Shown: piece after piece, positions 1 through 64,000 of the stretch
Layout: every line of letters starts with the position of its first letter
Numbering within the stretch: the stretch's first letter is position 1
NCBI GenBank assembly: GCA_020072565.1
Contig: JAIQGI010000010.1
Location: 1-64,000 of the forward strand
Direction of reading: 5' to 3'
DNA from: Terriglobia bacterium
GTDB lineage: Bacteria > Acidobacteriota > UBA6911
Length of the DNA stretch: 64,000 nt
Position numbers and translations under genes: made by a program
The notes under the pieces: generated by a model
Told to the model about the DNA's origin: nothing
The model's database searches: none
What the model saw: only the letters and a program-made list of their open reading frames with translations

Positions 1-83
1 ACCAGGTCAGACTGCGTTTCGAGCTCGAAAGCATCACAGAGAATACGACCTTCGTCCATCGCAAGCCTTACGGGGCACAATAA
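1..83 (+). CDS. 3' end of an unidentified gene (partial)
   Basis: The third forward frame is open from the window edge to a TAA at 81-83 and encodes 26 residues ending in KPYGAQ, with alternating charged and hydrophobic residues as in a terminal beta strand. A hairpin follows 6 nt after the stop, as expected for a gene end. The fragment is too short to assign to a family. It could be a chance open frame; sequence to the left of the window would settle it. Confidence 0.4.
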   Translation, partial: QVRLRFELESITENTTFVHRKPYGAQ

Positions 84-89
84 CATTTT

Positions 90-118
90 CATGCACCTGG
101 GTGCACCCCCGGTGCATG
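90..118 (+). terminator. Hairpin after the partial gene
   Basis: CATGCACC at 90-97 pairs perfectly with GGTGCATG at 111-118, with a 13-nt loop. It lies just after the stop at 81-83. No T-run follows, so if it terminates transcription it is not a canonical intrinsic terminator. Confidence 0.4.
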
Positions 119-123
119 GGAGA

Positions 124-176
124 CTGCGTTGAGGCTTTAGATTGCCGATATTCCGCGCCGTGTTCTTCGTGGCCGT
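124..176. repeat. Copy of a dispersed intergenic repeat
   Basis: The block beginning CTGCGTTGAGGCTTTAG and running through GATATTCCGC to TTCGTGG is nearly the same as the block at 48089-48142. Related fragments lie at 7612-7830, 41315-41360 and 62331-62388. All are intergenic, with recurring CACGAAA/TTTCGTG and CTCTGCG words. No coding function is apparent. Confidence 0.6.
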
Positions 177-442
177 TTTCAGCGCCGGAATTTTCATGCG
201 CGTGCGCGCCCCTTTCTTTGTGCCATATGGCCGGAACAGGTAAGCGATAAATGCAGGCCAATTTTCAACGGTCGAAATTCAGCCTGCATATCTGTATCTA
301 TAAGCATGCTTTAATGCAAAATCCTCTCTTTTGAGTCCCTCCGGGTTCCAGATCTATCGACATACCCCAATTGAAATACCGTTTCTGAACGGCTAGCTCA
401 GAGGACCGAAATATCGTAGATTAGGTTTTTCTAAAAAACTTG

Positions 443-471
443 TTGCGGACCTCGCATCGAATAACTAGAAT
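443..471 (+). promoter_or_regulatory. Probable housekeeping promoter of the receptor gene
   Basis: TTGCGG at 443-448 and TAGAAT at 466-471 are separated by 17 nt, the sigma-70 spacing. The same -35 hexamer and spacing occur before the kinase-pyrophosphorylase gene (58058-58086). Transcription from here would give a leader of about 120 nt containing the inverted repeat at 537-563. Confidence 0.5.
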
Positions 472-536
472 GCGTCAATCCGGATCAACAGCGTCGGGCA
501 CCCTTAAAATCTGTTTTCAGAGCAGATCAGAGGAGG

Positions 537-563
537 GATACCGGATGGGCCTGATCCGGTATC
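537..563. promoter_or_regulatory. Perfect 10-bp inverted repeat in the receptor leader
   Basis: GATACCGGAT (537-546) and ATCCGGTATC (554-563) are exact reverse complements around a 7-nt spacer. It ends 33 nt before the ATG at 597 and lies downstream of the probable promoter, so it could be an operator for a dimeric repressor or an RNA hairpin in the leader. Nothing in the window identifies a binding protein. Confidence 0.5.
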
Positions 564-596
564 TGAGATTAACCATTTTTGACAGAGGAAACCCAC

Positions 597-3500
597 ATGA
601 GACATCGGATACCCAGACTTCTTTTGCTGGCACTGTCAATGGCAGCGGCAGCGTGGACGGGCTACGCACAGGGGGGTGGGTCCAGCACCTCGCTCAACGG
701 AACCGTCATTGATCAGACCGGGGGTGTCATCCCAGGGGCGGAAGTGGTGGTCAAGAACAATGCCACCGGCGCTGAGGCCAAGGCTGTCACCTCGGAGAAC
801 GGGACCTTCTCGATCCCGTTCCTGACTCCAGGAACTTACACCGCGACGGTCTCGGTGCCGAATTTCAAGCAGGCGATCATCAAGGAAATCGTGCTCGTCG
901 CCGGCACGCCCAGCGCGATCCGGGTTACGCTCGAGGTCGGCGGTTCGAGCGAAACCGTCACCGTGCAGGCGAATGCGGAGCTGGTTCAATCGGCCACCGC
1001 GAACATTACGGCCACGCTGAACACAACGCAGCTCAGCAGCCTGCCGCTGTCAACGCGCAGCGCATTTGACTTTCTTATCAATCTGCCAGGGGTAGACTCG
1101 ACATCGGGTGCCCGCAACGCCACCGTGGCCGGACTGCCGAGAAGCACGGTTAACATCACCATTGACGGTATCAATAGCCAGGACAATTTCCTGAAAGGCC
1201 AGATCGGCGGCGATGGCATGTTCAGCATGATCCAGCCACTTCTCGATGCTATTCAGGAAGTGACGCTGTCCACGGCGACGCCGGGCTCCGAGGCTGCAGG
1301 ACAGGGAGCGATTCAGATAAAATTCGTCACGCGTTCCGGGAACAATGACTACCACGGCGCCCTTTACGAGTACCATCAAAACAAGGCGCTCAACGCCAAC
1401 AGCTGGTTTTACAATCGTGACCGGAATCCTACCTATGACGGCTCACAGGATCCCTGCACCACGGCGCAGATGCAGACTCAGTTCGATAAATGCAAGGCAC
1501 CGCGCGACCGTGTGATTCGCAACCAGTTTGGGTTCCGCCTGGGCGGCCCGATCTCGCTCCCCAAGAGGCTTTTCGGCCCTCTGGGCTTCAATGGCCGCGA
1601 CCGGGCCTTCTTCTTCCTCAACTACGAGGAGCTTCGCGAGCCCCAGGCGACACAGCGGACCCGAACGATTTTTAATCCGTTAGTCGATCAGGGCATCTAC
1701 CCCTATACCGTGGGAAACACCACGCAGACCGTGGATCTGATGGCGCTGGCAAGAGCCAACGGCCAGACCTCCACCTTCGATCCCACGGTCCAGAAACTGC
1801 TGGCGGACATTCGCGCGGCCACCACTTCGACCGGTACCATAAAAGCGCGTACGGATCCCACCTATCTGGATTATTTGTTCGCCAACACTCCGATGTCCAT
1901 TCGCAAGGCGCCCACGGCCCGTTTCGACCTCAACTTGACGAACAGCCACCGCCTCGAGGGCAGCTGGAACTTCATGCAGTATCCTCCCTGGCTCGACACT
2001 CTGAACAGCGCGGACTATGCATTCCCCGGGTTCCCGAACTTCGGCACCCAGCTGTCGAACCGTTACTCCACCTCGATTGCGCTGCGCTCCACCCTGACGC
2101 CCCGGCTGGTCAACGAGCTGCGCTTCGGCATGTCCGCGGGCAGCGTGCTCTTCTGGCCGGAAATCAACGCCGGGCAGTTTACCGGTACAGCGGTCGGCAA
2201 CCAGGACGGCTTTGCCCTTGGCATCAGCGCCGCCGGCATCTCCAATGCCTACTCACGCCGGAATCCGGAGCGCCGCAACGCTCCCAATGTGAGCCTCTCC
2301 GAGACACTGAGCTGGAGCAGGAGTTCGCACAGCTTCAACTTCGGCGCCTCCTTCACCAATGTCGGATTCTGGCTATGGGATCAGAACGTGGTGCCCTCGA
2401 TCAGTTTCGGCGTGGACAGCACCTATGACCCTGCGTATGTCATGTTCAACGCGTCCAATTACCCGAAAAACTTCCCGAACGCGTCCCCCTCGCAGGTAAG
2501 CACGGCCCAGGGTATCTATGCCGTTCTTACGGGGCGCGTCACCCAGATCAGCGGGAACGCGGTTCTAAGCGAGACGAACAACCAATATACGTACAACGGC
2601 GCCCAGGTGCAGCGCGGACACATGCGTGAGTTGGGATTCTTCGCGCAGGACTCCTGGCGCATGCGTCCGAATTTTACCTTCACTTACGGCGCTCGCTGGG
2701 AGCTTCAGCTTCCGTTCGTGCCGCTCAACAATATGTATTCGTGGAATACCGTTGCAGATCTTTGGGGACTTACCGGTCCGGTGTCAGGAGGCTTCGGAAA
2801 CGGCAAGCTCTATACACCAGGGACCCTGAACGGCAAGGCGCCGACGTACAATCTCTACAAATCAGGCGATCCCGCCTACAACACTTCCTACCACGACGTT
2901 GCTCCCAGTATCGGCTTCGCCTGGACCCCCAAGGGGACCGGTCTGCTCAGGCGATTCCTCGGCGAGAATGGCCAAACCGTGCTCCGCGGCGGGTTTTCTC
3001 TTGCCTTCAACCGCCCCGGCATGTACGACTATTCTTCCATGTTCGGCGCTAACCCGGGTATGACCATCAACGCTACCCGCAATGTCAGCAACGGCAACCT
3101 GGTCAGCGGCGTGGGAACCGACGTGTGGCCGCTTCTGTTCCGCGACAAGAGCCGTCTCGGCCCGCCTCCGTTTGCGAGCGCGCCGGTTTATCCGATTCAA
3201 TCCACATCTGTGTCGGACCAGGTCAACATTTTCGATCCCAACACGAAAACGCCTTACTCCCTGTCCTGGTCCTTTGGGGTGCAGCGTGAGCTCACCCGGG
3301 ACATGGCGCTGGAAGTGCGCTATGTTGCGACCCGCAACCTGCAGCCGTGGGTGCAGATCAACGTCAACGAGATGAATTTTGTCGAGAATGGCTTGCTCGA
3401 CGAGTTCAAACTCGCAGCGGCTAACCTTCAGGCAAACATGGCGGCGGGGCGCGGAAACAATTTTAAGTACTACGGCAGCGGAACCGGTACTTCACCCTTG

Positions 3501-4550
3501 CCGATCACGCTCGCGTACTTCAGCGGCGTTCCCGCTTCGCAAGCCGGGGATACGACCAAGTACACCTCTTCCAACTTCACGAGCTCCACATTCGTGAATA
3601 CGCTTGCCAAATACAATCCAAATCCAAGTTCCTACGGGAGCAACCTGCAGAATGACGCAACGCGGCGCCTCAACGCGCTGACCGCCGGCTTGCCGGCCAA
3701 CTTCTTCTACGTCAATCCGACCGTCTCCTCCGGAGGCGCATGGATCTCGACCAACTCGGGCTTCAGCAGGTACGAATCGCTGGTGGTGGAGCTGCGCCGC
3801 CGCCTGTCCCGGGGACTCCTGGTTCAGGCCTCCTACACCGTCGAAAAGGGTCTCCAGTCCTCGCGACTCTCGTTCAGGACACCGATGATCACGGTGCTCA
3901 ACGGCGGCGTGATGCCGCAGGTGTTTAGAGTCAACTGGGTTTACGAGCTTCCATTCGGCAACGGCAAGATGCTGCTCTCCGGCACGCATGGCGTTCTTGA
4001 GCGAATTGTCGGCGGCTGGGAATTCCAGGGAATCGGCCGCATGCAGAGCGGCAGCCTGCTGAACTTCGGCAATGTCAGGCTGGTCGGCATGACCCTGCAA
4101 GACTTGCGGGGTGCGGTCGGCCTTCGCTTCGATGACGCAAACAAGCAGATCTATTACGAACCGGACGATATGCTCAAAAACACGATCGCAGCCTACAACA
4201 CCAGCGCGACGACATCGACCGGCTACAGCGCGGCCTTCGGCGTTCCCACCGGACGCTACATCTCGCCCGCAAACAGCGGCGGATGCATCCAGGTGGTGGC
4301 CGGCGATTGCGCTCCCAATACGGCCTATGTCAGAGGTCCGGGATTCTGGAACTTCGACATGAGCCTGGCCAAGAAGATAAGGTTCACTGAGCAGTCGAAC
4401 TTCGAATTCCGGGGCGAGTTCATCAACATCTTCAACAATGTTAACTTCAACGGCACAACCTGCACCAGTTCCAGCCAGACCTGCGGGCAGGTCGGCGGGA
4501 TGCAGGGAAGCAATAGAGTCATCCAGCTGGTCGCGCGGATCAACTTCTAG
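597..4550 (+). CDS. TonB-dependent receptor, Oar-like, with carboxypeptidase-regulatory domain
   Basis: A 1317-residue outer-membrane protein. The ATG at 597 is chosen because AGAGGAA lies 6 nt upstream and a signal peptide follows at once (RHRIPRLLLLALSMAAAAW, cleavage near AQG); a TTG at 579 is possible but less likely. Residues of about 30-115 form a carboxypeptidase-regulatory-like domain (NGTVIDQTGGVIPGAEV, ENGTFSIPFLTPGTY). A plug region (about 115-260) and a long barrel follow, ending in aromatic-rich strands with a C-terminal phenylalanine (ARINF). The family is abundant in Acidobacteriota and is presumed to import large ligands such as glycans or peptides with TonB energy; the ligand cannot be read from the sequence. 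The convergent gene is the propeller protein at 4782. Confidence 0.9.
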   Translation: MRHRIPRLLLLALSMAAAAWTGYAQGGGSSTSLNGTVIDQTGGVIPGAEVVVKNNATGAEAKAVTSENGTFSIPFLTPGTYTATVSVPNFKQAIIKEIVLVAGTPSAIRVTLEVGGSSETVTVQANAELVQSATANITATLNTTQLSSLPLSTRSAFDFLINLPGVDSTSGARNATVAGLPRSTVNITIDGINSQDNFLKGQIGGDGMFSMIQPLLDAIQEVTLSTATPGSEAAGQGAIQIKFVTRSGNNDYHGALYEYHQNKALNANSWFYNRDRNPTYDGSQDPCTTAQMQTQFDKCKAPRDRVIRNQFGFRLGGPISLPKRLFGPLGFNGRDRAFFFLNYEELREPQATQRTRTIFNPLVDQGIYPYTVGNTTQTVDLMALARANGQTSTFDPTVQKLLADIRAATTSTGTIKARTDPTYLDYLFANTPMSIRKAPTARFDLNLTNSHRLEGSWNFMQYPPWLDTLNSADYAFPGFPNFGTQLSNRYSTSIALRSTLTPRLVNELRFGMSAGSVLFWPEINAGQFTGTAVGNQDGFALGISAAGISNAYSRRNPERRNAPNVSLSETLSWSRSSHSFNFGASFTNVGFWLWDQNVVPSISFGVDSTYDPAYVMFNASNYPKNFPNASPSQVSTAQGIYAVLTGRVTQISGNAVLSETNNQYTYNGAQVQRGHMRELGFFAQDSWRMRPNFTFTYGARWELQLPFVPLNNMYSWNTVADLWGLTGPVSGGFGNGKLYTPGTLNGKAPTYNLYKSGDPAYNTSYHDVAPSIGFAWTPKGTGLLRRFLGENGQTVLRGGFSLAFNRPGMYDYSSMFGANPGMTINATRNVSNGNLVSGVGTDVWPLLFRDKSRLGPPPFASAPVYPIQSTSVSDQVNIFDPNTKTPYSLSWSFGVQRELTRDMALEVRYVATRNLQPWVQINVNEMNFVENGLLDEFKLAAANLQANMAAGRGNNFKYYGSGTGTSPLPITLAYFSGVPASQAGDTTKYTSSNFTSSTFVNTLAKYNPNPSSYGSNLQNDATRRLNALTAGLPANFFYVNPTVSSGGAWISTNSGFSRYESLVVELRRRLSRGLLVQASYTVEKGLQSSRLSFRTPMITVLNGGVMPQVFRVNWVYELPFGNGKMLLSGTHGVLERIVGGWEFQGIGRMQSGSLLNFGNVRLVGMTLQDLRGAVGLRFDDANKQIYYEPDDMLKNTIAAYNTSATTSTGYSAAFGVPTGRYISPANSGGCIQVVAGDCAPNTAYVRGPGFWNFDMSLAKKIRFTEQSNFEFRGEFINIFNNVNFNGTTCTSSSQTCGQVGGMQGSNRVIQLVARINF

Positions 4551-4574
4551 CGTTATCCTCGCTTCTCAGGACGA

Positions 4575-4600
4575 GCGGGACACGGCATGCCGTGTCCCGC
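4575..4600. terminator. 26-bp perfect palindrome between convergent genes
   Basis: GCGGGACACGGCA at 4575-4587 is followed directly by its exact reverse complement to 4600. It lies 25 nt after the receptor stop and before the convergent gene ending at 4782, so it may act as a bidirectional terminator or mRNA-end stabiliser. There is no T-run. Confidence 0.5.
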
Positions 4601-4781
4601 TACCGTCTCGAATCAACGACAACAACAATCGATGTCGACAAGGGTTCGGCTCCCTGGCGCGCGGTTTCTGGGCCTGGAGATGCGTTCTTGATCTGACTGT
4701 CTTGCGTAAGAGGGTGCGATGCCAATCTTCAGCCCCGGACACGGCTGAGCCCACCGATTGAAATCGAACCAGTTGAACCAG

Positions 4782-7487
4782 TCAGTCCCGGCCAGGGACG
4801 TTCTTGCCGGTCAGGCGCGGGTCCGGCTTTACCGTGAGAGGTTGCGTCCAGCTCTTTCCATCCACTGTCAGCTTCACCGTATAGGGGCCGGGTTGTGCCG
4901 GCGGCGCGCCTCCGCGACCGCCGCGTCCACCGGCGCCGGGGGCGGGAGCGGCGCGGAGATCCCACACCCAGCGATGCATGCCCGGCGCGGCGGACAGTAT
5001 CTCCGGCGCAGGCTGCCAGAAGGCGGGATAGACGAGCGCGTCCGGATTTCGCGGAGGCACACGATCGTCACTGGCATAGCGGCGCAGGGTCCGGCCTTCC
5101 GCATCGAGGATCTCGAGCGATACGGGCGCCGTGGGTACCGCCCCCAGGTAGTAATCAATGATGGCCCCGTACGGCGGGTTCTCCGCGAACGGTTCGTCTT
5201 TGGGCAGGGGAGTGCCGTATTCGCTCCCCGGCGGCATGTTGACCCCATCGGCCGGCTTGAAGAGATACGCATACGACTTCGCGACCGCGTCGTTGATCTG
5301 GCGCAGAGCGGTGATATCGTCGAGCACCCAGAATCCGCGCCCGTGAGTGGCGACGATTAAGTCGTCGCCATGAATGGCAAGGTCGCGCATCGACACTGGC
5401 GGCAGATTGAGCTGAAGCGGCTGCCAGTCGTCGCCGTCGTCGAACGACACATAGACACTGAGCTCCGTTCCCGCAAACAGCAGCCCTTGCTGTACCGGAT
5501 CTTCCTTCACCGTCTGCACATAGACGCCCGGGGGGAGGCCCTTTACAATCACCTGCCACGTCTCCCCGCCATCGCGCGTGCGATAGATGTACGGCTCGTA
5601 ATCTTCGAGCTGGTGCCGCTCCACCGCGGCATATGCTTCCTTCGCGTCGAAGTGCGAAGCGTCGATCATCGTCACCTTGCTCCACGGCGTGAGCGCGGGC
5701 GGCGTCACGTTTCGCCAGGTCTTCCCATCGTCCGCAGTGACATGGATGTAACCGTCATCCGTGCCGACCCAGATCTGAGGCGCGCGCAGCGGCGACGGCG
5801 CGATCGTGTAAATGACGCCGCGGCGCTGGTTCGTCGGGGCGTCGGCCGCGGCGGATGCATCCAGGTTAGGCGGCACGCCGGGGTTCTCGCGTGTGAGGTC
5901 CTGGCTGATTTGCGTCCAGCTTTCGCCGCCATTCGTCGTTTTGTAGAGATACTGGTTGGCATAGTAGAGTGCACGCGGATCGGCCTGGGAAAATACCAGC
6001 GGCTGGGTCCACGCATGCCGGAACTGTCCGCGCTGTGCCGCGGATTCGGGCGAGACATTCTGGGTCGCCCCGGTAACGCTGTTCCAACGCGTGACGGTCC
6101 CTCCGTAGAGAATTTCGGGATGCAGAGGATCCGGGGCCGTGTAGCCGCTCTCGCCGCCGGCGCCCAGGCCGGTCCACTCGTGCATGGAGATTTCGGCGTG
6201 CGGACTGCGCGCGGGCGTGCCCAGAGCGCCGCTGTCCTGCTGCGCGCCGGTCACCCAGTACGGAAAGCGGTAGTCAGCCGCCACATGGTACAGCTGCGCC
6301 GTCGGCTGGTTGTACCAGGAACTCCACGTCGTTGCGCCGTCGACGCTGACGATGGCACCCTGGTCGCTGGCGAGAATCATACGGTTCGGGTCTTCAGGAG
6401 CGATCCAGAGCTGATGGTAATCGTCGCCGCCGGGCGCCCCTTTGATCGGGATCCAGCTCTTGCCCCCATCGATTGACTTATACAGCGCCGTATTCGACAC
6501 GTAGACGATGTCCTGGTTTTTAGGATCGACGGTGACCTTGCCGAAATACCAGCCACGTCCCCAGACACGGTTGTCGCCGGAGATCCTGGCCCAGTTCGCT
6601 CCGGCATTGTCCGAACGATAGAGCCCGCCGTCCTTTGCATCGACAATTGCATAGACCCGCCCCGCGTTCGCAGGCGCGACGGCGATGCCGATGCGCCCGA
6701 TACTCTCGGCGGGAAGGCCGGTGGCGAGCGGCTGCCACGTGGTGCCGCCATCGATGGATTTGAAGATGCCGCTGCCCGGCCCGTTGGATGGATTGTAGAT
6801 GTACCAGGGCGGGCGACGCGTAGCCCACAAGGACGCGTAAATAACCTGCGAGTTCGCCGGATCAAGAGCCAGATCGATCGCGCCCACACCGTCGTTCTTG
6901 TAGAGGACCTTTTGCCAGGTGGCGCCGCCATCGCGCGTGCGGTACACGCCACGGTCGGGACTCGGACCGTAGGCGTGACCGAGCGCCGCGACGAATACGA
7001 TTTCGGGATTTTTGGGATCAACAAGTACCCGGCCGATCTGCCGCGTTGCGTCGAGGCCGATATGTTTCCAGGAGCTGCCGGCGTCCGTGGATTTATACAT
7101 GCCGTTGCCGAAGGAGATTGAATCGCGCATATCAGCTTCACCGGTGCCGACGTATACGATGCGGGGATTCGACGGCGCGACGCCGATGGCGCCGATCGAG
7201 GCCACCGGTTGCCCATCGAAAATCGGCACCCACGTGCGGCCGGCGTTCGTGGACTTCCAGACGCCGCCCCCGACCGAGCCAAAGTAGAAGGTGTTCGGCT
7301 GGCCCGGCACGCCGCTCACGGCGTTGACACGGCCGCCACGAAACGGCCCGATCATCCGCCAGCGCAGGCCGGAGTAAAGGTTTTGCGGATATGGCTGCCA
7401 GGCAAAAACCGAAGGCAGGCTGCAGGCAGCAATCATGGCAGCCAGAGCCAGGCAGAGGACATGTATTCTTCGAGGGAAAGTAGACAT
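4782..7487 (-). CDS. Exported sortilin/VPS10-like Asp-box propeller protein, short form
   Basis: A 901-residue protein with an N-terminal signal sequence (hydrophobic core about residues 8-28, cleavage near VFA). It is built of BNR/Asp-box repeats, at least 11 of the S-x-D-x-G-x-x-W type (for example STDAGSSW, TRDGGATW, SIDGGKSW, TRDGGETW), in the ten-bladed-propeller style of sortilin-like proteins often annotated as glycosyl hydrolases. No catalytic residues can be assigned, so an enzyme name would be speculative. A short Gly-Arg-rich linker (AGGRGGRGGAPPAQPG) precedes the last strand. The protein stops about 10 residues after VKPDPRLTG, whereas the paralogue at 32053 carries a further helical domain there; no other frame downstream encodes one. 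It has paralogues at 28848 and 32053. Confidence 0.85.
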   Translation of the reverse strand: MSTFPRRIHVLCLALAAMIAACSLPSVFAWQPYPQNLYSGLRWRMIGPFRGGRVNAVSGVPGQPNTFYFGSVGGGVWKSTNAGRTWVPIFDGQPVASIGAIGVAPSNPRIVYVGTGEADMRDSISFGNGMYKSTDAGSSWKHIGLDATRQIGRVLVDPKNPEIVFVAALGHAYGPSPDRGVYRTRDGGATWQKVLYKNDGVGAIDLALDPANSQVIYASLWATRRPPWYIYNPSNGPGSGIFKSIDGGTTWQPLATGLPAESIGRIGIAVAPANAGRVYAIVDAKDGGLYRSDNAGANWARISGDNRVWGRGWYFGKVTVDPKNQDIVYVSNTALYKSIDGGKSWIPIKGAPGGDDYHQLWIAPEDPNRMILASDQGAIVSVDGATTWSSWYNQPTAQLYHVAADYRFPYWVTGAQQDSGALGTPARSPHAEISMHEWTGLGAGGESGYTAPDPLHPEILYGGTVTRWNSVTGATQNVSPESAAQRGQFRHAWTQPLVFSQADPRALYYANQYLYKTTNGGESWTQISQDLTRENPGVPPNLDASAAADAPTNQRRGVIYTIAPSPLRAPQIWVGTDDGYIHVTADDGKTWRNVTPPALTPWSKVTMIDASHFDAKEAYAAVERHQLEDYEPYIYRTRDGGETWQVIVKGLPPGVYVQTVKEDPVQQGLLFAGTELSVYVSFDDGDDWQPLQLNLPPVSMRDLAIHGDDLIVATHGRGFWVLDDITALRQINDAVAKSYAYLFKPADGVNMPPGSEYGTPLPKDEPFAENPPYGAIIDYYLGAVPTAPVSLEILDAEGRTLRRYASDDRVPPRNPDALVYPAFWQPAPEILSAAPGMHRWVWDLRAAPAPGAGGRGGRGGAPPAQPGPYTVKLTVDGKSWTQPLTVKPDPRLTGKNVPGRD

Positions 7488-7865
7488 CGATGCTCTCTCC
7501 TTGCGGTAGAAGCAGAACGGCCCGAATTCAACGAGATTCTATCCTGGTTTGCGCGCTTGCGCCAGTTTCCCACCGAAATGGCGGATGAACACATAGCTGC
7601 CCGGCCTTGATCCAATCGACAACCGCAGAATACACGGCGCGTCATAGCCGCAACCGAGAAACCTCAACACAGAGTACGCTGAGAGCGCGGAAGCCGTTAA
7701 CCGCAGAGGATTCGCAAGTTAGTAGTACATAAGACGGTTTTCGTGGACTTCGTGGTTTTTCCCAAGGAGCACCGTATCCCCAGGCTCCCTCGAATTTTGC
7801 TTGTCCCTTGGTGCCTTCTTAGGATAAAAACGCTCGCAAGCTCATACGGGTGGAAGGAGAGGAAC
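7488..7865. other. Gene-free divergent region with repeat remnants
   Basis: This region separates the minus-strand propeller gene from the plus-strand respiratory operon. Most of it (about 7612-7830) is a degenerate copy of the dispersed intergenic repeat. I see no small gene and no confident promoter; the open frame that starts at 7743 is only an upstream extension of the ferredoxin gene. Confidence 0.5.
7612..7830. repeat. Degenerate dispersed intergenic repeat
   Basis: It contains CAACCGCAGAATACACG, CTCAACACAGAGTACGC and TTTTCGTGGACTTCGTGG, which match words in the repeat at 47925-48145 (CAACCGCAAAATACACG, GATTTCGTGG). It is intergenic and non-coding. Confidence 0.5.
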
Positions 7866-8834
7866 ATGAACCGACGCACACTGCTGAAGCTAGGTCTTGC
7901 CGCGACCGCCGGCGCCTCCAGTACTCCTCTAGGGGCAGGAGAATCCCAAATTCCGAAGGAAAACGTCTTGCCTTCCCCGGGCCACGTGGGGGTCCTGGTG
8001 GATACCACGCTCTGCATCGGGTGCCGCAAGTGCGAGGAGGCCTGCAACCGCCGGAACCACCTCCCCCGCACCGCCGAGTCCTTCTCGGACAGAGACGTGC
8101 TCCGCTCCTTCCGCCGGCCTAACGAAACCGCGTTCACGGTAGTGAATCAGTTCCCGGGAAGCCCTTCCCCGGATCAGGCAGGTGTTCCTCAGACCTGTGT
8201 CAAGGCCCAGTGCATGCACTGCCTCTTCCCCTCCTGCGTTTCCGCCTGCATTGTGGGCGCCCTGACCAAGTCCGCCGACGGGGCCGTGATCTATAATCCC
8301 ACAATCTGCATCGGGTGCCGATACTGCCAGGTCGCCTGTCCGTTCGAAATCCCGGCCTACGAGTTCAACGAGCCCCTCAAGCCGCGCGTGCGCAAGTGCG
8401 AGTTCTGCACCGACAGGGCCAATGGCACCGGAGCCAACCCGGCATGCGCCGCCTCGTGCCCCACGGAGGCTCTGGTATTCGGCCGCCGGGCGGAGTTGGT
8501 GGTTATGGCCAGGGAGCGCCTGAAGCGGCGCCCGGACCGCTATGTCAATCATGTTTATGGCGAGACGGAAGTGGGTGGGACTTCCTGGATTTACCTGACC
8601 GGCCGGCCCGTTGAGGAAATCGGGCTGCTGAACCTCCCGGCAATCCCTCCCCCGCAGCGCACCGAAGCGATCCAGCACGGGATCTTCACATACGGCGCGA
8701 TCCCGATCGCGTTTTACGGCCTCCTGGCCGGGATCATGTGGTACAACCGGCGGAAGCATCCGGAGGAAGAGCCGGACCCAGGGAGGACCCAAAACAGGCC
8801 CGCCGCTCATGGTCCTGGGGGAGGTGTAAAATGA
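7866..8834 (+). CDS. HybA-like four-cluster ferredoxin, Tat-exported, membrane-tethered
   Basis: A 322-residue electron-transfer subunit. The start is the ATG at 7866, preceded by GGAGAGGA, and the product begins with a twin-arginine signal (NRRTLLKLGLAATAGA); an upstream in-frame start at 7743 would bury it. Four Cys groups for [4Fe-4S] clusters are visible: CIGCRKCEEACN, CMHCLFPSCVSAC, CIGCRYCQVACP, and CEFC with a later CAASCP. A hydrophobic segment near residues 275-295 (AIPIAFYGLLAGIMWY) anchors the C-terminus, as in HybA and related subunits. Its stop overlaps the next gene's ATG (ATGA at 8831-8834), so the two are translationally coupled. It probably passes electrons between the NrfD-like quinone module and the multiheme domains. 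The terminal partner is unknown, and no molybdoenzyme or hydrogenase subunit is adjacent. Confidence 0.88.
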   Translation: MNRRTLLKLGLAATAGASSTPLGAGESQIPKENVLPSPGHVGVLVDTTLCIGCRKCEEACNRRNHLPRTAESFSDRDVLRSFRRPNETAFTVVNQFPGSPSPDQAGVPQTCVKAQCMHCLFPSCVSACIVGALTKSADGAVIYNPTICIGCRYCQVACPFEIPAYEFNEPLKPRVRKCEFCTDRANGTGANPACAASCPTEALVFGRRAELVVMARERLKRRPDRYVNHVYGETEVGGTSWIYLTGRPVEEIGLLNLPAIPPPQRTEAIQHGIFTYGAIPIAFYGLLAGIMWYNRRKHPEEEPDPGRTQNRPAAHGPGGGVK

Positions 8835-11800
8835 CCCCCGCAATCCACAACGATCATCCGCATCGGGTCATAAAACCCTTCTTCACTTTCGGCACCCTGA
8901 CCCTTCTCATCTTCATGGGCGTCGGCTTCTCGTTCGGCATCACACGCATGCTCCTGGGGCTGGGCACGGTGACGAATCTGGACAATCACAATCCCTGGGG
9001 CATCTGGATCTCCTTCGACGTGGCCTGCGGCGTAGCTCTGGCAGCCGGCGGATTCACCACGGCGGCACTGGTGGATATTTTCGGCAGGAGAAAGTACAAG
9101 GCTCTTCTCCGCCCGGCCATCCTCACGGCGTTTCTGGGCTACCTCTGGGTCGCCATCGCGTTGAGCTTTGACCTGGGACGCTACTGGAACATCTGGCGCC
9201 CGATTTTCAATTGGCAGGGCAACTCGGTTCTTTTCGAAGTAGGCATGTGTGTGACTGCCTACCTCATAGTTCTGAGCATAGAGATGAGCCCATCCATCCT
9301 GGAGGGGCTGAAAGCCAGGATCGATCAGGGGGAATGGGGGGCCACCCTCCTCGGTCGCGTGGAGAAACCAATCCTCGCGCTTTACACCGGAATCCGGATC
9401 GTTTTGCCTCTGTTCATCGTGGCCGGCGTGGTGCTCTCCTTTATGCACCAGTCTTCGCTGGGCACGCTGATGCTCATCGCCCCCTCCAAGCTGAGTGCGC
9501 TGTGGGATACTCCCATCCTCCCCATCCTGTTTCTTCTGTCGGCGATGATGGTGGGATTCCCGATGGTGATCCTGGAGTCCATATATGCAAACATCAGTTT
9601 CGGCCGCAGCCCCGAGATGGAGTTGCTCACTCCCATGGCGCGAATCATCCCCTGGTTCCTTGGGACCTATGGTGCGGTGAAAATCGGGGACCTCATCGTC
9701 CGGCACAGTCAGCTCAATTTCCTCGAGCATCCTGCAGCCACGACTTCGTTGTTCATTGAGATCCTGTTGGGCATCATCGCCCCATTCCTGCTTTTCCTGA
9801 ACAAGGCGGTGCGCCGGTCCATGGGATGGCTTTTCTTCACCGTCTCTCTGATCATCTTCGGCGTGGTTCTGAACCGCATCAACGTGTTCCTCGTGGGTTA
9901 CAACCCTCCATACGCCACCAAAGCCTATTTCCCGTCGATCGGGGAGATCGCGATGACCGTTGCCATCGTCTCCAGCATCCTGTTCTGTTACCGGATGTTT
10001 GTGACGTTCTTCCCTATCCTGCCCGGATACGTGCCGACCACTGAGGTCCAGCTCGCCCGGATGCGTGAAGAGCGCGAGCGGACCGTGAATCCCTTCTGGA
10101 CCTGGGTGATCCGCGGCACAGGGATCGCATGCCTCCTGGCTTTCATCGCGCTGTACAGCCTGGTGCACATCGAGGCCATCCAGGCCTCTGTCAGGACCGT
10201 CCAGGAGGTCTTGCGCATCACTACACAACAGCCTGTTCCTCAGGCGCCCACGGGGTCAACCGGGCCGGCCTACCCGCAGCGTCCTGCAGCTTATAAAAAC
10301 TTCTATCTGCTGGACAGTCAGGTGTTGAAAGCCAGATCGGACGATTACGAGCCGGTGGGCTTCTCCCACCGGATCCACGACGAGTTGGTGGGTGGCGACT
10401 GCGGGGTATGCCATCACCGCTATGCGTCGACCGAGGGTGACCGCGTGGGGCAAGACATCAAGGAAATGCACGCAGCCATGGACATCAAGATGGGTGGCCC
10501 CTGTTCGGCTTGCCATGACGATATGGCCCCGAACCCTCCCCAGAGCTGCAACCGCTGTCACGGCCTGTCCAACGAGCCGGACGACCCTTCCCGCATCGGC
10601 CTGAAAGGCGCTTACCACCGCCAGTGCATCGGCTGCCACGAGCGCCAACTCAAGCCGGCGTCAGCGCCTACGGAATGCGCCTCCTGCCATCACCCCTGGA
10701 CGCCCGACCATTCCATTCTGGCTTCTTTCAAAGGCAAGCCCAGTCCGCAGGAAGTGACCCGGACTTGCTTGAGCTGTCACGCGAAGGTGGGACAGGACCT
10801 GCTGAAAACTGCCCACTGGAACTGGAAGGGATACTCCCCGACGCTGGCAGGCTACGAACACCGGACCGACATCAGCCTCACGTTGATGGTGAACAACTAC
10901 TGCGTCGCCATCGGCTCCAACGTCCAGCAGTGCATGTCCTGCCACATCGGTTACGGCGGGGTGGACAAGCGTTTCGACTTTACCGATCCGGCCAATATCG
11001 ATTGCCTGGTCTGTCACGACACGACCGGCACTTACCGCAAGGATCCGCTCAAAGGAGGCTTCCCGGACCCATCATTGGATCTGATCGCGATCGCGCAAAA
11101 GGTGGGACGCCCCTCCCGGCAGACCTGCGGTTCCTGCCATTTTGAAAGCGGCGGGGCCACCAACGCCAAGCATGGCGACCTCGAGCCGGCCCTGGCGACG
11201 CCAAACACCAGTTCTGACCTGCACATGGGATCGCTGAACATGCGCTGCCAGGATTGCCATACTACCAGCGAACACAGGATCTCCGGGATGTCCTTGAGCG
11301 CTCCCGCAGTGGAGGGGCGCGTAGCCTGTGAAAAGTGCCATGGCCTTACCCCCCACGGCGTGGCAGGCGTGCTCAGCCGCCATCTGGACGACCACATCCG
11401 GGCCGTCGCCTGTGAAACATGCCACATTCCCTCCTTTGCTCACGACTCGCCGACTCTCCTGCGACGCGACTATTCGAAGGCGGGACAAAACCGTCCCGAA
11501 AGCCGGGACCGATATGGAATGCCGGAGTACGATAAGAAGTTCGGCGCTCTGATCTGGGGGAAGGACCTGTTGCCCACATACCTCTGGTACGACGGGACTC
11601 GCAATGCCTCCCTCGTCGGGGATAAGATCGACGCGTCGGCAACCGTGGTCCTCAATGCTCCCGTAGGAGAGAAACGCAGTCCGGCGGCACGCATCTTCCC
11701 CTTCAAGGTGCATACAGCGGTCCAGCCTTACGACACGGAAGACAATGTCCTGGCGATGCCCAATTTCCTCGAGGACTATTGGGTCCACTTCGACTGGGCC

Positions 11801-12130
11801 AAAGCCATCGCCGACGGGATGAAGCAGGTAGGTCTCCCATACTCGGGGAAGTACGGCTTCGTGGAAACCAAAATGTACTCCTCCATTCATCACGAGGTGG
11901 TCCCCGCCAAAAAGGCCCTGGGCTGCTCCGATTGCCACAGTCCGGAGGCTACCACCTGCACGCGCTGCCATAAGAACGCCCAGGGGATGACACTCCCCGC
12001 GCACCGTCTCGCAGTCTATCCGGAAGTGAAGAACCGGATCGATTTCAAGGCCCTGGGATATCCCGGCGACCCAGCCTTCGTGGGCGGGCGCTTCTATATC
12101 ACCCTTGGCCGCGGTTCCCCACCCAAGTAA
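8831..12130 (+). CDS. NrfD/HybB membrane module fused to a 14-heme cytochrome c
   Basis: A 1099-residue fusion. The ATG at 8831 overlaps the previous stop and has GGGGAGGTG upstream. Residues of about 15-430 are an NrfD/HybB-type protein with roughly ten membrane helices; a last helix lies near 435-455 (TGIACLLAFIALYSLVHIEA). From residue 524 to 1047 there are 14 CXXCH motifs. The first five (CGVCH to CASCH) have cytochrome-c3-like spacing. From residue 646 the pattern (CLSCH, AHWNWKG, CMSCHIGYG, FDF, CLVCHDTTGTY, CGSCH, CQDCH, CEKCH, CETCH, GCSDCH) resembles the octaheme tetrathionate reductase family, plus an extra CTRCH. NrfD proteins oxidise or reduce membrane quinones; the octaheme family reduces tetrathionate or nitrogen oxyanions. 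I infer a quinol-linked periplasmic oxidoreductase with unknown substrate. The layout recalls Hmc, but there the cytochrome is a separate chain. Confidence 0.85.
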   Translation: MTPAIHNDHPHRVIKPFFTFGTLTLLIFMGVGFSFGITRMLLGLGTVTNLDNHNPWGIWISFDVACGVALAAGGFTTAALVDIFGRRKYKALLRPAILTAFLGYLWVAIALSFDLGRYWNIWRPIFNWQGNSVLFEVGMCVTAYLIVLSIEMSPSILEGLKARIDQGEWGATLLGRVEKPILALYTGIRIVLPLFIVAGVVLSFMHQSSLGTLMLIAPSKLSALWDTPILPILFLLSAMMVGFPMVILESIYANISFGRSPEMELLTPMARIIPWFLGTYGAVKIGDLIVRHSQLNFLEHPAATTSLFIEILLGIIAPFLLFLNKAVRRSMGWLFFTVSLIIFGVVLNRINVFLVGYNPPYATKAYFPSIGEIAMTVAIVSSILFCYRMFVTFFPILPGYVPTTEVQLARMREERERTVNPFWTWVIRGTGIACLLAFIALYSLVHIEAIQASVRTVQEVLRITTQQPVPQAPTGSTGPAYPQRPAAYKNFYLLDSQVLKARSDDYEPVGFSHRIHDELVGGDCGVCHHRYASTEGDRVGQDIKEMHAAMDIKMGGPCSACHDDMAPNPPQSCNRCHGLSNEPDDPSRIGLKGAYHRQCIGCHERQLKPASAPTECASCHHPWTPDHSILASFKGKPSPQEVTRTCLSCHAKVGQDLLKTAHWNWKGYSPTLAGYEHRTDISLTLMVNNYCVAIGSNVQQCMSCHIGYGGVDKRFDFTDPANIDCLVCHDTTGTYRKDPLKGGFPDPSLDLIAIAQKVGRPSRQTCGSCHFESGGATNAKHGDLEPALATPNTSSDLHMGSLNMRCQDCHTTSEHRISGMSLSAPAVEGRVACEKCHGLTPHGVAGVLSRHLDDHIRAVACETCHIPSFAHDSPTLLRRDYSKAGQNRPESRDRYGMPEYDKKFGALIWGKDLLPTYLWYDGTRNASLVGDKIDASATVVLNAPVGEKRSPAARIFPFKVHTAVQPYDTEDNVLAMPNFLEDYWVHFDWAKAIADGMKQVGLPYSGKYGFVETKMYSSIHHEVVPAKKALGCSDCHSPEATTCTRCHKNAQGMTLPAHRLAVYPEVKNRIDFKALGYPGDPAFVGGRFYITLGRGSPPK

Positions 12131-12279
12131 GAGATGAGGATCTTTGACCCGGTCATGGTGAAACTTTTTGATTACCGAGGGGTTATAGCGACCAGGAACC
12201 AGGAAATCTCTGGGGGGCTTCGAGTCCCTGGGTTTCAGGGGCGGCTCTTGAGAAACACGGAGCCGGATTTGGTCAAACT

Positions 12280-13863
12280 ATGAAGAAGTCACTGATGTCG
12301 ACGGTTGTGATCCTGGTGGCAATGGTCGGAACAGCAGCGCCCCAGGCGGTGGTGAACCCTTTTGAGAGCCCGGCGGGTCTGACGTCTCAGGGAAAGATCG
12401 ACGACTTGGTTTTTAGCCGGTTGAAAGGAGCGGGTATTCAACCCGCCAATGCCTGTTCGGACGCCGTATTTGTCCGCCGCGCCTATCTGGACGTGATCGG
12501 CACGCTGCCCACCGCGGAGGAGGCGCGAGCATTTCTATCGGATCAGGATCCGAACAAACGCGGCGCCCTGATCGATCGCCTGCTGGAGCGGGACGAGTTT
12601 GCGGATTACTGGGCAATGAAGTGGAGCGATCTACTGCGTGTGAAGTCGGAGTTCCCGATCAATTTGTGGCCCAATGCGGTTCAGGGATACTATCGCTGGA
12701 TTCGAACTTCCCTGAAGGAGAACCTCCCGTACGACAGGTTTGCTCGGGAACTGCTCACGGCCAGCGGCAGCAATTTCCGCGTGCCCCAGGTCAACTTCTA
12801 CCGGGCCGTCCAGAGCCGCGAACCGCAGGCTATTGCGCAGGCCGTGGCGTTGACCTTTATGGGGGTGCGCGCAGAAAACTGGCCGAAAGACCGTCTGTCA
12901 GGCATGGCGGCATTTTTCTCTAAGATCGGTTACAAATACACCGGGGAATGGAAGGAGGAGATCGTCTCATTCGATCTCGGCAAGGCCGCATCGGGGGCTG
13001 CCGCCGCCGTGTCGCCGGCAGCCGTTTTCCCGGATGGCAAGCCGGCTCGCCTGTCCCCAAACCAGGATCCACGTGAGGTGTTTGCCAACTGGCTTGTCAG
13101 TCCGGAGAATCCATATTTCGCACGTAACGTCGTGAACCGCGTATGGTCCTGGCTGCTGGGGCGCGGCATTGTTCATGAGCCGGACGACATCCGGCCGGAC
13201 AATCCACCCAGCAATCCCGAACTGCTGGCCTTTCTCGAGCGGGAGTTGGTGTCTGCCCACTACGATCTGAAGCACATCTACCGCTTGATTCTAAACTCGC
13301 AGGTGTATCAGCTCTCCTCTATTCCCAGGACCGATCGTCCCGAGGGCGCAGCCGACTTCGCATATTACCCGCTGCGCCGGCTGGATGCAGAAGTGCTGAT
13401 CGACGCCATCTGCCAGATCACCGGCACGACCGAACAGTATGCCAGCCCGATTCCCGAGCCGTTTACCTTGATCCCGGAAGACCAGCGCTCGATCGCGCTG
13501 GCGGACGCGAGCATCACCAGTTCCTTCCTCGAGATGTTCGGCCGCTCGCCGCGGGACACCGGCCTGGAATCGGAGCGGAACAACCGGCCCACGGCCGAAC
13601 AAAAACTGCACCTCCTGAATTCGAGTCATATCCAGCTCAAGATTCAGCAGAGCAGCAAGCTCAGGTCGCTGGTCCAGCCCGGAGCCAACCCGCGAGGACC
13701 AGCGGATTCGATTTACCTGACCATCCTCTCGCGTTTCCCCACGGATGAGGAGTTAAAGGTCATAGGGGCGTATTTCCAGCCTGTCACGGGCAACAGGTGG
13801 CCGGCGATCGTGGATCTGGTCTGGGCGCTGATCAACAGCCCGGAGTTTCTCTACCGGCATTAG
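12280..13863 (+). CDS. DUF1549/DUF1553 (PSCyt2/PSD1) exported protein
   Basis: A 527-residue protein with a signal peptide (KKSLMSTVVILVAMVGTAAPQA). The N-terminal half has DUF1549 features (IDDLVFSRLKGAGI, FVRRAYLDVIGTLPT, WAMKWSDLLRVKSE, NLPYDRFARELLTASG). The C-terminal half has DUF1553 features (LVSPENPYFARNVVNRVWS, GRGIVHEPDD, LLAFLERELV). These domains are common in Planctomycetes and Acidobacteriota, often with an N-terminal cytochrome domain (PSCyt1) and always close to DUF1501 genes; their biochemical role is unknown. This copy has no CXXCH, so it lacks the cytochrome part, which is notable next to a 14-heme protein. The gene starts 149 nt after that gene and ends 33 nt before the DUF1501 gene. 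The ribosome site is weak. Confidence 0.88.
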   Translation: MKKSLMSTVVILVAMVGTAAPQAVVNPFESPAGLTSQGKIDDLVFSRLKGAGIQPANACSDAVFVRRAYLDVIGTLPTAEEARAFLSDQDPNKRGALIDRLLERDEFADYWAMKWSDLLRVKSEFPINLWPNAVQGYYRWIRTSLKENLPYDRFARELLTASGSNFRVPQVNFYRAVQSREPQAIAQAVALTFMGVRAENWPKDRLSGMAAFFSKIGYKYTGEWKEEIVSFDLGKAASGAAAAVSPAAVFPDGKPARLSPNQDPREVFANWLVSPENPYFARNVVNRVWSWLLGRGIVHEPDDIRPDNPPSNPELLAFLERELVSAHYDLKHIYRLILNSQVYQLSSIPRTDRPEGAADFAYYPLRRLDAEVLIDAICQITGTTEQYASPIPEPFTLIPEDQRSIALADASITSSFLEMFGRSPRDTGLESERNNRPTAEQKLHLLNSSHIQLKIQQSSKLRSLVQPGANPRGPADSIYLTILSRFPTDEELKVIGAYFQPVTGNRWPAIVDLVWALINSPEFLYRH

Positions 13864-13896
13864 AACAAAGCGGAAGCATTCCGGGAAGGCGGACTA

Positions 13897-15261
13897 ATGA
13901 CCACAGGAAAAGGTCCAAAGGAGGATCTGATTCCGGGCATCTTCGGTATGCCCATTTCCAGGCGCGAAGCGTTGCGCCGCAGTCTTTTCGGCGCAGCCGG
14001 ATTTGTGCTGGCCGGCAGCCCCGGCCTGTGTGCGCAGTCCGCCGCGCCCCCTGCCAAAGCTAAGTCGATCATCCAAATCTGGATGTGGGGCGGTCCGTCG
14101 CACCTGGACACCTTCGATCCGAAACCGGACGCGGGCTACGACTATTGCGGCCCGTTGAACAAGCCCATCCCGACCAACGTGAATGGAATCATCATCGGCG
14201 AGTTACTCCCCTTGCTCGCTCAACAGGCCGACAAATATTCCATAATCCGCAGCATGACACACGGCATCAACGCTCATGAAACGGCCTCCTATATGGTTCA
14301 GACCGGGAGGAAGCCCGGCGAACGGCTGGTTTACCCCTCCGTCGGCGCGGTAGTCTCACTGTTCAAAGGCTATAACGCCGGATACCGCGGATTGATCCCG
14401 CCCTACATCGTGCTGACCCAGCCCCAAGGGCGCTTTGATGAGGCGGGATTTCTGGGGCAGCGCTACAAACCCTTTGCTACCGGGGGCGACCCGGCACAGG
14501 CGCGGTTCGCCGTGGAAGGCATCGTCGCCCAAGGCGTCTCCGACCAGCGTCAGCAGGACCGGCGCGCGTTGCTCCACAAGCTGGATACGCTCGGGAAGGT
14601 CATGAAAGATGATGCCTCGTTGAAGGCTCTCAATCAGGCCGAACAACAGGCATATGAACTGATCCTGGGCGACGCGGGCAAGGTATTCGACCTCGCGCAG
14701 GAAAAGGACGAGATGAAAGAGCGTTATGGCCGCAACACGTTCGGGCAATCCTGCCTGGTGGCGCGGCGGCTGGTGGAGCGCGGCGTCCCTTACATCACCA
14801 TCAATTATCAGGGGTGGGATACCCACAGACAGCATTTCCAGATTATGCGTCAGAGATTGCCGCAAATGGACAAAGGCATGGCAACCCTGCTCCAGGACTT
14901 GTCGGAACGCGGCCTGCTCGACAGCACGATCCTCTGGTGGAGCGGTGAATTCGGCAGAACGCCCAGAGTCCAGTGGGAAGCGCCCTGGAACGGCGGGCGC
15001 GGCCATTACGGCCAGGTCTTCTCCGCCGTGGTGGCCGGCGGCGGATTCAAGGGCGGTCGCGTGGTCGGGGCATCGGATGCCAGGGGTGAAGAAGTGAAAG
15101 AACGCCCGGTGTATCCATGCGATCTCATCGGCAGCATGTACGAGCTTCTCGGCATCGACCCCAACGCAAAGCTGCCTAATCCAGAGGGTCTCGATATCCA
15201 CGTGACACCCACAGCCGCAGATGGCATAAGCATGGGCGGTCGCTTGAAGGAGATCATGTAA
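13897..15261 (+). CDS. DUF1501 protein, Tat-exported
   Basis: A 454-residue protein of the DUF1501 family, which is related in fold to the alkaline phosphatase/sulfatase superfamily. A twin-arginine signal lies after about 20 residues (SRREALRRSLFGAAGFVLAG). Typical family stretches are MWGGPSHLDTFDPKP, IRSMTHGINAHETASY, GWDTHRQHF and WWSGEFGRTPR, which include likely metal-binding Asp and His residues. AAGGCGG precedes the ATG. The gene sits between DUF1549/DUF1553 and PPC genes, the usual order in Planctomycetes and Acidobacteriota, and the three probably act together outside the cytoplasm. Substrate and reaction are not known for the family. Confidence 0.9.
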   Translation: MTTGKGPKEDLIPGIFGMPISRREALRRSLFGAAGFVLAGSPGLCAQSAAPPAKAKSIIQIWMWGGPSHLDTFDPKPDAGYDYCGPLNKPIPTNVNGIIIGELLPLLAQQADKYSIIRSMTHGINAHETASYMVQTGRKPGERLVYPSVGAVVSLFKGYNAGYRGLIPPYIVLTQPQGRFDEAGFLGQRYKPFATGGDPAQARFAVEGIVAQGVSDQRQQDRRALLHKLDTLGKVMKDDASLKALNQAEQQAYELILGDAGKVFDLAQEKDEMKERYGRNTFGQSCLVARRLVERGVPYITINYQGWDTHRQHFQIMRQRLPQMDKGMATLLQDLSERGLLDSTILWWSGEFGRTPRVQWEAPWNGGRGHYGQVFSAVVAGGGFKGGRVVGASDARGEEVKERPVYPCDLIGSMYELLGIDPNAKLPNPEGLDIHVTPTAADGISMGGRLKEIM

Positions 15262-15371
15262 TAGATGTTTTTTCGGCGTCCCGGCCGTCAGAGGCCCGCT
15301 TGACCGCCGATACGCCAAGACGCCGGAAGTTGTTTTTGGAAAGAGGCACTCTAGATGCAGTGGAGCATCCC

Positions 15372-17696
15372 ATGAATCCACTCCGATGGCTCGTGACTTT
15401 GTGGCTGGCGGTTTTTCTGGCGGTCGTCCCGGCAGTGTGGGCACAGCAGAACGCCCCGCACCTTGCCTATGCCCTTCCCGCCGGCGGCCAGCAGGGCACC
15501 ACGTTTCAGGTCAAGGTCGGAGGACAGTTTTTGCCCAACGTCACCGATGTGTATGTCTCAGGCGACGGTATCCAAGCCAAGGTGGTCGATTCCACCAGAC
15601 CCATGAACGGGATGCAGGCAACGCAGTTGAGAGACCGGCTGCAGGAGCTCCAGAAACAGCCGATGGATGCTGCGGTCCAGAAGGAAATCACTGATATCAG
15701 GACAAAGCTCCTCATCTTCAATGCCAGCAGAAACGTCGGTCCCGTCCTGGCAGAAACCGCTACGCTAGAGGTAACGATCGCTCCTGACGCAGAGCTCGGC
15801 AAGCGCGAGTTGAGGCTGGGAACGCCGCAAGGATTGTCGAATCCGCTCGTCTTCTGCGTCGGCCAATTTCCCGAATTCAACGAAAAGGAATCGATCAACG
15901 TCGGCGTGCCGCCGGGCGCGAATGCAAATCAACCGGGCGCAATGCAGCCGCAAATCAGCCAGGAACCAACTGACATGGGCATTACGCTGCCGGCCACCAT
16001 AAACGGACGGATCAAGCCCCGTCTGGCTCGGCCTCAGATCCCGGCGCGCCCGAATCCGCAGTTCACCCAGGGCGACGCGGACCGATATCGGTTCCAGGCG
16101 CGGAAGGGCCAGCAGCTGGTCATCGCCGTCAGCGCGCGCGAGTTGATTCCGTACCTCGCCGATGCAGTTCCCGGGTGGTTCCAGGCCACCATCGCACTTT
16201 ATGACGCTGTCGGGAAAGAGCTGGCATATGATGACGACTATCGCTTTCATCCGGATCCCGTCCTCCATTATGAAATCCCCAAGGACGGCGAATACGTGAT
16301 CGAGATCAAGGACGCCCTTTACCGCGGTCGCGAAGATTTCGTGTATCGCATCACCCTGGGTGAGCTGCCTTTTGTAACGAGTATCTTCCCTATGGGCGGC
16401 CCTGCCGGCACCCCGACCAAGGTTGAGATTCGCGGCTGGAATCTTCCGGTGAATAAACTGGTCATGGGTGCCAAAGAAAAGGATCCGGGAATCTATCCGC
16501 TATCCGTGCGCAAGGAGAACCTGGTTTCCAACGCCGCACCTTATGCCGTGGATACGCTGCCGGAAAGTCTCGAAAAGGAACCGAACAACTCCGAGAAGAA
16601 CGCGCAGCGGATCAAGCCGCCTGTCATCATGAACGGGCACATCGATCAGCCCGGTGACTGGGACGTGTTCAGTTTCGAAGGCCGTGCCGGCGAAGAAATC
16701 GTCGCCGAGGTTTATGCGCGCAGGCTCGATTCCCCTTTGGATTCCGTGCTCAAGCTGACCGATGCCACGGGCCGGCAACTGGCGTTCAACGATGATTTTG
16801 AGGACAAGGGATCGGGGTTGGAGACACATCACGCCGATTCCCTGATCATGGCGACTCTGCCGGCGAAGGGAACTTACTATTTGTATCTTGGTGATGCCCA
16901 GCAGAAGGGCGGCTCGGAGTATTCCTACCGCCTGCGCATCAGCGCGCCGCGGCCCGATTTCGATCTCCGGGTCACGCCGTCGGGCATCAACACCGCGGCC
17001 GGCATGAGCGTTCCCATCACCGTCTATGCGCTGCGCAAAGATGGATTTAACGGAGATATTGCGCTGGCTTTTTTAAAGAACGCACCGAGAGGATTCGTTC
17101 TGAGCGGGGGCCTGATACCGGCCGGCCAGGACCAGGTGCGGCTCACGCTGACGGTTCCGCAACAGCAGCCGCAGCGGGCACCCCTGACTCTGAACATGGA
17201 AGGCCGAGCGCTGATTCAGGGACATGAGGTTCGCCGCGAGGCGGTACCGGCTGAAGATATGATGCAGGCATTTGCCTACCGGCATCTCGTCCCCGTGAAA
17301 GACCTCAGGGTTGCGGTTACGAGGCGCAGTTTGTTCAGGAGCCCGGTAAGAATCCAGGGCGATACACCGCTGAAGATCACTGCCGGCGGCACCGTCAGGA
17401 TTCCAGTTGAATTGCCGCCGATTCCGCCGAACGCTCTTATAGACAAGGTCCAGTTCGAGTTGAGCGAGCCGCCGGAGGGAATCGAACTCCGGCAGACGTC
17501 GCAGGCTCAGGAAAGCGCCGAGATCGTCCTGCAATGCGATGCGGCAAAAGCCAAGACCGGCTTGAAGGGAAACCTGATCATCAGCATCTCTGCCGAGAGA
17601 ACGCCGCCCGCTGCAAACGGAAGGCCGCAGCCGAACAGGCAACGCGTCCCTCTGGGCACGCTACCGGCCATCCCTTTCGAAATCGTCAAACGCTAG
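15372..17696 (+). CDS. Exported protein with two PPC (pre-peptidase C-terminal) domains
   Basis: A 774-residue secreted protein. The ATG at 15372 is chosen because a clean signal peptide follows (NPLRWLVTLWLAVFLAVVPAVWAQ); the open frame extends upstream to 15300 without signal features. Two PPC-type beta sandwiches are visible: one around residues 210-330 (DADRYRFQARKGQQLVI, YDDDYRFHPDP, DGEYVIEIKD) and one around 395-520 (EKEPNNSEKNAQRI, DWDVFSFEGRAGEEIV, KGTYYLYLGD). An Ig-like stretch (TSIFPMGGPAGTPTKVEIRG) lies between them. No catalytic domain is recognisable, so it is probably a binding or scaffold partner of the DUF1549 and DUF1501 proteins encoded just upstream. Confidence 0.85.
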   Translation: MNPLRWLVTLWLAVFLAVVPAVWAQQNAPHLAYALPAGGQQGTTFQVKVGGQFLPNVTDVYVSGDGIQAKVVDSTRPMNGMQATQLRDRLQELQKQPMDAAVQKEITDIRTKLLIFNASRNVGPVLAETATLEVTIAPDAELGKRELRLGTPQGLSNPLVFCVGQFPEFNEKESINVGVPPGANANQPGAMQPQISQEPTDMGITLPATINGRIKPRLARPQIPARPNPQFTQGDADRYRFQARKGQQLVIAVSARELIPYLADAVPGWFQATIALYDAVGKELAYDDDYRFHPDPVLHYEIPKDGEYVIEIKDALYRGREDFVYRITLGELPFVTSIFPMGGPAGTPTKVEIRGWNLPVNKLVMGAKEKDPGIYPLSVRKENLVSNAAPYAVDTLPESLEKEPNNSEKNAQRIKPPVIMNGHIDQPGDWDVFSFEGRAGEEIVAEVYARRLDSPLDSVLKLTDATGRQLAFNDDFEDKGSGLETHHADSLIMATLPAKGTYYLYLGDAQQKGGSEYSYRLRISAPRPDFDLRVTPSGINTAAGMSVPITVYALRKDGFNGDIALAFLKNAPRGFVLSGGLIPAGQDQVRLTLTVPQQQPQRAPLTLNMEGRALIQGHEVRREAVPAEDMMQAFAYRHLVPVKDLRVAVTRRSLFRSPVRIQGDTPLKITAGGTVRIPVELPPIPPNALIDKVQFELSEPPEGIELRQTSQAQESAEIVLQCDAAKAKTGLKGNLIISISAERTPPAANGRPQPNRQRVPLGTLPAIPFEIVKR

Positions 17697-17730
17697 GAGA
17701 AGCAGGGTCGGGACAGTCAACGCAGAAAAG

Positions 17731-18969
17731 TCAGACGCCGGGCGGTGCCAGCAGTGACCGCACCATCTCTCGAAACTCCTCCGGGGGCAGCAGCCGTTTC
17801 TCCCGAAGCGATCGCTCCTTGACTTCCGCAAGCAACGCCATCATCTGCTGCGGGGTCGCCTGTATCCCCATCTGATCGAGGAAAAACGCGATGCTGTCGA
17901 TACCGCTTCCCTTGCCGAGCACGGCCCGCACCGGCGTGTTTCCGACCAGCTCCGGCCGGAACGGCGCCAGCTCCGTCGGGAACTCGGCCCCGCAATTGCG
18001 CAGCCAGCTCACAATGATGCCGCTCTCGATGTCAAACAGGTTCTCTCCGACAACGCAGCGATTGGCGGGCATGCGAACAGCGGCGAGCTGCTGCACCAGG
18101 CGCGACACCTGGACGAACTTGTCGGTCTTCAAGCCCAGATCGACGTCGTACATTGTCTTCATGGCCAGCGCCAGTTCCTCGTACGCGCAGTTGCCCGCGC
18201 GTTCGCCGATACCGGTGACCGAGGTATGGGCGACCTGACAGCCCGCTGCCATTGCCATAAGAGTGTTTGCCACGCCCATGCCGAAATCGTCGTGGAAGTG
18301 CACCTCGAAGGGTGTATCCGGGAAGACCTGGCGCATCCGCCGGACCAGATAAGGTACCGTGTGCGGGGCGAGGCCGCCGAAGGTGTCGACGATAGTGAGC
18401 GCATCCATGTGACCCTCAGAGGCCACGCGCTTCAGCATCGTGAGCACCCAATCAAGCGGCGCCCGGGAGAAGTCGATCGGAAAGAAGACGACGTAGAGCC
18501 CGTTGTCCCGGGCAAACCGGGTCGCCTCTATCGAGGTTGCGATCGCCTTGGCCGGCTCCCAACGGTAGGCGCGCTCAATGATGTGGGTCGAGCTTGGAAC
18601 CTCCATGATGATGCCTTTGACGCCGGTGTCGAGCGAGCGCTTGACATCCTCGACCATACAACGCGCGAAGCTGAAGACCTGCGTCTTCGACTTCTCGAGG
18701 CGCCTCACGATTTCGCCGATCGCCTGCGCGTCCGACTTTGACACGACCGGCATGCCGGCCTCGAGCCGATGCATGCCGACCTCGGCAAGGGCTTCGGCAA
18801 TCCGGATCTTGTCGTCCTTGGTGAAGATGATGCCGGCCTGCTGTTCTCCGTCGCGCAGCGTCACATCATGCAGACTTGGGTGGGGATCGAAGGTGATCCG
18901 GGCTCGAACATCATCGGCGAAATTCCAGGGGCTGGTAAACCACATATCGGTCTGCCATGGTTGGTGCAT
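17731..18969 (-). CDS. DRE-TIM metallolyase (isopropylmalate synthase / HMG-CoA lyase superfamily)
   Basis: A 412-residue cytoplasmic enzyme. The ATG at 18969 has a strong GGAGGAGAA 5 nt upstream; the frame is open 42 codons further but without a signal. The N-terminal DVTLRDGEQQAG holds the superfamily's catalytic Arg and metal-binding Asp, and EVHFHDDFGMGVAN holds the metal-binding HxH. The barrel is complete (about residues 35-300) and followed by a helical tail, but the regulatory LeuA domain is absent. Isopropylmalate synthase, homocitrate synthase, citramalate synthase and lyase activities are all possible; no neighbour belongs to a leucine or lysine pathway. A shared-type promoter motif lies at 19067-19096. 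It converges with the PPC gene. Confidence 0.8.
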   Translation of the reverse strand: MHQPWQTDMWFTSPWNFADDVRARITFDPHPSLHDVTLRDGEQQAGIIFTKDDKIRIAEALAEVGMHRLEAGMPVVSKSDAQAIGEIVRRLEKSKTQVFSFARCMVEDVKRSLDTGVKGIIMEVPSSTHIIERAYRWEPAKAIATSIEATRFARDNGLYVVFFPIDFSRAPLDWVLTMLKRVASEGHMDALTIVDTFGGLAPHTVPYLVRRMRQVFPDTPFEVHFHDDFGMGVANTLMAMAAGCQVAHTSVTGIGERAGNCAYEELALAMKTMYDVDLGLKTDKFVQVSRLVQQLAAVRMPANRCVVGENLFDIESGIIVSWLRNCGAEFPTELAPFRPELVGNTPVRAVLGKGSGIDSIAFFLDQMGIQATPQQMMALLAEVKERSLREKRLLPPEEFREMVRSLLAPPGV

Positions 18970-19066
18970 GTCGATTCTCCTCCACGTCAGCACGGGACGG
19001 CCGTTTCCAGGATGTTCCGTCAAACGGGACCTGGCTGAAGGCAGTACGCTTTTCCAACGATGTGCC

Positions 19067-19096
19067 AGAATATCATCGGACCGGGAGTAAATCATC
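19067..19096 (-). promoter_or_regulatory. GATG/TATTCT promoter-like motif of the metallolyase gene
   Basis: Reading the minus strand, GATGATTTAC begins at 19096 and GATATTCT begins exactly 22 nt later (19074-19067). Arrangement and spacing match six other intergenic sites in the window. It lies 97 nt before the start at 18969. Confidence 0.5.
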
Positions 19097-19258
19097 CGGG
19101 ATCATGACCGGCTCCGCCTGGGAGCAGGAAATCTGTAAACTGAGACAAAACCCCACTTCGTCGGCAGAATCTGGGGGATAATCGGGCTGCCCTGGGAGCC
19201 GAAGAATCAAGGTTGGGCTGTTCCGCGGAACATACTCTCTTTTTTACGGAGGGAGCAG

Positions 19259-20092
19259 ATGAGAATACGATACGCGCTGGGCATTCATCTCGTCATGGCC
19301 ACCTTTGCGATGGTTACCTGTACCGCCTGCTCGACGCCCAGGCAACCCACCCTGGGAGAGATCTGGCAGGTGTTGAAAGTCAAGGAATCCGTCGACCTGA
19401 CGCACTCCTTCGAGCCCGGCATTCCTCACTGGCCGGGTTTTCCGGAGGAAAAAACCGAAACGCTGTTCTGGTACGACCCGGGCGTGGCGCCCGGATCCGG
19501 CTTCTATGCCCAGTACTTTTCTCACGTCGGCCAGTGGGGCACTCACGTAGACCCGCCGGCCCACTTCATCAAGGGGGCGCGCACACTAGATCAGATTGGG
19601 ATCAAGGAAATGATCATGCCACTCGTCCTCCTCGACGTTCATGACAAAGTTGCCCGGGACCCGGACTACGTCTTGAAGATGGACGACGTGAGAACATGGG
19701 AGGCGCGGCACGGTCCAATTCCAGAGGACGCCTTTGTCGTGATGAGGACAGACTGGTCCAGGCGCTGGCCCGACATGGCCGCAATGTTAAACAAGGATGC
19801 CGGCGGGATCAGCCACTATCCCGGGTGGAGTCTGGAGGTGCTGCAGTACCTCTTTGAAACGAGAAAAATCAGAGCCTCGGGACACGAGACAACCGATACG
19901 GACCCGGGTATCGTCGCCAGCAAGGGCGAGTTTCCTCTGGAAACCTTTATCCTGAAGCATGATCGCTACCAGGTGGAGCTCCTCGACAGCCTCGAGCGCG
20001 TGCCCGAGGCAGGGGCCCTGGCTGTCGTGACTTTTCCCAAGCCAAAAAACGGCAGCGGCTTCCCGGCACGGGTTTTCGCGATTCTGCCTTGA
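19259..20092 (+). CDS. Exported cyclase-family (kynurenine formamidase-like) metal hydrolase
   Basis: A 277-residue protein of the cyclase/kynurenine formamidase family (PF04199 type). The metal-site signature GQWGTHVDPPAHF (HxGTHxDxPxH-like) is at about residues 91-103, with further family His residues in ASGHETTDTDP. ACGGAGGGAG precedes the ATG. The N-terminus is a signal sequence (hydrophobic core of about residues 8-22); the cysteine in CTACSTP may be a lipoprotein site, but the -3 position is not typical. Periplasmic members are less common than cytoplasmic ones, and the amide or lactone substrate is unknown. The gene is divergent from the metallolyase and convergent with the DUF1579-like gene. 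Confidence 0.82.
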   Translation: MRIRYALGIHLVMATFAMVTCTACSTPRQPTLGEIWQVLKVKESVDLTHSFEPGIPHWPGFPEEKTETLFWYDPGVAPGSGFYAQYFSHVGQWGTHVDPPAHFIKGARTLDQIGIKEMIMPLVLLDVHDKVARDPDYVLKMDDVRTWEARHGPIPEDAFVVMRTDWSRRWPDMAAMLNKDAGGISHYPGWSLEVLQYLFETRKIRASGHETTDTDPGIVASKGEFPLETFILKHDRYQVELLDSLERVPEAGALAVVTFPKPKNGSGFPARVFAILP

Positions 20093-20120
20093 GGGAAATC
20101 GGACCGGAGCACACCTCGCC

Positions 20121-20660
20121 CTACCGCTTCGTGGGCTGCTTCACGCGGGTCAGGTAGAATGTGCCGGCCTCAATCTTGCCGTTGTTGTCATAGCCCCAGG
20201 TTTCGTTGTGGTGGTCAGCATCGACGAAGGTGATGGCCAGCTGCCGCATGTAACCGTCGCCTTTCCGGATGTTCGTGCCATCCTTGAATTCGAAGACAAC
20301 CTGGGTGGGCTGGCTCGACGACACTGCCCTGAGCCGGGGCTGGTTGTGGGCGGCGCAGTAGTGAGTGGCAAGCAGCTCCGCCTGATCCATGTGGAACATA
20401 GTGACCATTTCGTGTGGCGTGCCGGCATCCATCCAGTGCATCACGGCTGAACCGTCGGCAGTCATGCGCACGGAAATGTGCGTCGGCATCTTTTTGCCGC
20501 CTTCCATGGCATAGCCGTCCCACTCACCAACCAGCGACTTGATCTTCTCCCACTGTGGCGTGCTTGCAACCATAGAGCCGCTAGAGGCATGCTCTTGCGC
20601 AAGCACGAGAGATGCAGAGAGAGCCAGAATGGCAGTGAGGGCAAGTGCGGATTGTTTCAT
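20121..20660 (-). CDS. Small exported DUF1579-like / lipocalin-like protein
   Basis: A 179-residue protein. The ATG at 20660 follows CGGAGG and gives a clear signal peptide (KQSALALTAILALSASLVLAQ); an upstream in-frame start at 20732 would hide it. The mature part has a KSLVGEWDGYA motif near its start, then alternating beta strands (HISVRMTADGSAVMHW, TQVVFEFKDGTNI, HNETWGYDNNGKIEAGTFYL), a pattern seen in DUF1579 and other heme- or lipid-binding calycin-like proteins. No catalytic residues are evident. It may bind a small hydrophobic ligand in the periplasm. The neighbouring cyclase is convergent and there is no operon link. Confidence 0.6.
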   Translation of the reverse strand: MKQSALALTAILALSASLVLAQEHASSGSMVASTPQWEKIKSLVGEWDGYAMEGGKKMPTHISVRMTADGSAVMHWMDAGTPHEMVTMFHMDQAELLATHYCAAHNQPRLRAVSSSQPTQVVFEFKDGTNIRKGDGYMRQLAITFVDADHHNETWGYDNNGKIEAGTFYLTRVKQPTKR

Positions 20661-20807
20661 ATTGGCCTCCGAAAAAATTTTGCCGCCGGAGGGATTCGAT
20701 GTCAACAGGGAGCGCGGAAAATGGGGCGCCAATCTGTTTTAGCTGTTTTGAGCTCATTCTCCTGAAGGCAGACAGCTTCATCAGGTCCGACAGCGATTCC
20801 ATACCGA

Positions 20808-20836
20808 TTACAAAAGGTGGGGAGTTGGGGTAGAAT
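20808..20836 (+). promoter_or_regulatory. Probable sigma-70 promoter of the dms operon
   Basis: TTACAA at 20808-20813 and TAGAAT at 20831-20836 are separated by 17 nt. The -10 hexamer is the same as before the TonB receptor. The GTG start lies 36 nt downstream. No FNR-type site (TTGAT-N4-ATCAA) was seen. Confidence 0.4.
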
Positions 20837-20872
20837 GGCGGCCACTCACAAATGGGGGCCGGAGGGGTAGGG

Positions 20873-23233
20873 GTGCGCATCGGGCTGGACCGAAGGTCAT
20901 TTTTGAAACTCTCGGGGGCCGCTGCCGGAAGCGTGGCAGCCACCGAGGTGTTCGGCCGCCTGGCACTCGATCAAATCATCCCCGATGAGATCAAGGAAGA
21001 CGGCTCACGGATCATCTCCGTTGTCTGCAACAACAACTGCGGCGGGCGGTGTCAGCTCAAGGCGCACATCCAGAACGGCGTCGTGGTTCGGATCAGTACG
21101 GATGAGTCGCCCGATTCCGACAGCAAGCCGCAGCTCCGCGCTTGTCTCAAAGGCAGGGCCATGAGGAACCGTCTCTACCACCCGGACCGCCTCAAATACC
21201 CGATGAAACGAGTGGGCCGAAGAGGCGAAGGAAAATTCCAGCGGATTACATGGGATCAAGCAGTCGAGATCATCGCCGTCAATCTTAAAGGAATTCTGGA
21301 CCGTCATGGGCCTTCGTCCGTTTACATCCAATACGGCACGGGCGACTGTGGAGCCATCACAGGCGTTGCCGGGGCGCGACGCCTGATGAACCTGCTCGGC
21401 GGCTACCTCGGATACTACAACAGTTACAGCTCGGCGTGCCTCCGATACACTGCGCCTTTCGTCACCGGCTACCGGGATACGAGTTCCTATCAGACCCTGC
21501 TTCACTCCAAGCTGATCGTTCTCAACGGCTTCAATCCGGCGGAGACCGTTTTTGAGACAAATTCCAATTACTACCTGGCCAAAGCCAGGGAGGCCGGGGC
21601 AAGAATCGTTGTCATTGATCCGCGCCTCACGGAGACGGCAGCGACGTTCGCAGACGAATGGCTGCCGCTGAAACCGACCACGGACGCCGCACTATTCATC
21701 GCCATGGCTCACGTGATCATTGCCGAAAATCTGCTCGATCGGACTTTTCTCGACAGGTACTGCATCGGCTTCGACGAACAACACATGCCCTCGGGCGTCC
21801 CCGAAGGCCAATCATTCAAGAGTTACGTGCTCGGATTCGTCGATCAAACGCCGAAGACTCCGGAATGGGCTGCCCCCATCACCGGCATCGACGCCCATAC
21901 GATTCGGAATCTGGCAAGGGAGTACGCAACGGCCAAGCCCGCACAGTTGCTGCAGGGATTGGGGCCGCAGCGCCATGCCTGCGGCGAGCAGTCCGTTCGT
22001 GCGGGAATTGTCCTGGCGTGCATGACGGGCAACCTCGGCGTTCTCGGCGGTGGTTGGGGAGGAGGTGAGGGAGGCAGAGTATTCGGTCTCGGCGTCGGAG
22101 AACTGCCCACCGGTACCAATGGCGTTAAAGCCAAAATCCCGGTGTTTCTATGGACCGATGCCGTCGTGCGCGGCACGGAAATGACGGCGGAAGACGGTGT
22201 AACGGGAGGCCCGTTGCTCAGCAACATAAAGTTCATCTTCAATCTGGCCAGCAACACGCTCGTCAACCAGCACGCCGACATCAATCGGACGATCAGGATT
22301 CTCCAGGACGAGAACCTCGTCGAGTGCATCGTCGTGTCCGATCATTTCATGACTCCCAGCGCCAGGTTTGCCGATGTCCTCCTGCCGGCCGACAATTCGC
22401 TGGAGCGCAGCGATATCGGTTTCCCCTGGTCGGGCGAGAAATATATCGTCTTCGGCAACAGGGTTGTCGAGCCCCCGTTTGAGTGCAAACATGATTACTG
22501 GTGGCTCAGCCGGGTCGCAGAAAAACTGGGCGTCGGGGAAAAGTTCCAGCAAGGCAAAACCCAGGAAGACTGGCTGAAGCAGATCATCGACGATGCGAGA
22601 AAAACAAATCCGTCGTTCCCCGGCTACGACGAACTGAAAAAGACAGGGCTCTATCGCGAACCGCCGCAGGCATATGTCGCCTTTGAGAAGGAGATCAAGG
22701 ATCCTGACAGGAATCCTTTCAGGACGCCCTCGGGAAAAATCGAGATCTTTTCGAAGACGCTCTACGACATGGCCAGGCCCGACATTCCGGGCGTTCCCAA
22801 GTATATTCCCGCATGGGAGGGGCCGGAAGATTCCCTGATACGGAAGTTTCCTCTGCAGTGCATCGGCCCTCATTACAAGAGGCGGACACATTCCACTTTT
22901 GACGAGAATTCCTGGATGGAAGAGGCAGATCCCCAGGTGATGTGGATCAGCCCTCAGGACGCGGGCACTCGGGGAATAGCGGACGGCGCAAAGGTCAAAG
23001 TATTCAATGACCGCGGGGCTTTGCTGATCAGGGCCCATGTGACCAGGCGCGTCCGTCCGGGCGTCATCTCCATCCCGCAAGGCGCCTGGTACACGCCGGA
23101 CAAGAACGGCGTGTGCCGGAGGGGCTGCATCAACGTCCTCACGAGTCAGAGACCGACTCCTCTCGCTCACGGCAATGCCCAGCACACGATTCTGGTGGAA
23201 GTTCAAATGATTGAGGGAGGGTCGGGTGGTTAA
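20873..23233 (+). CDS. dmsA: DmsA-type molybdopterin oxidoreductase, Tat-exported catalytic subunit
   Basis: A 786-residue catalytic subunit of the DMSO reductase family. I chose the GTG at 20873: GGAGG lies 7 nt upstream and the twin-arginine signal (DRRSFLKLSGAAAG) then sits at residues 6-19. An ATG at 20852 is possible but has no clear ribosome site. Cys52, Cys56, Cys60 and Cys91 (CNNNCGGRC and RACLKG) bind a [4Fe-4S] cluster. NSYSSAC (183-189) aligns with GDYSSAQ in E. coli DmsA as I recall it, so a serine ligand to molybdenum (about Ser186) is likely. It should reduce DMSO, another S- or N-oxide, or a related acceptor with electrons from the next two subunits. It overlaps the dmsB-like gene by 8 nt. 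No DmsD-type chaperone gene is in the window. Confidence 0.85.
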   Translation: MRIGLDRRSFLKLSGAAAGSVAATEVFGRLALDQIIPDEIKEDGSRIISVVCNNNCGGRCQLKAHIQNGVVVRISTDESPDSDSKPQLRACLKGRAMRNRLYHPDRLKYPMKRVGRRGEGKFQRITWDQAVEIIAVNLKGILDRHGPSSVYIQYGTGDCGAITGVAGARRLMNLLGGYLGYYNSYSSACLRYTAPFVTGYRDTSSYQTLLHSKLIVLNGFNPAETVFETNSNYYLAKAREAGARIVVIDPRLTETAATFADEWLPLKPTTDAALFIAMAHVIIAENLLDRTFLDRYCIGFDEQHMPSGVPEGQSFKSYVLGFVDQTPKTPEWAAPITGIDAHTIRNLAREYATAKPAQLLQGLGPQRHACGEQSVRAGIVLACMTGNLGVLGGGWGGGEGGRVFGLGVGELPTGTNGVKAKIPVFLWTDAVVRGTEMTAEDGVTGGPLLSNIKFIFNLASNTLVNQHADINRTIRILQDENLVECIVVSDHFMTPSARFADVLLPADNSLERSDIGFPWSGEKYIVFGNRVVEPPFECKHDYWWLSRVAEKLGVGEKFQQGKTQEDWLKQIIDDARKTNPSFPGYDELKKTGLYREPPQAYVAFEKEIKDPDRNPFRTPSGKIEIFSKTLYDMARPDIPGVPKYIPAWEGPEDSLIRKFPLQCIGPHYKRRTHSTFDENSWMEEADPQVMWISPQDAGTRGIADGAKVKVFNDRGALLIRAHVTRRVRPGVISIPQGAWYTPDKNGVCRRGCINVLTSQRPTPLAHGNAQHTILVEVQMIEGGSGG

Positions 23234-23786
23234 CAGTCAGATCGCATTTTTCGTGGATGCCACCCAATGCATCAATTGCAGGACGTGTGAAATCGCCTGC
23301 AAGGATTTCAATGATTCTGCAGTCGGCCGGAGAATCCGCAGGGTGCGTACCTTCGAGGGCGGGGAGTTTCCAAAGATATTCGCCTACAACATCTCCATGT
23401 CCTGCAATCATTGCGAGGACCCGATCTGTGTCAAAATCTGCCCGGCCGGGGCTTATGCGAAGCGGGCGAGCGACGGAATTGTCGTGCACGATCCCGAGCG
23501 CTGCATCGGCTGCCGCTATTGCACCTGGCTGTGCCCTTACGGCGCACCCCAGTATGATGCCAACGAGGGCAGGGTCCGGAAATGCAACCTGTGCATCGAC
23601 CAGCTTGAACGAGGAAAGAGTCCTGTATGCGTGGCGGCATGTCCCATGCGTGCCATCGAAATCGGCCGCCTCGCCGAGATTGCCGCACGGCCGGGTGTGG
23701 CCGTCACAATTCGAAATCTCCCCTCCCCTGATCTGACGCGGCCTGCTTGCAGGTACAAGGTGAGGGCGGAGGCGTTAGGAGCGTGA
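23226..23786 (+). CDS. dmsB: DmsB-type iron-sulfur subunit with four [4Fe-4S] clusters
   Basis: A 186-residue electron-transfer subunit. The GTG at 23226 is preceded by GAGGGAGG; the TTG at 23211 is less likely. Four Cys groups are visible: CINCRTCEIAC, CNHCEDPICVKIC, CIGCRYCTWLC, and CNLC with CVAAC. There is no signal peptide, as expected if it is exported together with the Tat-signal-bearing catalytic subunit. The start overlaps the upstream stop, and the next gene begins 11 nt after its stop, so the three are one operon. It relays electrons from the membrane subunit to the molybdenum subunit. Confidence 0.88.
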   Translation: MVNSQIAFFVDATQCINCRTCEIACKDFNDSAVGRRIRRVRTFEGGEFPKIFAYNISMSCNHCEDPICVKICPAGAYAKRASDGIVVHDPERCIGCRYCTWLCPYGAPQYDANEGRVRKCNLCIDQLERGKSPVCVAACPMRAIEIGRLAEIAARPGVAVTIRNLPSPDLTRPACRYKVRAEALGA

Positions 23787-23797
23787 GGGGCGAGAGC

Positions 23798-24655
23798 ATG
23801 ACGGAATGGCCGTTGGTTGTTTTTACGATCGCGATCCAGCTTGCCGGCGGGCTCGTGTTGGCTGCAACCCTGTTCGACCGGACCGCTCCCCAGTCCGACG
23901 CCGTCATGCGCCCGTTAGGAATGGCGATATTCCCGCTGGCCATGCTGGGTCTGCTGGCATCTCTGCTTCACTTGGGCCGCCCCCTCGCCGCCTGGAAGTC
24001 GCTCCTCAACCTGGGCAGTTCGAGACTCAGCCTCGAGGTCCTCTTGACGCTTTTGTTCGTCCTGGGGGCCCTCATCTACAGCCATGCCTGGTGGGCACAC
24101 AAAGCCGAGCATCGGTTCGCCCTCGGTATTGTGACCAGTCTCCTCGCCCTGGCGGCGGTCGCTTCCAGCTCGGTGATTTATCTTTTCCCGACGCAGCCGG
24201 CCTGGAACTCCGGATGGGTTCCTGTTTCTTTTCTCGGGACGGCATTGCTCCTCGGGGGATGCGCGGCGTCTGTTCTAGTGAACCCTCAGGGCCCCAGGTC
24301 TCTGCTTCGATGCTTTCTGGCCGGAGGGATCACCGGGAGTCTCCTGCTGTTCCTGTCCGCGATGTGGATGATCGCGAATCTGTCCCGCACGTCCCTGGAC
24401 GATTTTGGGTCAGCTCGGCTTCAAGGAGCGTTGCACCTTGTCACTTCCCGGTATCCCCTCTGGCTCGGGCTTCACCTGTTGCTCGCGGGGGTGGTCCCCA
24501 TTGCCTTCGCCTCCCTGCTCTGGAACGGAAGGAACTATGCCGAATCTTCAGGATCTTCCTGGATTCGAGTTCTCTTCTTCCTCGCAGCATTTCTGGGAGC
24601 AGTCATCGGCCGGCGGCTCATGTATCTGCTCGGCGTTTCCCTCCCCCAGTTCTGA
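23798..24655 (+). CDS. dmsC: DmsC-type membrane anchor subunit
   Basis: A 285-residue integral membrane protein with about eight hydrophobic helices, matching DmsC size and topology. The ATG at 23798 is the first that leads directly into a helix (TEWPLVVFTIAIQLAGGLVL); the open frame from 23747 overlaps the upstream gene. Family-like features are LLHLGRPLAAWKSLLNLGSSRLSLE near residues 55-80 and RRLMYLLGV at the end. It should oxidise menaquinol and pass electrons to the iron-sulfur subunit. It is the last gene of the operon. Confidence 0.82.
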   Translation: MTEWPLVVFTIAIQLAGGLVLAATLFDRTAPQSDAVMRPLGMAIFPLAMLGLLASLLHLGRPLAAWKSLLNLGSSRLSLEVLLTLLFVLGALIYSHAWWAHKAEHRFALGIVTSLLALAAVASSSVIYLFPTQPAWNSGWVPVSFLGTALLLGGCAASVLVNPQGPRSLLRCFLAGGITGSLLLFLSAMWMIANLSRTSLDDFGSARLQGALHLVTSRYPLWLGLHLLLAGVVPIAFASLLWNGRNYAESSGSSWIRVLFFLAAFLGAVIGRRLMYLLGVSLPQF

Positions 24656-24731
24656 CCCACCCTGTGACGAAACCCACGAGAGTCACCAACCCGTTCGCTG
24701 GTCTCTTGCGTGTTCCATGGTCCGGATTCCT

Positions 24732-24761
24732 GATGCTTTCCGCCTCAACCGCTGGTATCCT
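24732..24761 (+). promoter_or_regulatory. GATG/TATCCT promoter-like motif before the GH2 gene
   Basis: GATGCTTTCCG starts at 24732 and GGTATCCT starts at 24754, 22 nt later, with CAACCGCT between them. It lies 50 nt before the ATG at 24812. It is one of seven similar sites in the window. Confidence 0.6.
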
Positions 24762-24811
24762 GCATCTACCGAGAATCGAAAAACCGATCATCTATCAATC
24801 GAGAGCTTGCT

Positions 24812-27800
24812 ATGCGAAAACCTCTGCTCCTTCTTGCATACCTTTTTGCATTTTTTTCTTTGTCCACCATATTGATTCCGGCAGATGCTCCTGTTCCTCC
24901 GGAGATTGAAAACGAGCAGATGCTGGGTGTCAACAAACAGCCTTACCATGCCACCCTCATGCCGTACGCCAGCCGCACCGAAGCCCTTGCTGCCAATCGC
25001 CGCGCCTCATCCTGGAACCGCAGCTTGAACGGCCAGTGGAAGTTCAACTGAGTATCGCGCCCCGAACGGCGGCCGGTCGATTTTTTCAAGCAGGCCTTCG
25101 ACGTGAGTCCCTGGAAAGAAATCCCGGTCCCGTCCAACTGGCAGGTGTTCGGTTACGGCACGCCGTATTACCGAAACGCCGGCTACACCATTCAGAGGGA
25201 CTGGCCGAGGGTCATGAGCGAGCCGCCGAAGAACTACACCGCTTACGAAGAGCGGAACCCCGTCGGCAGCTATCGGCGTGACTTTGACGTGCCCGCAAAC
25301 TGGAGTGGGCGCCGCACCTTCGTGACGTTCGACGGCGTGGATTCGGCCTTCTTTCTCTGGATCAACGGCCAGCAGGTCGGGTTCAGCGTCAACAGCCGCA
25401 ATGCGGCAGAATTCGACATCACCCCCTGGGTCAAGCCCGGCAAGAACATGATTGCCGTGGAGGTCTACCGGTACAGCGCCGGCACGTACCTCGAAGATCA
25501 GGATATGTACCGCCTCAGCGGCATCTTCCGGAATGTGACGCTCTGGAGCGCCCCGCAGGTTCACATCCGCGATTTCTTCATCAAGACCGACCTCGACACT
25601 CAATATCGCGATGCGACCCTCCTGGTCTCCGGGAAAATCCGCAATTTCTCCGACCAGCCCGCCAGGCCCCGCAAATTGACGGTTGATTTGGCCACTCGTG
25701 ACGGCCGTCGCGTGCAAGGGGCGATCGCCACTGTCGATGTTCCTGCCCTCAACGCGGGCGAAGAAAAGAACGTCTCCGTTTCCATCCCGGTTGCGAATCC
25801 CGCCAAGTGGACTGCAGAAACGCCTGATTTGTATACGACCGTCCTCACCCTGAGCGGCGAAGATGGCGGCGAGATCCTCTCCGCACGAACCGGCTTCCGA
25901 AAGATTGAAATCAAGGGCGCACGGTTCACGATCAATGGCGTCCCGGTAAAACTCAAAGGCGCCAACCGGCATGAGATGTGGCCGGATACCGGCCATTACG
26001 TGTCCGAAGAGAGAATGATCCGGGACCTGGAACTGCTCAAACAGGTCAACGCCAATCACGTGCGCACTTCCCACTACTCCGACGATCCCCGCTGGTATGA
26101 GCTCTGCGATGAGTACGGCATCTACCTCGTTGCCGAGGCCAATGTCGAGTCTCACGGCTACATGGGAGTGCTCGATCGCGAGCCTCGCTGGGAAAAAGCG
26201 ATCGTCGACCGCAACGTGGCCAACGTCGAGAACTTCAAGAACCATGCATCCGTCATTATCTGGTCGCTGGGCAACGAAAACGGCAGCGGCAGCAACTTCG
26301 TCGCTGCTCTGAAAGCAATCAAAGCCATCGATCCGGACCGGCCGGCCCATTACGAACCCTTCCGGGGCAGGGACATTCCCACCGACATCGAAAGCCGCAT
26401 GTACACTTCCGTCGCCGATGTGGAGAATGCGGCGAAGGATCCGAACCGCACCAAGCCCTTCTACCTCTGCGAATATGTACACGCCATGAACAACTCCATG
26501 GGTGCCATCGGCGAGTACAACGATCTCTTCGATCAATATCCTAGCCTGATGGGTGGCGCCATTTGGGAATGGGAAGACCAGGGTCTCTGGAATCGTCGCG
26601 ATCCGAGCCATCCCTATATCGCATACGGCGGCGGGTTTGGTGAAGTCCCCAACGATCACTATTTCATTCACAAGGGTGTGGTTTTTTCGGACCGCGCGCC
26701 CAAGCCGCACTACCCGGAAGTGAAGCGCACCTATCAGTGGATTGGCTTTGAAGCGGACGACCTCGCCGCCGGCAGAATTAGAATCCGCAACAAGTACGCC
26801 TTCACAAACCTGGATCTGTTTTCCGGCAGCTGGGCCCTCAACGAAGACGGCGTTGTCATCGACCGTGGTTCTGTCGGCAAGTTGAGCGTGGCGCCCGGCG
26901 CCGATACGCTCGTCACTGTTGCTCACAAGAAGATCACTCCCAAACCCGGCGCTGAATACTTCCTCCAGATCTCGTTTGCCCTGGCGAAAAATGAAATCTG
27001 GGCGCAAGCAGGTTACGAAATTGCATCCGCTCAATTCAAATTGCCGGTCGCGGCTCCCGCAGTCGTCTCCAATCTGTCCAGCATGAAACCGTTGACCCTG
27101 GCGCAGGATGGCAGCGAGATCAGGGTGTCCGGGGATGGTTTCGGCGTACTCTTCGACAAGGGCGAAGGTGACATCACCGGGCTGGTGCGGGACGGCGTCG
27201 AGTTGTTCCTGCGCGGCGGCGGCCCCAGGATGCATCTCTGGCGTGCACCTCACCGCAACGATGATGACTGGGCGGAGAGGGACTGGAAGATGTACGGCAT
27301 CGAAACTCTGCAACCAAAGGTCATCAGCTTCAAGGTCGAGCAAACCGGGCCCGCCGTCGTCCGCGTGGAGTCGGTGATCCAGGCCGAGGGACACATCGGC
27401 TGGTCCGTCACTCACTCCGCGGTCTACACGGTCTATGGTGACGGTTCGATTGTCGTTGATAACGCTCTCCAGCCGCAGGGCCGCCGCGTCCCGCTCGCCC
27501 GTCTCGGCGTCCGCCTGCTGATGGACAGGCGTTTCGATCAGTTCATGTATCTGGGCCGCGGCCCGATGGAGAACTACGCCGATCGCAAACGGGGCTCTGA
27601 CATCGGCCTCTACTCGAGCACCGTCAGGGAGCAACTCACCGCCTATGCAAAGCCGATGGAATGCGGCAACCACGAGGACGTGCGCTGGGCGGCACTCACG
27701 GGCTCGAAACTTCCCGGGCTTCTGGTCCAGAGCGGCAGCGCCCCAATGCAGATTTCGGCGCTCCCCTACAGGGATGAAGAACTTGTTCCCCCCGAGTATT

Positions 27801-28645
27801 CCGTGGATCTGCCGGCAAGCTCCGCCACGGTTGTCACTCTCAGTGCCCGAACCCTCGGTGTCGGCAGTGCCAGTTGCGGACCCCGGCCGCTCGACCCGTA
27901 CATCGCCTGGTCGGACCCAATCGTCTTCTCCTACACCTTGCGCGTGTTGCCGGCAGCCCAGCGTGATCTCGCGGCGCGGGGACGAACCGCAGCACCGCAG
28001 GAGCGGGTGAAACCCGTCCTGGGCCTGCGCGACAGCCACGGCAAGGTCACGCTCACATGCGATACTCCCGGAGTCAAGGTCGAATATGCCACCGATGGAG
28101 GTTCCTGGCAGCCGTACGGCGTTCCCTTCGAGTTCAAGAAGGCGGGAACCGTGTCGCTGCGTGCCGCCGCCGCGGGCGCTGCCTCTTACACAGGAGCCGT
28201 GGTCTTCGGCGCCTACGATCAACGTCTAAGCTGGAAAGTCGTCTCTTCGAGCAGCTTCCAACGTTCCGAAGGTGATCCCGCGAACGTCCTCGATGGAGCC
28301 GGCGAAACCTATTGGATTTCCCGCTGGCGCGGCAGTGCCGCCCCTCCGCCCCACAACATCGTGCTCGATTTTGGAGAGACGCTCAACGTCGCCTCCGTCC
28401 TCTACACAGGCCGTGCCGGGAATCCCGGCGGACGCGTGAAGGATTATGAGATCTACCTGAGCGGCGACGGAAAGGATTGGGGCGATCCTGTTTCTAAAGG
28501 GACTCTGTCCATGGAACCTTTGCATCAGACCATCGCCTTCGCTCATCCGGTCAAGGGCCGCTACCTCAAGTTCGCGGTTCTCAGTGAGCACACGGATGGC
28601 AGGATGGCTGCGATCGCCGAGCTGGACGTTGGCCTGGCCAAGTAA
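24812..28645 (+). pseudogene. lacZ: GH2 beta-galactosidase with discoidin-like tail, interrupted by an in-frame TGA
   Basis: The frame from the ATG at 24812 encodes a signal peptide (KPLLLLAYLFAFFSLSTI) and the start of a LacZ-type GH2 enzyme (RSLNGQWKFN), then meets TGA at 25049-25051 (codon 80). The same frame continues without a shift (RPERRPVDFFKQAFDVSPWKE) to 28645, about 1277 residues in all. Homologues have Trp here, so TGG to TGA explains it. Acid/base Glu lies in SLGNENGSG (about residue 487) and nucleophile Glu in YLCEYVHAM (about 553). The last 150 residues form a discoidin/F5-8-type-C-like domain, perhaps for glycan binding. Other genes in the window end in TGA, so recoding is unlikely. 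The rest looks undamaged, so the mutation is recent or a sequencing error. Confidence 0.85.
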
Positions 28646-28676
28646 GACTTGGATTCGGGCTTGGGTTTGGAACAAG

Positions 28677-28722
28677 CCTCGAACCCCGCGGAAACCTCTC
28701 CAGATTTCCGTGGGTTTCGAGG
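28677..28722. terminator. Long hairpin after the GH2 gene
   Basis: CCTCGAACCCCGCGGAAA (28677-28694) pairs with 28705-28722 at 16 of 18 positions around a 10-nt loop. It begins 31 nt after the GH2 stop. No T-run follows. Confidence 0.5.
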
Positions 28723-28755
28723 TTATGAAGAGCTCGGCTCCGATTTGCCGATTTT

Positions 28756-28785
28756 GATGATTCTTTACACGACCGGTGGTATCCT
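28756..28785 (+). promoter_or_regulatory. GATG/TATCCT promoter-like motif before the second propeller gene
   Basis: GATGATTC starts at 28756 and GGTATCCT at 28778, 22 nt later, with ACCGGT just before it. It lies 62 nt upstream of the ATG at 28848. Confidence 0.55.
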
Positions 28786-28847
28786 TTCCCAACCTGGAAA
28801 AGACAAACTACTCTCCGAAACACATTCAAATATGAAAGGATGGAGCG

Positions 28848-31800
28848 ATGAAGGCACGACATTCCCACCTTCTCCAATCCCTCGTGTTTATGGCCGCCTG
28901 CCTGACTCTGGCGGGTGTCCTCCTCGGGCAAGGCCGTGGAGGCGGGGCTTTTCAAGGGCCGCCGCCCAATGTCTCGACTGACCCCCTGCTCCGGGGATTC
29001 AACTTCCGGTCGATCGGCCCTGCCACCATGATGGGTCGCGTCGACGATATTGAAGGCGCCGAGAAGGACCCGATGATCATGTACGTCGGTTTCGCCACCG
29101 GCGGTCTCTGGAAATCCACTGACGGCGGCATTCACTGGCGCTCGCTTTTCAACGAGATGCCGAACGAGTCGATTGGCGATATCGCCATCGCGGCCAGTGA
29201 CCCGAACGTCGTTTACGTGGGCATGGGCGAAGCGAACAATCGCCAGAGCTCATCGATCGGGGACGGCGTGTGGGGCACGAGGGACGGCGGCCAGACCTGG
29301 CAGCACCTCGGCCTCGAAGACACCCAGTCGATCGGCCGTGTGGCCGTAGATCCCACCAATCCCGACATCGTCTTCGTCGCCGCCCTCGGGCATCTATTCG
29401 GCCCAAACGAAGAACGCGGTCTCTACAAATCCGTTGACGGCGGCAAGACCTGGAAGAAAGCGAAGTACATCGATGCCGACACCGGTTTCACCGACCTGGC
29501 GATCGATCCGTCGAATCCCAAAACCATTTATGCCGCCTCGTATCAGCGCCGGCGCACCTGGTGGGGATTCAACGGAGGCGGCCCCGGCAGCGGACTGTGG
29601 AAGTCGACGGACGGCGGCGACACGTGGACGAAGATCACCGGCAACGGCTGGCCTGCGCCCAAAGACGGCATCATAGGCCGCATCGCCATCGCAATCTGCA
29701 AGGCGAAACCCAACGTTGTTTATGCGCAAGTTCAAGCCGGCGCGAGTGGAGGCACAGGCGCTGGCACCGCTGCCGATGGCGGACCGTCGCGTGGCGGCGG
29801 AGGCGGCGGGGGCGGCGGTCGTGGCAGCAGCAATGCTCCTCCCGATCCGAACGGAAATGGCGTATTTCGCTCGGATGATGGCGGCAAGACCTGGACCATC
29901 ATGAGCAACCAGAATCAGCGCCCGATGTACTTCAGCCAGATTCGGGTCGACCCGGTCAACGACCAGAAAGTGTTCGTGGGCGGCAACCCGGGGCAGATCT
30001 CACTCGATGGCGGCAAAACCTGGCAGAGACTGGTCGGCTCGCACGCGGACTATCACGCGATCTGGATCAATCCGAAGGATCCGCGCATCGTCGCGACCGG
30101 CCATGACGGCGGTCTCGACATCAGCAACGACGGCGGACTCACGGGGGACTATCACAACGACGTCGCGGTGGGACAGTTCTACCAGGTGTCGACCGACATG
30201 CGACGGCCCTACTACGTGTGCGGAGGCTTGCAGGACAACAACGCCTGGTGCGGGCCGAGCGCGCTGCGCTCGAATACCGGCCCTGTCAACTCCGACTGGT
30301 ACACGGTGGCCGGGGGCGACGGCTTCTATACCCGGCAGGATCCCACCGACTGGGCGATCGTCTACGCCGAATCGCAGAACGGCAACATGAGCCGCCACGA
30401 TTTGCGCCAGGGCACACAAAAGAGCATCCGACCGAATGTCGGCGGCGGACGCGGAGGCGGCGCGGCAGCGACCGAAACCGAAACTCCGACGGTTCCTCAA
30501 GGCGGCGGTGGACGCGGCGGCGGTGTCGGAAACATCATCAATCCGCCGGCAAATCCTGACGCATTCCGCTTTTACTGGAACGCGCCGTTCGAAATCTCGC
30601 CGCACAATCCGGCAGTCATCTACATGGCGGCTCAGTACTTCTTCAAATCGACCAATCGCGGCGATACCTGGTGGATGAACCCGAAGGACCTCACCAAGAA
30701 CTTCGACAGGTTTTCGACCCCGATCATGGGTGTTGCGGGCAACGCGCCCATGGCGGAAAAGCATGACGGCAACTCGTCCAATTCCCTCGTCACCCAGATC
30801 CGCGAATCACCGTCGAAACCGGGCGTGATTTGGATCGGAACCGACGATGGCATGTTGCAGATCAGCACGGACGGCGGCGTGAACTTTGCAGACGTCTACA
30901 ACAACATCAGGGGCGTGCCCAAGGGTTACGTGCAGATCTCGCGCATCGAGCCGTCCCACTTCGATCCGGGCACGGCGTACGTCGCGCTCGACAATCACCG
31001 CAACGACGACTGGAAACCGTATCTTTTCAAGACGGCCGATTACGGCAAGACGTGGACGAACGTCACCGCCAATCTGCCCGCCAAAGGCAACGTCAATGCG
31101 CTGCGGGAGGACTACGACAACCCGAATCTGCTCTTCGTCGGGACGGAGTTCGGCCTCTTCGTATCGGTCGATGGCGGCAGAGACTGGAAGAAGTTCATGA
31201 GCGGCATGCCCAATGTAAGAGTGGACGATATCCTGATTCACCCGCGTGACCGCGATCTCATCATCGGCACCCACGGACGATCGATCTGGATCGCCGACGA
31301 CATCACACCGCTCGAACAGCTCGCGCAGACCAGCAACTCGAGCCTGGTGCTCTTCGATCCCCGGCCGGCGATTCAGTGGAAGACCGATCCGCAGGCGCAG
31401 CGCCACCCGACCAACCGGGACTTCAGCGGCCAGAATCCGCCGCGTGGTACCGCGCTGAGTTTCTGGGCGAAGGCCGATCTGGGTGACGCGAAGATCGAAA
31501 TCCTCCAAGGCGGGCAAGTCATCCGCACGATCGACACGACGGTAAGAGCCGGGATGAACCGCACACAATGGGACATGTTCCCCGACACGCCGGCCGGTGA
31601 CGCCGGCGGGCGTGGCCGCGGCGGAGCCCAGGCGGCTCCAGTTGCCGGTGGTGCAGCGGGCGCAGCCGGGCAAGCTCAAGTTGCAGCGGGCGCTGCTGCG
31701 GTTGCCGGCGCCGGCCGCGGGGGTCGGGGCGGGGGCGGCCGCGGGGGCGGCGGGGGCGCGAGCCCGGTCCAGCCGGGGGCCTACATGGTCCGGCTGATCG

Positions 31801-31865
31801 TTGGCGGTCAGACGCTTACCACCTCAGTGGTCGTCCTGGAGGACATCTGGATGGGGAAGAACTAG
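28848..31865 (+). CDS. Exported sortilin/VPS10-like Asp-box propeller protein, Gly-rich
   Basis: A 1005-residue protein with a signal peptide (hydrophobic core at about residues 8-26, cleavage near LLGQG). About ten Asp-box repeats are visible (STDGGIHW, TRDGGQTW, SVDGGKTW, STDGGDTW, SDDGGKTW, SLDGGKTW, STNRGDTW, SVDGGRDW). The start of the mature region (FRSIGPATMMGRVDDI) is shared with the paralogue at 32053. Gly-Arg-rich inserts occur near residues 300-325, 525-560 and 920-985. The C-terminal strand ends at GAYMVRLIVGGQTL and VVVLEDIWMGKN, with no helical domain after it. The family is often called glycosyl hydrolase, but no active site is identifiable; peptide or glycan binding is as likely. 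The paralogue is convergent. Confidence 0.85.
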   Translation: MKARHSHLLQSLVFMAACLTLAGVLLGQGRGGGAFQGPPPNVSTDPLLRGFNFRSIGPATMMGRVDDIEGAEKDPMIMYVGFATGGLWKSTDGGIHWRSLFNEMPNESIGDIAIAASDPNVVYVGMGEANNRQSSSIGDGVWGTRDGGQTWQHLGLEDTQSIGRVAVDPTNPDIVFVAALGHLFGPNEERGLYKSVDGGKTWKKAKYIDADTGFTDLAIDPSNPKTIYAASYQRRRTWWGFNGGGPGSGLWKSTDGGDTWTKITGNGWPAPKDGIIGRIAIAICKAKPNVVYAQVQAGASGGTGAGTAADGGPSRGGGGGGGGGRGSSNAPPDPNGNGVFRSDDGGKTWTIMSNQNQRPMYFSQIRVDPVNDQKVFVGGNPGQISLDGGKTWQRLVGSHADYHAIWINPKDPRIVATGHDGGLDISNDGGLTGDYHNDVAVGQFYQVSTDMRRPYYVCGGLQDNNAWCGPSALRSNTGPVNSDWYTVAGGDGFYTRQDPTDWAIVYAESQNGNMSRHDLRQGTQKSIRPNVGGGRGGGAAATETETPTVPQGGGGRGGGVGNIINPPANPDAFRFYWNAPFEISPHNPAVIYMAAQYFFKSTNRGDTWWMNPKDLTKNFDRFSTPIMGVAGNAPMAEKHDGNSSNSLVTQIRESPSKPGVIWIGTDDGMLQISTDGGVNFADVYNNIRGVPKGYVQISRIEPSHFDPGTAYVALDNHRNDDWKPYLFKTADYGKTWTNVTANLPAKGNVNALREDYDNPNLLFVGTEFGLFVSVDGGRDWKKFMSGMPNVRVDDILIHPRDRDLIIGTHGRSIWIADDITPLEQLAQTSNSSLVLFDPRPAIQWKTDPQAQRHPTNRDFSGQNPPRGTALSFWAKADLGDAKIEILQGGQVIRTIDTTVRAGMNRTQWDMFPDTPAGDAGGRGRGGAQAAPVAGGAAGAAGQAQVAAGAAAVAGAGRGGRGGGGRGGGGGASPVQPGAYMVRLIVGGQTLTTSVVVLEDIWMGKN

Positions 31866-31973
31866 TCTCTCTGAGTCTTGGCAGTCAGCGTCCGACCTGA
31901 CTTATAAGACTCGAAGGCTCTACCAGCCGATTTTGGAAAGATCTCATCGGAGACAGAGGAACTGCCGATGATC

Positions 31974-32040
31974 AAAACCGGTGGCCGGCTGCCGTCGCAC
32001 ACTTTTCAACGCTGGCGCGATGGCAGCCGCCACCGGTTTT
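31974..32040. terminator. Strong bidirectional hairpin between convergent propeller genes
   Basis: AAAACCGGTGGC begins a 25-nt arm at 31974-31998 that pairs with 32017-32040 with one bulge and one G-U or mismatch. A-rich and T-rich ends flank the stem, so it can act as an intrinsic terminator in both directions. It lies between the stops at 31865 and 32053. Confidence 0.75.
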
Positions 32041-32052
32041 TCCGTTGAACCC

Positions 32053-35000
32053 TTACTTGATGGGTGCCGGAGCGGTCAGCGTGATGTCGTATTTCTTCAG
32101 CGCGTCACTCATCGCAGGCACCTTCGCCAAAAAGGCATTGGCTTCGAGCATGGCCTTCGGAATGGCCAGCTTGAGGTCGTTGTATTGCTTCAGGAGCGCA
32201 TCGCTCGGCATCTCCCAGAATGAACCGATTTGTCCCTTCAAGGAGCTGGCCTGATTTATCAAGCCCGGGCCCTGGCCCCGACCTCCGCCGAAGCCCCCCT
32301 GCATGGCGGGATTGAAGCCGCCCGTGTTTTCCACAGCCGCCGGCGCGGCCGCCCCTGCAGCTGCACCGGGGGCTCCGCCACGGCCACCTGCAGGAGCACC
32401 GCCGCCGGGACCACCACCGCGGCCGCCACCGCCCACAGCCTGAGGCACGCCGAATTTGACACGGACGGCATCAAATTCTTTGTTGAACGCTGCAAACTGC
32501 GTTTTTACCGCCGCCGGCACGCTGGTCGAGTCCTTGACCTTCGCTGCGACGTCGGTCATCTGTGAAAAGAGTGAGTTGAGCGCCTGTTGCACAGGAGTGC
32601 CCTTGCGCTGCATCTCGTGCAGGTCCATCAGGATTTCGGTATAGCGCTTCCGCTGCACGTCGTTCAGCTGGGACTCGGGATCGGCGATAATCTTGATCGG
32701 CTTCGTCTCAACCGTCTTGCCGTCGACTAACAGGGCAACATTGTAGGTGCCCGGCAGCACGAACGGACCGGCGTTGCCGCCACCCCCGCCGAAGCCGCCA
32801 CCGCCTCCACGGCCGCCGCCTGCCCCTCCGCCACCGCAAGGATTCACCGGCATATAACCGGCTTCCGGTTGTGGCTGAGGAATGCCCGGAATTACAGGGC
32901 CGCGGCCGCCGCGGCCGCTCGGCTGTCCAGGAGGCGCACCACCTCCACGGGGGCTTGGCTGTCCGGGAGCTGCAGCAGGGATGTTGGCAGGGATCGGTTC
33001 CACGCGCGTATCCCAGCAGCCGGTCTGAATGCCGGCCTGCAGTTTGTTTCCGGTCAGTGTCAGCTCACGAACATCCTTGCCCAGATTGTCCGTGATCTTC
33101 AGTTTCACATCGTTGGCCTGCTTTTTAAGGGAGTACTGGATCATGGCCTCAAACGGCGGATTCTCGCCCAAAAAGTACTGATGGCCCCAGAACTCGTCGT
33201 TTTTGTCATCCATCGACTTCCATTGCAGGGCAGGCCCGATCGAGAACAACTTCGCATCCGCTGCGGCGTTTTGCGCCGCCGCGTACTCCTGGATCGGTTC
33301 GAGGTGATCGAGGATCCACAGCGAGCGCCCGTGCGTCGCCACGAGCATCGCGTTGTCGCGTGGATGCAGTGTGATTTCATCAACGCGCACCGTCGGAAAG
33401 TTCGCCTTCAGGCGCGCCCAGCTCTTGCCGCGATCGAGCGTGAGGAAGATGCCGGTCTCGGTTCCGATGTACAACGCGTCCTGGTTACGCAGGTCTTCGG
33501 TCAACGTCTTGACTACCTCACCCTTGAGGTTGGAGTTCAGAGAGCGGAACGTTGCGCCGAAGTCGTTGCTGGCCCAGATGTAGGTGCTGAAATCGTTCAG
33601 CCGGTGTGCATCCACGGTGACATACACTGTGCCTGCGTCGAAGCGCGACGGCACGACCTCCGACACCCAAGCGCCTTTCGGGAAACCGGGGATCTTGTCG
33701 GTGATATTCTGCCAGGTTTTGCCGGTATCCCTGGTCATGCTCACAACCCCGTCGTCCGTGCCGGTGTAAAAGATGCCGGGCTGTTTCGGCGACTCGGCCA
33801 AGGAAACGATGGTCGGCCAGTTCGCAATGCCGTCATTCCTGGAGATGCGGACGTCGCTGTCCTTGACCCCCATGATCATCATATCGTTGCGATTGGCGTT
33901 GGTGGTGAGATCCGGGCTCAGCGCCATCCAGCTGTCGCCCCGATCGGTGGATTTGAAGACCACCTGCGCCGCAACGTAGAGCGTCCCCGGATCGTGCGGA
34001 GAGAAGATCATCGGCGTGTCCCAATTAAAGCGATAGCGTTCGCCGGCGGCCGGAGCCGGTGTAACGTTTTCGGGGGTCGGGCGGATGTTCTTCGATTCAC
34101 CGGTCACGCGGTTTTTCCGCGTCATGTTGCCGTCCTGCGACTCGGTGTAGACGATGCGCGAGTCGCGCTGGTCGATGATGGCAACAAATCCGTCACCCCC
34201 CTGCACTGTCTGCCATTTGTCGTTGCTGATACCGGCACGGAAGCGCACGGCGCTCGGACCGCACCAGTCATAGTTGTCCTGCAATCCGCCGCATACGTTG
34301 AAGGGGTACTCCAGGTCGTAGCCGACGTGATAGAACGTTCCGACGGGAAGATTCGGGAGCCACTGCCACGTGTGGCTGCCGTCATACGACACGGATACGC
34401 CGCCGTCGTTGCCGATCAGGATGTGATTTGAGTTGGCCGGATCGATCCAGATGGCATGGACATCATCGTGAGTCGCCTGCGCGGCGTCGGTCTCGATGGT
34501 CTTGCCGCCGTCGATCGTCATATGCAGGCCGACGCCACCCATGAGGACGCGGTCAGGGCTGTTGGGATCGACGCGCACCTGCGAGAAGTACATCGGGCGT
34601 GGGTTCGCTGAATTCACTCGCTGCCACGATGCACCGCCGTCATCGGACCGATATAGGCCGGTTTCGCCGCCTGCGGCTCCCCCGCCGCCCATACCCCCGC
34701 CGCCACCACCGCCGCGGCCACCCGCCGCTGCCGCCGGATTCTCAGCCTCTATGGAGGCATAGAGGATGTTGGGACTTTTTCTGTAAACGTCGAGCCCGAC
34801 CCGGCCGAGCGCAACCTTGGGGAGACCGGCGGTGAGACGTGTCCACTTCTCGCCGCTGTCTGTCGACTTCCAGATGCCGCTTCCCGGCCCGCCGCCGTTG
34901 AAGCAACACTGCGAGCGCTGCCGCTGCCATGTAGAGGCGTATAGAATCTTGCTATTCGTCGGATCCATGGCGAGATCGTTCGCGCCCGTCAGGTCATCGA

Positions 35001-35589
35001 CCTGCAGAACCGGCTTCCAGGTCGCGCCGCCGTCGGTGGTCTTGTATACGCCGCGATCGCCGCCTGGCCCGAAAAGCGGGCCCTGTGCTGCGACAAAGAC
35101 CACGTTGTTGTCGTTCGGGTCGATCACGATGCGGTTGATGTGGTAGGACGCGCGCAGCCCCATGTTCTTGAAGCTCTTGCCGCCGTCCGTAGACTTGTAG
35201 ACGCCGTCACCCCACGAAATGCTCTGACGGGCGTTGCCCTCGCCGGTGCCGAGCCATACAAGGTCCGGATTCGACTGGGAGATGGTCACGTCCCCCACCG
35301 ACATCAATCCCAGGTCCTGAAACTGGGGTGTGAAGGTGAGGCCGTTGTTGACCGTTTTCCACAGACCGCCGTGCGATGAGCCGACGTAATAGATGCTGGG
35401 ATTTGCCTCATAAACCGCAAAGTCTGTGATGCGGCCGGACATACTGGCCGGACCGATGGAGCGGAAGTGCAGCTGTTCAAACTGCGTGGCGACGGGCGCC
35501 CCGCCCGGCGTCTGGCTCAGAAGAACATGGCCAGCGATGACGAGCACGAGTGCCGCGCCTATCAGCAGAAGTCGATAGTACCTCGACAT
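32053..35589 (-). CDS. Exported sortilin/VPS10-like Asp-box propeller protein, long form with helical C-terminus
   Basis: A 1178-residue protein. The ATG at 35589 has GGAGG 4-5 nt upstream and begins a signal peptide (SRYYRLLLIGAALVLVIAGHVL); the frame is open 21 codons further without such features. About eleven Asp-box repeats form the propeller (STDGGKSF, TTDGGATW, STDSGEKW, SDDGGASW, STDRGDSW, TRDTGKTW, TLDRGKSW). A Gly-rich stretch follows, then a strand (NVALLVDGKTVETKPIKI) and a helical domain of about 190 residues (QRKRYTEILMDLHEMQRKG, AAFNKEFDAVRVKFG) broken by another Gly-rich insert. That domain is absent from the two shorter paralogues. Function is unknown. Confidence 0.85.
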   Translation of the reverse strand: MSRYYRLLLIGAALVLVIAGHVLLSQTPGGAPVATQFEQLHFRSIGPASMSGRITDFAVYEANPSIYYVGSSHGGLWKTVNNGLTFTPQFQDLGLMSVGDVTISQSNPDLVWLGTGEGNARQSISWGDGVYKSTDGGKSFKNMGLRASYHINRIVIDPNDNNVVFVAAQGPLFGPGGDRGVYKTTDGGATWKPVLQVDDLTGANDLAMDPTNSKILYASTWQRQRSQCCFNGGGPGSGIWKSTDSGEKWTRLTAGLPKVALGRVGLDVYRKSPNILYASIEAENPAAAAGGRGGGGGGGMGGGGAAGGETGLYRSDDGGASWQRVNSANPRPMYFSQVRVDPNSPDRVLMGGVGLHMTIDGGKTIETDAAQATHDDVHAIWIDPANSNHILIGNDGGVSVSYDGSHTWQWLPNLPVGTFYHVGYDLEYPFNVCGGLQDNYDWCGPSAVRFRAGISNDKWQTVQGGDGFVAIIDQRDSRIVYTESQDGNMTRKNRVTGESKNIRPTPENVTPAPAAGERYRFNWDTPMIFSPHDPGTLYVAAQVVFKSTDRGDSWMALSPDLTTNANRNDMMIMGVKDSDVRISRNDGIANWPTIVSLAESPKQPGIFYTGTDDGVVSMTRDTGKTWQNITDKIPGFPKGAWVSEVVPSRFDAGTVYVTVDAHRLNDFSTYIWASNDFGATFRSLNSNLKGEVVKTLTEDLRNQDALYIGTETGIFLTLDRGKSWARLKANFPTVRVDEITLHPRDNAMLVATHGRSLWILDHLEPIQEYAAAQNAAADAKLFSIGPALQWKSMDDKNDEFWGHQYFLGENPPFEAMIQYSLKKQANDVKLKITDNLGKDVRELTLTGNKLQAGIQTGCWDTRVEPIPANIPAAAPGQPSPRGGGAPPGQPSGRGGRGPVIPGIPQPQPEAGYMPVNPCGGGGAGGGRGGGGGFGGGGGNAGPFVLPGTYNVALLVDGKTVETKPIKIIADPESQLNDVQRKRYTEILMDLHEMQRKGTPVQQALNSLFSQMTDVAAKVKDSTSVPAAVKTQFAAFNKEFDAVRVKFGVPQAVGGGGRGGGPGGGAPAGGRGGAPGAAAGAAAPAAVENTGGFNPAMQGGFGGGRGQGPGLINQASSLKGQIGSFWEMPSDALLKQYNDLKLAIPKAMLEANAFLAKVPAMSDALKKYDITLTAPAPIK

Positions 35590-35640
35590 AAAACCTCCAG
35601 CGACAAGTGATGGATGGTGATATTCATTTCCTGAGTGGGA

Positions 35641-35670
35641 GGAGGATAACATCGGTTGAGCTGGAAATCA
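35641..35670 (-). promoter_or_regulatory. GATG/TATCCT promoter-like motif before the long propeller gene
   Basis: On the minus strand GATGATTTCC begins at 35670 and GTTATCCT at 35648, 22 nt later, with CAACCGAT between. It lies 51 nt before the start at 35589. It is nearly identical to the site before the M28 peptidase. Confidence 0.6.
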
Positions 35671-35760
35671 TCCACAATCAAATGAGGCGGCACAAGAAAT
35701 GAGAGGAGAAGTCAGGAGTCGGGGGCCTTGGGCCACTGCTCTCGGGCCCCTGTTCCTGCG

Positions 35761-36681
35761 CTACCCCTTCTTTTGATATACGCGGATGAAATCAATCTCA
35801 TAGCGGCTGGGAAATTCAGTCGCCGACGGATCGCCGCCCTGGCCGCCGATGGCGAGGTTGACAATGAGATAGTGCGGCTGGCGGAAGGGATTCTTGTTGG
35901 TGCCGTCTTCGTTGATCGTTTTGGTCAGGTCGATCTCGTTGAGCAACTGATTGTCCACGAAGAGCTGGATCCGGTTCTCGTCCCAGTCCATGCGCCAGAC
36001 GTGGAACTGTCTGGACCAGTCGGGATTGTGGAACGCCATGAGAGGAGTGCGCGTATCGTTCCAAACCGCCCGCCCGGGCTGGGCAGAGCCCCAGGCTGCA
36101 TTGGCCAGCAGGTTGCCGCGGTAGTACTCCATGATGTCCACCTCGCCATTGCGCGGCCACCCGCCGCCGGTACCGAGCGTCCAGAAGGCCGGCCACAGGC
36201 CGGCTCGGGTATCGATCCGCGCGCGCATTTCGATTCGGCCATACTGCCAGTCATGCCGGCCACGGGTTGTGAGGCTTGACGAGGTGTATTCGGCAAACTC
36301 GCGATTGCGTTTCCAGTCAGTTGAACCGGCCTGGTAGTTGGGATTGGGCTTGCGCTCCCGGCGGCCCTCGATAATGAGCATCCCGTTCTCGACGCGCGCA
36401 TTGCCGGGCTGATACCACTGCAGCTCCTGGTTGCGCACGAAGCCCGTTTCGTAAGTCCAGTTCGCCGGATCGGGCTCGCCGTCGCGGTCGAACTCTTCGG
36501 ACCAAACGAGTGTGTAGCCCGGATATGCCGGTGCGGGACCCGGTGCCGCCGCGCCCTGGGCTACAACTGCGTCGCGACCATATCCGCCGCGCGTACCTGG
36601 GCCCACCCCTGCCGTTACCGCCACCAGCACCATCAATCCGGCCGCCGGCGTCAACCAGCCCCTGGCCGTGCTGCTGTTCAT
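35761..36681 (-). CDS. Glycoside hydrolase family 16 endoglucanase (laminarinase-like)
   Basis: A 306-residue secreted enzyme. An N-terminal signal (hydrophobic core about residues 10-27) is followed by a GH16 jelly roll: LVWSEEFDRDGEPDPANW, QELQWYQPGNARVENGMLIIEGRRE, SSLTTRGRHDWQYGRIEMRARI, and the catalytic GEVDIMEYY (nucleophile and acid/base Glu in the E-x-D-x-x-E pattern) near residue 190. GQGGDPSATEFPSRYEIDFIRVYQ closes the fold. Members cut beta-1,3- or mixed beta-glucans, agar or similar polymers; a laminarinase-like role is most probable. The start is 26 nt after the stop of the upstream minus-strand gene, so the two are probably co-transcribed. Confidence 0.9.
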   Translation of the reverse strand: MNSSTARGWLTPAAGLMVLVAVTAGVGPGTRGGYGRDAVVAQGAAAPGPAPAYPGYTLVWSEEFDRDGEPDPANWTYETGFVRNQELQWYQPGNARVENGMLIIEGRRERKPNPNYQAGSTDWKRNREFAEYTSSSLTTRGRHDWQYGRIEMRARIDTRAGLWPAFWTLGTGGGWPRNGEVDIMEYYRGNLLANAAWGSAQPGRAVWNDTRTPLMAFHNPDWSRQFHVWRMDWDENRIQLFVDNQLLNEIDLTKTINEDGTNKNPFRQPHYLIVNLAIGGQGGDPSATEFPSRYEIDFIRVYQKKG

Positions 36682-36707
36682 AACTTCACCCGTCCGACAA
36701 AGGAGGT

Positions 36708-37892
36708 TTAGGGCCGTCGCCCGATGATGTAGTGCGTGTTGACCAGCTGGGAATAGTTCTGGTAGAGACCTCCGTCGTAATCCTTAAGGAAAACAGAGAT
36801 CTTCTGCAGAAGAGTCGCCGCCCGTCCCCCGGCGACCTGGACCACAGGCGCCTGCCGCATTACCGCACGGATGAACAGACTGTCTGGAGTTATGGGCAGC
36901 GTCCTGACATTGCCGGCAAAGGCTCCGAACGCGCCGTTCTGAAACAGGTACTGTTCCACGTTGGAGGTGTAGAACGCGGTTACCGTGTAAGAGTTTTTGC
37001 GCAAGTATGCGCCCACGGCTTTGAGCGCCTTGGAACCACCAAAATCGCCGACCACCGGAATGATCCGGTTCCTGCGCTGCAGATCGCGCACGAACGCATA
37101 GCCCTGTTCGCCGGCGAGGAAACTGCCCGGTTTCCCGGTCGGATCGGGTTGTTCGATGATATCCCTCAGCGAAGGAAAACGCCCGCCATTCCACCCGATA
37201 CGGGAAGAGACTGCAGGTCCCTCCGTGCGGAAGGTTCCGTATACGTATTCCAGAAGCGACTGGTCGCGATCCGAAAGCGAGAACTGAAAGTCCTCCCGGA
37301 TCGTTTTCCCGATCTTGGCCAGGTTCCCGGCGTAAGCCTCGCCGCTCGCGGGGGCCTGGCTGAAGTAGCCCATGAGCTCTCCTGCCGTGGCGTCGCGACC
37401 GGGTGGCTTATCTCCTTTCAGAGGTCTGCTGAACAGGCACGAAAGAAATCGTGCACGATCATCGGAAAGCTGGAATATCGCCTTGTACATGAGGTGCTGG
37501 ATCATGGCCTGGCGGCGGATATCCACGATGAAAGCGATCTGCGGACGGATTCTGGCGATGTACGTGAAATTCTGTTCCGGTCCCACGCCGATGTAAGCTC
37601 CGCCGGAGGCCCCAAGCTCCCGGAGTTTCTCGACAATCGCGAGATATGAGATTTCGTTGGACACGAAAACATCGGATTGGAAATAGCCGTCGCTCTCGGA
37701 AGTGTCTTGAATAATCCGGGCGAACTCCGCCGCAGGAATGCTCTCCGGGGGGCTTCCGGCGACAGGTTTCTCCTGCGCAGCGATCCTGGCCGCTGCGAGG
37801 CTCAGCGCCGGCGCAAGCACCACAAACAAGATCAGATAGCGCCATCGCGGTGCTTTACCGGGAGATCGTGATTTGCCGGGCTGGAGGTACAT
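36708..37892 (-). CDS. Secreted protein of unknown function, perhaps LIC_10091-like
   Basis: A 394-residue protein with a signal or anchor sequence (RWRYLILFVVLAPALSLAAARIAA). The ATG at 37892 is preferred over the adjacent GTG because GGAG lies upstream. The core has SDVFVSNEISY, GGAYIGVGPEQNFTYIARIRP and FIVDIRRQAMIQHLMYKAIF, a Rossmann-methyltransferase-like pattern that I recall from proteins labelled LIC_10091 family; this is memory, not a search. The second half has VVGDFGGSKALKAVGAYLR and TAFYTSNVEQYLF, again alpha/beta in character. An exported protein with such a fold is unusual. It probably shares an mRNA with the GH16 gene. Confidence 0.65.
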   Translation of the reverse strand: MYLQPGKSRSPGKAPRWRYLILFVVLAPALSLAAARIAAQEKPVAGSPPESIPAAEFARIIQDTSESDGYFQSDVFVSNEISYLAIVEKLRELGASGGAYIGVGPEQNFTYIARIRPQIAFIVDIRRQAMIQHLMYKAIFQLSDDRARFLSCLFSRPLKGDKPPGRDATAGELMGYFSQAPASGEAYAGNLAKIGKTIREDFQFSLSDRDQSLLEYVYGTFRTEGPAVSSRIGWNGGRFPSLRDIIEQPDPTGKPGSFLAGEQGYAFVRDLQRRNRIIPVVGDFGGSKALKAVGAYLRKNSYTVTAFYTSNVEQYLFQNGAFGAFAGNVRTLPITPDSLFIRAVMRQAPVVQVAGGRAATLLQKISVFLKDYDGGLYQNYSQLVNTHYIIGRRP

Positions 37893-38105
37893 CACTTTCG
37901 CTCCAGGTTGGGAAGGGCCGCCCTGATGAAAACAGCGGCTTCAGAATCCCTTTAAATACTGCGCCAGCTGCAGCTAAAGGGCCGTTCAGCACCGGGCCGG
38001 GCCCTGGTCCTGATGCGGCTGGCGTAATGCAGGTCCGGCGGAGAATGACGAGTGGAACGAATCCCTCACTCGTCATTCGTCCTTATTCCTGAACACAGGG
38101 TTCGG

Positions 38106-38786
38106 CTACTTCTTCGCATCGCTGACAATGGTCGCCGACTTGATATAGTCGAGCTTGGGGAAACTCTTATCCAGATAGGCATTGCCTTCAATCTGGAGGC
38201 GGCTCTCTTCCGGTCCGCGCTTTCCCATGGGCGGGTCGTATTCGGCGTAAAACGCATTTACGATGTCGGTACCTTTGACAATCGTGCCAAACGGTGCGAT
38301 GCCCTGGGCATCCAGCTGTATGTTTTCGTCGCTGAGGCTGATAAGAATCTGCGTGGTGCGCCCGTTCTTGCCCCCCGTCGCGAAAGAAACGTATCCTCTC
38401 CTGTTGGACTGTTTGACCGGATCGTCCGGAATCCGCGCCTGCATCCAGGCTGCGTTGACCTTCGGGTCGCCGTTGATCCCGAACTGCACCAGGGCTCCGT
38501 ACATCACCCGGAAGAACCGGCAGTTGTCATAGTAGCCGTTTTTGACGAGATTATAGAAACGGTCAGCCCCGTTCGGTGTCCATGCCCGTCTTACCTGGAC
38601 AACAAAAGTGCCTCTTGTGGTTTCGAATCTTGCCTGAAAGTTGTCCGGCGCCCTCTCCGTCAAATTGGCCGGATTCATGATCTTTTCGTTGCTCGATGGT
38701 GCGCCGTCCTGCTCCAGTGCGAGTCCCAGAGCCAAGGCACAAAGCAGTGACAGGACTGCCAAAAACCCTCTCGTCATCAAACGCAT
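38106..38786 (-). CDS. Cyclophilin-type peptidyl-prolyl isomerase, exported
   Basis: A 226-residue protein with a signal peptide (hydrophobic core about residues 7-24) and a cyclophilin domain: FETTRGTFVVQVRRAWTP, DRFYNLVKNGYYDNCRFFRV, GYVSFATGG, TTQILISLSDENIQLDAQG and APFGTIVKGTDIVNAF. AAGGAGA precedes the ATG. It should catalyse proline isomerisation during folding of exported proteins, which fits a genome that secretes many large hydrolases. It is divergent from the S9 peptidase at 38984. Confidence 0.9.
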   Translation of the reverse strand: MRLMTRGFLAVLSLLCALALGLALEQDGAPSSNEKIMNPANLTERAPDNFQARFETTRGTFVVQVRRAWTPNGADRFYNLVKNGYYDNCRFFRVMYGALVQFGINGDPKVNAAWMQARIPDDPVKQSNRRGYVSFATGGKNGRTTQILISLSDENIQLDAQGIAPFGTIVKGTDIVNAFYAEYDPPMGKRGPEESRLQIEGNAYLDKSFPKLDYIKSATIVSDAKK

Positions 38787-38825
38787 CGATCCTTCTCCTT
38801 ATCTCATGGATGTCACATAAATTGC

Positions 38826-38855
38826 AGCATACCGCGATACCATGCCGCAGGCATC
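38826..38855 (-). promoter_or_regulatory. Weaker GATG/TATGCT promoter-like motif before the cyclophilin gene
   Basis: On the minus strand GATGCCTGCGG begins at 38855 and GGTATGCT at 38833, 22 nt later. The right half matches the shared motif at 7 of 8 positions and the left half is partly conserved. It lies 39 nt before the start at 38786. Confidence 0.4.
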
Positions 38856-38903
38856 GCAAAAACCGGCGCAGTATATCATCAATCGCACCAGATTGGAAAA
38901 TCG

Positions 38904-38933
38904 GATGCTTTCCGCCGCGGCGGATGGTACCCT
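38904..38933 (+). promoter_or_regulatory. GATG/TACCCT promoter-like motif before the S9 peptidase
   Basis: GATGCTTTCCG begins at 38904 and GGTACCCT at 38926, 22 nt later. It lies 50 nt upstream of the ATG at 38984. It shares its left half with the GH2 site. Confidence 0.55.
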
Positions 38934-38983
38934 GCATCCGCAAGACAAAAGCAAAATACGATCAACCGATGCGGAGATTTCCT

Positions 38984-41305
38984 ATGAATCGCTGGTCTCG
39001 TCTCTCACTCGTTTTGATGGCGGCAATGGCGCTGGCCTTCGGGGCGATACAGCCTGTTGCGGCGCAGAAAAAGCCCACGATCGACCAGTTTATGTGTCCG
39101 GCCTATCCTTTCGGCCTGGTCTCGGCCGCGAAAGTCGACCGGCTGGCGTGGCTGGCATACGACCAGGGCAAACGCAACGTGTACACGGCTGTTGCGCCCG
39201 CGTTCCGGCCCGTCCGCCTGACGTCGTTTCTCAACGATGACGGCACCGACATATCTGATCTCAGCATCTCCGCCGACGGATCGATCGTGGTGTTCGTGCG
39301 CGGGAGTGGGCCCAATCGTGAAGGCTGGATCGCAAATCCCACAAGCGATCCCGGCGGTGCCGAGCGCGCGATCTGGGCAGCGCGCACGGCCGCTCCCGGC
39401 ATCGCGTGGCGTCTGGCTGAAGGCGCAAGTCCTCAGCTTTCTCCGGACGGCCGCTCGGTGCTCTATGTGAAGGAGGGCCAGATCTATCGCGCGCGTGCCA
39501 CCCAGACCCCTCCGGCCTCAAAGATGGATAAGGGTGAAGAGCCATTCATCAAAGCGTGGGGGACGAACGGCAATCCGCGCTGGTCGCCGGACGGCACAAA
39601 GATCGCCTTCGTCAGCAGCCGCGTCGACCACAGCTTGATCGGCCTCTATGACATTCGCACGCGCGCGGTGAACTTTATCGCGCCGAGCGTAGATCGTGAC
39701 ACCAGTCCGACGTGGTCCAGGGACGGCAAGCAGATCACGTTCATCCGACGCCCGGGTCTGCCGTTTGGCCAGCAGGCACAGCAGGGCGGCGGCGGTCTCG
39801 GATTGCCGAACGGTCCCGCCTATGTGCCGGGCACGGCCGCACAAGGCCGGGGTGCCGGCCGCGGCCGTATGGGCGAGCCACCCGCGCCGACACTGATACC
39901 GCCGCAGAACCAGCCGGGCGCACAGCGTGGACAGGCGAGCGGCGGTCAAACGGGTGTGAGCCCGGCGGCCATGCAGGTGCCCGGCCTCACGCGCGCGACC
40001 TTCAGGGGCGGCTATACCCTGTCTTTCTGGGTGGCGGACCCGGCGACGTGTGACGCAAAGGAGGTCTGGCACACCACCCCGGACGAGCGTGTGTTCACAA
40101 ACATCAACAGCATCCAGTGGGCCGGGGGCCACGTCATCTTCCCTATGAGCAACCTCCAGGGCGACGAGTGGGAACGCTACTTCTCCGTGAGTCTCTCGGG
40201 CAGCCTCACATCGAAACCGGTGCTGCTCACGACCACGGACGGGTTGATTGAAGGTGCGACGGATGTAGCGCTCTCGAAAGACGGCAATACGCTCTACTAT
40301 TGTACAAACGCACAGGACATCGAGCGGAGGCACATCTGGACCGTGCCGACGTCGGGCGGCACACCAAGGCAGGTTACGCTCGGCGAGGGTATTGAAACAT
40401 CACCGGTGCCGCTCGCCTCGGGCAAGCAGCTCGCGGTGCTTTCTGCCGACGCGAAGCGCCCGCAATCGGTGGGACTGTTTCCGTCGGGGGGAGGCAAACA
40501 GCAGCAGGTGATCTTCCCCATACTCCCGAAGGAGTTCCCCATTGACGCGGAAGCCGTGCCCGAGCTGGTGCTCCTCAAATCGCCGGACGGCCTCGAGATT
40601 CACGATCAACTGTTCCTGCCGAAGAACCTCCAGCCAGGCGAGAAGCGGCCGGCGATGATCTTCGTGCACGGCGGTCCGGTGCGCCAGATGCTGCTCGGCT
40701 ACCACTACATGCACTTCTACCACATTGCATATGCCGTCAACCAGTGGCTGGCAAGCCAGGGGTACGTCGTGCTGTCGGTGAATTATCGCAGCGGTATCGG
40801 CTATGGCAGGTCATTCCGGAACGCGCCGAACACGGCCGGCAGGGGGAACTCCGAGTATCAGGACGTGCTCGCCGCCGGCAAGTACCTGCAGTCACGTCCC
40901 GACGTCGATCCAAAGCGGGTCGGCATCTGGGGCTTGTCGTACGGCGGCTTGCTCACCGCCCAAGCGCTCGCCAGAAATTCCGACATCTTCTCTGCGGGTG
41001 TGGATCTCGCGGGTGTCCACCTCTACGGCAGTTCGCTCGACCCGGCAGACGTGTCCTATCAGTCGTCTGCCATCGCAGCCATCGACAAGTGGAAGTCACC
41101 TGTGCTTCTGATCCACGGCGACGACGATAGAAACGTCGCGTTTCAGCAGACGACCGGGCTCGTTCAGCTTCTGCGGGCGCGCGATGTTTATTTCGAGCTC
41201 ATCGTCTTTCCAGACGACACGCACGAGACGCTGCTGCACAAGCGCTGGCTCTATCTTTTCGGGAGAATGGACGAGTTCCTGAAAAAATTCCTGTCCGGCA
41301 ATTGA
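38984..41305 (+). CDS. Exported S9 family peptidase (prolyl oligopeptidase / acylaminoacyl peptidase type)
   Basis: A 773-residue enzyme. The ATG at 38984 opens a signal peptide (NRWSRLSLVLMAAMALAF, cleavage near VAAQ); the frame is open upstream but out of context. The first two thirds are a TolB-like propeller (SPDGRSVLYVKEGQIYRA, PRWSPDGTKIAFVSSRVD, SPTWSRDGKQITFIRR) with a Gly-Arg-rich insert near residues 265-330. The C-terminal hydrolase domain has the nucleophile Ser in GLSYGGLL (about residue 652), Asp in HGDDDRN (about 712) and His in DDTHETLLHKR (about 744). It should remove short peptides from substrates held in the propeller tunnel. It converges with a second S9 peptidase. Confidence 0.9.
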   Translation: MNRWSRLSLVLMAAMALAFGAIQPVAAQKKPTIDQFMCPAYPFGLVSAAKVDRLAWLAYDQGKRNVYTAVAPAFRPVRLTSFLNDDGTDISDLSISADGSIVVFVRGSGPNREGWIANPTSDPGGAERAIWAARTAAPGIAWRLAEGASPQLSPDGRSVLYVKEGQIYRARATQTPPASKMDKGEEPFIKAWGTNGNPRWSPDGTKIAFVSSRVDHSLIGLYDIRTRAVNFIAPSVDRDTSPTWSRDGKQITFIRRPGLPFGQQAQQGGGGLGLPNGPAYVPGTAAQGRGAGRGRMGEPPAPTLIPPQNQPGAQRGQASGGQTGVSPAAMQVPGLTRATFRGGYTLSFWVADPATCDAKEVWHTTPDERVFTNINSIQWAGGHVIFPMSNLQGDEWERYFSVSLSGSLTSKPVLLTTTDGLIEGATDVALSKDGNTLYYCTNAQDIERRHIWTVPTSGGTPRQVTLGEGIETSPVPLASGKQLAVLSADAKRPQSVGLFPSGGGKQQQVIFPILPKEFPIDAEAVPELVLLKSPDGLEIHDQLFLPKNLQPGEKRPAMIFVHGGPVRQMLLGYHYMHFYHIAYAVNQWLASQGYVVLSVNYRSGIGYGRSFRNAPNTAGRGNSEYQDVLAAGKYLQSRPDVDPKRVGIWGLSYGGLLTAQALARNSDIFSAGVDLAGVHLYGSSLDPADVSYQSSAIAAIDKWKSPVLLIHGDDDRNVAFQQTTGLVQLLRARDVYFELIVFPDDTHETLLHKRWLYLFGRMDEFLKKFLSGN

Positions 41306-41314
41306 ATTGAAAAT

Positions 41315-41360
41315 GAGGCCACGAAATGCACGAAAGCGCCTTTGCGGATTTCGTGGTCTC
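41315..41360. repeat. Hairpin copy of the intergenic CACGAAA repeat
   Basis: GAGGCCACGAAAT (41315-41327) pairs with ATTTCGTGGTCTC (41348-41360) at 12 of 13 positions. It lies between the stops of two convergent S9 genes and could terminate transcription from both sides. Confidence 0.55.
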
Positions 41361-41394
41361 TATTGTGCATCCGGTGATTTCGAAGATCCCGACG

Positions 41395-44235
41395 CTATTT
41401 TTTGGCTGTCAGCCGCTTCACCTCGGCATCGCGCTCGAGGTAGCTTTCGCCGTTCGTAATCCAGGTCTCTGCCGGTTCATCTTTCAGGTAGTGCGCAAAC
41501 CAGGCTAGGATGCGGTGCTGGTAATCGACCTGATTCTTTTTCTGCCGCAGGCCGTGATCCTCGCCGTTGTATACGAGGAACACGACGTTCTTTTTTGCGC
41601 GCCGCGCGATGTTGTAGAGCTCGACGCTCTGATGCCAGAACACGGTGCCGTCGGCGTCGCCCTCTTCGAGCAGGAGCGGCACGGTCATTTTGTTCACGGT
41701 CATAATCGCGGAGTTGGTGACGTAATCCGGCAAGTCTTCCCAGAGCGGCACCTCCATGCGCTCCTGGCCCGTCTCGATGTGATCGGTCTCTGCGATGCCC
41801 GGACCCCAGTGATGATCGCCGTACATGCTGACAAGATCCGTCAGGGGCGCGCCGGCAACCGCGGCAGCAAAGACACCGTTTGTGTTGGTGGCAAGAAACG
41901 CCGCGTCGAATCCTCCCCATGAATGCCCGACGCATCCGACGCGCTTGGGATCGATCATTCCCGTCTGCAGCACTTTTTTCACGCCCGGCACGACACACTG
42001 AACCACGGACACCCCGGGCTGCCGCGGCGCAAAGACGATGTCCGGCTGGAAGACAAAATAGCCGTGGCTCGTGAAGACGGAGGTGTTGTAGTAGTCGCGA
42101 TCCGACGGCGCGACGTAGCGGTGGACATTCTGCGAGAGCAGCTCGTACATGTAGACAATCATCGGATACTTCTTGCCCGGTTCGTACCCGGCCGGGTAAT
42201 ACAGTGCGCCCTGCAGCGCCTGGCCTTTGTCCGTCTTGTAGTCAACCAGCTCACTGCGTCCCCAGACAAAATTGCTTTGGAACGGATTGGTCGTGGTGAC
42301 CTGCTTCGCGTCCTTCAGGTCGGCGCCGCCGACAAAAATGTCGGGTGAGTCGTCGTAGTCCTGGGAAATGTATCCGTACACCTCCGCCTCTTTAGCCTTC
42401 GCAAGCGATCCCACGCTCTTGTCGAGCCACACGAGGCGGCTGACACCGCCGGCGGGCTTGAGCTGCGCGTAGCCCGACTTCTTCGTTCGGTCACCGTACA
42501 CGCTCAGGTACACGGGCTTGCCGAGATCGATCCACTCTTCGGCAGGATCGATTCGAACCAGGCGATGGCGAACCTGCTCGGATGCGCCGTCCGTCAGCCG
42601 CTGGGCCTTCGAGCCGTCAGTCGCCAGCTGCCAGACGTCGAATTTGTCATAGAGGAGAACAGCCGCATCGTCTTTCGTCCAGCCGGCAACGCCGAAGGGC
42701 GGCTTCTGCTTGATCGTCTGGTCCGATTCCTTATCGATGAACGATGTCTGCACGGCTTTGGTGAGGTTGGTAATCGCGCGCGAGGCGAGATTGACCGTCC
42801 AATACTGATCGTCCTGCAGGAAGAGCAGGTATTTGCCGCCGGGTCCCGCCTGGACATAGCGCTCGATGAGGTTGTCTCTGAGCTTTGTTCTCGCACCGGT
42901 CGTGATGTCCGCAAGATACAGGTCGGCGCCCGGACGGCCGATGGTCCGATCCATCGCGTACTTCGACCATTCTGCGACGGTGGCGAAATTCGTGTGCCGG
43001 ATGGGCGTCACCTGTTCGCTGACCGGGTCCTTGCCGAGCTGCACGAACCTGCCGTTGCCGAGCTGCCACGCGGCCAGCATGTTGCGTCGTCGATCGGCTG
43101 GGGCATCGACTTTCTGCTTGGGCTGGACGACCACGTCGCCCCAATGCCAGACGTCCAGGCCCGCGGGTTCGTCCACTGCGGCAGTGCCGGCGCCTCTGCC
43201 GCCTCGTCCCGCCGGAACCGCTTTGTCATCCCACCTGGCGATCCCCAAGAACAGTACGGCGCCGTCGTCCGACCATGAGAGGCGGCGGAACGAAACGGTC
43301 CGCATGCCCGCCGGGAAGTTAGAATCGGCCGTGGGATCGTAGGTGCGCATGCGCTCGCCCTTGCCGAGCCCCGTCCAGGACAGCACCGCGTAGGTCGAGC
43401 CATCTTTGCGATCATCGGTCTTCGCCCGGAGCACGGCGAGATCCGGAACATCTCTCCGCCACGCCAGATCCGAGTAGGTCGTGGCTGCGGAATCGAGCAC
43501 GCGCAACACGGAAGTCTCCGGATCAAACAGGTGCACGCCGTTCCCCATTTTGCCGGCGGCGCTGATGACCATGGCCAGCATATGGCTGCGCTCGGAGTCC
43601 TGCCACGCGAACTGGGACACGTTGCCGAAGGACATCTCGCTTCCGCCGGCGAGTTTCCGGACAATGAGCGTCGTGCCCGGCGTTTCCTCAGATCCGTCGG
43701 AGCCGCCCGCTCCCCCGCGCCCGCCTCCTGCGCCACGTCCCGGCGGCGCAGCCGAGCCGGATGCGCGCTCCGGCCCGTACGGCCGCAGCGCGATGTAGGC
43801 GCCGTCGGGGCTGAAGGAGAACGACTCGATCCCATCAACCGTCGAGACCTCGCCGGTCGTGAGGTTCAACAGGCCGAGCTTGTTCTGCACCGGCCGTTGC
43901 TCGCTCCTCAGTCTTTCCTGCTCGGCCTCCGATTGACCGATGCTGTAAGCAAGCCATTTCGAGTCGGAGGAATAGACCGGCTGCGCCCCAAAGGCGGCAA
44001 TCGTCGTGGTGCCGTCCGCCAGTTTGGTTACCCGCAGCTCGTTGTTCCGGTTGGATCGGTTGATGGCGTAGGCAAGCCAGCGGCCGTCGGGCGAGAATCC
44101 TCCGCGGCCGCCCGCAGGCGCCAGTGATTCCCACTGGCCGTAGTCGGCGAAAGTGGCCGGCGCCTTGGTCTGCGCGCCCGTCGTTATCGTCAATGCCAGG
44201 AAAAGGAGAAGAGCGGTGAGCGGATTTCGTCGCAT
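41395..44235 (-). CDS. Exported S9 family peptidase with Gly-rich propeller insert
   Basis: A 946-residue enzyme with a signal peptide (RRNPLTALLLFLALTITTGAQ). A TolB-like propeller (GGFSPDGRWLAYAINRSNRN, FSFSPDGAYIALRPYG) carries a Gly-Arg-rich insert near residues 160-185 (GRGAGGGRGGAGG). The hydrolase domain has the nucleophile in GHSWGGFDAAFLATN (about residue 774), Asp in EEGDADGTVFW (about 860) and His in NGEDHGLRQ (about 891). LYYPAGYEPGKKYPMIVYMYE begins the catalytic fold. It resembles the gene at 38984 only at family level. Short tandem and inverted repeats lie 32-65 nt upstream of the start. Confidence 0.9.
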   Translation of the reverse strand: MRRNPLTALLLFLALTITTGAQTKAPATFADYGQWESLAPAGGRGGFSPDGRWLAYAINRSNRNNELRVTKLADGTTTIAAFGAQPVYSSDSKWLAYSIGQSEAEQERLRSEQRPVQNKLGLLNLTTGEVSTVDGIESFSFSPDGAYIALRPYGPERASGSAAPPGRGAGGGRGGAGGSDGSEETPGTTLIVRKLAGGSEMSFGNVSQFAWQDSERSHMLAMVISAAGKMGNGVHLFDPETSVLRVLDSAATTYSDLAWRRDVPDLAVLRAKTDDRKDGSTYAVLSWTGLGKGERMRTYDPTADSNFPAGMRTVSFRRLSWSDDGAVLFLGIARWDDKAVPAGRGGRGAGTAAVDEPAGLDVWHWGDVVVQPKQKVDAPADRRRNMLAAWQLGNGRFVQLGKDPVSEQVTPIRHTNFATVAEWSKYAMDRTIGRPGADLYLADITTGARTKLRDNLIERYVQAGPGGKYLLFLQDDQYWTVNLASRAITNLTKAVQTSFIDKESDQTIKQKPPFGVAGWTKDDAAVLLYDKFDVWQLATDGSKAQRLTDGASEQVRHRLVRIDPAEEWIDLGKPVYLSVYGDRTKKSGYAQLKPAGGVSRLVWLDKSVGSLAKAKEAEVYGYISQDYDDSPDIFVGGADLKDAKQVTTTNPFQSNFVWGRSELVDYKTDKGQALQGALYYPAGYEPGKKYPMIVYMYELLSQNVHRYVAPSDRDYYNTSVFTSHGYFVFQPDIVFAPRQPGVSVVQCVVPGVKKVLQTGMIDPKRVGCVGHSWGGFDAAFLATNTNGVFAAAVAGAPLTDLVSMYGDHHWGPGIAETDHIETGQERMEVPLWEDLPDYVTNSAIMTVNKMTVPLLLEEGDADGTVFWHQSVELYNIARRAKKNVVFLVYNGEDHGLRQKKNQVDYQHRILAWFAHYLKDEPAETWITNGESYLERDAEVKRLTAKK

Positions 44236-44266
44236 TATATACCTTCCTTGTTATTAGCAGAGCAGC

Positions 44267-44300
44267 TGACCAAGACCGAATGGTCAGCGTCGGTCAGCGT
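44267..44300. promoter_or_regulatory. Interleaved inverted and direct repeats upstream of the second S9 gene
   Basis: TGACCA (44267) pairs with TGGTCA (44281), and GACCGA (44274) with TCGGTC (44290). GGTCAGCGT is also repeated directly at 44282-44290 and 44292-44300. Overlapping dyads this close to a start (44235) are typical of operators, but no regulator is evident. Confidence 0.35.
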
Positions 44301-44428
44301 TTTTCCGCGTCCAAGACTGCATTTTGGTCACATATTCATGAATCATCCGGGCTAAGGAACCGCGGGTGCGGCACGGGGCACTGCAGATCCCAAATCTGCG
44401 TGCCTCTGCGCGCATCTGCAGTTTCGCC

Positions 44429-47400
44429 CTATTGACGGTCGGCGCCGGCAGCGGCGCCCGGGGATGCCTTGAGCATTCTCATTACCTCTTCGATCGCCGC
44501 CTGGAGTTCGCGGTCGACTCCCTTGATCTCATCCATGGGGGTGTTCTGCACCCACAGGTCCGGGGGCACGCCGTAGTTCTCGAGGTTGATCCCGTAGTTG
44601 TTGGGCTTAGTAGGATCGTAGGTGACGGCGAGCTGACTCGGCGTGCGCACGCTCCCGCCGTTGATGAGCGAGTAGCTCCCGGTCCAGATCACGCCCCCGG
44701 CCGTGGGCGTGCCTACGATGCGGCCGAGCCCAAGCGTCCGGAACCCCATCGGCGTCGCCTCGCCATCGGAGAAGGAGCGCTGATTGATCATCATCACTTT
44801 GGGCCCCGCGATGGCCTGTTGCGGGCGCCGCCCCCACGTGCGCGCCCCGCCGCGCGAGTTAGTGAACATATATGGCCGCCGTTCGATAATGTCGAGCAAC
44901 TGCTCGTCGATGTTCCCGCCGGTGTTGAAGCGGACGTCGATGATGATCCCCTTCTTGTTCCAGAAGCGGTTGATCTCGTTCTGGAAGCGCTCGAGCGACG
45001 TCTGGTCCATCGAGCGGATGTGGACATACGCGATCTGCCCGTTCGTCGCTTTCTCGACGATGTCACGATTGTTCAACACAAATTCTTCATACCTGATGTT
45101 GTTGAGACTGGTGACGCTCGCGATGCGCACGACGCGCGCGCCTTCCCCGCCCGCCGTCTTCGCCACCCTCACGGGGATATACTCGTCCGCCGTCGTACTC
45201 AGGATCTTCCAGTAGTTGTCGCCTGCCTTGATCTCCTGGCCGCCGATGGCAAGCACGTAATCGCCGACCTTGAGGTTGAGCCATTCCTTGTCGGCCGGAC
45301 CGCTGCGATAAATATGATTGATACGGTACTTTCCCTCCGCCGGCTCCAGCTCGAAGCCGAGGAACCGCGTGGTGTAGAGCCGCGGCATCGTGCGTGAGGC
45401 GGGCCCGCTCATACCCGTGTGCGAGCTGCTCATCTCGCCGATCATGGCATTCCCGAGATCGTAAACATCCTCGTTCGTCCCCGCGTATGCGAGCAGTGGC
45501 TCATACTTGGCCTTGATCGCCGCCCAGTCGTAGCCATTCAGGGCCGGATTGTAGTAGCGATACTTCATGACCCGCCACATTTCTTCGAACATCTGCTTCC
45601 ACTCGGCGCGCCGGTCGACGCGGATCTCGAGCGCAAAGCCGACGCGATCCTCACGCTGCGGCGAGGAGAGAACCAGGCGGTGAACCTCCTGACCCTGGGC
45701 GCCGCCGCCGCGGCCCGCCGGCGCCTGGTCCGCAGCGGTGCGGGCCGCGGTGGCGCGGAAGAAGATCGCGCGCCGGTCCGCCGTCGGCGTCATGCCGGGA
45801 AATGATCCGCCGGCAAGCCGCCGGCTGTCGCGGCCGTCGATGCCGATTGCGAAAAGGCCCGTGTTCTGAGTATCAGCTCCGGCGGCCGGCGCAGCACCGC
45901 GGCCGGGACCAGGAGCAGGACCGGCGCCGCGGCCGCCACCGCCGCCGCCGGCGGCATAGTAGATCGTGCGGCCGTCGGTCGAAAGGAAGAACCCGGTCAC
46001 CGCCGCACTCCCGCGCGTGAGCTGGATGGCGCGCTTTTCGATTCCGTCCAGATCGATTGCAGCCGGCGGCGCAGCTGCCACGGCGCCACCCGAAGCATCG
46101 GGCGCAGCCCCACCACCGCCGCGCCCTCCGCGCCCACCGGCGGCAGCCGAGGTGCGGCGGATGCGCTCTCGTACGAGCGGATCGTTCGGGTCTTCGGTAA
46201 GCTTCGTGAGCGAGACGGCAAAGAGCTGGTTCGCTGCGCCGTCACGGTTGGAGGTAAAGACGACCGTTTTACCGTCTGGGGTAAGTGCAGCACTTGTCTC
46301 GCTGACTGGGCTCTGTGTGACGTTGTACTCCTTCTTGGCGCGGATGTCGAAGAGGTAGATCTCGGAGTTCTGGTCTTCGTCGCGCCGGCTGTAGACCAGC
46401 CAGGTTCCGTCGGCAGAATACTGCTGGATGTTGAATCCTCCCGCGATGTTGTTCGCCAGCTCGCGAGGCTGGGGCTGGGCGCTGGATAAGTCCACTTCCC
46501 AAATCCTGTTGTCGCCGGTGTAAACAAGCTTCTGCGAATCGGGTGACCAGACGACGTTGGCTTTCTCCGACTGCTGGTTCGTGAGGCGCTGGCGCGCTCC
46601 GCCGGCAAGGTCGAACAACCACCCTTCCTGGTCGCCCGACTCGTCGGAGATGTAAGCGATCTTCTTGCCGTCAGGGGAATATCTTTCGTTGCTCTCACGC
46701 CACGGGGTCGTGGCCACCGGCATCTTCTCGCCAATCCCCTGCTCGCTCGGCACAATCTGGATGTCGCCGTGGAAGTCCACCGCAACGTACTCACCGTTGG
46801 GAGACGGACCGAAGCCGTCGGCGCGACTGTCGGACGTAATGACGTCGAGGTCGCTATCCTTCGGATCGAACGCCAGCGGAATGGAGAGCTTCCTGGGCGT
46901 GCCGTTCGGCAGGTCGAGCGTCCAGAGATCGAAGTCGTTCTGATAGATGAGCTTTTTGCCGTCAGGTGAGATCGTGGGGAAGAACACTCCCCCCGCCTTC
47001 AGGTGCGTCACCTGCTGGGGAGTGCCCCCCTTGGGCAAGATGCGCCAGATGTTATATGTGCCGTCGCGTTCGGATGAGAAGTAAATCATCCCGTCCGCGC
47101 CCCACATGGGATACACATCGTTCACGTGGTTTCTGTAATCGCGCATGTCCGTGTTGGTGATGTCGACAATCTGAGAGGTCTTGACGTCCATCACCGTGAG
47201 CCCGGGTGCAGAGTTGCCTTTGAATGCCTTTCGCCAAACGCCGGTGGAGGGAAGCGCGCGATTGTACGCCACCATGCTCCCGTCCTGCTTCATCATGCCC
47301 AGGCGAGCCGTACCCATGCCCATGGGTTCCGGCGGCCCCCCGTCGAGCGGCAGGCGATACAAAGGCGAGCCATAGGCGTTGGGCCCGCGGTTGCTCGAAA

Positions 47401-47788
47401 TGATGATAGCCTTGCCATCGGGAGCCCAATACAGCGCCTGATCGTCACCGGAGTAGAAGGTAAGCTGACGCGGCTCGCCGCCGGTCGAGGGAATCACATA
47501 CACGTCGTTGTTGCCGGCGCGATTGCTGGTGAATGCGATCCACTTCCCATCCGGAGAGAAGCGTGGGGAGAAGTCATTGGCAATGTGTGCCGTCAGACGG
47601 TGGCCGTTGGACCCGTCGGCATCGGCCACCCAAACGTCATCGTGATAGGTGAACGCGATGCGCCCGTCGTTGGCAATGTGCGCCAGATGCGCGAACTTGA
47701 TCGGCACGGGACCTTCCTGCCCGCGCCAGCCCACAACCACAAACAAAAGCGAAATCAGCAAAATGATTTCGAGTTTTGCCTTATTCAT
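44429..47788 (-). CDS. Tricorn-type S41 peptidase, exported
   Basis: A 1119-residue protein. The ATG at 47788 follows AGGGGGAT and gives a signal or anchor sequence (KLEIILLISLLFVVVGW); the frame is open 27 codons further without signal features. The first part is a tandem TolB/WD40-like propeller (SPRFSPDGKWIAFTSNRAG, PTISPDGKKLIYQNDF, RYSPDGKKIAYISDESG). Gly-rich inserts lie near residues 550-575 and 610-640. A PDZ domain is at about 812-855 (SGPADKEWLNLKVGDYVLAIGG), and the S41 catalytic domain follows with the nucleophile Ser in QRSFSDGEATP (about 1006). In archaeal tricorn this layout trims proteasome products; the exported bacterial forms probably process peptides in the periplasm. A weak version of the shared promoter motif (CTTATCCT, 47849-47856) precedes it. 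Confidence 0.9.
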   Translation of the reverse strand: MNKAKLEIILLISLLFVVVGWRGQEGPVPIKFAHLAHIANDGRIAFTYHDDVWVADADGSNGHRLTAHIANDFSPRFSPDGKWIAFTSNRAGNNDVYVIPSTGGEPRQLTFYSGDDQALYWAPDGKAIIISSNRGPNAYGSPLYRLPLDGGPPEPMGMGTARLGMMKQDGSMVAYNRALPSTGVWRKAFKGNSAPGLTVMDVKTSQIVDITNTDMRDYRNHVNDVYPMWGADGMIYFSSERDGTYNIWRILPKGGTPQQVTHLKAGGVFFPTISPDGKKLIYQNDFDLWTLDLPNGTPRKLSIPLAFDPKDSDLDVITSDSRADGFGPSPNGEYVAVDFHGDIQIVPSEQGIGEKMPVATTPWRESNERYSPDGKKIAYISDESGDQEGWLFDLAGGARQRLTNQQSEKANVVWSPDSQKLVYTGDNRIWEVDLSSAQPQPRELANNIAGGFNIQQYSADGTWLVYSRRDEDQNSEIYLFDIRAKKEYNVTQSPVSETSAALTPDGKTVVFTSNRDGAANQLFAVSLTKLTEDPNDPLVRERIRRTSAAAGGRGGRGGGGAAPDASGGAVAAAPPAAIDLDGIEKRAIQLTRGSAAVTGFFLSTDGRTIYYAAGGGGGGRGAGPAPGPGRGAAPAAGADTQNTGLFAIGIDGRDSRRLAGGSFPGMTPTADRRAIFFRATAARTAADQAPAGRGGGAQGQEVHRLVLSSPQREDRVGFALEIRVDRRAEWKQMFEEMWRVMKYRYYNPALNGYDWAAIKAKYEPLLAYAGTNEDVYDLGNAMIGEMSSSHTGMSGPASRTMPRLYTTRFLGFELEPAEGKYRINHIYRSGPADKEWLNLKVGDYVLAIGGQEIKAGDNYWKILSTTADEYIPVRVAKTAGGEGARVVRIASVTSLNNIRYEEFVLNNRDIVEKATNGQIAYVHIRSMDQTSLERFQNEINRFWNKKGIIIDVRFNTGGNIDEQLLDIIERRPYMFTNSRGGARTWGRRPQQAIAGPKVMMINQRSFSDGEATPMGFRTLGLGRIVGTPTAGGVIWTGSYSLINGGSVRTPSQLAVTYDPTKPNNYGINLENYGVPPDLWVQNTPMDEIKGVDRELQAAIEEVMRMLKASPGAAAGADRQ

Positions 47789-47924
47789 AATAATCCCCCT
47801 TGGCGGCTTCCTAAACGATGCCCTTTCGGTCTGAGTTTGATTGCTGGGAGGATAAGACGGTTGCCCCATAAAGAAAACCCTTTTCTTCCAGGAATTGAGC
47901 AGATGCCCCGGAGCCGCCCCAAAT

Positions 47925-48145
47925 CAGCAACCGCAAAATACACGAAACATACCAAGAAGGGGTTTAGAGTGTTTCGTACTACTTACCCACAGATCCTTGC
48001 CATTCAGGCAAAAGAAGCAAAGGATCAACGCAGAGGTCGCGGAGAGAAGTCATGCAGAGGCAAAGATCCTCTGCAGCCTCTGCGCCCTCTGCGTTGAGGC
48101 TTTAGGCTGCAGATATTCCGCACCGTGGATTTCGTGGTCTCATAA
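47925..48145. repeat. Long dispersed intergenic repeat copy
   Basis: It begins with GCAACCGCAAAATACACG, includes two complementary CTCTGCG-type blocks (AACGCAGAGG near 48030, CCTCTGCGTTGAGG near 48087) and ends with GATTTCGTGGTCTC. The last 54 nt match 124-176 closely. Confidence 0.6.
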
Positions 48146-48181
48146 TGTCAGGCCTGACACCGGATACGCACAAGACCTGCG

Positions 48182-48211
48182 TTGAACGCCGGGCACGTCC
48201 GATGTTAGACT
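48182..48211 (+). promoter_or_regulatory. Possible promoter of the small membrane protein / DsbB-like pair
   Basis: TTGAAC (48182-48187) and TAGACT (48206-48211) are separated by 18 nt. Both deviate from consensus, and the leader to the ATG at 48335 would be about 115 nt. Confidence 0.3.
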
Positions 48212-48334
48212 GGCCGGGCTCGGTGCAGGTCCGGTCCCTGCAGCCGCGCGCGCTTCACCGCGATCAGCCGGCGACAAGCCGGGCGGTCGACAAGATCCGG
48301 CACGCCCACCATTGTTCCGGCATGGGAGGAAAAT

Positions 48335-48502
48335 ATGGAGTTCTTGAACTTCATCATTTTGTTCAGCATCGTATTTCTGTTGCTGCGCAAGCCCGAAAAG
48401 GAACGCCTCGCGTTCGGCCTGCTTGTCGTCAGCGTTGTCCTCATGGTTGCGCTGTTTTTCATCGCCACCAGAACAGCACTCCTGCCGGGAGTCAATTACT
48501 GA
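48335..48502 (+). CDS. 55-residue membrane protein preceding the DsbB-like gene
   Basis: A short gene with GGGAGGA 4-5 nt before its ATG. The product begins MEFLNFIILFSIVFLLLRKP, has a charged turn (RKPEKERL), then a second hydrophobic segment (FGLLVVSVVLMVALFFIAT) and ends in LLPGVNY. Two helices in a hairpin are predicted. Its stop is 30 nt before the GTG of the DsbB-like fusion, so the two are almost certainly co-transcribed. I do not recognise the family. Clear ribosome site, membrane pattern and operon position make it likely to be real; it could be an accessory subunit of the disulfide-forming protein. Confidence 0.7.
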   Translation: MEFLNFIILFSIVFLLLRKPEKERLAFGLLVVSVVLMVALFFIATRTALLPGVNY

Positions 48503-48532
48503 GGCCGCAGAGGCCGTCGAGGGAGGCATCCC

Positions 48533-49999
48533 GTGAAACGTGACCTTCTGTATACCGTCCTTGCCGTCGCCGTGCTGCTACTGTCGGTCGTCCCCGTGGG
48601 GAGCGCCGTCTTCCTGCTGGGGTTCGTCTATGGGGATTCACCGTGCGTAATGTGTTGGGAACAGCGCACGGGCATGGCGATCATCGCGCTCATCGGTCTT
48701 TTCGTGCTGCGCTATGGTCCGCGTCCAAGATACATCGGATTGTCCGTGCTGGTGGGCGCCTGGGGTGTTTTCATGAGCGTGCGGCACACAGGGATGCATG
48801 CGGCACGCGACGTCGGGCAGGGCTTCAGCGTCGAAATTATGGGCGCTCATACTTATACCTGGGCCCTGTTCATCTTCTGGGTGTGCGTCGTGACGATGGG
48901 CGTCCTCCTCATGTCGCTGAAGGAGATTGACCCCTCCGGCGGGCCGCGGAAACTGCGACCGCTGGAGAAGCTCGCAATGGGGGTTTTCCTGGTGGTGATT
49001 GCCGGGAACATCGTCCAGGCATTCGCCAGCACCGGGCCGCCCCCTTTCATGGGACAGGGCGACCCCATCCGCTTCTCGTTCAATCCCAAGCATTGGGTGT
49101 GGTCCCTTGACGAGTGGTCGCCTGCATCAATTTCACTGCGCGGGCGCTGGGCGATCGAGAAGCCTGCGACCACTTCGCTCTTGAGTGATCCCGGCGCCGG
49201 CCCCCTCGCTGACCTGCCGCGGCTCACAATCAAAGAGCAGAAGCGAATTGCCGTTCCGCTTCGCGGCGCCGTGACCGATCTCGCCTACGAACCGGGAACG
49301 GATCGGTTCTTCCTTACCACGCAGAGCGGTATCTACCTCGTCGACGGGTCGCTGACTCGTGTCCTGCGTCGCACCGTCGTTGATCCCGGTTACTCCATTG
49401 ACCTCGGGCAGTTTGCCGGGGCCGCGTTTCTTGACGGCAGGACGGTGATGGCACTGGGCGAAAACAAGAGTTACGTGATTCTGCGCGAGAACGACCAGGC
49501 CGACGCCGGCAAAAACTTCCGCTATTTCCTGGAGTCGTTCGACAAGTTCGACGAGTTGCGGCGATCGCGCCTGGGCACGGTGCGCGCCCGGATGATGTAT
49601 GTGATGTCGCTGGCGTTCGACCCGGCAACGAATTCGCTCTACACGGTAACAGTGCCGAATTCGAAGTACAAGCAGCTCGTGGTCTCGCGCTTCGACAGGC
49701 GCGATCTGACGCTGTCAGAGGAGTTCACGCTCACGCTCGCTCCCGAGTCGGGCCTGAAGTTCAACGGTGAGAAACGCTCTTTGGACGAGCTGTACGTGAC
49801 GGGCGCGACCATCGAGGGCGGCCGGATGCATGCGATCAGCGCCGCATACAGCACACTTTTGACGATTGACCTTGCCGGCCACTCCGTCATTGCGGCCCAT
49901 GCGATCTCCGGTCTCAAGCGCCCTGCCGGCCTTGCGATCCGAGGTGGAGATATTTACATTGCCGGCGCAGAGGGCGAAGTGTCCGTGATCGCAAGGTAG
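48533..49999 (+). CDS. DsbB-like quinone-linked disulfide protein fused to a beta-propeller-like domain
   Basis: A 488-residue protein starting at a GTG with GGGAGG upstream. Residues 1-165 form about five membrane helices; PCVMCWEQR near residues 37-45 matches the first CXXC site of DsbB, which exchanges electrons with quinone. The second periplasmic loop (RHTGMHAARDVGQGFSVEIMG) has no cysteines, so the second DsbB pair, which normally contacts DsbA, is missing. After the last helix, residues of about 195-488 form repeated four-stranded units (AVTDLAYEPGTDRFFLTTQSGIYLVD, FDPATNSLYTVTVPNSKYKQLVV, AAYSTLLTIDLAGH), most like a SdiA-regulated or YncE-type propeller, placed in the periplasm. The function may be atypical thiol oxidation or a redox sensor. 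Confidence 0.75.
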   Translation: MKRDLLYTVLAVAVLLLSVVPVGSAVFLLGFVYGDSPCVMCWEQRTGMAIIALIGLFVLRYGPRPRYIGLSVLVGAWGVFMSVRHTGMHAARDVGQGFSVEIMGAHTYTWALFIFWVCVVTMGVLLMSLKEIDPSGGPRKLRPLEKLAMGVFLVVIAGNIVQAFASTGPPPFMGQGDPIRFSFNPKHWVWSLDEWSPASISLRGRWAIEKPATTSLLSDPGAGPLADLPRLTIKEQKRIAVPLRGAVTDLAYEPGTDRFFLTTQSGIYLVDGSLTRVLRRTVVDPGYSIDLGQFAGAAFLDGRTVMALGENKSYVILRENDQADAGKNFRYFLESFDKFDELRRSRLGTVRARMMYVMSLAFDPATNSLYTVTVPNSKYKQLVVSRFDRRDLTLSEEFTLTLAPESGLKFNGEKRSLDELYVTGATIEGGRMHAISAAYSTLLTIDLAGHSVIAAHAISGLKRPAGLAIRGGDIYIAGAEGEVSVIAR

Positions 50000-50054
50000 A
50001 AAAAGGGAGAGGCTGCTGTCTGGCTCTCAGCACCCAGCGCTGGGGAGATGTGCA

Positions 50055-51752
50055 TCAAAAAGTGATCTGTCCCCTCTTTTCAAGGCGCGAGATCAGAATG
50101 CCGGTGCCGACCACGACCAGGCACCCGAACACGTTGTACCAGAGGAAGGCGATTCTGGTGAAGAAATAGCAGGCGAAAATGACGGCCTCGCCGGCCAGCA
50201 CGCCATAGAAGGCCCCCCGCGCCCGCACGCGTGGGAAATAGAAAGCGAGCACGAACACCCCGAGCATGCCGCCGTAGAAAAAGGAGCCCAGGACGTTGAC
50301 CGCCTCAACCAGCGAGCCCAGCCTCGCGGCGTACTGGGCTGTGACAACGGCGTAGCAGCCCCAAAACACGGTAGCCGCGCGCGACACATTGAGGTAATGG
50401 TGGTCCGAACCCAGTTGACAAAAATGGCGTTTGTAGATGTCCACCATGCTCACGGTCGCCAGTGAGTTGATCTCGCCCGAGATCGATGCCATGGTCGCCC
50501 CGAAAATGACCGCGAGTACCAGGCCCACCAGGCCTGCAGGGAGATGGCGCGTGACGAAAGTGAGGAAGATGTAATTGGTGTCGACCAAGCCCTGGGCGCC
50601 GCCGGCCTTTTCGACCAGGTTTACGCCCTGGCGCCGCGCGCTGTCCAGCTCCCGCTGTGCGCTGCCGTACTGCTCCAACCCCTGCTGCCAGAGCCGGGAA
50701 TCACCGCTGCGCCGCGCCTGGATCAGCCGGCCGGCGGCGGCCTTGCGGTTTTCGAACGCCGCGTCGTAACGCTGCTCCAGGGGTTTGTACTCGGCCTGCA
50801 GCGCAGGCTGCTGGATCCGGGCCAGTTCCGTGCCCACGAACAGCAAGGGTGGCTTTTCATAGATGTAAAAAACGAACACCATGGCCCCGATGAACAGGAT
50901 GAAGAACTGCATCGGCACCTTGGCCATGCCGTTGAACAGCAGGCTCAGCCGGCTTTGTGCGACCGACTTGCCCGTCAGGTAGCGCTGCACCTGCGATTGA
51001 TCGCAGCCGAAGTAGGCCAGGGCCAGAAACATCCCGCCGATCAACCCGCTCCAGAGGTTGTAGCGATCGTTCCAATCCAGGTTGAGGGTCACCGCATTCA
51101 GCCGGCCCGCGGCTCCAGCCAGCGTGACGGCATCGGGAAACGAGACACCGCTCGGAAGCAGGAGCACGGCCGCGACCAACGCCGCCACGAGCCCGGCCGT
51201 CATGACCATCATTTGTTGGAAGTCGCTCCAGGCAACCGTCTTTGCGCCTCCGAGTGTGGTATAGAGGATCGCCACTGCGCCCATGATAAGGGTCGTCACC
51301 CGTTCCGGCCACCCGAGAATCACCGTCAAGACCACCGCTGGAGCATAGAGCGTGATGCCCACCGCGAGGCCTCTCTGGATCAGGAAGATCGCGCTTACCA
51401 GGGCCCTGGTCCTGGAATCGAAGCGCTGCTCCAGGTACTCGTACGCAGTGTAGACGTTGGCGCGGTGAAAGATCGGGACAGCGGTGATCGAGATGACCAC
51501 CATCGCCAGCGGCAGCCCGAAGTAGAACTGCACGAAGCGCATGCCGTCGACGTACGATTGGCCGGTCGTGGAAATGAACGTGACCGCGCTCGCCTGCGTG
51601 GCCATGATCGACAACGCCATCGCGTGCCACGGCATCGTCTTGCCGGCGAGCAGGTACTTGTTGACACTGTTGCTGCCACGCCCGCGCCAGAGCCCGTAAA
51701 GGACCACGAATGCCAGCGACCCGCACAGCACCAGCCAGTCGGCGAGCCTCAC
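50055..51752 (-). CDS. Sodium:solute symporter (SSS family) with a coiled-coil loop
   Basis: A 565-residue transporter. The GTG at 51752 has GGAGG 8 nt upstream and overlaps the stop of the small membrane protein gene (GTGA), so translation is coupled; the longer open frame to 51836 is not used. About 12-13 helices are visible, with SSS features such as LLAGKTMPWHAMALSIMATQASAVTFISTTG and YLTGKSVAQSRLSLLFNGM. A loop near residues 310-400 is a charged heptad-like stretch (ALQAEYKPLEQRYDAAFENRKAAAGRLIQARR), unusual for the family. Substrates of SSS proteins include sugars, amino acids, vitamins and carboxylates; the PIG-L deacetylase upstream suggests amino sugars or deacetylated glycoconjugates, which is a guess. 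Confidence 0.85.
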   Translation of the reverse strand: MRLADWLVLCGSLAFVVLYGLWRGRGSNSVNKYLLAGKTMPWHAMALSIMATQASAVTFISTTGQSYVDGMRFVQFYFGLPLAMVVISITAVPIFHRANVYTAYEYLEQRFDSRTRALVSAIFLIQRGLAVGITLYAPAVVLTVILGWPERVTTLIMGAVAILYTTLGGAKTVAWSDFQQMMVMTAGLVAALVAAVLLLPSGVSFPDAVTLAGAAGRLNAVTLNLDWNDRYNLWSGLIGGMFLALAYFGCDQSQVQRYLTGKSVAQSRLSLLFNGMAKVPMQFFILFIGAMVFVFYIYEKPPLLFVGTELARIQQPALQAEYKPLEQRYDAAFENRKAAAGRLIQARRSGDSRLWQQGLEQYGSAQRELDSARRQGVNLVEKAGGAQGLVDTNYIFLTFVTRHLPAGLVGLVLAVIFGATMASISGEINSLATVSMVDIYKRHFCQLGSDHHYLNVSRAATVFWGCYAVVTAQYAARLGSLVEAVNVLGSFFYGGMLGVFVLAFYFPRVRARGAFYGVLAGEAVIFACYFFTRIAFLWYNVFGCLVVVGTGILISRLEKRGQITF

Positions 51753-51904
51753 GGCGTAAACCTCCGGGCAAACAGGTAGAAGAGTAGGATTAGAAGCACG
51801 AGCCAGGCAATGACAGCAAAATACAGATGGCTCCACGTGCCCAGCAAAGGGGGTGGATCCCCGGGATCATTGCCGACATCCGGTTTCGCTGCAGGCATGG
51901 TCAT
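51749..51904 (-). CDS. Small single-helix membrane protein coupled to the symporter
   Basis: A product of about 51 residues ending GTWSHLYFAVIAWLVLLILLFYLFARRFTP, one hydrophobic helix with a basic cytoplasmic end. Its stop overlaps the GTG start of the symporter gene. The start is uncertain: ATGs at 51904 and 51898 and a GTG at 51949 are possible, and none has a strong ribosome site. Small membrane proteins are often coupled to sodium symporters as accessory subunits; that is the likely role here. Confidence 0.65.
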   Translation of the reverse strand: MTMPAAKPDVGNDPGDPPPLLGTWSHLYFAVIAWLVLLILLFYLFARRFTP

Positions 51905-51964
51905 TGCGCGGATTGGCACTGGTCTTTGCAAGTGCTGTCTTCCATTCACAACCCCCAGAAAACA

Positions 51965-54475
51965 TCACCGTGTTTGTGAAGTGGCCGACTTGGCGGCGCT
52001 CAGGAAGTTCGCGAAAATGCGGAACGCGCCCGGCACGCCCGCCGGCAACTGCCGAAACCACGAATAGGCCGTGAAGATGTACACGCCTTTGCCATAGCGC
52101 GCGCAGAGAGTCCCTCCTTTTTGTGGTTCCTCGTTGGGATCGTGCGACTCAAACAGCGGCTCATATTGCGGATCCCACTGCGAGGCGAAATTCAAGCCTC
52201 GCTCCTGAACCCAACCGTGAAAGTCCTCCTCGCTGATCTTATTCGGCAGCGCGAGCAGTACATTCTGAGGATTGAGGAAGGTGACGGGCGCCTCTTCGAC
52301 CGAGACGCGGGCGGATCCGACCTGAAACGGGTAGGGTCCAATCCCCTGCAACGCCGGTGAGCGGCGGTCTGCCACGTTGTACTGCACCACCAGCGCGCCC
52401 CCCTGTCGAACAAAATCCAGCAGCCGTCGTTGATTCGCGCGCAAGTCAGCCCGAACGTTGTACGCCCGGACGCCGGTGACGATCGCGTCAAAACGGCCGA
52501 GGTCGCCGCCCGAAAGGTCCTCGGTTTCGAGCAGCGTCACGTCGCAGCCCAGTTGGCGCAGAGCGCGCGGCACCTCGTCTCCGGCGCCCATCACATAGCC
52601 GATCTTCCCGGCGAGGTTCCTTATGTCGGCGCGCACGAGCCGCGCGCTGGATGGCGGGAAAACGGTCTGAGGCGGATTGCCCGGATTGGAAATCACCTGG
52701 ATGCCGCAAGAAACTTCCCGGCGGTTCATCGTGGCGACGGCTCGCAATTCGCCGAGCGTCGAGCCAGCCGGCGGACTGACCGTGAAGGACAGGATCGTCT
52801 GCTCATCCACGTCGGCAATGCGGAACGGTACGGAGGCCGGTTGGATGCGCCAGTTGCCGGGCGCCTCCAGCCTGAGTTCACCGGAGGCGCCGGCGACACT
52901 GCCGCGGATCAGGACTTCGACCGTTTTCGCTTTCACGTCCGGGAAGATCAGAACCGGTTCCGGAATACTCACCGCGACCGGCGGCACCACTACCAAGGGC
53001 CGGGATGTCTCGCCTTCCACCCGGTCGACATAGCGGCGAATTACAGGGCGCACAAGCTCAAGCTCTTCCGAGCCCGCCTGGATCCGGAAGCGGGCGCGCA
53101 GGATGGCGGGCGGTTCAGGCAGTCCAACTAATTCCTGATCGTCGACCACATAGGTATCGCCGCGACTGGGCTTCTTCAACCAGAACGGCTGAGAGTATGG
53201 CTGGTCTGCAGGGATCGTGACCTTGAGCGAACGGCGCTGAGGTTCGTTGTAGGCGAGTGGAACCGTCGCGGAATCCGCCTCCGGCAACCCGGGCATTCCC
53301 TCGAGTTTGACGCTCTTCAGAGCCAGCGACGCCCGGGAACGGTTGATGGCCTCGATATTGACCTGGAGCGAATCTCCCGGAACCACGGCGTATCGGTCGG
53401 TCGAGGCATCGAGCCAGAGCCCGGTGCACAGAGCGATGGCCTCGTCGAGTTCCTGGAGCTTCAATGCTGCCCAAGGATCTTTCATCGCGGCGATCAGCGG
53501 ACGCGCCTTGACCAGCAGCGGGAGTGTTTTCTCGGGTTGGTCGGGCACGAACGTCCCGATCGCTTCCTCGAGGATTTTTGCCACCGCCGCACCGCCTGGA
53601 AGACGATTCCAGGTTGTATCGATACCATCGAAGATGTCGCTTCTTGCCGGATCACCGGCAACCGTGCCCAGATAGCTTTTTGCAGCGCCGCGTTGCTCCG
53701 ACGCACCCATGCCCTGAGTTTTATGCATGCTGCGGCTCATGCCGGCTATCTCACTGTAAGAAAACCCGAGCACCGGGTCGAAGTCGCCGGTGTCGATGGC
53801 AATCGTACCCCCGGCTCCAGCGCCGGAGCCGCGCCCCATGAGCCGTTTGGCCTGCCATGGTTCTACCCAGCGAAATTGCTCGGGAAAGCGAGACTTATCG
53901 GCGGCGGCGACGAACGCCTCTCTGCCCAGTATGCCCACGGCCTGATGATTCCCGTGTCCGTCCGACGGCGTTCCGGTGTGCTGGATGACTACGACATCGG
54001 GACGGAAGCGGCGAATCGTCCAGACGATGTCGCCGAGGACCGTTTGTCGATCCCACTTGGCCAGAGTCTCCTCGGCCGATTTCGAAAAGCCGAAGTCGAT
54101 CGCCCTGGTGAAAAATTGCTCGGCGCCGTCGATCCTGCGCGCGGCCAGCAACTCCTGAGTGCGGATCAACCCCAACATTTCGCCTTGTTCCGGCCCGATC
54201 AGGTTCTGGCCGCCATCGCCTCGCGTTACGGAAAGATAGGCGGCCCGCGCGTGCCGGCCCCGGGCGAGATAGGCAAGCATGCCCGTGTTTTCGTCATCCG
54301 GGTGGGCGCCGATCATCAGCACGCTGCCGAGCACGTTCAGCCGCTCCAACGCGAGCCTGGTCTTGACGGCTCCCGCGATGTTCCGCTGCGCGGGCGCTGG
54401 AAAATACAGCAGGAAGGCAACCACGCCAAGACCGGCAAGCCTCAGCCCTCTTATCGTATTGGATCTCGAGATCAT
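51965..54475 (-). CDS. Exported PIG-L family deacetylase with a C-terminal glutaminase-like domain
   Basis: An 836-residue protein. The ATG at 54475 gives a signal or anchor (RGLRLAGLGVVAFLLYF). The LmbE/PIG-L domain has its zinc motif AHPDDE at residues 57-62 and the paired HGNH near residue 180; such enzymes remove N-acetyl groups from GlcNAc-type sugars. Middle residues (about 390-620) look like beta-sandwich domains (NEW3-like, LELVRPVIRRYVDRVEGE). The C-terminal stretch (YVMGAGDEVPRALRQLGCDVTLLE, FDAIVTGVRAYNVRADL, LLDFVRQGGALVVQYN) has the pattern of a ThuA/class-I-amidotransferase-like fold. The gene precedes the small protein and symporter genes on the same strand (60-nt gap), probably one operon. 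Confidence 0.82.
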   Translation of the reverse strand: MISRSNTIRGLRLAGLGVVAFLLYFPAPAQRNIAGAVKTRLALERLNVLGSVLMIGAHPDDENTGMLAYLARGRHARAAYLSVTRGDGGQNLIGPEQGEMLGLIRTQELLAARRIDGAEQFFTRAIDFGFSKSAEETLAKWDRQTVLGDIVWTIRRFRPDVVVIQHTGTPSDGHGNHQAVGILGREAFVAAADKSRFPEQFRWVEPWQAKRLMGRGSGAGAGGTIAIDTGDFDPVLGFSYSEIAGMSRSMHKTQGMGASEQRGAAKSYLGTVAGDPARSDIFDGIDTTWNRLPGGAAVAKILEEAIGTFVPDQPEKTLPLLVKARPLIAAMKDPWAALKLQELDEAIALCTGLWLDASTDRYAVVPGDSLQVNIEAINRSRASLALKSVKLEGMPGLPEADSATVPLAYNEPQRRSLKVTIPADQPYSQPFWLKKPSRGDTYVVDDQELVGLPEPPAILRARFRIQAGSEELELVRPVIRRYVDRVEGETSRPLVVVPPVAVSIPEPVLIFPDVKAKTVEVLIRGSVAGASGELRLEAPGNWRIQPASVPFRIADVDEQTILSFTVSPPAGSTLGELRAVATMNRREVSCGIQVISNPGNPPQTVFPPSSARLVRADIRNLAGKIGYVMGAGDEVPRALRQLGCDVTLLETEDLSGGDLGRFDAIVTGVRAYNVRADLRANQRRLLDFVRQGGALVVQYNVADRRSPALQGIGPYPFQVGSARVSVEEAPVTFLNPQNVLLALPNKISEEDFHGWVQERGLNFASQWDPQYEPLFESHDPNEEPQKGGTLCARYGKGVYIFTAYSWFRQLPAGVPGAFRIFANFLSAAKSATSQTR

Positions 54476-54551
54476 TCTGCTACCCTGCCCGTCCCTGGGA
54501 TACCGCGGATTGCCGCCGCACCCCAGGGACTTCATCGGAATTTCGTCGCTG

Positions 54552-55088
54552 TCATTTCACCGTAAAAGGAACGGACGCGACATAGTTCTCCCACTCCAGC
54601 TGGAGCTTACCGGCATTCGCTCCCGCACTGGAGAGCGTCATCTTGTAGGTCTCGATCGGCGCAGGAGGTTTGCTCATGTCCATCGGGACACGGCCAAGGT
54701 CCTGGTCCTGGTTGTAGGTGAGACCCCACTGGCCTGTCTGCTTGTTGATGATGAGCTGCCACGGGTTGGTATTCACCAGGACGTAAATCGTGTAGTCACC
54801 TTTGGGGACAGCTAGGTTCTTTATGACCAGATCCGCTTCCGTGTGAAAGGCGGTAGCCGCGTTCGCGCCGGCCCGCCAGACCGGATAGGTCTTGTCCTTG
54901 CTGACTACTCCTCCCGCGCCGAAGATATCCCTCCCGCGCACAGACGGAGCGCAGTACTTAATCCCGAGCACCTTGCCGCCGATAACGACCGAGGTTTCCG
55001 CGGGCGGGCTGAGCGGCTTCTGTTGAGCCAAAAGAAAACCCACCGCGCCAATGATTATCACCAGGGAAATCAGAATGGACTTCTTCAT
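54552..55088 (-). CDS. DUF2911 exported protein
   Basis: A 178-residue protein of the DUF2911 family. The ATG at 55088 follows AGAGGTG and opens a signal peptide (KKSILISLVIIIGAVGFLLAQQ). Family features are LGIKYCAPSVRGRDIFG, YPVWRAGANAATAFHTEADLVI, PKGDYTIYVLVNTNPWQLIINKQTGQWG and the closing LQLEWENYVASVPF. The family is common in Bacteroidota and Acidobacteriota and has no assigned function. It lies 76 nt before the PIG-L gene on the same strand and may share its mRNA. Confidence 0.9.
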   Translation of the reverse strand: MKKSILISLVIIIGAVGFLLAQQKPLSPPAETSVVIGGKVLGIKYCAPSVRGRDIFGAGGVVSKDKTYPVWRAGANAATAFHTEADLVIKNLAVPKGDYTIYVLVNTNPWQLIINKQTGQWGLTYNQDQDLGRVPMDMSKPPAPIETYKMTLSSAGANAGKLQLEWENYVASVPFTVK

Positions 55089-55292
55089 AGGCACCTCTTT
55101 CTTGGGATTTTTGTTTTGTTATGGCGATTTCGTGAGCTGCCGGCCAGCGGGCTCAACCATCACGCCATCCTTGCTCCAGAACTCCACAGTCCACACAAGG
55201 GCCACATATTCAAGCCGAGCATTCTCTCATATCCGGGACCCGCGCCCGTCGGCGTGCCGGCAAACATTTATGACGCATCGCATGGAGCGCGT

Positions 55293-55832
55293 TTATTTCT
55301 CGCTCGAAGGCGGTACCAGCCCCTTCAGCCGGAAATAGACCGACATGTAACCGTAGGATTCGTTGTCGTGGGTCGTTACTCCGACCAGCGCCCCAAGCTT
55401 CGACCGCTGCCCGCGACCCGTCTTGATCATTTGGGCGGCAGTCGCATCTGTGAGCGAGCTGAAGGCCGTATCGCACTCTGCACACGAAGCCTGGATTGCC
55501 GCTACCAATTCAGCCTTGGTCTTCTTAGATGCCGCGTCCCCCTTCTTCGGCGCGCCGTTAACCATCGAGCAGGTGCCCGTTTGAGCATCGGAGATATGGG
55601 CTAACAGCTCGCCAAAGGAACGCATCTCGGGCGTGGGCTTGAAAGCGTAATTTTCTTCCGGCATCTTTTCGGCCGCCTTCAACAGGTAATTCTTGACGGA
55701 GTTGTAGGCGTTCTTCGCCTCCGTGCTCATCGGATCGGCGGGCGGCGTTTGCATGGGCGTCTGAGTCTGCGCCTGGAAAATACACGTGCAAATGAATACG
55801 GCGGCAAGCACCATCAGGAGAGGTCGTTTCAT
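55293..55832 (-). CDS. DinB-like four-helix protein, exported
   Basis: A 179-residue protein. The ATG at 55832 has GGAGGAAAA upstream and starts a signal sequence (KRPLLMVLAAVFICTCIFQAQ). The rest is helical and resembles DinB_2 proteins (YNSVKNYLLKAAEKMPEENYAFKPTPEMRSFGELLAHISDAQ, and HDNESYGYMSVYFRLKGLVPPS at the end). Two of the usual three metal-binding histidines are clear (in LLAHISD and TTHDNES). DinB-fold proteins include thiol transferases and other metal-dependent enzymes; an exported version suggests a periplasmic role. A shorter spacer (204 nt) separates it from the DUF2911 gene. Confidence 0.82.
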   Translation of the reverse strand: MKRPLLMVLAAVFICTCIFQAQTQTPMQTPPADPMSTEAKNAYNSVKNYLLKAAEKMPEENYAFKPTPEMRSFGELLAHISDAQTGTCSMVNGAPKKGDAASKKTKAELVAAIQASCAECDTAFSSLTDATAAQMIKTGRGQRSKLGALVGVTTHDNESYGYMSVYFRLKGLVPPSSEK

Positions 55833-56150
55833 TTGAGTTTTCCTCCATTTTTCAGAGTTCATTTGTTGAAACGTGCAGCTTCAGCGGCGCATGACGGATA
55901 GGACAAGATGCAACCCGCCCCCGCAACACCGGTTGGAGCGTAATCAAGGCGGTCATCTGGCGTCCCCGGCCGCGTGTTTCCGAGAGAAGCCGTTGCCCGC
56001 GGCACAGCCGGTATTCCTGGGGCCCGGTCTCCTCGGGTTCAGTAACTATTGCATATTAAAGAAACCGCTGCAATCAGGCAACCGTTAAGGATTTCCGGCG
56101 CAGAGGCGGCGACAAGTCGGCATCTCCGGTAACTCCCGGGGCGTGCGAGA

Positions 56151-56170
56151 TTGGGACAAGACAGTCCCAA
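56151..56170. promoter_or_regulatory. Inverted repeat upstream of the sigma-54 promoter
   Basis: TTGGGAC (56151-56157) and GTCCCAA (56164-56170) are perfect reverse complements with a 6-nt spacer. It lies 84 nt before the -24 element, where enhancer-binding proteins commonly bind. A related GGGACA...GTCCC unit sits inside the cytochrome gene at 11482, so it may instead be a dispersed repeat. Confidence 0.4.
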
Positions 56171-56254
56171 AAGCGGTCAGGCAGCAATGGCATGCGCCTG
56201 CTTCGAAGCTGCGCAAGTGCTTCTGTTACAATGCGATCGACCACCGCGCCCCCC

Positions 56255-56270
56255 TGGCACGGGAGTTGCA
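56255..56270 (+). promoter_or_regulatory. Consensus sigma-54 (-24/-12) promoter
   Basis: TGGCACG at 56255-56261, four nt, then TTGCA at 56266-56270. This equals the RpoN consensus, with GG and GC separated by exactly 10 nt. Transcription would begin near 56281, about 40 nt before the ATG at 56321, leaving room for GGAGGG at 56309-56314. Sigma-54 promoters need an enhancer-binding activator, which is not encoded in the window. Confidence 0.75.
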
Positions 56271-56320
56271 CTCCTGCTTGTGACCAAGCGCAGGCGTCGG
56301 TCACCCAGGAGGGTGCGGGC

Positions 56321-57952
56321 ATGAAAGATCTTATGGACAAAGCAAACCTGAATGTTCCAGCACGTATGGCCCCGCGGGCGCTCATTGCCGACGATCAGCC
56401 CGAAGTGCTGGCAGCGCTTCAATTGCTGCTCAAAGGCGAAGGCATTCAGCCTGTTACAGTTTCATCACCAGCTGCGGTTCTGGAAGCGCTGAGATCGCAG
56501 CATTTTGACATCATCCTGATGGACCTCAACTATGCTCGCGACACCACTTCGGGGAAAGAGGGATTCGACCTGCTGACCCAGATACAGAGCGTGGACAAAA
56601 CGCTTCCTGTGATCGTGATGACCGGCTGGGGCAGCGTCGATCTTGCCGTGGAAGCCATGCGCCGTGGAGTACAGGATTTCGTTCAGAAGCCGTGGGAAAA
56701 CGAACGGCTTCTGAACACTCTTCGCACTCACATCGCACAAGGGCAGATCGTCCGCAAGGGGCGACGGTTGAACGTCGAGTTGAAGCTGATGAGCAGTGGT
56801 ATCTCTGCCGCCACAGACCTTCACATAATGTTGAAATATATCGCTGAGCACATTTCGCGGGCGTTTCGAGCCTCTTCGGTCACCATCTTTACCAAATCTC
56901 CCCTGGATCAGGCATTCTGGGCCACGGCACGGGCAGGGGGTTCGGAAGACATCCTGGGCAGGTTGAAGTTCGAATCCGGCAGCCCGGTGCTGAAGTATAT
57001 GGATACGATTTTCGATCCGGACAGCAAGGAGCTTCCGGAGAACGACAAAACGAAACTTCGCCAGGCGAGTTGCAGCATCATCGCGCCTCTCAGACTCAAG
57101 GGGGAACTCATTGGTTTTATGGGGGTGGGCAAAACAGAGTCCAGGGATTCTTTCGATGAAGAGGAGGTCCGCTTTCTCCACCAGGTCATCGAACAAACAG
57201 GTTACGGCATCGAGAATCTCAGGCGGCGCAGCCAGGAGCGGGAATACGAGGAAGCCCGCGAGATCCAGCAGGGCCTGCTGCCCAAACAGATCCCCCAGAT
57301 TCCGGGCTATGAAATCTTCGGCGGCTGGCAGCCCGCCAGCGCAGTCGGCGGCGACTACTTCGATGCCTTGAAATTCACGGATACCAAGGTCGCGCTGTGC
57401 GTTGCGGATGTTTCAGGAAAAGGAATGCCGGCCGCACTCCTCATGTCTAACCTGCAAGCGGCCGTGAAGGCATTTGCATCCGAATCCATACAGCCGGGGG
57501 AGCTGTGCACGAAAGTCAACAGGGTAATCTGCAGCAATATCGCCACGAACAAATTCATAACATTCTTCTACTGCCTGCACGACGCGCACAGGAAACGTAT
57601 CGTTTACTCCAACGCCGGACACGATGCGCCGATCCTGTTGAAAAAGGACGGCTCCTGCATCCGTCTCGGCGAAGGAGGAGCGGTCCTTGGGGTTTTTCGC
57701 GACTGGAGCTATGAGCAAAAGGAGGTCGAATTTGTTTCCGGCGACCGTGTGTTCCTGTACACGGATGGTGTCACGGAGGTCAGAAACTCCGACGGCGAGG
57801 AGTTCGGCGAGCCCCGCCTGATCGAACTCCTGAAGCGACTTCACCGCCTTGGCGCACGGGACCTGCAGAGGCAGGTCATGCAGGCTGTAGCCGAGTTCAG
57901 TGGCGGGGAGTTCCAGGACGATGCCACTCTTATCGCCATGTCGGCTGAGTAA
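56321..57952 (+). CDS. Response regulator with GAF and SpoIIE/PP2C phosphatase domains (RsbU-like)
   Basis: A 543-residue cytoplasmic signalling protein. The ATG at 56321 follows GGAGGG; a further 43 codons upstream are open but lie across the promoter. Residues of about 15-140 are a receiver domain (ALIADDQPEVL, phosphoacceptor Asp in IILMDLNYARD, VMTGWGS, QKPWEN). A GAF domain covers about 165-320 (LHIMLKYIAEHISRAF, APLRLKGELIGFMGVGK). A SpoIIE-type phosphatase forms the rest, with metal-binding residues in GGDYFDAL, CVADVSGKGMPAALLMS, DGVTEVRN and DDATLIAM. Such proteins dephosphorylate an anti-anti-sigma factor, linking a signal to alternative sigma-factor release; no partner kinase or STAS gene is adjacent. 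The sigma-54 promoter suggests nitrogen, starvation or envelope control. Confidence 0.88.
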   Translation: MKDLMDKANLNVPARMAPRALIADDQPEVLAALQLLLKGEGIQPVTVSSPAAVLEALRSQHFDIILMDLNYARDTTSGKEGFDLLTQIQSVDKTLPVIVMTGWGSVDLAVEAMRRGVQDFVQKPWENERLLNTLRTHIAQGQIVRKGRRLNVELKLMSSGISAATDLHIMLKYIAEHISRAFRASSVTIFTKSPLDQAFWATARAGGSEDILGRLKFESGSPVLKYMDTIFDPDSKELPENDKTKLRQASCSIIAPLRLKGELIGFMGVGKTESRDSFDEEEVRFLHQVIEQTGYGIENLRRRSQEREYEEAREIQQGLLPKQIPQIPGYEIFGGWQPASAVGGDYFDALKFTDTKVALCVADVSGKGMPAALLMSNLQAAVKAFASESIQPGELCTKVNRVICSNIATNKFITFFYCLHDAHRKRIVYSNAGHDAPILLKKDGSCIRLGEGGAVLGVFRDWSYEQKEVEFVSGDRVFLYTDGVTEVRNSDGEEFGEPRLIELLKRLHRLGARDLQRQVMQAVAEFSGGEFQDDATLIAMSAE

Positions 57953-58057
57953 GACCGCATGATCTTTGCTCTGCTGCGCGCTCAAAGCCCTTTGAAGTGC
58001 GGCGGCACGACCCCCCTTTACTCCCTTTGCCACCCCCGGTTCAACGCTCTCAATTGG

Positions 58058-58086
58058 TTGCGGCCTGCAGGCTGCGCTGTTATGCT
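58058..58086 (+). promoter_or_regulatory. Probable sigma-70 promoter of the kinase-pyrophosphorylase gene
   Basis: TTGCGG at 58058-58063 and TATGCT at 58081-58086, 17 nt apart. The -35 hexamer and spacing equal those of the TonB receptor promoter. The ATG is 31 nt downstream. Confidence 0.55.
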
Positions 58087-58117
58087 CAGCCGCAAGAATT
58101 GAATAAAGGAGCTCGCC

Positions 58118-60061
58118 ATGAAGATTTTCGTTCCGGGGCGCGTTTGTCTTTTCGGTGAACACTCGGACTGGGCCGGCGGGCACCGGCGCGTCAATTCGCA
58201 GATCGAGAAGGGCTATACGATCATCACCGGTACCGACCAGGGCATTCATGCCGAGGTGGAGCCACACCCGACGTCGCTGGTGCTCACCTCCGTGACGCCC
58301 CAGGGCGAAAAGAGCGGTCCCTGCGAAATCCTGATGGAACCCAAGGTTCTGTTGCAGGAAGCGCAGCGCGGCGGCTTCTGGAGTTACATCGCCGGGGTTG
58401 CCTACCAGGTCCTGACCAACTACCACGTGCGCGGGCTGGTAATCAACAACTACCGGACCGACTTGCCCATAAAAAAGGGGCTCTCATCGAGCGCGGCCGT
58501 TTGCGTCCTGGCTGCGCGCGCCTTCAATCGCGTCTACGACCTCAAGCTGACCACACGGGGTGAGATGGAACTGGCTTACCAGGGCGAGATCACCACCCCG
58601 TCACGCTGCGGGAGGATGGATCAGGGCTGCGCGTTCGGCAACCGCCCCATCCTGATGACTTATGACGGCGACCGGATCGATGTGACCGAACTGAGCGTGC
58701 GCGCAGACCTGCATTTTGTACTCGTGGACCTGGGGGCGCACAAGGACACCATGGAGATCCTTGCCCGGCTCAACCATGCGTACCCCTTCGCCGAAAGCGA
58801 GCTGGAGCGGGGCGTGCAAGAACTCCTGGGTCCGGTCAACAAGCGCATCGTGCAGCAGGCGGTCGAGGCGTTGCACAGCTCCGATGCCCAGCGGGTGGGC
58901 AGACTCATGGTCGAAGCGCAGGAGTTCTTCGATCGCTACGCGACCCCCGCCTGCCCCGAGGAACTGACTGCGCCCGTCCTGCATCGTCTGCTGCATTACC
59001 GGCCGCTCGGGCCGCACATCTGGGGCGGGAAGGGCGTCGGCTCGCAGGGTGACGGCACTGCTCAGCTCATCGCCCGCAGCCCGGACGACCAGCGGGCCGC
59101 GGTCGAGATCATCGAACGCGACCTGGGTATGACTTGCCTGCCGCTGACGTTGCGCGCCGGCCAGAGAGTGCGCAAGGCGGTGATCCCAGCCGCAGGTTTC
59201 GGCACGCGCCTATTCCCTGCCTCCAAGGCCAGCAAGAAGGAGCTGTTCCCGATCATCGACCGTGACGGCATCGCCAAGCCGGTGATCTTGTACCTGGTCG
59301 AGGAGGCGCTTGGCGCAGGCGTAGAGGAAGTCATTCTCATCGTCCAGGAAAGCGACCTGGCCTACTTCAGCGCGTTCTTCAACGTACAGCTGACCATCGA
59401 AAACTACAACAAGTTGCCGGGCCACTTCCAGGAATACGCGCGCCGCATCCTGGAGATCGGGCATCACATCTCATTTGCCGTCCAGCCGGCCCAAGAGGGC
59501 TTCGGACACGCCGTTTATTGCACGCGTGAGAAAGTCGGCAATGAGCCATTCCTGCTCATGCTCGGCGACCACCTGTATCGCTCCGACTCCGACCGTTCCT
59601 GCGCGCGGCAGCTGATTGACAGCTATGGCCGGCACGGCACGAGCGTCGTCGGGCTGCGCCGCACGCCGGAAGCGCAACTGGCAAACTTCGGAACCGCAAC
59701 AGGGGTGTGGCAGGAGGAGAACCGCCTGCTGAGCATCACCGAGTTCTCCGAAAAACCCACCGTGGACTACGCTCGCAGCAATTTGCGGGTAGCGGGATTG
59801 TCCCAAGACGAGTATCTGACGGTCTTCGGCCAGTACATTATCAAGCCGCAGGTTTTCGACTATCTCGAAGAACACATCCGGAACAACGTTCGGGAACGGG
59901 GTGAGTTCCAGTTGACCTCGGCGCTGGACCGGCTGCGCCGCGAAGACGGGTTCCTTGGGCTGATCATGGAGGGGCAACGCTTCGATATCGGCCTGCCCGA
60001 GTCTTACCTGGAGACCATCCGGACATTCGGGGCCGGCAGGCAGCAGCAGGCCGGATCATGA
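58118..60061 (+). CDS. Bifunctional GHMP sugar kinase / UTP-sugar pyrophosphorylase fusion
   Basis: A 647-residue two-domain enzyme; AAGGAG precedes the ATG. Residues 1 to about 345 are a GHMP kinase: PGRVCLFGEHSDWAGG (galactokinase-like signature), LPIKKGLSSSAAVCVLAARAFN (ATP loop, about 118-139), CGRMDQ (likely catalytic Asp) and GGKGVGSQGDG. Residues of about 350-640 are a GalU-like nucleotidyltransferase: AVIPAAGFGTRLFPASKASKKELFPIID (NTP loop), LLMLGDHLYRSD, ITEFSEKP and RFDIGLPESYLETI. The order suggests phosphorylation of a free sugar at C1 and direct conversion to a UDP-sugar, as Fkp does for fucose with the domains reversed. Galactose, glucose and glucuronate are candidates; the sugar cannot be fixed from the sequence. 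It converges with the M28 gene. Confidence 0.88.
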   Translation: MKIFVPGRVCLFGEHSDWAGGHRRVNSQIEKGYTIITGTDQGIHAEVEPHPTSLVLTSVTPQGEKSGPCEILMEPKVLLQEAQRGGFWSYIAGVAYQVLTNYHVRGLVINNYRTDLPIKKGLSSSAAVCVLAARAFNRVYDLKLTTRGEMELAYQGEITTPSRCGRMDQGCAFGNRPILMTYDGDRIDVTELSVRADLHFVLVDLGAHKDTMEILARLNHAYPFAESELERGVQELLGPVNKRIVQQAVEALHSSDAQRVGRLMVEAQEFFDRYATPACPEELTAPVLHRLLHYRPLGPHIWGGKGVGSQGDGTAQLIARSPDDQRAAVEIIERDLGMTCLPLTLRAGQRVRKAVIPAAGFGTRLFPASKASKKELFPIIDRDGIAKPVILYLVEEALGAGVEEVILIVQESDLAYFSAFFNVQLTIENYNKLPGHFQEYARRILEIGHHISFAVQPAQEGFGHAVYCTREKVGNEPFLLMLGDHLYRSDSDRSCARQLIDSYGRHGTSVVGLRRTPEAQLANFGTATGVWQEENRLLSITEFSEKPTVDYARSNLRVAGLSQDEYLTVFGQYIIKPQVFDYLEEHIRNNVRERGEFQLTSALDRLRREDGFLGLIMEGQRFDIGLPESYLETIRTFGAGRQQQAGS

Positions 60062-60094
60062 GGCAAGCGCCATCTTCGCTTCCCATACAACAAA

Positions 60095-60122
60095 CGCCCC
60101 GGGGGATGTCTCCCCCAGGGCG
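60095..60122. terminator. Hairpin terminator between convergent genes
   Basis: CGCCCCGGGGGA (60095-60106) pairs with TCCCCCAGGGCG (60111-60122) with one mismatch and a 4-nt loop. A T-rich stretch follows (CATTCTTCC, then TTGTTCTCC). It lies between the stops at 60061 and 60171. Confidence 0.7.
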
Positions 60123-60170
60123 CATTCTTCCCGCTATTGTTCTCCTCTTGCTTTCCTGCGCCATCCGGGA

Positions 60171-62207
60171 CTAGAACGGCATCCCGGGCAATGGCGGCAG
60201 AACCGCAGTCAGCTTCCCCCAGCCGGCGTCTTTCGCGGTCTTCATGTCTCGGACCAGCCGCTCCGGCAGGTTGGCATTGAGCTTGGGGGGTGTGGCCGTA
60301 TTTGCAAGCACCCAGCCGACGGCGGCGAGAGTCTTGGTTGCCGCCTCCATTTCCTTGTAGTCGAGCTTTTCGGGACTGTCGGTAAGCCTGTGGTAATCAA
60401 CATGGATGCCGGTAGTGAAAAAGGCGATCGGGATGCCCATCTTGGCAAAGTTGTAGTGATCGCTGCGGGTGAAGATGCCCTGCCCTCTGGTCCCGGGGCC
60501 TTTGTTGTCGTGAGTGGCATCCGGAACCGTGACGTCGTAGAAGTGATTGATACTCATCTTCTGATAGCTGTCGTTCACGGTTTCCAATACTTTTTCCAGG
60601 TCGTCGCTGCTGATGTTCGGGCCGACGACAAAGATCTCGTTCGGCTCCGCCAGCACGGCATTCGGTGCATCCACATAGCCCGGCGTCTTGGTGCGGCCGA
60701 TCATATCCATGTTGAGGTCCGCCACCACCTTGGTGATATCGACGGGCGGGAACTGACAGAAATACTGAGAGCCCCACAAGCCCTTCTCTTCACCCGCCAT
60801 CCATAGGAAGATGATCGAGCGCTTGGGCCGAATCCCCTTCGCCGCCCCTTGCGCGTAAACGCGGGCCATAGCCATGAGTGACGCGCAGCCCGACGCATCA
60901 TCATCCGCCCCGTTGTAGACCGTGTCTCCGTTGGCATCCGGAGCGCTGATCCCGAGGTGATCCAGGTGAGCGCTCATGACCACATATTCGTTCTTCAGCA
61001 CCGGATCGCCGCCCTCGACGATACCTATTACATCTTCGGCGTGGTTGTGGTCGCTGTTGACGGCGATGCGGAGGCTAAGCTTCTTTTCCTGACTGAGTTC
61101 GAACGACTCCAGTCTGGCATTGCGGCTGGCGTCTTCAAACACCGCCTGCGCATCGAGCTTCTCGTTCTGGAAAATCGTGTTGACCAGCGCGATCCCGGCC
61201 GTGATTGTGGGGACTGCAGCCGGCCGTGCGGCCACGAATTTTACCACCTGGTAAGACGGGCCGTTGAGGCCCGGACCGCGGCCGCCGCCCGTGTTCGGAT
61301 TCGCCATGGCCGTCAGCTGCTGGAAGGTGGGTACCATGATGATGCCCAGCGCCCCGTTTTTCGCGGCATAGCCTTGCGGCGTCATGAAGTCTGTGCCCTC
61401 CTCCCCCAGCGGGTTGGGAGCCACACCGCCCCGGCCGCCCCCGGCGGCTGCTGCTGCACCCGGTGCGCCGCCGGCGGCCCCACGAGCCGCCGCCAATGCC
61501 GCCTGCTGTGCTTCCACCAGTTCCGGAGGCATGCCGGCAACCACCATGATCTTGCCGCGAACATCGATGCCCTGGTAGGGATTGACGCTGGTCTTGTTGA
61601 TGACATAGCCGTTCCCGACGAAAACCACGCGCGCGTCTGCAATATCGGCCGGAGTGGCTCCGCCGCCGCCGCGGCCGCCGCCGAACCCGCCGCCACCGGC
61701 GCCCACGGTCCATTCTCTGCCATATTCAAAAGTCCGCGGGCCCGCTGGCGCCGCTGCCCCGCCGCGACCGCCGCCTCCGGGAGCGCCGCCCCGGCCACCG
61801 CGTCCCTGCTGCTGAGGCATAGCCAGGGAGAGTTTCATCCCCGCCGCATCCAGCTGGTTGCTCACCAATTCCATCGGCATGAAATACGGCTGCAGAGGAC
61901 CGTTCGTACCCGTGGTGCTGCCCCCCGGCTTCACGCCCCAATCCTTGAGATGGCTGGCGATGTACAGCGCCGCAATGTCATAGCCGCGCGAAGGCAGGTT
62001 GCGCCCTTCCAGCTGATCGGAAGCAAGGAAGTAGTCGTACGCCTTCATCTCGTCCTGGGTGACGGCATCCACGTTACCGTAGCTCACCGCCTTGGCGGCC
62101 GACGCTTTGTTATTCTTGGTCGCGGATTGTTGCGGCGCAGCTTCGATCCAAGACAGCGTGAACAGCAGTATGCCCAGAAGGGCAACGGCTCCAAAAAATC
62201 GACGCAT
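60171..62207 (-). CDS. Exported M28 family zinc aminopeptidase with PA domain
   Basis: A 678-residue enzyme. The ATG at 62207 opens a signal peptide (RRFFGAVALLGILLFTLSWIEAA); the frame is open 18 codons further. A PA-like insert with several Gly-Arg-rich runs (about residues 120-300) precedes the M28 catalytic domain. Zinc ligands are visible in SAHLDHLG, YNGADDDASGCASLM, AGEEKGLWGSQYF (catalytic Glu), NMDMIGR and TGIHVDYHRLTDSPEKLDY. It should cleave N-terminal amino acids in the periplasm or outside the cell, complementing the S9 and tricorn peptidases. The shared promoter motif lies at 62252-62281. Confidence 0.9.
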   Translation of the reverse strand: MRRFFGAVALLGILLFTLSWIEAAPQQSATKNNKASAAKAVSYGNVDAVTQDEMKAYDYFLASDQLEGRNLPSRGYDIAALYIASHLKDWGVKPGGSTTGTNGPLQPYFMPMELVSNQLDAAGMKLSLAMPQQQGRGGRGGAPGGGGRGGAAAPAGPRTFEYGREWTVGAGGGGFGGGRGGGGATPADIADARVVFVGNGYVINKTSVNPYQGIDVRGKIMVVAGMPPELVEAQQAALAAARGAAGGAPGAAAAAGGGRGGVAPNPLGEEGTDFMTPQGYAAKNGALGIIMVPTFQQLTAMANPNTGGGRGPGLNGPSYQVVKFVAARPAAVPTITAGIALVNTIFQNEKLDAQAVFEDASRNARLESFELSQEKKLSLRIAVNSDHNHAEDVIGIVEGGDPVLKNEYVVMSAHLDHLGISAPDANGDTVYNGADDDASGCASLMAMARVYAQGAAKGIRPKRSIIFLWMAGEEKGLWGSQYFCQFPPVDITKVVADLNMDMIGRTKTPGYVDAPNAVLAEPNEIFVVGPNISSDDLEKVLETVNDSYQKMSINHFYDVTVPDATHDNKGPGTRGQGIFTRSDHYNFAKMGIPIAFFTTGIHVDYHRLTDSPEKLDYKEMEAATKTLAAVGWVLANTATPPKLNANLPERLVRDMKTAKDAGWGKLTAVLPPLPGMPF

Positions 62208-62251
62208 ATGGGACCTCAATGGATAGTGGTTTTCCTCAGCACAATTGCAGG

Positions 62252-62281
62252 AGAATACCATCGGTGACAGCGGAAATCATC
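62252..62281 (-). promoter_or_regulatory. GATG/TATTCT promoter-like motif before the M28 gene
   Basis: On the minus strand GATGATTTCCG begins at 62281 and GGTATTCT at 62259, 22 nt later, with CACCGAT between. It lies 44 nt before the start at 62207 and matches the site at 35641-35670 closely. Confidence 0.6.
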
Positions 62282-62330
62282 CGTAATTATCCAAAAAAAT
62301 CCCGGATGCAATTTGTCGGGTCAGCTTATG

Positions 62331-62388
62331 GGACCACGAGAAACATGAAACACACGAAACGGGCTTTCGTGTATGTCGCGTTTTCTGA
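62331..62388. repeat. CACGAAA intergenic repeat copy with hairpin
   Basis: ACACGAAA (62352-62359) pairs perfectly with TTTCGTGT (62365-62372) across a 5-nt loop, within a run of related words (GACCACGAGAAACATGAAAC). It lies after the stop of the gene at 62413 on the minus strand and may end its transcript. Confidence 0.55.
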
Positions 62389-62412
62389 TTTGTCCCCATA
62401 CTTTTGCTTCCC

Positions 62413-64000
62413 CTACTCCCGCATTTTCCAGGGGGCATCGAGCTCTTTAAGCCAGGATTCCAAAAACGTCTGGATTACCTCGTCGTGATTGACCGACGTG
62501 GGTGTGAAGCGCAAGCGTTTCCTCACCTCAATCCTGGTGCTTTGTTCGAGACTCGCGTGCTCTTTGGCGAGGTTCTTGGTATAAGCGGCGTATAGAATTC
62601 CATTCCCCCTGGCGAGCCAGTCGCTGAAGGCTCCGTAGTTTCCAGGTAACGCGTCAAAGAGGAACACATCCGTGACGTGATCCTCAAGGCCGCCTCGCCT
62701 CAATGCGCTGGCTGCTGGTCGGTATCCCCCGCCGTCTGCGCTGATGATCAGCTTGTTCAGCCGGGCCGTCTTGATGACGTTTTCGTTTTTCAACGTCGAC
62801 AGCACATCCTCGACAAGACGCTTCAGGCCGCCTTCGTCTTCCATCTTTCCCCCGAAGGAATCTCTCGCGCGATAGGGCCCCTGTGGCAACACCAGAATGG
62901 CATTGATGTCTTGAGCAGCCAGGGCCCGGGGCATCTCATACTTTTCCAGAGCGCCGAGGTTGTCGTCCATCTGGCCGTGAAAGTGGACAATAACGTTGGT
63001 TCCCGCTGTCGCTTCCTGGTACGATTCCGGAACGACCACGACGATGCTGTTGTCATCATAATGGGGATGATAGGGATAGAAGGTGCCATTGGAAGCTTTA
63101 AAACCCTGCTTCCTCTGTTGATGCGGGAAGGGAGCGGCAACGGAACGATAGATCCCCCAGCGGCCACCCGGAAACGAGTTCCAGTCGACATTGTTTGCTG
63201 GAATGTTTCTCTCCTGATATCCGGTGCTGCCCGTGAAATGGTTCCAGACAGCCCGCGACACCATTGCGCCCAGGAGAATCCCGCGGTTCTCGATGTCCCC
63301 GCGGTGATCGGGATGCTTATCGACGAAAATGGCGAGTGCGATGTCGGCCTTTTCAGAGAGGATCAATGCCACATCGACCTTGGTTTCGTTTATCGAACCG
63401 GTCTTATTAGCTACCTGGAGGTATTTGCATTCTTCTTCCGGTAGAAACCTTGGGATCATCTCGCGATAGAACTGCTCCTTCAGAATGTCGAGCATGGCAT
63501 CGCAGGATGCAGGGGAGACCAGGGTCTTGGAGTACAGAGCTTCGAGCAGGATGACCATGTCTTCCGGCGTTGACACACCAACGCCATAGCGCAGGGCCTC
63601 CGAAGTGTGCAGCTTGGTTTCGACCGAAAGCAGGCGATTCAAAATTCTGGTGTTTTTAAGCCCCTTCTGAACCAGGAATTCATTGACGACGCGCAGACGC
63701 TCGGCATGGGTCGGCGCCAAATGGTCGAGAAGAAGGTTGGCTGCGGTGTTGTCGCTCTGCACAATCATGAGCTTGACGGCGTCGAGCAAGGCAATGCGAT
63801 CCCCTTCGGAAAGGAGTTGCAGAATCCCCGAGCCCGGCTTCAAGTCTTCCTTGGCCAGAGTGATGACGGTATCCGGATCGATTTTTTTCTCGTCCACCAT
63901 TTGGAAGAAGGCTGCCATGACGGGCAGCTTGATTGCGCTCGCGGCAGGAAATCGTTCCGAGGCGCGATAGCCTACGGTTTCTCCGGTGTTGAGGTTTTTG
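62413..64000 (-). CDS. Class A beta-lactamase-fold protein fused to an alpha/beta-hydrolase-like domain (partial)
   Basis: The coding frame runs off the right edge of the window, so the N-terminus is missing; at least 528 residues are present. The first visible part contains the serine beta-lactamase motifs: SxxK (SAIK, Ser codon 63937-63939), SDN in VQSDNTAANLLLDHL and KTG in VANKTGSINETKVD. The second part (about the last 260 residues) has an esterase-like pattern (NVIVHFHGQMDDN, NAILVLPQGPYRAR, KLIISADGGGYRPAASAL, VNHDEVIQTFLESWLKEL), although the nucleophile elbow SADGGG is not a normal GxSxG. The first domain may be a beta-lactamase or a peptidase-like serine hydrolase; the fusion is uncommon. 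Confidence 0.75.
   Translation of the reverse strand, partial: KNLNTGETVGYRASERFPAASAIKLPVMAAFFQMVDEKKIDPDTVITLAKEDLKPGSGILQLLSEGDRIALLDAVKLMIVQSDNTAANLLLDHLAPTHAERLRVVNEFLVQKGLKNTRILNRLLSVETKLHTSEALRYGVGVSTPEDMVILLEALYSKTLVSPASCDAMLDILKEQFYREMIPRFLPEEECKYLQVANKTGSINETKVDVALILSEKADIALAIFVDKHPDHRGDIENRGILLGAMVSRAVWNHFTGSTGYQERNIPANNVDWNSFPGGRWGIYRSVAAPFPHQQRKQGFKASNGTFYPYHPHYDDNSIVVVVPESYQEATAGTNVIVHFHGQMDDNLGALEKYEMPRALAAQDINAILVLPQGPYRARDSFGGKMEDEGGLKRLVEDVLSTLKNENVIKTARLNKLIISADGGGYRPAASALRRGGLEDHVTDVFLFDALPGNYGAFSDWLARGNGILYAAYTKNLAKEHASLEQSTRIEVRKRLRFTPTSVNHDEVIQTFLESWLKELDAPWKMRE

Follow-up and report, generated by a model that had tools for sequence, protein, structure and literature searches.

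An NrfD-type quinone module and an octaheme tetrathionate reductase domain encoded as one gene: a putative two-gene menaquinol:S-S reductase

Introduction

The octaheme tetrathionate reductase (OTR) of Shewanella oneidensis receives its electrons from the tetraheme cytochrome STC in a contact with a Kd of 1.6 mM, and heme II is its catalytic heme (PMC4484225). Free periplasmic location is a trait of the Shewanella enzyme and not part of the family model, TIGR04315. The physiological electron supply and the substrate of OTRs have so far been poorly settled; tetrathionate raises the transcript level of stand-alone otr genes of acidobacteria 36-fold (PMC8528874). On the membrane side, the closest described proteins are the HybB-like members of the NrfD group, which have ten helices, one more at each end than the eight-helix type; replacement of R89, Y99, E148 and H184 of HybB itself reduces H2 oxidation (PMC8076601). 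Our reading of that work would place both ends of HybB-like subunits on the N-side.

The locus considered here lies in the window, the whole 64,000-nucleotide stretch of DNA that was analysed, which comes from a soil bacterium. It consists of a ferredoxin gene and a downstream gene in which a HybB-like module, a five-heme relay and an OTR domain follow one another (Table 1).

Table 1. Coordinates of features in the window and of comparison loci elsewhere
Feature	Position	Strand	Basis
HybA/HmcB-like periplasmic ferredoxin, 322 aa	7866..8834	+	NCBIfam, Fer4_11, HybA alignment
GGAGG ribosome site and ATGA stop/start overlap of the ferredoxin and fusion genes	8820..8834	+	sequence
Fusion gene, NrfD/HybB + 5 hemes + OTR + 1 heme	8831..12130	+	ORF, Pfam, NCBIfam, PDB, CXXCH count, relatives
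HybB/HmcC-type NrfD quinone module, residues 15-398, ten helices	8873..10024	+	PF03916, NF008133, Foldseek
Eleventh membrane helix, residues 421-455	10091..10195	+	hydropathy; AlphaFold helix 421-462
Pentaheme c3/Hmc-like relay, CXXCH at 524, 558, 573, 599, 616	10358..10699	+	PF14522, PF02085, NF045713, 2e84
OTR domain, residues 637-1039	10739..11947	+	TIGR04315, 1SP3, Foldseek
Cys codon TGC, C691 = OTR Cys64	10901..10903	+	alignment with 1SP3; UGA in many Desulfobacterota OTRs
CXXCH of heme II, residues 701-705	10931..10945	+	second CXXCH of OTR domain
Lys codon, K780 = OTR Lys153, unusual heme ligand	11168..11170	+	alignment with 1SP3
14th CXXCH, residues 1043-1047, outside the OTR domain	11957..11971	+	CXXCH count
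DmsB-like ferredoxin	23211-23783	+	part of window DMSO/selenate-type operon
Hydrophobic DmsC-like frame	23747-24655	+	part of window DMSO/selenate-type operon
NrfD + six-CXXCH fusion	L010:1444-3414	-	
NrfD + six-CXXCH fusion	L014:1444-3441	-	
NrfD + six-CXXCH fusion	L228, L231		
Other loci with TGA at the Cys64 codon	L111, L112, L114, L122, L124, L125, L136, L138, L139, L144, L145, L148, L150, L151, L154, L156-L158, L160, L215, L216, L219-L222		

A single gene and its ferredoxin partner

The first-pass annotation had described an NrfD module and a multiheme cytochrome in one gene, and the gene is indeed a single intact, stop-free frame of 1099 codons for amino acids. Its product contains 14 CXXCH motifs, five at residues 524-620 and nine at 646-1047; together with two full-length family matches in the same frame, these establish that the architecture is not due to chance. 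Each of the proposed domains (NrfD PF03916, cytochrome c3 and TIGR04315) matches. The same junction between membrane and cytochrome parts recurs in relatives from independent assemblies, which excludes a frame or assembly error at that place. The NrfD-OTR fusion is a genuine single gene.

Fused relatives, with 44-82% identity, occur in metagenome-assembled genomes labelled as Acidobacteriota, Candidatus Aminicenantes, Planctomycetota, Deltaproteobacteria and Desulfobacterota, and those of Acidobacteriota include the single-contig chromosome CP070717. Of the 123 different OTR domains collected, 38 rows carry the NrfD fusion, and once two duplicates are removed about 36 distinct fusions are left. 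Nine Desulfobacterota loci have instead a version of three adjacent genes, comprising a HybA-like ferredoxin, an NrfD protein and a c3-OTR that has 13 hemes and a separate N-terminal helix; relatives are thus sometimes split, but by no means always. In a quick, unrooted OTR tree, the three-gene loci are sister to the Desulfobacterota fusions (SH-aLRT 99). Fusion or fission has therefore occurred at least twice, unless the split is secondary. The titles, abstracts and passages of the literature that were consulted yielded no account of an NrfD-octaheme or NrfD-tetrathionate reductase fusion. A different NrfD-cytochrome fusion of about 660 amino acids, with a six-CXXCH part, no OTR and an adjoining HybA-like ferredoxin, was also encountered (Table 1).

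The ferredoxin has an RR signal, a C-terminal membrane helix as in HybA, and 17 cysteines, which are enough for four [4Fe-4S] clusters. It aligns with E. coli HybA over its whole length and matches Fer4_11; its NCBIfam scores lie below the cutoffs for both HmcB (NF045715; 308 bits, cutoff 420) and HybA (255 bits, cutoff 263). The suggestion that this HybA-like protein is translationally coupled to the fusion through ATGA agrees with the overlap of the two genes at 8831-8834, six bases downstream of GGAGG. Where the contig extends far enough, nearly every fused locus has a HybA-like ferredoxin gene immediately upstream of the fusion. Frames of 1503 (L023) and 1421 (L029) amino acids were considered as cases in which the ferredoxin, too, had been joined into the fusion; they were rejected because the ferredoxin sits in a different, overlapping frame.

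The membrane module and the direction of electron flow

PF03916 matches residues 47-357 with 63.3 bits (gathering cutoff 25.8). The best full-length NCBIfam match of the membrane part is to HybB (NF008133, residues 15-398), at 316 bits and thus below the equivalog cutoff of 450; the HmcC equivalog (NF045714) is likewise below its cutoff (276 bits, 550 required). Identity to E. coli HybB is 29%, and no hydrogenase was found among the scanned neighbouring genes of the window fusion. In a Foldseek search, the AlphaFold model of the fusion matches ActC of alternative complex III (6btm_C, E=2e-11) and also ActF, both of which are NrfD-like. The residues of the quinone site, D63, D114, S132 and E136 (HybB D58, D109, S129 and E133), are conserved without exception in the 28 aligned fusions, as are those of the proton path, R94, Y104, E151 and H206 (HybB R89, Y99, E148 and H184). 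HybB S105 and S190 are not retained in the window protein. The genome has futalosine-type menaquinone genes (MqnA/D-type); menA was not found in it.

These relationships bear on the direction of the reaction. The nearest relatives, HybAB and HmcBC, work in hydrogen-oxidising, quinone-reducing systems; by analogy with Hyd-2, Qrc and Hmc, the OTR part might oxidise a sulfur compound, or be supplied with electrons by cytochromes of the periplasm, with quinone being reduced in the NrfD part. The potential of the tetrathionate/thiosulfate couple, +198 mV (PMC8528874), lies well above that of menaquinone, the quinone indicated by the futalosine genes, and for menaquinone to oxidise thiosulfate to tetrathionate would therefore be uphill. 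We consider flow in this reverse direction distinctly improbable.

An eleventh helix and the possibility of cleavage

The estimate of about ten NrfD/HybB helices holds for the HybB-like part, but the membrane helices of the window protein come to eleven, with an additional one at about residues 421-455 that leads to the cytochrome. The additional helix is found in all 28 of the aligned fusions. Because both HybB-like ends would lie on the N-side, it would place the C-terminus on the periplasmic side, the site of heme c attachment. The AlphaFold model (28 relatives in the alignment, pLDDT 62) has eleven long helices up to residue 462. Confidence in this model is moderate: in the c3 part pLDDT is mostly <40, too weak for heme distances, and the model as a whole is too weak for active-site geometry.

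That the fusion is one chain stands at the level of the gene; for the protein the description needs a qualification that differs between lineages. In nine Desulfobacterota fusions the junction resembles a signal peptide (e.g. KKLSPVVLSVLAAGLFLALAGAPDTALAA/ETP), with [AVS]xA after the helix in eight of the nine and strict AxA in six. This resemblance, the separate N-terminal helix that three-gene relatives have at the position of the junction, and the precedent of the cytochrome b/c1 precursor of Bradyrhizobium are what would be expected if signal peptidase or another protease cut the product between NrfD and cytochrome, the fusion then merely setting the stoichiometry of synthesis. On the other hand, AxA is present in only two of 19 acidobacterial fusions and is absent from P0001; the window protein and most acidobacterial fusions have a long helix with no AxA-type cleavage site. 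Judged from these sequences, an internal signal peptide may lead to cleavage of the Desulfobacterota fusions, which is less likely for the window protein. As a general account of the family, cleavage is rather unlikely, and it is compatible with the quinol-linked reductase proposed below.

The pentaheme relay and the OTR domain

The five-CXXCH part had been called c3-like. This designation is supported by the Pfam c7/c3 match (PF14522/PF02085) at about residues 510-623 and by matches to the HmcA C-terminal domain (NF045713) and PDB 2e84 (E=1e-14). The nine-CXXCH part had been likened as a whole to OTR. It does contain an OTR domain, with a TIGR04315 score of 475 bits at residues 637-1039 (cutoff 375), but its composition is eight OTR hemes plus one extra (C1043); the CXXCH of the latter is nearly invariant across the fused proteins. 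The OTR domain matches PDB 1SP3 by sequence (E=1e-113) and by Foldseek (E=6e-32), and its eight CXXCH motifs are in register with those of 1SP3. The lysine-ligated heme that one would look for in an OTR has its counterpart in K780, which aligns with Lys153 of 1SP3; a lysine occupies this position in 116 of 118 OTR domains; L037 and L044 lack it. The CX15CH active-site motif of MccA-type enzymes is absent from the window protein, whose heme motifs are all CXXCH. Heme IV of the OTR domain in L042 and other Desulfobacterota fusions has a CX3CH motif (e.g. CGMNCH) in place of CXXCH.

Cysteine or selenocysteine at position 64

In the window protein (row L186), the codon for Cys64 is TGC, and it is hence not a selenoprotein. 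A survey of Desulfobacterota genomes found dozens of TIGR04315 genes with one TGA, and in every gene inspected that scores above the TIGR04315 cutoff the TGA is the Cys64 codon. Two Desulfobacterota fusions also have an in-frame TGA exactly at this codon (L047, 4979-4981; L048, 6619-6621); further loci are listed in Table 1. All 70 stand-alone OTRs have cysteine (46) or UGA (24) at position 64, as do 25 of the 38 fused rows. A hairpin with a stem of at least 6 bp lies 3' of the UGA in 21 of 23 Sec genes and at the corresponding place in none of 43 Cys genes; its stem has 6-10 pairs and its loop is mostly AGGU. The L047 and L048 fusions have only a weak hairpin, an interrupted stem with a GUC loop. 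Both of their genomes have tRNA-Sec; SelB is encoded in one and represented by only a contig-end fragment in the other. Many Desulfobacterota are thus predicted to make OTR as a selenoprotein, Sec having been gained or lost several times across the tree. A 2026 review lists a selenocysteine form of TIGR04315 as GenBank-annotated, with no motif or position (PMC13188914). No description of the position of the Sec, of the hairpin or of Sec in NrfD fusions was found in the literature consulted.

Exchange of cysteine for selenocysteine is typical of a redox-active nucleophile. The recurrence of UGA at precisely the Cys64 codon, with a SECIS-like hairpin, makes Cys64 the prime suspect as a catalytic residue, a role that it almost certainly has. 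The residue has been neglected until now, and its exchange for selenocysteine bears on whether OTRs are sulfur enzymes.

The fused lineage does not preserve this site uniformly. Cys/Sec64 is missing from 13 of the 38 fused rows, and in four of these (L005, L034, L037 and L038) both cysteines of heme II are replaced, with retention of the histidine; heme II may in these be a non-covalent heme, another cofactor or part of a dead active site. The reaction cannot, therefore, be the same in all fusions, and the family is functionally non-uniform. Such losses, along with that of Lys153 in L037 and L044, would be in keeping with an OTR part that had become an electron wire to other acceptors and ceased to be an enzyme. 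They are confined to some branches, however, and the window protein and its close relatives retain Cys64, heme II and Lys153; for the fused lineage as a whole, conversion to a wire is highly improbable.

Two observations concern selenocysteine elsewhere. Distant OTR-like cytochromes in genomes G300 and G409 (L229 and L230) share an in-frame TGA (TETY*APPNTVAGHNW and LHSY*APPNTVAGHNW), possibly another selenocysteine site. At the stand-alone Sec-OTR loci L211, L212 and L218, a family 5 solute-binding protein adjoins (shown for L211 and L218), as does a MetA-type outer-membrane protein at L211; the substrate of these Sec-OTRs might be an organic or peptide disulfide.

Gene neighbourhood and the nature of the substrate

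In six Desulfobacterota fusions (L042, L043, L199, L200, L201 and L210) the operon continues with a molybdoenzyme resembling PhsA and a ferredoxin resembling TtrB/PsrB; HMM scans of three of the molybdoenzymes gave 534-551 of 694 bits. No membrane subunit accompanies this pair, which may share the fusion's NrfD. A sigma-54 activator adjoins many of these Desulfobacterota fusions. At the acidobacterial fused loci, that of the window included, no conserved neighbour was found besides the two genes themselves, which suggests a self-sufficient pair; the lack of conserved sulfur genes beside these loci speaks against a sulfur substrate. The window also contains a complete DMSO/selenate-type reductase operon (20852-24655, + strand), whose molybdoenzyme scores 945 bits to TIGR02166. 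This reductase (20852-23783) was rejected as a partner of the fusion, unrelated genes intervening.

The PhsA-like neighbours and the induction of acidobacterial otr by tetrathionate favour a sulfur substrate. The same electron path could instead end at nitrite or hydroxylamine, making the fusion a one-chain Nrf-like ammonifying or detoxifying enzyme: S. oneidensis OTR reduces both of these compounds as well as tetrathionate (PMC4484225), and the sequence quinol - FeS - pentaheme - catalytic multiheme is the NrfDCBA plan (PMC12285233). The genes that accompany the Desulfobacterota fusions, however, are PhsA-like and not nitrogen genes. Nor does chemistry with nitrite account readily for a cysteine or UGA at position 64 in every stand-alone OTR; we know of no such cysteine that is needed for nitrite chemistry in NrfA-type enzymes. 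A nitrogen substrate is accordingly judged unlikely, and sulfur is favoured on genome context and on the Cys/Sec residue, with quinol-linked reduction as the probable function.

A proposed path from quinol to substrate

The preferred reading, to which we assign a probability of roughly 0.6, is that the two genes encode a membrane-anchored menaquinol:S-S reductase of the tetrathionate type. Menaquinol would be oxidised in the HybB-like part, whose residues are conserved; the direction of flow is presumed. The HybA-like protein, on the periplasmic side, would receive the electrons in its four [4Fe-4S] clusters and hand them on through the tethered pentaheme relay to the OTR domain. By homology, the substrate would be reduced at the Lys-ligated heme II, near Cys691; sulfur oxyanions or other S-S compounds are the likeliest substrates, with tetrathionate first among them. 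Energy might be conserved through the HybB-like proton path. Through the eleventh helix, relay and catalytic unit would be built permanently into the quinol dehydrogenase, in contrast to the weak shuttle contacts in Shewanella, and the tethered relay would replace the contact of OTR with STC.

A broader proposal is more tentative: that the fusions constitute a separate and widespread class of all-in-one, proton-coupled menaquinol:S-S reductases in whose catalytic centre a Lys-ligated heme is paired with Cys/Sec, some lineages having derived forms with no covalent catalytic heme. If the preferred reading is true, two genes suffice to specify respiration all the way from quinol to the final electron acceptor, and a single small complex would allow the route quinol - FeS - heme relay - active site to be both solved and measured. 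Taken together, the fused loci and the three-gene loci tie OTR to a quinol dehydrogenase of the NrfD type; in Desulfobacterota they also tie it to a partner resembling thiosulfate reductase.

Comparison with known systems

With the OTR of S. oneidensis (1SP3, TIGR04315) the window protein shares eight CXXCH motifs and the equivalents of Lys153 and Cys64. The Shewanella enzyme is soluble, lies in the periplasm and obtains its electrons from CymA/STC, whereas the OTR of the window is the C-terminal part of an eleven-helix membrane quinol dehydrogenase and is accompanied by six further hemes. Stand-alone Desulfobacterota OTRs of the Sec type, and two NrfD fusions, differ from it in having UGA where the window protein has its Cys64 codon. 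HybA-HybB of E. coli hydrogenase-2 and HmcB-HmcC have in common with the locus the RR-signal ferredoxin with a C-terminal helix and the quinone and proton-path residues of a HybB-type NrfD; the locus differs from them in having no hydrogenase, in scores under the equivalog cutoffs, and in an NrfD extended by the eleventh helix and a cytochrome with 14 hemes. HmcA has a C-terminal c3 domain similar to the pentaheme relay, but it and the nine-heme cytochrome NhcA (of Hmc and Nhc) are separate soluble subunits with no OTR. The plan of NrfABCD and MccACD is the common one of an NrfD quinol dehydrogenase, a 4x[4Fe-4S] subunit and a multiheme catalyst, to which Nrf adds a pentaheme relay; in these systems the subunits are separate and the catalysts belong to other families (CXXCK in NrfA, CX15CH in MccA). 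By analogy, the best reading of the fusion is as an Nrf/Mcc-like quinol-linked multiheme reductase that appears to have collapsed into one chain around OTR.
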